The translations under genes and the position numbers were made by a program. From a virus, in the IMG/VR virus record IMGVR_UViG_3300033149_002501, positions 1 through 21,662 of that record: a stretch of DNA of 21,662 bases. One strand, 5' to 3'. Below, one piece after another: positions 1 through 21,662 of this stretch. Numbering within the stretch: the first letter of the stretch is position 1; each line of letters starts with the position of its first letter. The notes under the pieces are model-generated. The model was not told the DNA's origin. It saw only the letters and a program-made list of their open reading frames with translations, and did not search any database.

Positions 1-95
1 GCATGAACAAAACCATCTAATTGGTGCAAAATTGGATATGCTCCGGCGTGACCGTCGGCGACTCTTAAAATTAGTTCTCGTCTTTGTGGTGTCAT
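1..95 (-). CDS. Hypothetical phage protein, cut by the left edge
   Basis: Only the first 31 codons are present. The protein begins MTPQRRELILRVADGHAGAY and runs off the window while still open. The ATG lies 64 bases after the endolysin stop, in the same direction, so it is probably the next gene of the lysis operon. No Shine-Dalgarno is visible: the bases before the ATG read GTTTCACT. The intergenic space is filled by three abutting hairpins described separately. I do not recognise a named family; it looks like a small phage hypothetical. Confidence 0.6.
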   Translation of the reverse strand, partial: MTPQRRELILRVADGHAGAYPILHQLDGFVH

Positions 96-110
96 AGTGA
101 AACAATATAG

Positions 111-168
111 GAAACACGGAGGTTTCGCAAAGGATTTGCTAGGCCACGGAGGGCCTTAATTATTTTTT
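111..168. other. Three contiguous GGA-loop stem-loops with a T-rich tail (possible small RNA or leader)
   Basis: Read on the plus strand, three perfect 5-bp hairpins abut: GAAAC-ACGGAG-GTTTC (111-126), GCAAA-GGA-TTTGC (127-139) and, after one T, AGGCC-ACGGAG-GGCCT (141-156). They are followed by TAATTATTTTTT (157-168). The stems differ while the two hexaloops are identical. On the minus strand the same bases lie between the endolysin stop and the next ATG, with loops CTCCGT, TCC, CTCCGT. Known CsrA/Rsm decoy RNAs carry ANGGA in hairpin loops, which the plus strand matches. The T-rich tail also fits a plus-strand terminator. I see no convincing plus-strand promoter (weak candidate CATAGT at 93-98), so the strand and function are open. 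Confidence 0.4.
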
Positions 169-693
169 AATGGTTCTAAATTGATGAAAATATATTGATG
201 TTCCTTTTTTTGGATACCATTGAAAAGAGACGGTATTCCCCTGATTTCCACCAAGCACGAGGATTCGTTTCTCGTCTTGTGCCACATAAAAACCCACGTG
301 TCCTCTCCAGCTTGAACCCAATCTCCTGAAAACGACGATGTCTCCGACTTTTGGATCATTTGTTTGCTCTCCCCATTTGGCCCAACTAATTGCGGCCGCT
401 GACTTTGTGTTCTCAAGTTCGCATTGTTCAAAACACCAATTCATAAAAGCAGAACACCAAGATATTTCATCACTCTTTGCTCTGAGATCGCATGATTTAT
501 GGTATTCAATTATTCTAGGGTTGTGGTTTTCACCGGAATATTCTTTGATTCCGACTTCATTAAGAGCAATTTTAAAAGGTTCTGGCAAAGTATCAATCGG
601 AGGCAAGGAAACTTGTTCAATTTCAATTGTGTTTTTCTTAACTTTTAATTTTGTGCGTTTTTCACAAAACTTTTTAAGTAGTTCACAAATCAT
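160..693 (-). CDS. Endolysin, CHAP/NlpC-P60-like cysteine peptidase
   Basis: This 177-aa protein should cut peptidoglycan peptide links at the end of infection. After a short basic N-terminal stretch (1-35), the peptidase domain spans about 38-172. It has WCSAF (Cys80), GDIVVF (117-122), HVGFY (His132) and GGNQ (148-151, Asn150), the Cys/His/Asn arrangement of CHAP-type lysins, and the SGENHNP and SWAKWG signatures of the TIGR02594-type lysin family. No cleavable signal peptide is seen, so access to the wall should depend on a holin. Its ATG shares the A of the preceding gene's TAA, implying translational coupling. Small membrane proteins and a lipoprotein upstream support a lysis cassette. 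Family assignment is firm; the bond cut is not determined. Confidence 0.85.
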   Translation of the reverse strand: MICELLKKFCEKRTKLKVKKNTIEIEQVSLPPIDTLPEPFKIALNEVGIKEYSGENHNPRIIEYHKSCDLRAKSDEISWCSAFMNWCFEQCELENTKSAAAISWAKWGEQTNDPKVGDIVVFRRLGSSWRGHVGFYVAQDEKRILVLGGNQGNTVSFQWYPKKGTSIYFHQFRTIKK

Positions 694-854
694 TATCTAT
701 CCCAAATTTTCGTCCATGGAAAATGGATTCTAGTTCGTCCCGAGGACAAACCTTTTGATGTTTTGAATAAAATAAAGTTTCTGCAATCTCTCACCTTTAA
801 AACGGTGTTGTAAAACTTGCTTTTTACATATCCTTTTTGTTTATAGAACCACAT
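693..854 (-). CDS. Small basic protein, 53 aa
   Basis: This short ORF begins MWFYKQKGYVKSKFYNTVLK and ends with FPWTKIWDR. Its ATG shares a base with the TAA of the lipoprotein gene (TAATG), and its own TAA shares a base with the endolysin ATG (TAATG). A GGAG lies 9 bases before the start, inside the end of the lipoprotein gene. Double coupling and the ribosome site make a real gene likely. The protein is basic and rich in aromatic residues, with one Cys and no membrane segment. I recognise no family. Its place between lipoprotein and endolysin suggests a lysis or accessory role, but that is context only. Confidence 0.65.
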   Translation of the reverse strand: MWFYKQKGYVKSKFYNTVLKVRDCRNFILFKTSKGLSSGRTRIHFPWTKIWDR

Positions 855-1213
855 TATCTTTTTCTCCTCGGTTTAGTTCTTGATTTTTGTCTCATGAAAT
901 ATATTTCATCGAAAAAATAAAGGTATTCATCCGACCATGTTGTCGGTGAAAATGAAATTTTATTTGAACAATATTTAAGAGGTTCGTCATACGAGTCGGA
1001 AACTCTCCCGATAAACTCTTCGCTCACCTGGTATTCGTGACAACGGCACTTGCCTTTATAAATTCCAGGTTCAATCTCTTTGATAAAAGGAACACAACGC
1101 TCGTGATTTGTTATCGTTGGGAGAGTTATGTCAGTTCCTTTGCAAGAACTAAGGCATATTAGAACGGCGAATTTTATTGCATATTTTACAATTTCGATAC
1201 TTAGAATTGACAT
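854..1213 (-). CDS. Small lipoprotein of the lysis region (candidate outer-membrane spanin)
   Basis: This 119-aa protein starts with a hydrophobic signal segment (about 8-22) ending in a lipobox, Leu21-Ser-Ser-Cys24, so it is likely exported and lipidated. The mature part has four more cysteines (40, 56, 58, 82), including a CRCHEY motif, and ends in a basic tail (KPRRKR). Lipoproteins in lysis regions of phages infecting Gram-negative hosts are often o-spanins such as Rz1, but the Cys-rich mature domain is larger than a typical Rz1 and no clear inner-membrane partner is adjacent. The ribosome site GAGGGAG lies about 9-10 bases before the ATG. The first 65 bases overlap the end of the HNH gene, as if that gene had been inserted next to this start. 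Confidence 0.7.
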   Translation of the reverse strand: MSILSIEIVKYAIKFAVLICLSSCKGTDITLPTITNHERCVPFIKEIEPGIYKGKCRCHEYQVSEEFIGRVSDSYDEPLKYCSNKISFSPTTWSDEYLYFFDEIYFMRQKSRTKPRRKR

Positions 1214-1562
1214 AAATATTATCTCCCTCTAAAAGATGTCCTCGTTTGCAATGGGTTTGTTTTTGCTTAGGGAATCTTTTTCTTTTTATCGCATCTTGCA
1301 TATTATCTTTTTGTGAACCCTCTCTTAGGTGATCCGGATTGACACAACTAGGATTATCGCAAGAATGTAAAATAGATTTTTTCGGCCATTTCCCATTTTT
1401 TAAAAAGAATGAAATTCTATGTGATCTTTCCATCCTTTTATTGAACGAAAGATAAAAACCGCCGTAACCTCTTTTATCTTTGTAGCCTTTCCAAATCCAA
1501 CAATTTTTTGTTTTATCAACTTTTTCCCAAAACTCTTTAATTCTTTTTTCATTAATTATCAT
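1149..1562 (-). CDS. HNH endonuclease (free-standing homing-type)
   Basis: This 137-aa protein matches the HNH_3-like homing nucleases found scattered in phage genomes. It has CWIWKG (about 21-26), an SHRISF segment (His of HNH), then LHSCDNPSCVNPDHLREG with paired cysteines and the Asn/His of the nuclease core, and a C-terminal Cys/His set (HCKRGH and CKIC) likely to bind zinc. It would nick or cut DNA at a specific site and spread its own gene. There is no Shine-Dalgarno before the ATG; a promoter-like stretch and an 8-bp palindrome lie just upstream. Its 3' end overlaps the lipoprotein start, and it sits among otherwise unrelated lysis genes, all consistent with insertion. Confidence 0.88.
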   Translation of the reverse strand: MIINEKRIKEFWEKVDKTKNCWIWKGYKDKRGYGGFYLSFNKRMERSHRISFFLKNGKWPKKSILHSCDNPSCVNPDHLREGSQKDNMQDAIKRKRFPKQKQTHCKRGHLLEGDNIYVNSKYRNCKICNKIRRSNMP

Positions 1563-1569
1563 GAGTTTT

Positions 1570-1598
1570 TTTAAAGCAATTATATTGCTTTATGTCAA
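1570..1598 (-). promoter_or_regulatory. Promoter-like sequence upstream of the HNH gene
   Basis: On the minus strand TTGACA (1598-1593) is followed after 17 bases by TTTAAA (1575-1570), which would start transcription within a base or two of the HNH ATG. A perfect TATAAT (1584-1579) also lies here, but with only a poor -35 (TAAAAT). Either gives a nearly leaderless HNH mRNA, which fits the absence of a ribosome site. The promoter call is inference from consensus matches. Confidence 0.35.
1573..1591. repeat. Perfect 8-bp inverted repeat upstream of the HNH gene
   Basis: AAAGCAAT and ATTGCTTT flank a 3-base spacer. On the minus strand the hairpin is followed by seven A, not T, so it does not look like a terminator for the operon. 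It overlaps the putative HNH promoter and could be an operator, an RNA hairpin, or the nuclease's own binding site. Confidence 0.5.
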
Positions 1599-1604
1599 AC
1601 AATT

Positions 1605-1892
1605 TTACGGCATATTATCAACGCTATCATCGAAATCGCTTTCATTGTCAGCATTTTCCAACCTCGTTGCTTTGGGTTTACGTTTCCACTTGCGAGTTAA
1701 AGCATAGCCTTTTCGCATGATCCAATTCCAAGCGGGTTTTAAGATTTTATTTGCGGCTTTTTCACCAATCCAAACAACCAACCAACCCCACGGGCCAGAA
1801 ACTGCTTTCGGTAAAAACTTAAGCAATAAAAATTTGACCAGTTGATCTCTCGCAACTGGCCATAAAAATTTTAATTGTTTGAAAAAATTCAA
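1605..1892 (-). CDS. Small hydrophobic/basic membrane-associated protein (holin candidate)
   Basis: This 95-aa protein probably starts at TTG 1892, three bases after the preceding stop, with AGAGGGA overlapping that stop as ribosome site; the next in-frame ATG falls inside the conserved-looking part. The N-terminal half is hydrophobic and amphipathic (FLLLKFLPKAVSGPWGWLVVW, about 21-41), the middle is strongly basic (RKWKRKPK), and the tail is acidic (NESDFDDSVDN). This is compatible with a small membrane-active protein such as a holin or holin accessory. No family motif is decisive. It lies directly downstream of two small genes of the presumed lysis module. Function is inferred from context. 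Confidence 0.6.
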   Translation of the reverse strand: MNFFKQLKFLWPVARDQLVKFLLLKFLPKAVSGPWGWLVVWIGEKAANKILKPAWNWIMRKGYALTRKWKRKPKATRLENADNESDFDDSVDNMP

Positions 1893-1894
1893 GT

Positions 1895-2122
1895 CTATCC
1901 CTCTTGACCATCGATTTTGTCGATGCTTTCGAAAGCTAGTTTTTTAAGTTGTGGTAAAACAACAAGTCCCATGTCGTCATATGGAGTTTCCGAAAGTTTT
2001 GCGCTCTCCTCAACCCAATCAAACGTTGATTCAGCAATGATTTTAACTGCGTCCTCAGCAAGGTCTAAACCTTTAGACTTTAAAATTTCACCTAGAGCTT
2101 TTAAATCGTACGCTTTTTCCAT
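1895..2122 (-). CDS. Small acidic protein of the lysis module, unknown function
   Basis: An upstream ATG at 2128 overlaps the preceding TGA but is only one base from the GGAG. The second ATG, at 2122, sits 7 bases from the same GGAG and is preferred, giving 75 aa starting MEKAYDLKALGEILKSKGLD. The protein is helical and acidic, with no membrane segment or Cys. I recall similar sequences beside holin-like genes in uncultured environmental phages, but can give no function. It is tightly packed between the one-TM protein upstream and the hydrophobic protein downstream, suggesting joint translation. Confidence 0.65.
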   Translation of the reverse strand: MEKAYDLKALGEILKSKGLDLAEDAVKIIAESTFDWVEESAKLSETPYDDMGLVVLPQLKKLAFESIDKIDGQEG

Positions 2123-2124
2123 GA

Positions 2125-2355
2125 TCATTCTCCTTTTTTCATCATGATATTAATTATTCTTGATTGACCGTCCTCAAGATTTTTTAATCTATGGTCAATC
2201 GATTTGCTTTGAGTTTGCATTGTAGCTTTAAAGCTGTCAAATTCCGCTCTCGTCGGAGGGGAACTTAAAAAGGCATTTAAAAACATTGTTGCGAGCAAGA
2301 GGGTGATACCCCCGAGAGCACTAGTGATTATCGCTGGAATTAGTTTTTTGCTCAT
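2125..2355 (-). CDS. One-TM protein with C-terminal coiled coil (holin-like)
   Basis: This 76-aa protein has a short basic N-terminus (MSKK), one membrane span (about 5-30, rich in Ile, Leu, Ala), a PPTR turn, then a helical region (about 37-72) with coiled-coil character ending KKGE. That topology resembles small phage holins or XhlA-type membrane proteins, but is not specific. It follows the tail genes and starts the lysis module. The leader contains two tandem hairpins, one with loop ACGGAA, and AAGGAT about 10 bases before the ATG, so translation may be controlled by RNA structure. A role in membrane permeabilisation is inferred. Confidence 0.65.
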   Translation of the reverse strand: MSKKLIPAIITSALGGITLLLATMFLNAFLSSPPTRAEFDSFKATMQTQSKSIDHRLKNLEDGQSRIINIMMKKGE

Positions 2356-2373
2356 AGTTTATTTTATCCTTGT

Positions 2374-2391
2374 ATTTGATTCCGTTCAAAT
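2374..2391 (-). promoter_or_regulatory. Leader hairpin with ACGGAA loop upstream of the holin-like gene
   Basis: On the minus strand ATTTGA-ACGGAA-TCAAAT forms a perfect 6-bp stem with a hexaloop containing ANGGA. A second GGA lies in the ribosome site (AAGGAT) ahead of the ATG at 2355. One GGA hairpin plus one GGA at the ribosome site is the usual layout of CsrA-repressed leaders; that match is the only evidence for regulation. Confidence 0.4.
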
Positions 2392-2394
2392 CAA

Positions 2395-2410
2395 GGGCCT
2401 ATTTAGGCCC
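2395..2410 (-). terminator. Stem-loop at the end of the tail-gene region (weak terminator or processing site)
   Basis: GGGCCT-AAAT-AGGCCC is a perfect 6-bp GC-rich stem that overlaps the stop codon of the preceding gene. Only TTGATTTG follows on the minus strand, so there is no proper U-run. It may be a partial terminator or a stabiliser between tail and lysis genes. Confidence 0.35.
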
Positions 2411-2858
2411 CTAATATAGTCGCTTTTTCCGACTCAAATTGTCCGATTCTTTTTAATCTGAAAACTCCATATGCGTCCGACGCTGCGATTTTAGCGTTTG
2501 CATATGCCGTGACAGCGGACTCGTCTGCAAATCCAAGCTCCGGATCAACATAGCTGGCCGGTCTCTTGATCATCGCTTCCCAAGTCGCCGCAAAAGCCGA
2601 AGCGGAAACATCGTTTCTTGTTCCAAAAACATTTTCCATTTCATCGTAAACATCTTTTACCATTGCGTCATATATAGATTGTAATTCGTCCGACCTATCC
2701 TCGGTTTTATCGACCGTAAAACTACTAGGACTAACCCCCAAATTGATGTCATTTAAAATGCGATCAATATATTCTTGTCTTTTTTTTTTTTTATTAAAAA
2801 TATGTGGCCCAAATTCTTTAGAGTCTGAGTTTCTCGTGATTAAAACTTTGTATTGCAT
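2403..2858 (-). CDS. Protein downstream of the receptor-binding fibre, unknown (possible fibre accessory)
   Basis: This 151-aa soluble protein follows the fibre gene with GAGGAGA overlapping that gene's end and an ATG two bases past its stop. It begins MQYKVLITRNSDSKEFGPH, has a lysine run (NKKKKR, about 22-27) encoded by 13 consecutive A, and an alanine-rich helical C-terminal half. Small genes placed just after a tail fibre are often fibre chaperones or attachment factors, and that is the best contextual guess. No motif proves it. The A13 tract is a likely site for transcriptional slippage. Confidence 0.6.
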   Translation of the reverse strand: MQYKVLITRNSDSKEFGPHIFNKKKKRQEYIDRILNDINLGVSPSSFTVDKTEDRSDELQSIYDAMVKDVYDEMENVFGTRNDVSASAFAATWEAMIKRPASYVDPELGFADESAVTAYANAKIAASDAYGVFRLKRIGQFESEKATILGA

Positions 2859-2860
2859 GA

Positions 2861-4522
2861 CTATCTCTCCTCGACAATTGTAATGTAGTTATAAATTCCA
2901 CTTGCATTTAATGTTCTCGCTGCGGCAAGACCGTTTTGAGTAAATAGAATATCTCCAAATTTTGCCTCAAAAGTTACTGCGACCGGAACAGTCGCCGTTT
3001 CCGTTCCTAATTTTCCTGACGCAATAGGATTACTTCTTAAAAAGAAGGCCCACTCAGTGCTTGTTGCAGACGAAGGACGACACTGCATATATGCGGTATA
3101 TTTTCCGGTTCTCCTAAAAACAAAATCTCCGATTGAGTTATCATATCCAGACGAGTTGTCCTCAAGTTTAGTTTCAAAAGCAAACTTTGCCGAAGCTCCT
3201 ACGGTTTGACCAGACGAACTGTTATACCTCATTTGTATAGGCGAGTTCTCATCAAGAGCACTCACAAGATCGCCCGAACCATTGTTGAAACACTCTCCGA
3301 CAAATCTCCAAGATTCATACGGGTGATATTTCCCCTTTAAATCGTCTCTAATATAAGGTCTTTGATCTGAGATAATTCTCTCACCTTGATCCGACATATA
3401 AAGATAGTAATAATTGTCGTTTGCTTCAATTACACCCGTTTCAAGATCGGTTGTGATGTTCCAATCCGTCTTTGTGAAATCGATAATAACCTCAGTCCCG
3501 TAAACATTGACTCTTTTTCCAAGCTCTTTTGACTGAATGATCTCGCCTGAGAAAACTTCAAGCTTTAAATTATTTTGCTCTCTAAATTGATTTGAAAAAT
3601 CAACACAACGAGAGGCGATTGTGTTCGTATCATCCGAAACAACCTGACCAATTAAGATTCTATTAATTACATCAAAAGAAACTCCCGAGTATCTTTTCCA
3701 AACTTGATTTGAAATATCAAACCAGTAATCTCCCGTTTGCGGTGAAGTCGGAGAGTCGAAAGAAAATACCGGTGTTCTATATGAAACATCAACCGTTGTT
3801 CCGTTATCCTCAACAAAAACCCAACCAATATTTAAAAGAGTGATCGTATCATTGTTTGAAAGATTCCCTCTTTTGATTGGAGCTCCAGTATCATCAAAAT
3901 AATAACCTCTGAAAACATTTGTTAAGGTTGTTCCGTCTTTAATTAGAGCGATAAAAATTTCACCCGCCGGAGTTAAGAACGCAGCGACTTGACCAATTCT
4001 CGAAGTAATTTCAGAACCAACCGCATCGATTGTAATATCTCTCCCCTCTTCACCGACATAAAGATCGTTTGTGATATTTGCATCGTTTATATCCGCAGTG
4101 TTGTTTGTATTAGGTGCCGGAGTAACCCCAGTTTTATTTAAGTCAGTATCAACCGTTGTTGCCGTGTTATTAATCGACATAACAAGTTCGGTTGTGTCTC
4201 CTAAAATATCAAACTCAAGTGCCGCTCCATTTGCTCGAATGAAATCACCAAAAGATGAGAACGGTCTTGATGCTCCGGAAACAATCCTGTTTGGTAAACT
4301 TGTAATTTGTGAAGTATCAACCGCTAGTCCATTTAAGATCAACCCGGTCGCATAAACATTTCCCCAAGGGAGTGCAAGCGTTCCAAGAGATTGACCTGGA
4401 GTCGGAATCCCGTTGGCATTACGACCAACAAACTCACCCTTTAGAGCGAGAGTGATCTCGTTCGGATGAGACGCATCGATAATCTCTCCGTTTGCGTATG
4501 TTGCTAGTGTATTTGTACTCAT
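2861..4522 (-). CDS. Receptor-binding tail fibre with C1q-like tip
   Basis: This 553-aa protein has an N-terminal attachment-like segment (about 1-65: IIDASHPNEITLALKG, then GQSLGTLALPWGNVY), a beta-rich middle with repeated short Thr/Asn-rich segments (about 100-260), and a C-terminal domain (about 430-553) that looks like a C1q/TNF-type trimeric jelly roll (FRRTGKYTAYMQCRPSS, GIYNYITIVEER). Such proteins sit at the tail tip and bind the cell surface. Its position directly after the baseplate genes fits. The ribosome site AAAGGA is in the loop of a perfect 6-bp hairpin just before the ATG. The fold assignment is by pattern and should be treated as likely, not certain. Confidence 0.75.
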   Translation of the reverse strand: MSTNTLATYANGEIIDASHPNEITLALKGEFVGRNANGIPTPGQSLGTLALPWGNVYATGLILNGLAVDTSQITSLPNRIVSGASRPFSSFGDFIRANGAALEFDILGDTTELVMSINNTATTVDTDLNKTGVTPAPNTNNTADINDANITNDLYVGEEGRDITIDAVGSEITSRIGQVAAFLTPAGEIFIALIKDGTTLTNVFRGYYFDDTGAPIKRGNLSNNDTITLLNIGWVFVEDNGTTVDVSYRTPVFSFDSPTSPQTGDYWFDISNQVWKRYSGVSFDVINRILIGQVVSDDTNTIASRCVDFSNQFREQNNLKLEVFSGEIIQSKELGKRVNVYGTEVIIDFTKTDWNITTDLETGVIEANDNYYYLYMSDQGERIISDQRPYIRDDLKGKYHPYESWRFVGECFNNGSGDLVSALDENSPIQMRYNSSSGQTVGASAKFAFETKLEDNSSGYDNSIGDFVFRRTGKYTAYMQCRPSSATSTEWAFFLRSNPIASGKLGTETATVPVAVTFEAKFGDILFTQNGLAAARTLNASGIYNYITIVEER

Positions 4523-4523
4523 A

Positions 4524-4541
4524 AAAAGCTCCTTTGCTTTT
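4524..4541 (-). promoter_or_regulatory. Shine-Dalgarno hairpin of the receptor-binding fibre gene
   Basis: On the minus strand AAAAGC-AAAGGA-GCTTTT forms a perfect 6-bp stem with the ribosome-binding GGA in the hexaloop. It ends two bases before the ATG. The loop contains AAGGA, an ANGGA match. Such a hairpin could present the site to a GGA-binding regulator or tune fibre expression. Confidence 0.45.
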
Positions 4542-4548
4542 AGTTTAT

Positions 4549-5910
4549 CTAAATATTCCCATAATGAACAACCCCATACTCGGCCGCTCCGTAGTGACTT
4601 CGAATGTTCGGATCGATTCTTTCAAAGTCCTCTTGATATTCATTAATTCCATATATAGCCGATCCGTATAAAGTCGCAATATCGCTAAAATAACCGTCGT
4701 CTATACGAGTTCCGGTTTGCCTCAACTTCACTTTGGTCGTAAACTTGGTGGGATCTTCTTTGATTCCGATTACTTTAAAGGCCACATTAGGATTAATTTT
4801 TAAATTTCCTTGAACTCGAGGATAATAACTTTCACCGTATTTTTGAACCCCATAAATCGGCAATTCCTGGCCTGGAGTCGGAGTAACTTTATAAGGATAA
4901 TTAATTGATACAAGATCAAAAAAGTTCAACTCTTTTACATCAATTGTTCTTGCCTCAACAACGAGCTCTTTTTTCTTAACTCCCCAATTTCCTAAAAGAT
5001 CGTTTGCGATCGAAAGGTTTTTAAGAGGTGAAGTTATAAATTCAAAATTGATTCTTTTTTCATTGTCCCCGTCGGCATCGATTGAACCTAAATTTGAAAC
5101 CGAGACTCCCCCGACCGTGACCGTGTTAAACATACGATGCAAACCATCGTTATATTTGGTGATATTGATAATATTTTCACGGCCAAATAAATCACCGTGG
5201 CCAAAGAAACGAAAAACCGCTCCCGAGTTAAACTCTCGAGAGCGGACGATAATGTCGTTTGATTTATTCACAACGAGTGTACTATTAGACGCACCAAGGA
5301 GTTGATCGAGGGCCTCTTTCACGATCAAGTTGTCGAAAACCGATCCCACGTCAATTTCATAATCGTTTTGAACATTAATATTGTTCTCGTCGTAATTTAG
5401 AACGGCCGTAATTTCCGGCAATTGTAATAAGTTTTTAATAGCTAGTGAGATTAAATTTCCCGCAGTAATTGAACCGGCCGGAACTTTAACTCTATTTAAT
5501 ATTGAATCTTGAGATAAAACCGTGAAACTAATTTCATCGTTTTTAAAATTCATTCTCGTTGCACGTTCATCGAATAAACCGTCAAATGTTGCAATCAAAT
5601 CCTCGTTTATTCCGTCGAAAAAATTGATCTTTATTTTCGCTTTGTCTCTCGAGTACGTGAATATTGATCGAGAGTCGCCCGGAGGTGCAAATTTTCCATC
5701 AAGATTGAAACACTTAAGTTTAATTGAATCAAATACAAAAACACCAAAATCAAAGTCTCCATTATCAACCTCCCGATTGATTGTTGAGATACCTTTTGCG
5801 TTTACATAATCGTCTATTTCAAACTCTCCGGTCACGTCCATTGCGTTCCCGTAGGTATCTTTCGCAATTAATGGAGTCAATAAGACTTGATATGAACGAG
5901 GCCTTATCAT
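4549..5910 (-). CDS. Baseplate / tail-tip hub-like protein
   Basis: This 453-aa protein follows the distal tail protein candidate (TAATG overlap, GGAG in the upstream gene end). It is beta-rich, with a long N-terminal region (about 1-330) whose layout suits a baseplate hub or Tal-type protein, but I see no catalytic motif. The C-terminal 110 residues carry three clusters of a YGxxx pentad (YGVQKYGESYY, YGSAIYGINEY, YGAAEYGVVHYG, the last at 440-451). The place between Dit-like and fibre genes makes a tail-tip role likely. Whether it is the hub or a second ring protein is not decidable from sequence alone. Confidence 0.65.
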   Translation of the reverse strand: MIRPRSYQVLLTPLIAKDTYGNAMDVTGEFEIDDYVNAKGISTINREVDNGDFDFGVFVFDSIKLKCFNLDGKFAPPGDSRSIFTYSRDKAKIKINFFDGINEDLIATFDGLFDERATRMNFKNDEISFTVLSQDSILNRVKVPAGSITAGNLISLAIKNLLQLPEITAVLNYDENNINVQNDYEIDVGSVFDNLIVKEALDQLLGASNSTLVVNKSNDIIVRSREFNSGAVFRFFGHGDLFGRENIINITKYNDGLHRMFNTVTVGGVSVSNLGSIDADGDNEKRINFEFITSPLKNLSIANDLLGNWGVKKKELVVEARTIDVKELNFFDLVSINYPYKVTPTPGQELPIYGVQKYGESYYPRVQGNLKINPNVAFKVIGIKEDPTKFTTKVKLRQTGTRIDDGYFSDIATLYGSAIYGINEYQEDFERIDPNIRSHYGAAEYGVVHYGNI

Positions 5911-6740
5911 TAAACACTCTCCTCGAAAGTCACTGACTTATTAAATCCGTTTGTATAGATATTTTTCTCATAATCAGACTTAAACTTTCCTCTATTTTGA
6001 ACCTGGTAAACATCGTCTAGTCTCCAGGCTTTTTGTTCAATTCTAAAATAGTCCGAACCGCTTCGTCCCCCGCATGGCCAAATCAAATAAGAATCGATTG
6101 ATTCGAAAAGATTTTCCATGATGTCGAGATCGTTTTGAAATGGGTGAGTTTTAAAAGCTAGCTTAATAGAAACTCGCTCGTATGTTTTTTGAATAACCGC
6201 TCTTTGCGATAATGCTTTCGATCTTTTTTCGTTATTACTTAAAGTTGATGAAACTTTTGGATAACCCAAAAGAGTTCCGATCTCTTGAGTCGCAATAAAT
6301 GTTGTGATCATTTTTTCCTCGTCCGCAACCTGAGTTGTTCTTGCTTTAATTTGAACTTGAGACGTTGTAACTTGATTAAATTCATAATATGCGGAATCAA
6401 GAGCAAAATCAGTCTCATTAATTGAAGTTGACTCGACTCCGTTTACTCCAATCACATTTGTAAAATCGACAAATGAAAGACCATTGAAATATTTAACATC
6501 AAATTCTTTTAGATTGATCCCTAAAAGAAAAAGTCGGTTGATTGTTTTTGAACCTGGAAAAGTTATTGTGATAGTTTCCTCGGTTGCATCACTTGAACCG
6601 ACTGAAATCCACTTGGCCCAACGAACGGGACTTAAAATATATTGAACACCGTCGTCATTGCTTGAGGCGGTTGCACTCGCTCCGTCTTTTAATAGAGCAA
6701 AGTTTTTTTGAAAAAATTTAACTCCTCCAGTTACACTCAT
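5910..6740 (-). CDS. Distal tail / baseplate protein (Dit-like position)
   Basis: This 276-aa protein lies immediately after the tape measure, where siphoviruses encode the distal tail protein. Residues about 40-160 read like a discoidin-type beta sandwich (WISVGSSDATEETITITFPG, FDVKYFNG), which could bind sugars or form a ring. The C-terminal part contains SYLIWPCGG and WRLDDVYQV, common in baseplate-associated phage proteins. GGAG lies 6 bases before the ATG. Assignment rests mostly on gene order. Confidence 0.6.
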   Translation of the reverse strand: MSVTGGVKFFQKNFALLKDGASATASSNDDGVQYILSPVRWAKWISVGSSDATEETITITFPGSKTINRLFLLGINLKEFDVKYFNGLSFVDFTNVIGVNGVESTSINETDFALDSAYYEFNQVTTSQVQIKARTTQVADEEKMITTFIATQEIGTLLGYPKVSSTLSNNEKRSKALSQRAVIQKTYERVSIKLAFKTHPFQNDLDIMENLFESIDSYLIWPCGGRSGSDYFRIEQKAWRLDDVYQVQNRGKFKSDYEKNIYTNGFNKSVTFEESV

Positions 6741-6752
6741 ATTGTTCTCCGT

Positions 6753-9530
6753 TTACTCATTGATTGTTCCGAGAGCTCTCCCCTCTCTTTGTTCAAGGGT
6801 GATCATCTCACCCGCTCGCTCTTTAAGATCAATCTCAAGAGTGAAAGTGTTATCAGTTCCGGCCGCTCCAGGTTCATCTCCCTCGCCCGTTAAATTTGCT
6901 CCGGTCGCTGCGACTCTTTGAGCGGCAACCGAATCAACAACCTCGTCAAAACTTCTTTCCGGAACAACCAGCTCTCCAGGCGTTAAAAGAGCGTTTACCG
7001 AATCGACTCCAGGAATCGCTCCGGCAATGTTTCCAGGAACACGCCCCCCGGTATTTGCCGCAAGAGTTTGTTGAGTTTGTTCCGCACCGAAAGCAATAAG
7101 AGCACCGGCGGCGGCGATACCTAAACCGGGCCCAACAATTGGGATTCCGGCCAGTGAACTATAAGCTGCAATCGCACCTCTCGCAGTATCAATTGCGATT
7201 TGAGCGACCGCCGCAGCTTTTCCGATTCCCTTTAAGGTTTTATTTTTAGATGATTGTAACTTAACTAAGCGGCCCGCAGTTTGATCCGCTAGTTTTACCT
7301 CATCACTATTTAACTTTTGATTAAGAGTCGCAACGGTTGTCCCGTGCTTTTTCTCATCTTTTAAGAATTGATTACGTTCTTTAATTTGTTTCTCAAGTTT
7401 TTCTTTGGCAAATTGATTTTCAATCTCCCTTTTTGTCATTACTTGAGTTCTAAGCTCCTCGAGTTCGGTCTCTCTTAAAAGAGCTCTCTCCTCGGCGTCT
7501 AATTCTTTTAACTCTTCTTTTAAAGCGGCGTCCTCTTCACGAGCAATCGCCTCCTCTTCGGCCTTAATAGCTCTAAATTCTCGCTCGTCCTCGAGCAATT
7601 GTTCTTGTTGAGCTCTAATTAATTCGAGTTCACTTTCACGAACCTCTTGATTTTTCTCTTTTAAGGCCTCTTGTTCGGCCGCAGCGAGTTCGTTTCGACG
7701 CTTTATAAGATCAATCTCCTCTTGACTAGCACCTTGTTGTTGAGCTTTTAAAAGAGCAAGATTGTTTTTGTTGTTATCAATACGTTTCTTTTGTTCGGCG
7801 TTTAAGAATTTTGTTTTATCCTCTTCACGTTTTTTCGTTCCGTCGTCACCCGAACCTCCGACCGGAGCTTTTGCAGTCTCTTTTTCGGTCGCAGCTTGAA
7901 CCATTTTCACTTCGTCTTGAATTTGCTTTTCGTCTGCGTTTGCTTCGATTGGAATTTCAATTTTTGCATCCGGTTTATTTTTTACCGCATCGATTATATC
8001 TTGAATCCCGTCGGTGATTGCCGCTTTTGATTTGTCGATTCCAGACTCGATTTTATCTGAGTCGAGAGTGAAAATCCCGGTCAATAAATCACCAATTCCA
8101 GAGGCAAGGTTGGTCAATGTTTTAACAGTCGCAGCAAAAATCTTTGTGACCGCTGGCCATATCGTTCCCCAATTGTTGAAAATCTCCGAGGCAACAATAA
8201 GAAGTAAACCAAGCCCGGTCGCACCGACTAGACCTTTAATTCCTAAAGCGAGAACCCGAGTTGAAACGTTGAGAGCTATCATTGCAGCTCGTATCTTTAA
8301 AAATGCGGTCGCCGCAAGAGCTCCGGCCGTTGCAATTCCGGCCAAAGCGGTTCCAAGTCCAACAACTAAAGCTGCGGTCTTTGCGAGAACCGGATTGTTA
8401 ACTAATATTTTGAAAAACTCTCCTAATAATTCAGCGGCTTTTGCAAGGAAAGGAGCGAATTGTTCACCAAGAACTATCGCAGCGGTCTCAACAACTCTTG
8501 AAAATTTGGCAAACGCCTTTTGAGTTGTCTCTTGCTTTGTCGCTAAAGCCTCGGCGAATGTCGCAGCTCTTTTTTCCTCGTCGGCCATTTCGGCAATTTG
8601 CTTTTTAACAAGCTCCGATTGAGCTCCAGTTAAAGAGAGAGCAACCGATAATGATTCACTTGAACCAAGTAGCCTTTGCATTTCAACAACGTTTCCTCCG
8701 GTCGCAGCTTTAAGATCGTCGAGAGCTCCGACAAGACCTTTTTGCTCAAGGTTTTGAAGTGATAACGCTTGTTGAACCGCATCGGATTCTTTGGCCAAAT
8801 CTTTTTGAACATTAATGATTGATGTCAGCGTTGCTTTTAATTGTGTCGCCGCAATGTTCGTTGGTTTCGCACCGTCGGCGGTCAATGCTGAAAGTGAAGC
8901 AAGGGTTTCATCAAATGAAACACCAAGAGCATTTGCAGTTCCGGCAACCTTTGAGAACTCACTTGCCAACTCTCCGACCGTAGTTACACCGAACTTTTGA
9001 GCGGTAAAAAACTTTTCAGAGATTTCCGCAGCGGTTCCAGCTCCCTCTCCAAAAGAGGTCATCGTTGCCGTCAAAGCTTGAACGGCGGTCGCAGTATCCG
9101 TCGCACCCGCAGCGGCAAGTTCCGTCGTTACTCTTAAAGTATCGATTGCCTCTTCGGCCGGAACACCCGATGAGATTAAATCAAATAGAGCGGTGTTAAG
9201 AGTGTCGAAAGATTCGCCCGATTCCTGGCCTAATTCAATGACTCCCTTTTTCAGTCCGTCTATTCCCTCAGCTAAAGTCTTAGATGAAAATGAACCCTCA
9301 TCAAGGAGAGTGACAACGTTTGTGAATTTAGACTCAAATTTTCCGGCGGCAACGGTCGCAGCGGTGATTGCAGCGGTTCCGGCCACAAACGCAGCTCCAG
9401 AAACTTTTGCAATCTTATTGAGTTGAGCTTCGAGGTTCTTGGTTGTCTTTCCAACTTTTTCGAGTTCCTCTTGGTATTGATCGGCGTTTGCTCCGATCCG
9501 TACTATTAATTCACTTGTTGTGCTGGCCAT
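6753..9530 (-). CDS. Tail tape measure protein
   Basis: This 925-aa protein is the longest in the window and follows the chaperone genes, as the tape measure always does. Residues about 1-345 match the conserved TMP core (ELIVRIGANADQYQEELEKV, then many Ala/Thr-rich helices). Hydrophobic segments lie at about 380-450, a long Glu/Lys/Arg-rich coiled coil at about 560-720 (EEIDLIKRRNELAAAEQEAL), and another Ala/Gly-rich hydrophobic region at about 760-815. Using the usual 1.5 angstrom per residue, the tail would be near 140 nm, a long siphovirus tail. The ATG directly abuts the chaperone stop, with AAGGA upstream. No lysozyme or peptidase insert is seen. Confidence 0.93.
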   Translation of the reverse strand: MASTTSELIVRIGANADQYQEELEKVGKTTKNLEAQLNKIAKVSGAAFVAGTAAITAATVAAGKFESKFTNVVTLLDEGSFSSKTLAEGIDGLKKGVIELGQESGESFDTLNTALFDLISSGVPAEEAIDTLRVTTELAAAGATDTATAVQALTATMTSFGEGAGTAAEISEKFFTAQKFGVTTVGELASEFSKVAGTANALGVSFDETLASLSALTADGAKPTNIAATQLKATLTSIINVQKDLAKESDAVQQALSLQNLEQKGLVGALDDLKAATGGNVVEMQRLLGSSESLSVALSLTGAQSELVKKQIAEMADEEKRAATFAEALATKQETTQKAFAKFSRVVETAAIVLGEQFAPFLAKAAELLGEFFKILVNNPVLAKTAALVVGLGTALAGIATAGALAATAFLKIRAAMIALNVSTRVLALGIKGLVGATGLGLLLIVASEIFNNWGTIWPAVTKIFAATVKTLTNLASGIGDLLTGIFTLDSDKIESGIDKSKAAITDGIQDIIDAVKNKPDAKIEIPIEANADEKQIQDEVKMVQAATEKETAKAPVGGSGDDGTKKREEDKTKFLNAEQKKRIDNNKNNLALLKAQQQGASQEEIDLIKRRNELAAAEQEALKEKNQEVRESELELIRAQQEQLLEDEREFRAIKAEEEAIAREEDAALKEELKELDAEERALLRETELEELRTQVMTKREIENQFAKEKLEKQIKERNQFLKDEKKHGTTVATLNQKLNSDEVKLADQTAGRLVKLQSSKNKTLKGIGKAAAVAQIAIDTARGAIAAYSSLAGIPIVGPGLGIAAAGALIAFGAEQTQQTLAANTGGRVPGNIAGAIPGVDSVNALLTPGELVVPERSFDEVVDSVAAQRVAATGANLTGEGDEPGAAGTDNTFTLEIDLKERAGEMITLEQREGRALGTINE

Positions 9531-10288
9531 TTATTTTCCTTGATTTTTCAGCTTTCTCTCAGCTTTTTCTTTCAGTTTTCTTTCAGCGGCGGCCTTAACA
9601 ACGTCGGCCATCATGCTTTTTTGCTCGTCCGAGAGCTCTTTAAATTTTCTTTTAACGTGTTTGAAATCAAGCTTAACTCCTTTGAGTGCCGCTTGTTTCA
9701 CGTAATCATTATGAGTTCGTACTTCAATCATTTCCAAGCAAGATTGTAACGTTCTCAAGGTTATCTTTTTAAAATCATCAAAAGACCAACCATATTCCGA
9801 GGCGACTTGATCAAATATCTCGGCCCAATTTAGTTCTTGATCTGGGCCTTTAGGTTTCCCTCGACCTCGTCAATGATATGCTCACCAAGTTCCTCAATAA
9901 TCGGCATTGAGAAACCTCTTGTTTTTAAAAGTGCTTTTAAGAACTCTAATTGTTCCGGATAACCAACGATTAATTGAGCGAGTTTTTGAGGGCCAGTCTT
10001 TGAAATTTCAACCTCTTTCCCCTCTTCGTCCATGTCCATGAACTTAATTTTCATCAACTCTCTTTTCCCTTCAATCTGTAATTGGTGAAATCCAATCCTT
10101 GAAATTGCGTCCATATTCATCGACTCAAAAGCTTTTTTTAAAGCGTCTCCAGGATAAGCACGTTTAAGCCACGACTCATCCTCAAGGTTGAAAGGTCTCA
10201 AAATTAATTCGAGAGTTCTATCCTCGCTCTCACCCTTAATAGTTTTGGTGATTGTCACTTGTTCCGGGATCAATTGTTCTAATTCCAT
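9531..10288 (-). CDS. Tail assembly chaperone GT fusion made by -1 frameshift
   Basis: The first 145 codons are those of the G-like chaperone (10288 to 9854). At G GGA AAC the ribosome can slip back one base, re-reading base 9854, and continue in the -1 frame to the stop at 9531, adding 107 residues (252 in all). The extension contains NWAEIFDQVASEYGW and FDDFKKITLRTLQSCLEMIE, then a basic helical tail (KLKEKAERKLKNQGK). This is the lambda gpG/gpGT arrangement, in which the T part recruits tube subunits to the tape measure. No ribosome site exists for the second ORF alone; its only start-like codon is an internal TTG at 9758, so frameshifting explains it best. Confidence 0.85.
9822..9860 (-). 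promoter_or_regulatory. Programmed -1 ribosomal frameshift signal: slippery heptamer plus hairpin
   Basis: The heptamer GGGAAAC (9860-9854) is in the correct phase, G GGA AAC, for -1 slippage. Five bases downstream a perfect 6-bp GC-rich stem, GGCCCA (9848-9843) with TGGGCC (9827-9822), encloses a 15-base loop that holds the zero-frame TAA. Spacing and structure match known stimulatory hairpins; lambda uses GGGAAAG at the equivalent site. Confidence 0.88.
9830..10288 (-). CDS. Tail assembly chaperone, G-like
   Basis: This 152-aa acidic protein lies between the tail tube and tape measure genes, the standard place of the first tail chaperone. It begins MELEQLIPEQVTITKTIKGE and is predicted to bind the tape measure before tube assembly. 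It is not part of the virion in related phages. The in-frame stop lies in the loop of the frameshift hairpin, so most ribosomes should make this short form and a minority the GT fusion. The ribosome site AGGAG is 6 bases from the ATG, within a short perfect hairpin. Sequence similarity is weak in this family; gene order and the frameshift carry the call. Confidence 0.85.
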   Translation of the reverse strand: MELEQLIPEQVTITKTIKGESEDRTLELILRPFNLEDESWLKRAYPGDALKKAFESMNMDAISRIGFHQLQIEGKRELMKIKFMDMDEEGKEVEISKTGPQKLAQLIVGYPEQLEFLKALLKTRGFSMPIIEELGEHIIDEVEGNLKAQIKN

Positions 10289-10304
10289 AAATTACTCCTA
10301 ATTT
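10289..10304 (-). promoter_or_regulatory. Shine-Dalgarno hairpin of the tail chaperone gene
   Basis: On the minus strand AAATTA-GGAG-TAATTT is a perfect 6-bp, AT-only stem that displays the GGAG in the loop and ends next to the ATG. It is weak thermodynamically but matches the pattern of ribosome sites in loops seen elsewhere in this window. Confidence 0.4.
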
Positions 10305-10345
10305 TAGTTTACTATTTTTTTCTTTTTCTTGCTTGAATTTTATTC

Positions 10346-10351
10346 TATGAT
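10346..10351 (+). promoter_or_regulatory. Possible -10 element for the plus-strand cassette
   Basis: TATGAT lies 7 bases before the ATG at 10359, which would make the nuclease mRNA leaderless. No good -35 is seen at 16-18 bases upstream, where the sequence is T-rich. Some promoter is needed here because the cassette opposes all neighbours. Evidence is only the hexamer and the absence of a ribosome site. Confidence 0.3.
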
Positions 10352-10358
10352 AGTTCGT

Positions 10359-10850
10359 ATGACAAACCTAAACACGAAAACAAAATGGTTGTATTACTTA
10401 GTTGATCCAATAACTAAAAAAGTTATGTACGTCGGTATATCCCGTGATCCAATCAAGAGGCTTGAGGGACACAAGGTTCAAAAAGATAATAAAACAAAAT
10501 ATAATTGGATTAAAAAACTCAAAAAAGAGGGTTTGTCCCCCGAACTCAGATTTGTTGTTGAGGCCGAGGATTCAAAAGCTAAAGCCTTAGAGTCTCAACA
10601 TATAAGAAAATTTGGAATAGAGAATCTTTTAAACAAAAGAGCTGAGGATTTATCAACAAGACTTGAAATGAGGCTTGATAAAAACGAGCTTTTAGAGATA
10701 ACAAAAAGAGCTAAAATGTTCACCAATGGGAATGTCTCCGAGTATTTGAGGTCTGTTATTGCCGAGATAAACGAAGCAAATCCGAGTGAGATAATGAGAA
10801 TAGTTGAGGCCGGACAAGCTAGGTGTCGTAAAAGGAGACGTAAAAAATGA
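10359..10850 (+). CDS. GIY-YIG endonuclease
   Basis: This nuclease-like protein is 163 aa from ATG 10359 (173 from a TTG at 10329; another ATG lies at 10347). The N-terminal 90 residues form a GIY-YIG domain: WLYYLVDP, then VMYVGISRDPIKRLEGHK with the motif's second half and the catalytic-type Arg, and the Glu of KALESQHIRKFG. The rest is helical and highly basic at the end (RCRKRRRKK), suited to DNA binding. No ribosome site precedes any candidate start. It opens a three-gene plus-strand cassette set into the minus-strand tail operon, typical of a mobile or moron-type insertion. It may be a free-standing homing nuclease. Start uncertain, domain clear. Confidence 0.8.
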   Translation: MTNLNTKTKWLYYLVDPITKKVMYVGISRDPIKRLEGHKVQKDNKTKYNWIKKLKKEGLSPELRFVVEAEDSKAKALESQHIRKFGIENLLNKRAEDLSTRLEMRLDKNELLEITKRAKMFTNGNVSEYLRSVIAEINEANPSEIMRIVEAGQARCRKRRRKK

Positions 10851-11047
10851 AAGAAAAAAGCTGGAAACAAATCTTTAAAAAATTACTTTGTTATTATTTT
10901 TTCGTTGGTCACAAAACAAGAGATTTAAATAACGGCCACAAAGAATGTATTCGTTGTGGTGAAAAGTTTTTCAACACGGCCAAAGTCGTTCACAAACACA
11001 AAAGATTGCGACACAATAAATGGGGGGAAAAATATTTTTCTAATTAA
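10847..11047 (+). CDS. Small basic zinc-finger-like protein
   Basis: This 66-aa protein overlaps the nuclease gene by ATGA and has AAAAGGAG about 9 bases upstream, inside that gene. The C-terminal half has CIRCGEKFFNTAKVVHKHKR, close to a C2H2 zinc finger (C-x2-C, then His residues 11-13 and about 18 positions later, not the exact classical spacing). Lys, Arg and His dominate, so nucleic-acid binding is plausible. It could be a DNA-targeting partner of the nuclease or a regulator. No named family is recognised. Confidence 0.65.
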   Translation: MKEKSWKQIFKKLLCYYFFVGHKTRDLNNGHKECIRCGEKFFNTAKVVHKHKRLRHNKWGEKYFSN

Positions 11048-11064
11048 GAACACGGAGAGTTTTT
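11046..11064 (+). promoter_or_regulatory. Shine-Dalgarno hairpin of the third cassette gene, loop ACGGAGA
   Basis: AAGAAC-ACGGAGA-GTTTTT pairs over 6 bp with one G-T wobble and ends at the ATG of the gene at 11065. The loop holds the ribosome site GGAG in an ACGGA context. Nine bases, AACACGGAG, are identical to the first stem-loop at 111-126, and the hexamer ACGGAG is exactly complementary to the minus-strand loops CTCCGT there. Confidence 0.45.
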
Positions 11065-11292
11065 ATGATGTCGCATTTTTTATCGTTTACACTTCACAAG
11101 GAAAAAGGTGAAGCTTTAATCAAACCAGGTGAGATCACGTCTATTTCACCGGCACCGGAGGGCGGTTCTCGAATCGTTACTCGCCAAAAACAACTCTTTT
11201 ACGTTGCCGAAGAGGTCAAGGATGTTGAATCTATGATTCTTTTATTCTTTGAAAAGCTTGAGGACGAGAGAGAACGTCTTTATAACGCATAA
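11065..11292 (+). CDS. Small FlbD-like protein
   Basis: This 75-aa protein begins MMSHFLSFTLHKEKGEALIK. The pattern of beta strands followed by a C-terminal helix (ALIKPGEITSISPAPEGG, then LFYVAEEVKDVESMILLFFE) resembles the small FlbD family, proteins of unclear function also seen in phages. The likeness is weak. It ends five bases before a terminator stem that serves the opposing strand. GGAG lies 7 bases before the first ATG, within a hairpin loop. As last gene of the inserted cassette its function could be regulatory or accessory; this is not shown by the sequence. Confidence 0.65.
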   Translation: MMSHFLSFTLHKEKGEALIKPGEITSISPAPEGGSRIVTRQKQLFYVAEEVKDVESMILLFFEKLEDERERLYNA

Positions 11293-11316
11293 AAAAGGGA
11301 GCTTCGAAAAGCTCCC
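11291..11316 (-). terminator. Intrinsic terminator after the tail tube gene
   Basis: On the minus strand GGGAGCTT-TTCG-AAGCTCCC, a perfect 8-bp stem with a UUCG loop, is followed by six T. This is a strong terminator for transcripts coming from the capsid and tail tube genes. On the plus strand the hairpin lacks a T-run, so it should act mainly on the minus strand. It separates the tail tube from the chaperone and tape measure genes. Confidence 0.88.
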
Positions 11317-11347
11317 TAAAAGTATCTCAAAATTTATTTGAAACTTT

Positions 11348-12256
11348 TTAGCAGACACCCGCTCCAGACGGAGTGATATGTCTAAGGTCAAATACACCGT
11401 TTTTCTCAGAGTCGTAAAACGCTTGAGCGGTGATCTCACCCTCGGAGAATGTTTTCTCCTGGAAACCAAGAGGCATACCAACGGCCTTAAGTCTGAAAAT
11501 ATCCAGCTCAACCATTTCCCCGTTACCTCTCTGTTGTCCAACAACAATCGCTCCAAATTCAGGGAATGAATCCGCCGAACCACCGAAACGAGCTGAGATA
11601 TTTGCCGTGTTTTCCGGTAAAACCTCAAATGTTGCCGTGTCTCCGTCCTCTGCATTTCCGTCGAAAGCAACCGTTGTTCCCCCAACTAGTTCGATACCGA
11701 ACCCAGGAATCTCAATCGAAGCTCCGTCCGTGATTGCTAAAGGAGTCGCAGTAATTTTAAGGAGATTGTCCTCAAAATCTTTGTCAGTTCCTCTTGCAAA
11801 ATCGACGTTCGAAAGTGCATATACGTCAACCGTATCCGCAGTTTTATCAACTACACGAACAACGTATCTTGTGAATTTAAGATCGGACTCCGATCCCGAT
11901 TTCACTTGAACGCTAGCAATACCCCATGTTGCATTGACAACCGTTCCTTTTTTGTCAGTTAAAGTGCTGACTTCACCTGTGGACGCAGCTCCCTCAGTCG
12001 GTTTTTTACCAAGGAACAATTGCATCATCCAGTCCTCGTATTGCTTAATAGTTAAGCTCAACTCGGCCGTGATGTTTGTTTCCTCAACCGCCCAAGGATA
12101 CTTGTTTGAACCACCGTTCAAACTCGCAAGTTCACCCGATAACGAGAACCCCGATTGTCCGATTACAAGTGCCGTCCCAAAAGGGAGGCCAGTCTCACGG
12201 CAATACGGAGTGAACGAGTGAACCCCGAAAAAAATTCTAGGATTACTTAAACCCAT
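11348..12256 (-). CDS. Major tail tube protein
   Basis: This 302-aa protein lies after the tail terminator gene and before the chaperones, the usual place of the major tail protein. It is beta-rich, with an N-terminal MGLSNPRIFFGVHSFTPYCR, ELSLTIKQYEDWMMQLF in the first third, and a Gly/Ser/Thr-rich tail ending GAGVC. The length is typical for a siphovirus tube subunit. An ATG at 12262 abuts GGAG directly and cannot use it; ATG 12256 has six bases of spacing and is preferred. It should be made in high amounts, and a strong terminator right behind it would uncouple its level from the downstream tail genes. Confidence 0.75.
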   Translation of the reverse strand: MGLSNPRIFFGVHSFTPYCRETGLPFGTALVIGQSGFSLSGELASLNGGSNKYPWAVEETNITAELSLTIKQYEDWMMQLFLGKKPTEGAASTGEVSTLTDKKGTVVNATWGIASVQVKSGSESDLKFTRYVVRVVDKTADTVDVYALSNVDFARGTDKDFEDNLLKITATPLAITDGASIEIPGFGIELVGGTTVAFDGNAEDGDTATFEVLPENTANISARFGGSADSFPEFGAIVVGQQRGNGEMVELDIFRLKAVGMPLGFQEKTFSEGEITAQAFYDSEKNGVFDLRHITPSGAGVC

Positions 12257-12274
12257 GATCATCTCCTTGTTTTG

Positions 12275-12748
12275 TCAAAAGATTGAAAGTTCTATCTCAA
12301 TCCCAATTGCTCTAAATTGTTCACCCGAATTTTGCATCTTAAACGAAATAGGTTGCAAACTCGAAATCTCAATTTTTGGCCTCACATTGTTTATTTTATA
12401 AAAGTTTTCCTCAAAAATCTCCTCAAGGGCCCTTTGGTATCTTAACAGTTTTTTACCAATGGTTTTCACCTCATCGTCGGCCTTGATGACTGAGATTTCG
12501 ATTTTAGGATTTTTTGCCGTCGCTGGCCCAATCCCTTTGCTCGGCATTTGAGAGACTCCATAAAAAAGAATCGGATCAAAATTCACCGGCATATTATCAA
12601 GTGACTGAAAAACATATGCCTCCGGATCAACTAGCTCCGTTGTCCAACCAGAGTTTTTCTCAGCGTCAATCGCAATTAAGCGATCATTTAATTTGTCTTT
12701 TAAAAATTGTTCCAGGTTATCTAGGAAACATTCTAGGTCAAATTTCAT
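12275..12748 (-). CDS. Tail terminator / tail completion-like protein
   Basis: This 157-aa protein overlaps the gpG-like gene (ATGA) and directly precedes the tail tube gene. It begins MKFDLECFLDNLEQFLKDKL and ends in a beta-rich stretch typical of small tail-end proteins (FRAIGIEIELSIF). Position fits the tail terminator, which caps the tube before joining the head. Similarity to named families such as DUF1834 is only suggested. No own ribosome site is seen, so coupling to the upstream gene is likely. Confidence 0.6.
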   Translation of the reverse strand: MKFDLECFLDNLEQFLKDKLNDRLIAIDAEKNSGWTTELVDPEAYVFQSLDNMPVNFDPILFYGVSQMPSKGIGPATAKNPKIEISVIKADDEVKTIGKKLLRYQRALEEIFEENFYKINNVRPKIEISSLQPISFKMQNSGEQFRAIGIEIELSIF

Positions 12749-13308
12749 AGCTTAGGTTTCCCCTTTTTAATATCCGGATCAACTCCGGTCGCACTCTTCA
12801 TTGACTCACCAAGAGAACGGAGCACGAAAGTGTTAAGTGTGTTTAATGCTCTCTCTGGAAATCCTGAGATTTCAGAGTTTGCAAATTTAACTGACTCAGC
12901 TCCGACGAATAAAAATTTTCTCAGAGGCATCTTTGACCTCGGAGCATCACTTTGGTGATAAACACCGTAGGGAACACCCGTTCCCATAGTCAATGAATCC
13001 GGATCAATCCTAGTTATATTGTCAGGATGTTGATCGCTTGTGACCGATCCCTCGAGACGGCCAGTCAATTTTAAGATTGGATAAACAAATCCAACCGCTT
13101 TTTGTTTTCGTACTTTATATTTTGAACTTAAGTCCGGATATTGTCCCGGGCCAGTTAAGGCAAAAATAGCTTTTCGTGATTTGTAAAAGTCTTTTGAGAT
13201 TTGAGTTAAAGGAACTCTTAAATCTTTCGCAGCTTTCCCAGCTCTCTCCATTGCACGAGCGATCTTTTCGTCATTCTCAACTACATATGAAGTAAAACCT
13301 AGGGCCAT
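12745..13308 (-). CDS. Mu gpG-like virion morphogenesis protein (head-tail joining)
   Basis: This 187-aa protein resembles the Mu gpG / phage virion morphogenesis family (Phage_tail_S). It has a helical N-terminus (about 5-60), then FVYPILKLTGRLEGSVTSD (about 74-92), the family's most typical segment, and VPYGVYHQSDAPRSKMPLRKFLF (about 112-134). In Mu, gpG acts in head-tail assembly. The gene sits after the gp36-like adaptor in the same order as in Mu and relatives. There is no separate ribosome site; its ATG lies a few bases after the preceding stop. The basic C-terminus (KKGKPKL) is a small lineage feature. Confidence 0.8.
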   Translation of the reverse strand: MALGFTSYVVENDEKIARAMERAGKAAKDLRVPLTQISKDFYKSRKAIFALTGPGQYPDLSSKYKVRKQKAVGFVYPILKLTGRLEGSVTSDQHPDNITRIDPDSLTMGTGVPYGVYHQSDAPRSKMPLRKFLFVGAESVKFANSEISGFPERALNTLNTFVLRSLGESMKSATGVDPDIKKGKPKL

Positions 13309-13313
13309 TCAAA

Positions 13314-13766
13314 TCACCATTGTTGTTTGTTTACGTCAAACGTGTTGTCGCAACAATCGTTTGCTTTAACAGAAACGTCAAAGCCTATGCACTCCTCAAC
13401 TGACTCAGCGTCACCGAGTTTTAATTTTCCATTTAAAATCTCGTCCAAATCCTTTCGGGGATTACGAGAGAGGGAGTGAAGTCCCTTTGTGTCTTGCTCG
13501 GTGTTATCACGACCGGTTTTCACATAAAGGATGTGACGAACACGGTCGGCGGCAAGAAAAATGTTGATTCGCTTTAAGACCTCAAAAGAGATCGGAGAGC
13601 TGGCCTCAACAACTGGCACTTTATAAAGAGAACAAATTCGGCCATTAATATAAGCGCACTCTTGTTCAATTATTTTTTCAACCTCTTCGATTGTAACGGA
13701 TGAGGTCGTCGTGATCTGAATGTTTTTAAAATCGGACTTAACGTCCTCAACCGTACAATAACTCAT
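13314..13766 (-). CDS. Head-tail adaptor, Mu gp36-like (DUF1320)
   Basis: This 150-aa protein begins MSYCTVEDVKSDF, the usual opening of DUF1320 / Mu gp36 proteins, and is mostly helical, with SFEVLKRINIFLAADRVRHI in the middle. Such proteins bind the portal ring and connect head to tail. Its ATG shares a base with the stop of the 59-aa gp35-like gene. The C-terminus has a pair of adjacent cysteines (NDCCDN), unusual but of unknown meaning. Order gp35-like, gp36-like, gpG-like matches Mu. Confidence 0.85.
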   Translation of the reverse strand: MSYCTVEDVKSDFKNIQITTTSSVTIEEVEKIIEQECAYINGRICSLYKVPVVEASSPISFEVLKRINIFLAADRVRHILYVKTGRDNTEQDTKGLHSLSRNPRKDLDEILNGKLKLGDAESVEECIGFDVSVKANDCCDNTFDVNKQQW

Positions 13767-13945
13767 TATTCAACCAAGCCTTTTTCAGAAACTTCTTTCA
13801 TTTGCTTTTCGTCAAGACCAAGAATTTCCTCGCCTTTTTCGTGATGCTTTCCGTTGTATTGGAAAGATAGCTTTGCAGCTTTTCCAGTTTTTTTACCTTT
13901 TGCTTTCATCTCTTCTTTTGATTTCAAACCTTTTTCATTTGACAT
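13766..13945 (-). CDS. Small Mu gp35-like protein, 59 aa
   Basis: This short gene lies between the capsid gene and the gp36-like gene and is easily missed. It begins MSNEKGLKSKEEMKAKGKKT and ends KGLVE. The second half, LSFQYNGKHHEKGEEI then LDEKQ and KGLVE, follows the pattern of FluMu gp35-type proteins (a short beta hairpin with NGK-x-KGE, then a helix). TAGGAG lies 6 bases before the ATG, and its TAA overlaps the next ATG (TAATG). Mu has gene 35 at exactly this position after the capsid gene. Its role in the virion is not known. Confidence 0.75.
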   Translation of the reverse strand: MSNEKGLKSKEEMKAKGKKTGKAAKLSFQYNGKHHEKGEEILGLDEKQMKEVSEKGLVE

Positions 13946-13995
13946 TTTTAACTCCTAAGTTAAAGAGAGGGGAGATCGCTCTCCCCTGGTTTATC

Positions 13996-14931
13996 TTATA
14001 AACAATCTTTGATTAAGTATGCACACTTAACGTTTGTTAGTGCGAATTGATAATCATCTTGAACGATAATACCTTTTGAATTTGGCGGGTTGTTTACAGT
14101 AAACTTGTAAACTCTTCTAGGCCCACGCTTTTTCATCGTGATGTAATATCCAAGTGATTGCTGGTATTTCGCCGCAGTTTTCGGAGCGTAGTACATTAAA
14201 ATCGAGTCACCCCAAATTTGTTGTAAATTGTCCGCTTGTCCAAGCTTTGCGTTATTGAAAGCAGCGTCACCAACGTGAAGCATATCAACACCAAGAGCGT
14301 GAGCAATTTCCGCAACCTTTAAAGTTCCAGCTCTATTATCCGCATAACCTAAAGTTCTAAGGATAGCCGGGTGATACTTTAAAGTGTTAAATACCTTTTG
14401 AGACATAATCCCTCTATTTGGCATTTTCCCACAACCATCAAGAATAACGTTTTGACCATCTCTGAAATTTTCAAGAGGAGTCGAGTTAACGTAATCCGAA
14501 TACTTGTCCGTTGCCGCAACAAGAGTGATGTTTTGAGTGATAACCGCAGTATCAAAAAGAACACTTGCGATTGCATATTCTTTCGCAGTCCAAAGAGTTG
14601 ACGTTAAACCTAAAGTCTCATCTTTTTCAGCGTCGAACGGTTCCTCAACGTTGTCGTAATCATCCTCAGTCACTAGTCCCTCAAGACCATGAGACTCAAC
14701 AAGATATAAATCACTATCTCTCACGATAGGTTCAAATCTTGCGGCACGTCCACGACCACCCATTTTTGCGTTTACGATTCTTAAGTGATTAAGACCGTAC
14801 TTTCCAATTTTTCCAGACTTTTGCTTCACTTGTAGGTTCGGTAAAATATCCTCAGAGATATATCCGTCCGGAACGTACATAGATGAAACGTTCGTCAATA
14901 ACTTGTCAACAATTGCTTTCATTTGACTCAT
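13996..14931 (-). CDS. Major capsid protein
   Basis: This 311-aa protein follows scaffold and decoration genes and should form the icosahedral shell. It has an N-terminal helix (MSQMKAIVDKLLTNVSSMY), IGKYGLNHLRIVNAKMGGRG (about 42-61, basic), a central domain with LYYAP-type and GIMSQKVFNTLKYHPAIL segments, and a C-terminal stretch KGIIVQDDYQFALTNVKCAY. This layout fits an HK97-fold capsid protein of the Mu-like/encapsulin-like type without a cleaved delta domain of its own. The ribosome site AAGGAG is 7 bases before the ATG, as expected for an abundant product. Gene order makes this call secure; the exact family is not. Confidence 0.85.
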   Translation of the reverse strand: MSQMKAIVDKLLTNVSSMYVPDGYISEDILPNLQVKQKSGKIGKYGLNHLRIVNAKMGGRGRAARFEPIVRDSDLYLVESHGLEGLVTEDDYDNVEEPFDAEKDETLGLTSTLWTAKEYAIASVLFDTAVITQNITLVAATDKYSDYVNSTPLENFRDGQNVILDGCGKMPNRGIMSQKVFNTLKYHPAILRTLGYADNRAGTLKVAEIAHALGVDMLHVGDAAFNNAKLGQADNLQQIWGDSILMYYAPKTAAKYQQSLGYYITMKKRGPRRVYKFTVNNPPNSKGIIVQDDYQFALTNVKCAYLIKDCL

Positions 14932-14945
14932 GATTCAACTCCTTA

Positions 14946-15320
14946 TTATGCCGGTAGGTAATGACCGTCAAGCATGATTGATATTACGTCTCCAGCAACG
15001 CCGCTCTCTTGAGCGATACCAGGACACCATTGCGTTGCCGCACCGACTACACCCTCACCGTCTGCATTTGAAGCGATTGAGTCACCTCTTGTAACAGTTC
15101 CGGCAAGTTTAATTAATGCTCCCCCACCTAAGTGAGCGATCTCAACTGCGTCATTGATCGCAGCGTCGTCGTTTTGGTTCATGTAAACACCGAAAGACTT
15201 TTCGCCTGCCGCTGCTTTAACAACTTTGTCGTCCGCAGAACCGAATTTTACGAAACGAAATTTTTCGATTGCACCCTCAGCACAAAACGTTTTCATTTGT
15301 GGTTGAATATAACTAGACAT
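14946..15320 (-). CDS. Head decoration / cement protein (DUF2190-like)
   Basis: This 124-aa beta-rich protein lies between protease/scaffold and capsid genes, the usual place of cement proteins such as lambda gpD. It contains GDSIASNADGEGVVGAA (about 82-98) and ends with DVISIMLDGHYLPA, close to DUF2190-type decoration proteins. It likely binds the outside of the expanded capsid and stabilises it. A full GGAGG lies 7 bases before the ATG, one of the strongest ribosome sites in the window, fitting a high-copy virion protein. Confidence 0.75.
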   Translation of the reverse strand: MSSYIQPQMKTFCAEGAIEKFRFVKFGSADDKVVKAAAGEKSFGVYMNQNDDAAINDAVEIAHLGGGALIKLAGTVTRGDSIASNADGEGVVGAATQWCPGIAQESGVAGDVISIMLDGHYLPA

Positions 15321-15331
15321 TTCGATCCTCC

Positions 15332-15904
15332 TTATTCACCCAGTTGATAATATTTTTGAGCAAGCTCTTTGTCCTCTGAAAGAACCATTGAGATTGCATC
15401 AACCATTTCGACTTTTTCCTCACTTGCTTTTTTCTCAGCAAGCTCAAGAACTTTTGCCTCAACATCGTCGTTGTTGCTAGCACCTGGAGTTTGGCCAGAA
15501 CCATCCTCGTCAAGCTTTACAACTTTTTCGTTCATCTCAGCTAGTTCCATGAATCCGTCAAACTTCTCTTTTTCGAAACTCATTGCTTTTTCTTTTTGAG
15601 CTTGAGAGATTTTTCCCTCGCTTAAAAGAACGTTTAATTTCGTTTCTTTTTCAGTCTTTTCTTTTTCTTCGGCAAGCTCAACATTGCTTTGTTTCATTTC
15701 AGCAATTTTGCTCATTAATGCTTCGATTGAGTCAACGCCTAGTTCCCTCATCAATTCATCAATTTTAGCTAGCTTCACCTCAGAGTCAGCAAGACTTTTT
15801 TCTGAGTCCCCAAGCTTCTTTTCAGACGCTTCGAGCTTTTCCTCAGATTCGCTTAATTTCACTTGCGTGTTCTTAAGCTCTTTTTGGATTTCCTCTAAAG
15901 TCAT
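15332..15904 (-). CDS. Internal scaffold protein (Mu Z-like) from an in-frame start
   Basis: Within the protease gene, ATG 15904 is preceded by AAGGAG at a spacing of six bases and begins MTLEEIQKELKNTQVKL. It gives a 190-aa protein equal to the C-terminal part of the protease, nearly all coiled coil (repeated S/D-E-K-L heptad-like segments) with an acidic C-terminus. In Mu, scaffold Z is made from gene I in the same way. The scaffold should assemble inside the prohead and be removed by the protease. The strong internal ribosome site is direct evidence; the protein itself is inferred. Confidence 0.8.
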   Translation of the reverse strand: MTLEEIQKELKNTQVKLSESEEKLEASEKKLGDSEKSLADSEVKLAKIDELMRELGVDSIEALMSKIAEMKQSNVELAEEKEKTEKETKLNVLLSEGKISQAQKEKAMSFEKEKFDGFMELAEMNEKVVKLDEDGSGQTPGASNNDDVEAKVLELAEKKASEEKVEMVDAISMVLSEDKELAQKYYQLGE

Positions 15905-16456
15905 TCCATGCTCCTTGTTATTGGTTTGTGAAAACTCACTCAATTGTATTGCTGGATTCATTCTCTTTATAACGGGTCGATTTGTGAGGCCGGCACCCAA
16001 GAGAACTGCACCAAATGATTGAGTAGGATTTTCGTTGTCTTTGTAATTCGGATCAAAGTCAGCACTTAGATATGCGTATTCTTTGTCAGATAATTTTTTG
16101 CGTCCCTCTGGAGTCCAATCAACATCGGCCCAAAGTTGATACTCGATTATCTCTTCGGTTCCGAGCTCCGGATTTGCTTCGTCAAGTTGAACCTCTCTGA
16201 TATGAAGTTCTTTCACCCAACCAGCGGCCTCAAGATCGGAGTTGTGAGAATAATCAATCATAACCTCAATGCCTCGAGTTCCTTTTTTGTGGTTCTCGAT
16301 CATCTCAGAAAATAGTTGTCTTGTGATTTCAACTTTCCCGTACTTTTCATGATAAAAAGTACAAGTTCTCATTAATTGAACTTGAGAGCTCACGCCCTCC
16401 ATTGGATATGCCTCAGATAATTTTATCGGCATTGTTCTAAATCTTGCATGACTCAT
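15332..16456 (-). CDS. Prohead protease, Mu gpI-like, with C-terminal scaffold domain
   Basis: This 374-aa protein combines a protease (about 1-180) and a scaffold region (about 185-374), as in Mu gene I. The protease part has MIDYSHNSD (likely catalytic His), GWVKELHI, LWADVDWTPEG and YLSADFDPN (candidate Ser) and SFGAVLLGAGLTNRP, typical of the Mu-like protease family. The C-terminal part is a long Glu/Lys coiled coil. It should cut scaffold and itself in the prohead. An ATG at 16468 lacks a good ribosome site, whereas ATG 16456 has GGAG six bases upstream and is preferred. Catalytic residues are assigned by motif likeness only. Confidence 0.88.
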   Translation of the reverse strand: MSHARFRTMPIKLSEAYPMEGVSSQVQLMRTCTFYHEKYGKVEITRQLFSEMIENHKKGTRGIEVMIDYSHNSDLEAAGWVKELHIREVQLDEANPELGTEEIIEYQLWADVDWTPEGRKKLSDKEYAYLSADFDPNYKDNENPTQSFGAVLLGAGLTNRPVIKRMNPAIQLSEFSQTNNKEHGMTLEEIQKELKNTQVKLSESEEKLEASEKKLGDSEKSLADSEVKLAKIDELMRELGVDSIEALMSKIAEMKQSNVELAEEKEKTEKETKLNVLLSEGKISQAQKEKAMSFEKEKFDGFMELAEMNEKVVKLDEDGSGQTPGASNNDDVEAKVLELAEKKASEEKVEMVDAISMVLSEDKELAQKYYQLGE

Positions 16457-16502
16457 TTGAAACTCCATTTATTTTCCATTGTCACTCAACATAGTATACG
16501 AG

Positions 16503-18710
16503 TCAACAACCGTCCGGACAATTGCACTGGCCGGCCGCGGCCTCAGCTAGTGTGATCGATGCCTCTTGTGTTTTTGTCGGAGTAAACCCGTTTTGTGGTT
16601 CGGGATTGTCTCTCGTTGTCGAGGTATTTGCAACCGTATATGTTTTGCAATTGTGGTGAAGAGGTGGCCAGTATCGGTTTACGTCCGGGTGATCCGCTGG
16701 CAAAGTTACTCCGTTTAAGGCTTTGCAAATTTCCGATACTGGAGACGGATTCACCCAAGTGAATGACTCAACCTCTCCGGTCTTGACCATTTCGCCAAAG
16801 AAGTCTTTTCGTCCCATGTTGGTCATTGTCGATGCGTTTATGATCGATCCCGTCGCAGTCATTGGGCCTTTGATAGTTTTATTGGTTTGGTCTTTAATGT
16901 CTTGCTCAAGAGTCGCTTGAGAATCCGTGGACTCAGTTGATTGAGAATATTGCAGACGAGCGACTTTTTCCAGGTCGGAGACATTTCCGTTCACTAAGGT
17001 GTCAACGATTCCCGTAATTCTTAAAAGTGCTTTTCGATTTAATTTGTCTTTTTCTGCGAGCTTGATTCTAAATTCAGTTTCACTCAGCTTGATATTTTTG
17101 AAACGACGATTCTCGTTCCTTGCTTGAGCAACCGCAGTATTGTATTGACGTGAAAGCTCCTCAGTTAACTCAGCTCTATATTGAGCGATTCCGTTTAACT
17201 TGAACTCTTTAGGAGCTTGAACTCTATTTGTTTCATTTGATTTGGCCCAATGGTTTCCCGATTGAGTCACGATTTGCGAACTTAAATTCTCAAGATTCGA
17301 CTTCATGATTCCTTTTAATTTTTCTGCGTCCGTTTCGATCTTTCCTTTTACGGGATCACTAGACTTTTTTTTTGAGTCGGTTTTCTTTTCGGCGAGTTTT
17401 ACCGGATCACTTGGAGCTCCAGGTGTTGCCGGAGTCTTTTCCCTTGAACTTGTCTCGTCCATTTCAGGTAAACCGTAACGTTTTCTTAAGTGTTCCTCAA
17501 GTCTGTCGTCGGCTTTAATTGCTCCGGAGTTGATTAAGTTCATGATAATTTTCGAGAACTCTTCACCCGCACGATCTGAGATTCCAGAAACCTTTAACTC
17601 AACAAGAGGTTTTTGGTCTGGAAAGTTTAGAGCGATCAAGTTTGGAATTAAAACCATGTTGATCGTTTCTGCAATTTGCTCGGCAACATATTCAAGACCT
17701 CCCAAAAAGAAGTCAGATAGATCGAACGAAAGTGCGTATGATCCCGAACCTGATTGTCCGAGCTCTAAGAAGTTCGCAAGAGCGGCGTTTACGATCTCAA
17801 CGTTTTCCTCGTTAACAACTTTTCGAATCTTTTCAGCGTCGAAAGGATTGTTTTGAAGAGTAATTTTCCAACCGAAAGGAACGGTCAAGTAATTACATTG
17901 GTGAGATACATATTTTTTCATGGCCCCAAGAGCGGCCTTGTATTCTTTTGAACCTTGCTTTCCCTCTGGAATTTCCAGGATAGGAATAGGAATCGCATAC
18001 TTTTGGATTCCGGCGGCGATATATTTAAGGAACTCGTTTTTTCTCAACCAAGGGCCATAGGCCGGACGTAGGATTGAGATTCCCTCAAAGTTGTCCCCCT
18101 CTTTTTCAAGAGCGAAATGTAAAAGATATTTTGCTGGCATATTCACATTGTCTTGAGCGTCTCCGTTTGCTTGTTGATAAACACTCTGGAGCTCACCGTG
18201 ACGATTGACATCCCAACGCTCAATTGTTCTTTGCGATCTAAACGCAAGAGAACGAATCCCGTTGTACGATCCGAAAACCTCGTGATTTAAAACCGCCGAA
18301 TAAGTAATCTCAAAAAGAGAATAACCAAAATCGATACAACTAAGAGCTTCATGGAGGAAAGATTTCCAAGTTTTTCCAAGATCGTTAAAAAGAATATGCT
18401 CAATAAAAGCTTGTTGAATTTCACCCTCACGAGTGTCGTCTCCTTTTTGCACAACCTCCCAAGTCGCTGACTTGATCGGGTTTTTCATTGCTGAGAGAAC
18501 CATCTTAACTTTTGGATCGGAACGTCTCATTCGGTCGAAAATGTCGGCGGCTTGTGTCCCCTGGAGCTCTTGCAAATACTCCTCTTGCAAGTATCCCGCA
18601 AATAACTCAGTCCCGGTTGAACCAATTTCAACGACCTTGACCGGCGTTTGATTAATTTCAAACTCGGTGCTTTGTTCGTCTGCAACGCTTTCAATATTTT
18701 CGTTTACCAT
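16503..18710 (-). CDS. Portal protein (DUF935 type) fused to a MuF head domain
   Basis: This 735-aa protein joins two parts that are separate genes in Mu (gp29 and gp30/F). Residues about 50-430 are a DUF935 portal: DPKVKMVLSAMKNPI, DFGYSLFEITYSA, LAFRSQRTIERWDV, FEGISILRPAYGPWLRKNE. A charged linker follows (about 430-480). Residues about 480-700 are a MuF domain, ending in Cys662 and WPPLHHNC (681-688), the family's Cys/His signature. The last residues hold three cysteines (729, 731, 735). The portal ring forms the DNA entry vertex; the MuF part would lie inside the head. The ATG overlaps the terminase stop, with GAGGAAC upstream. Confidence 0.88.
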   Translation of the reverse strand: MVNENIESVADEQSTEFEINQTPVKVVEIGSTGTELFAGYLQEEYLQELQGTQAADIFDRMRRSDPKVKMVLSAMKNPIKSATWEVVQKGDDTREGEIQQAFIEHILFNDLGKTWKSFLHEALSCIDFGYSLFEITYSAVLNHEVFGSYNGIRSLAFRSQRTIERWDVNRHGELQSVYQQANGDAQDNVNMPAKYLLHFALEKEGDNFEGISILRPAYGPWLRKNEFLKYIAAGIQKYAIPIPILEIPEGKQGSKEYKAALGAMKKYVSHQCNYLTVPFGWKITLQNNPFDAEKIRKVVNEENVEIVNAALANFLELGQSGSGSYALSFDLSDFFLGGLEYVAEQIAETINMVLIPNLIALNFPDQKPLVELKVSGISDRAGEEFSKIIMNLINSGAIKADDRLEEHLRKRYGLPEMDETSSREKTPATPGAPSDPVKLAEKKTDSKKKSSDPVKGKIETDAEKLKGIMKSNLENLSSQIVTQSGNHWAKSNETNRVQAPKEFKLNGIAQYRAELTEELSRQYNTAVAQARNENRRFKNIKLSETEFRIKLAEKDKLNRKALLRITGIVDTLVNGNVSDLEKVARLQYSQSTESTDSQATLEQDIKDQTNKTIKGPMTATGSIINASTMTNMGRKDFFGEMVKTGEVESFTWVNPSPVSEICKALNGVTLPADHPDVNRYWPPLHHNCKTYTVANTSTTRDNPEPQNGFTPTKTQEASITLAEAAAGQCNCPDGC

Positions 18711-20182
18711 GATAGTTCCTCGTTAAATTCGTAATCATTACTCTCATTGTAATCCTCTCCGTCGTCCAATGTCCATGCGTCGGCCTGGCCTATCATGCAA
18801 CGCTTGATTGCTTGGGTTTCCGCATCGACGGAGTCATCGTTTCGACCAAATGGAAAAGCGGTCATTTCAGTTATATGATCACCAATCCAATCACAAATCG
18901 AGTCGTCCGGATAGTAGACATTTCCGCTCTCGTAATATGGAGTTACGGCGTGAGCTCGGGCCGTCTTTGATTCTTTTGGAATCACGGGAACGATACCAGG
19001 AATTTGCTTTGAGAGAACGGAGATTAATGCCGCTCCGTTTGCTTTTTCCTCGACGAGCTTGATTGTTGCGTCCGAATGTTTGGCCACAATTGATTTGAAC
19101 TCTCGTAATGTTGTTGTGAAGTCCATGCGTTTTTTTACTTTGTCGATGAGGTAAACGTCCGCTCCATATCTCGCATAAACTGAGAAAACGACAAAGTCGG
19201 CGGTCTTTGTATCCTTGAAAGTTAAATCACATGAAATGAGTTTTAATATCGGCCGGCCCTCTGGTAAACGAACATATCTCTTAAACCATTGCTTAAGGAA
19301 AATCGCTCCCTCACCTGGAGTCGGTTGTTGTTGGTATAGAGACGACCAAATCTTTGATCCGACCGATGCTTTGATCTGAGTCATTCGGTTTTCATTAAAC
19401 TTGTCGGGCCATAGTGGTTCTCCGATAGGCCTTGGATCAAGAGAGTTTGTCATGTCCTCTCTAATTGCTGGCATCTCCAGGATTTCCCATTGATCTGCTT
19501 GTCGGGACTTCTTTGCCTTTTCCAACAAACGCCCGGCGAGATCGTCCTCGTGCCAGCGAGTCAAGATCACGAGAACATTCCCAGTTCCCTCGAGTCTTGT
19601 ATATAGAGTTGAATCATACCAATCGGCAATTGAGTCACGAATCCTTTGAGAGTTCGCATCCTCCATATTCTTAATCGGATCATCGATAATTGCATAATCG
19701 GCACCCATCCCGGTGATACCACCTCCGACTCCGGCCGCTCTATATGATCCCTTTTTCCCAACGACTTCGAACATTTCCGAGTTTCGAACGTATGAACCTT
19801 TTGCATCGGTCTTGACGTTCTTTGAGTTGAGGGTTGTTCCCGGAAATATATCTCGAAACTCATTTGTATCAACAACACGTTGAACGTCTCGGTTCATCCT
19901 GGAGGCCAGGTCTGCGGAATATGAACACGCTATGACTTGAGCGTTTGGATTCTTTCCGAGAATAAAGGCCGGCAATCGCCTTGAACCAAGCTCCGACTTT
20001 CCATGTCTCGGAGGCATGAAAACCATTAAGCGAGGACATTCTCCTCGAGCAAAACGATCTAAGTATTCACACAATAATTTGTGGTGCCAGTTCACTTGAT
20101 AGTCTGGTTTCGTATATAAAGTAAAATCGAGGAGGTGTCTGCGAGCGAGCTCGAGTTGAACCTCTTTAAGACTTGGGATCAT
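18704..20182 (-). CDS. terL: Terminase large subunit
   Basis: This 492-aa protein is the DNA-packaging motor and nuclease. The ATPase half has Walker A PPRHGKSE (57-64), Walker B YAIIDD (163-168) and the LTRWHEDD coupling segment soon after. The nuclease half has an RNaseH-like fold with acidic residues at SCDLTF (Asp319), LVEEK (Glu378/379) and FGRNDDSVD (449-453). It overlaps the small-subunit gene by four bases and the portal gene by seven, as is usual in packaging operons. The tail beyond 460 is strongly acidic. Family is secure; the packaging type (cos or headful) cannot be read from this alone. Confidence 0.95.
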   Translation of the reverse strand: MIPSLKEVQLELARRHLLDFTLYTKPDYQVNWHHKLLCEYLDRFARGECPRLMVFMPPRHGKSELGSRRLPAFILGKNPNAQVIACSYSADLASRMNRDVQRVVDTNEFRDIFPGTTLNSKNVKTDAKGSYVRNSEMFEVVGKKGSYRAAGVGGGITGMGADYAIIDDPIKNMEDANSQRIRDSIADWYDSTLYTRLEGTGNVLVILTRWHEDDLAGRLLEKAKKSRQADQWEILEMPAIREDMTNSLDPRPIGEPLWPDKFNENRMTQIKASVGSKIWSSLYQQQPTPGEGAIFLKQWFKRYVRLPEGRPILKLISCDLTFKDTKTADFVVFSVYARYGADVYLIDKVKKRMDFTTTLREFKSIVAKHSDATIKLVEEKANGAALISVLSKQIPGIVPVIPKESKTARAHAVTPYYESGNVYYPDDSICDWIGDHITEMTAFPFGRNDDSVDAETQAIKRCMIGQADAWTLDDGEDYNESNDYEFNEELSW

Positions 20183-20739
20183 TCATCCTCACTCAATATC
20201 TCTTGAATTTTTCTTAGTTTCTCCGAGGAGATGTTGGTCATATCAAATTGATTGACCTCCGGCTTTTGAGTTGTGTCCTCGTTGAAAAATCCAATGTGAC
20301 GAGCGAGCATCTCAATTGCCTTTTGCTTGTCGTGAACTTTTAACTTTGTCCCGTATGCACTAGGTTCGAACGATGATATCGCTCCGATGTTCTTGCTCTT
20401 TAAAATATCCGGTTTAATTTGCCTATATGAAAAACGCTTTTCCCCGGTCTCCTCATCCTCTTCATAAACATCCTCAAAGAAGTCCTCAGCGTTTGCAAAA
20501 GCAATTGTTGTGAGCTCGGAGAGTATTCGTTCTCTCAGGTTGATCGGAGCGTCCTCTTTAGGTTTCTTAAGTTCTTTGATGCGTTCCGCAATTAGTGGTT
20601 TCTGGAGGTTTTCCGAACCGGTTCTTGCAGCGGTCTTTTCGGAGTATCCCGCAGCTAGTGCGGCACGAGATGCGTTAAAATCAACAACGTATTCTAGGCA
20701 AAATATCTCTTGTTTTGGTGTGAGTTTCTTTTTCGTCAT
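20179..20739 (-). CDS. terS: Terminase small subunit (Terminase_2 type)
   Basis: This 186-aa protein recognises phage DNA for packaging. It opens with the typical LTPKQEIFCLEYVVDFNASR, then AALAAGYSEKTAARTGSENL and a helix-turn-helix-like region (about 8-50). The centre (about 75-140) and the acidic C-terminus should mediate ring formation and TerL contact. The gene overlaps terL. The ATG has no Shine-Dalgarno; a promoter-like pair lies immediately upstream, placed so that transcription could start at or near the ATG itself. Confidence 0.92.
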   Translation of the reverse strand: MTKKKLTPKQEIFCLEYVVDFNASRAALAAGYSEKTAARTGSENLQKPLIAERIKELKKPKEDAPINLRERILSELTTIAFANAEDFFEDVYEEDEETGEKRFSYRQIKPDILKSKNIGAISSFEPSAYGTKLKVHDKQKAIEMLARHIGFFNEDTTQKPEVNQFDMTNISSEKLRKIQEILSEDE

Positions 20740-20745
20740 ATATAG

Positions 20746-20774
20746 ACGATATCAGACGTTTTTAATTTGATCAA
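20746..20774 (-). promoter_or_regulatory. Promoter-like sequence giving a leaderless terS mRNA
   Basis: On the minus strand TTGATC (20774-20769) is followed after exactly 17 bases by TATCGT (20751-20746). The predicted start of transcription falls on the A of the terS ATG (20739), which explains the missing ribosome site. Each hexamer matches consensus at 4 of 6. Evidence is positional and moderate. Confidence 0.35.
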
Positions 20775-20788
20775 TTGTACGGACAAGC

Positions 20789-21034
20789 CTATTTCAAATA
20801 AGACTGACATCTTTTGACAATCTCTTCTTTTGGCAAGTAATCAAAAGAGTCCATTGACCAAAACAAATGACCTAAAAGAATACCGAACAAAAGAACTACT
20901 AAAGGCATTTTCTTTGAAAGACGGATAACGTGAGCACTAATTGACTCATACTTTCCTTTTTTCCAAATCACCCAAATGTCATAAATTGCAATCACCAAAA
21001 TGATCCCAACTGTAAAACCGATCGTTAAATTCAT
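20789..21034 (-). CDS. Two-TM small membrane protein, unknown
   Basis: This 81-aa protein has two membrane spans, about 4-24 and 43-61, joined by a basic loop (WKKGKYESISAHVIRLSKK), and ends in a short soluble tail with one Cys. It overlaps the upstream gene by ATGA. Similar proteins are, from memory, found next to packaging genes in uncultured environmental phages. Two-TM topology allows a holin role, but the lysis genes lie far away, so I leave function open. It is followed by about 50 bases before terS that hold a promoter-like sequence. Confidence 0.7.
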   Translation of the reverse strand: MNLTIGFTVGIILVIAIYDIWVIWKKGKYESISAHVIRLSKKMPLVVLLFGILLGHLFWSMDSFDYLPKEEIVKRCQSYLK

Positions 21035-21662
21035 GATACAACCTCGTGATATATCAAATTGAAACCGACCTCTTTGTCGGTATCGCTATCGTTCTTGTAT
21101 TTGACAATAATTTGCATATATTGATAAACGTCCGCATCGTAATCCGACTTGTCTGAATAAAGCAAACCTGAAACAACAACATCAAAACCAAATTGGTTCA
21201 ACATGACGTCCGCTGGCATACCATAGGCCGCAGCGATATTCGCATCCTTCGGAGATTTAACATAAAGATCAACCCGGTCACGAGCGTTTGCATCTATGAC
21301 ATCAAGTTTATTGATTTTTGCTTTTGCATACGGAACAACAAAAATCACCTCTTGCTCCGAGTTTTTGGCGACAGTCACTTTTTTTCCATGCTTTCGCCTA
21401 TATAACTTTGAACCATCTTTTAAAACTTTTGTCGCAAAAGGTTCTCTTGAATAAAAGGAACCTACTTTTTTATTTGACTTAACAACGAGATTATTTTTGT
21501 AATCGTCCTCGTCTTTTGGTGACAAAGTATGCGTGTAATATATAGGCCCGTCGATTGCTATTAAAAAGCATCTATTTTGTTTTTTGAAATGAAAATGATC
21601 AAGACCTTTTTCAAGTACGTTTGATTTGAAATCTGAATATGATGGTAGTTTGATCTCAATCA
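21031..21662 (-). CDS. Hypothetical phage protein, cut by the right edge
   Basis: The reading frame stays open to the window end, so the true start lies outside; a TTG at 21525 is internal, since coding-like sequence continues upstream of it (CFLIAIDGPIYYTHT). At least 209 residues are present. The protein is beta-rich, with LYRRKHGKKVTV in the middle and DVVVSGLLYSDKSDYDADVY near the end. I recall this pattern from hypothetical proteins of uncultured marine phages but no function is known to me. It precedes the two-TM gene with an ATGA overlap and may be a virion protein. Confidence 0.65.
   Translation of the reverse strand, partial: IEIKLPSYSDFKSNVLEKGLDHFHFKKQNRCFLIAIDGPIYYTHTLSPKDEDDYKNNLVVKSNKKVGSFYSREPFATKVLKDGSKLYRRKHGKKVTVAKNSEQEVIFVVPYAKAKINKLDVIDANARDRVDLYVKSPKDANIAAAYGMPADVMLNQFGFDVVVSGLLYSDKSDYDADVYQYMQIIVKYKNDSDTDKEVGFNLIYHEVVS

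Follow-up and report, generated by a model that had tools for sequence, protein, structure and literature searches.

The window, by which we mean the whole stretch of DNA analysed, is a viral contig record in its entirety (21,662 bp), in which the terminase, portal, capsid, tail and lysin-like genes lay nearly all on the minus strand. A hairpin element was flanked by two minus-strand genes, a CHAP lysin-like gene on one side and the start of a small gene on the other (Table 1). The small gene encoded about 90 aa in related phages, with 61% identity over the window's 31 residues in both G004 and G003, and its homologues in G003, G004, G006 and G011 indicate that it is real. Neither the window copy nor the copies at L051:1501-1773 and L050:1501-1773 matched Pfam or PHROG at E ≤ 0.001. 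The lysin-like gene was 66% identical to its G004 counterpart. Because the contig stops at base 1, the early operon is not visible in the window itself. An HNH endonuclease gene (1149-1562, minus strand), possibly a homing-type insert, lay in the late operon close to the lysin-like gene. A GIY-YIG nuclease ORF (10329-10850, plus strand) stood on the opposite strand amid the tail genes and was followed by small plus-strand ORFs, the whole possibly representing a mobile insert. Megablast of the first 12 kb of the window against named phages gave no match.

Table 1. Features of the hairpin element and of the genes that flank it
Feature	Position	Strand	Description
Small conserved gene, 5' part	3..95	-	Truncated at the contig end; final late gene in relatives
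Hairpin 1	111..126	+	Stem GAAAC/GTTTC, hexaloop ACGGAG (CANGGANG type)
Hairpin 2	127..139	+	Stem GCAAA/TTTGC, loop GGA; sub-optimal Csr/Rsm site
Hairpin 3	141..156	+	Stem AGGCC/GGCCT, hexaloop ACGGAG; doubles as terminator-like stem
T-rich tail TAATTATTTTTT	157..168	+	Follows hairpin 3; possible intrinsic-terminator tract
CHAP-domain lysin-like gene	160..693	-	Pfam CHAP, E 3.9e-10; precedes the element on the late strand

The original prediction described three perfect, abutting 5-bp hairpins with GGA in every plus-strand loop. Sequence and fold agreed on all three hairpins, and the loops were read directly from the sequence; the only base separating hairpins 2 and 3 was T140. RNAfold applied to positions 100-175 returned exactly these three hairpins on each strand, and in the minimum-energy fold of the window's plus strand another pairing took the place of hairpin 2. 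The folding-energy z-scores for 100-175 were unremarkable (-1.6 on the plus strand and -2.2 on the minus strand), so that the case rests on the arrangement of the hairpins. We found that the element was the sole abutting triple among the 263 perfect hairpins of the whole window (stem of at least 5, loop of 3-8). When the window was shuffled 60 times with dinucleotides preserved, an abutting triple arose in one shuffle, and GGA or TCC in all three loops in none. The sequence CACGGAGG occurred twice in the window, both times within the element, and reached at least two copies in 5 of 100 shuffles. Hairpins with a C-G-closed ANGGAN hexaloop and a stem of at least 5 were expected 0.045 times per window, and 400 Markov sequences contained no pair of C-G-closed ANGGAN hairpins within 60 nt; all of these rarity figures flatter the element, since the pattern was picked after being seen. 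Strict ANGGAN hairpins were rare in phage DNA (7 per 604 kb, stem of at least 4), and phages showed no general enrichment for them, with 7 counted versus 3-8 for permuted loops.

Judged from sequence comparison, conservation in two related phages is stronger evidence than rarity. A search by capsid identified G004 (91% identical) and G003 (70% identical), and in both of them the element was kept directly before the same small last late gene, the gene preceding the element in G003 being one other than the lysin. On the GGA strand, G004 carried CAAAC/GTTTG around the loop ACGGACT, GCAAA/TTTGC around GGA, and AGGCC/GGCCT around AGGGAC, its hairpins 1 and 2 sharing bases at their join. G003 carried ATC/GAT around ACGGAT and GGGCC/GGCCT around AGGGAG, its second hairpin being weak. 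All 13 bases of hairpin 2 were the same in G004, and this hairpin was missing from G003. The stems had drifted, with one compensatory pair in hairpin 1 (G-C in the window to C-G in G004), and A-GGA was constant, the loops ACGGAG, AGGGAC, AGGGAG, ACGGAC(U) and ACGGAU differing only at the N and X positions of ANGGAX. Approximately four loop changes thus all fell at two of the six positions, for which a post hoc estimate gave a chance of about 0.01 under random placement. Whether the stems vary while the loops stay had been named as a check on the original prediction, and the kept A-GGA and the one compensatory stem pair spoke for it, across only three lineages. A further contig, L061, reproduced the G003 region over 6.3 kb with a single difference and, being near-identical, adds no independent lineage. 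The more distant homologues of the small gene in G006 and G011 had no such element beside them, a search for further relatives anchored on the nuclease gene yielded no new copy of the junction, and the exact array sequence was absent from viral contigs.

The high-affinity target of Csr/Rsm proteins is an ANGGAX hexaloop seated directly on a stem, and N and X are looped out in published Rsm-RNA structures (PMC4005645). Hairpins 1 and 3 match this form exactly, as do most of the G004 and G003 hairpins. Decoy RNAs of the CsrB/CsrC and RsmX/Y/Z type resemble the element in presenting several loop GGAs (three of three hairpins here), in placing ANGGAX on C-G-closed stems and in having a terminator-like end. 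The element, however, is far shorter, offers two strong sites and one weak one, is phage-borne, and, instead of a stand-alone gene, appears to be the 3' end of an early operon. Rfam models of decoy RNAs gave no match at E up to 10 in positions 1-400 nor at the gathering score in the window, and Rfam searches of the relatives and of the other arrays returned nothing relevant. The nearest named relative is the TwoAYGGAY motif (RF01731), with the reverse complement of Bacillaceae-1 (RF01690), which shares adjacent hairpins with A-GGA loops; TwoAYGGAY is predicted to bind CsrA (PMC4333381). The ACGGAG loops of the window nevertheless end in G and not in Y, arrangement and context differ as well, and the TwoAYGGAY covariance model found no match in positions 1-400 of the window at E up to 10. 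A precedent for sequestration of RsmA by a 3'-UTR-derived RNA is RsmU of Xanthomonas, although RsmU is chromosomal and unrelated in sequence, and its binding is independent of its predicted GGA motifs (PMC7694677). The loop type is also that of CsrA-repressed mRNA leaders such as hcnA, whereas no plus-strand gene start lies just downstream of the element in the window. The G003 core UCACGGAUGA resembles the hcnA site. We rejected a plus-strand cis-leader under CsrA control in the window, because only a 4-codon ORF (at 169) follows the element on that strand, in a region antisense to the lysin-like gene.

A scan for terminators detected the GGCC hairpin with its T-rich tract on the GGA strand in the window, G004 and G003. 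The T-rich end had been proposed as a possible terminator, and this part was borne out to the extent of a terminator-like site shared by all three phages; the tract is an interrupted one and follows a stem of only 5 bp. In G003 the outermost pair of the GGCC hairpin was G.U on the GGA strand and A.C on the other. Early replication genes ran toward the element on the GGA strand in both G004 and G003. Those of G004 comprised methylase, helicase and exonuclease (by Pfam) and a nuclease-like ORF, and its last early gene overlapped the tail of the small late gene. Since the early genes converge on the element and, in G004, overlap the late tail, an early terminator is expected beyond them, and the element is a candidate. 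No clear plus-strand promoter-like site was listed just upstream in the window, where only about 100 bases are available. The position at the expected end of the early operon in two relatives makes a 3'-UTR or terminator-proximal element likelier than a stand-alone RNA, and the suggestion of a separately transcribed RNA was not supported in the form given. What endured of the proposed plus-strand CsrA/Rsm decoy were the ANGGAX loops, the kept A-GGA and the terminator-like T tract.

The reading that we prefer, with a probability of about 0.5, is that the element is a putative CsrA/Rsm-binding hairpin array that ends the early transcript, the last hairpin also acting as terminator and the array having a small sponge or protective function. 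The early (replication) transcript would run toward the late operon, pass antisense through the small last late gene and end at hairpin 3 and the T tract, so that the element would form its 3' end on the plus strand. There, high-affinity ANGGAX loops would be displayed by hairpins 1 and 3, at a spacing of about 30 nt, and a weaker GGA by hairpin 2. Early in infection of a host that would carry CsrA, the accumulating 3' end might bind CsrA dimers, either titrating them, as a small sponge would, or shielding the transcript, and hairpin 3 would in addition halt early transcription before the late operon. For a sponge, two or three sites is a small number, and the element is present in only three phages. 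A search by capsid in genome contigs identified no host; named-phage matches to the capsid and helicase were too distant for host assignment, and a tail gene had none. No phage-encoded CsrA was found in the window, G003, G004 or the record of L061.

Metabolism and motility are under CsrA/Rsm control, as are several CRISPR-Cas systems in Serratia (PMC8450108), and phages carrying csrA are known (PMC7366521). The literature that we searched contained no description of a phage RNA titrating CsrA. If our reading is true, the phage may soak up or exploit this bacterial regulator, and an array of CsrA-binding hairpins borne by a phage would give it a compact, directly testable tool of host takeover.

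The best surviving alternative, which we nonetheless regard as unlikely, is that the locus is only a terminator region between opposed operons, in which hairpin 3 and the T tract stop early transcription, the other hairpins stabilise the RNA and the likeness to CsrA targets is coincidental. That all three phages have a terminator-like site, each time on the GGA strand, fits this explanation, and so do the converging early and late operons, whose tails overlap in G004. One hairpin suffices for termination, however, and three are present; termination does not call for GGA in every loop, nor for changes confined to N and X, and the interrupted T tract and the stem of only 5 bp tell against it.

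We consider it quite unlikely that the element works on the minus strand, as a structured leader of the small last late gene or as its promoter region, the NUCCNU loops serving as a repressor or ribosome-related site. The element does lie directly before the small gene in all three phages, even though the preceding gene differs in G003, and the folding-energy z-scores in the window (-1.97 on the plus versus -3.07 on the minus strand) do not favour the plus strand. The small gene is without a Shine-Dalgarno sequence in the window and in G004 and has a TATATT box 8 nt before its ATG, promoter-like in G004, so that a leaderless start is possible. In G003, by contrast, an ordinary AAGGA site is present for this gene. 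Both the G.U pair and the T tract fit the GGA strand, the fixed and free letters of the loops fit a known GGA-binding protein, and for NUCCNU hairpins no known binder emerged. Least probable is recognition by another RNA- or DNA-binding protein, such as one of the phage's own, or a DNA-level role as replication or recombination site: for several phage genes nearby no function is known, but the three arms differ in sequence around a common loop, which argues against a DNA operator, and the loops correspond to a bacterial RNA-binding target that is well characterised.

Beyond the close relatives of the window, a DNA pattern derived from the three phages matched 86 viral stretches. With G003, its twin and G004 left out, and with the pattern's own first hairpins kept out of the background, hairpins whose stem had at least 3 pairs were formed at 19 of 77 nearby CACGGA sites compared with 15 of 403 other CACGGA sites at the same loci (binomial p about 4e-11, a value inflated by related contigs), and with a stem of at least 4 the counts were 7 of 77 and 7 of 403 (p 4e-4). 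Permuted-loop counts at these loci were zero, which is an unfair control because the loci were selected by the GGA pattern, and some of the arrays found fell inside predicted ORFs whose calls are uncertain. The wider set suggests a class missed by current Rfam models. A bolder reading, which we hold only tentatively and think less probable than not, is that the early operon ends in a terminator built of CsrA-target hairpins, making a sponge that would reprogram host translation, and that arrays of this kind, whether sponges or leaders controlled by CsrA, turn up repeatedly in unrelated phages.

At L069:7519-7558, two GGA hairpins stood directly before a same-strand ORF, the second overlapping the likely ribosome-binding site; by analogy, this may be a phage form of the leader that CsrA controls by repression. 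A pair of CACGGA hairpins at L067:1863-1892 lay antisense between two collinear ORFs, in the same orientation as in the window. In GC-rich phages, arrays of two to three hairpins with ACGGAT or ATGGAT loops were observed at L070:657-703 and, similarly, in L096, L079 and L141; the hairpins of L070 adjoined a terminator-like hairpin and preceded a possible gene start.
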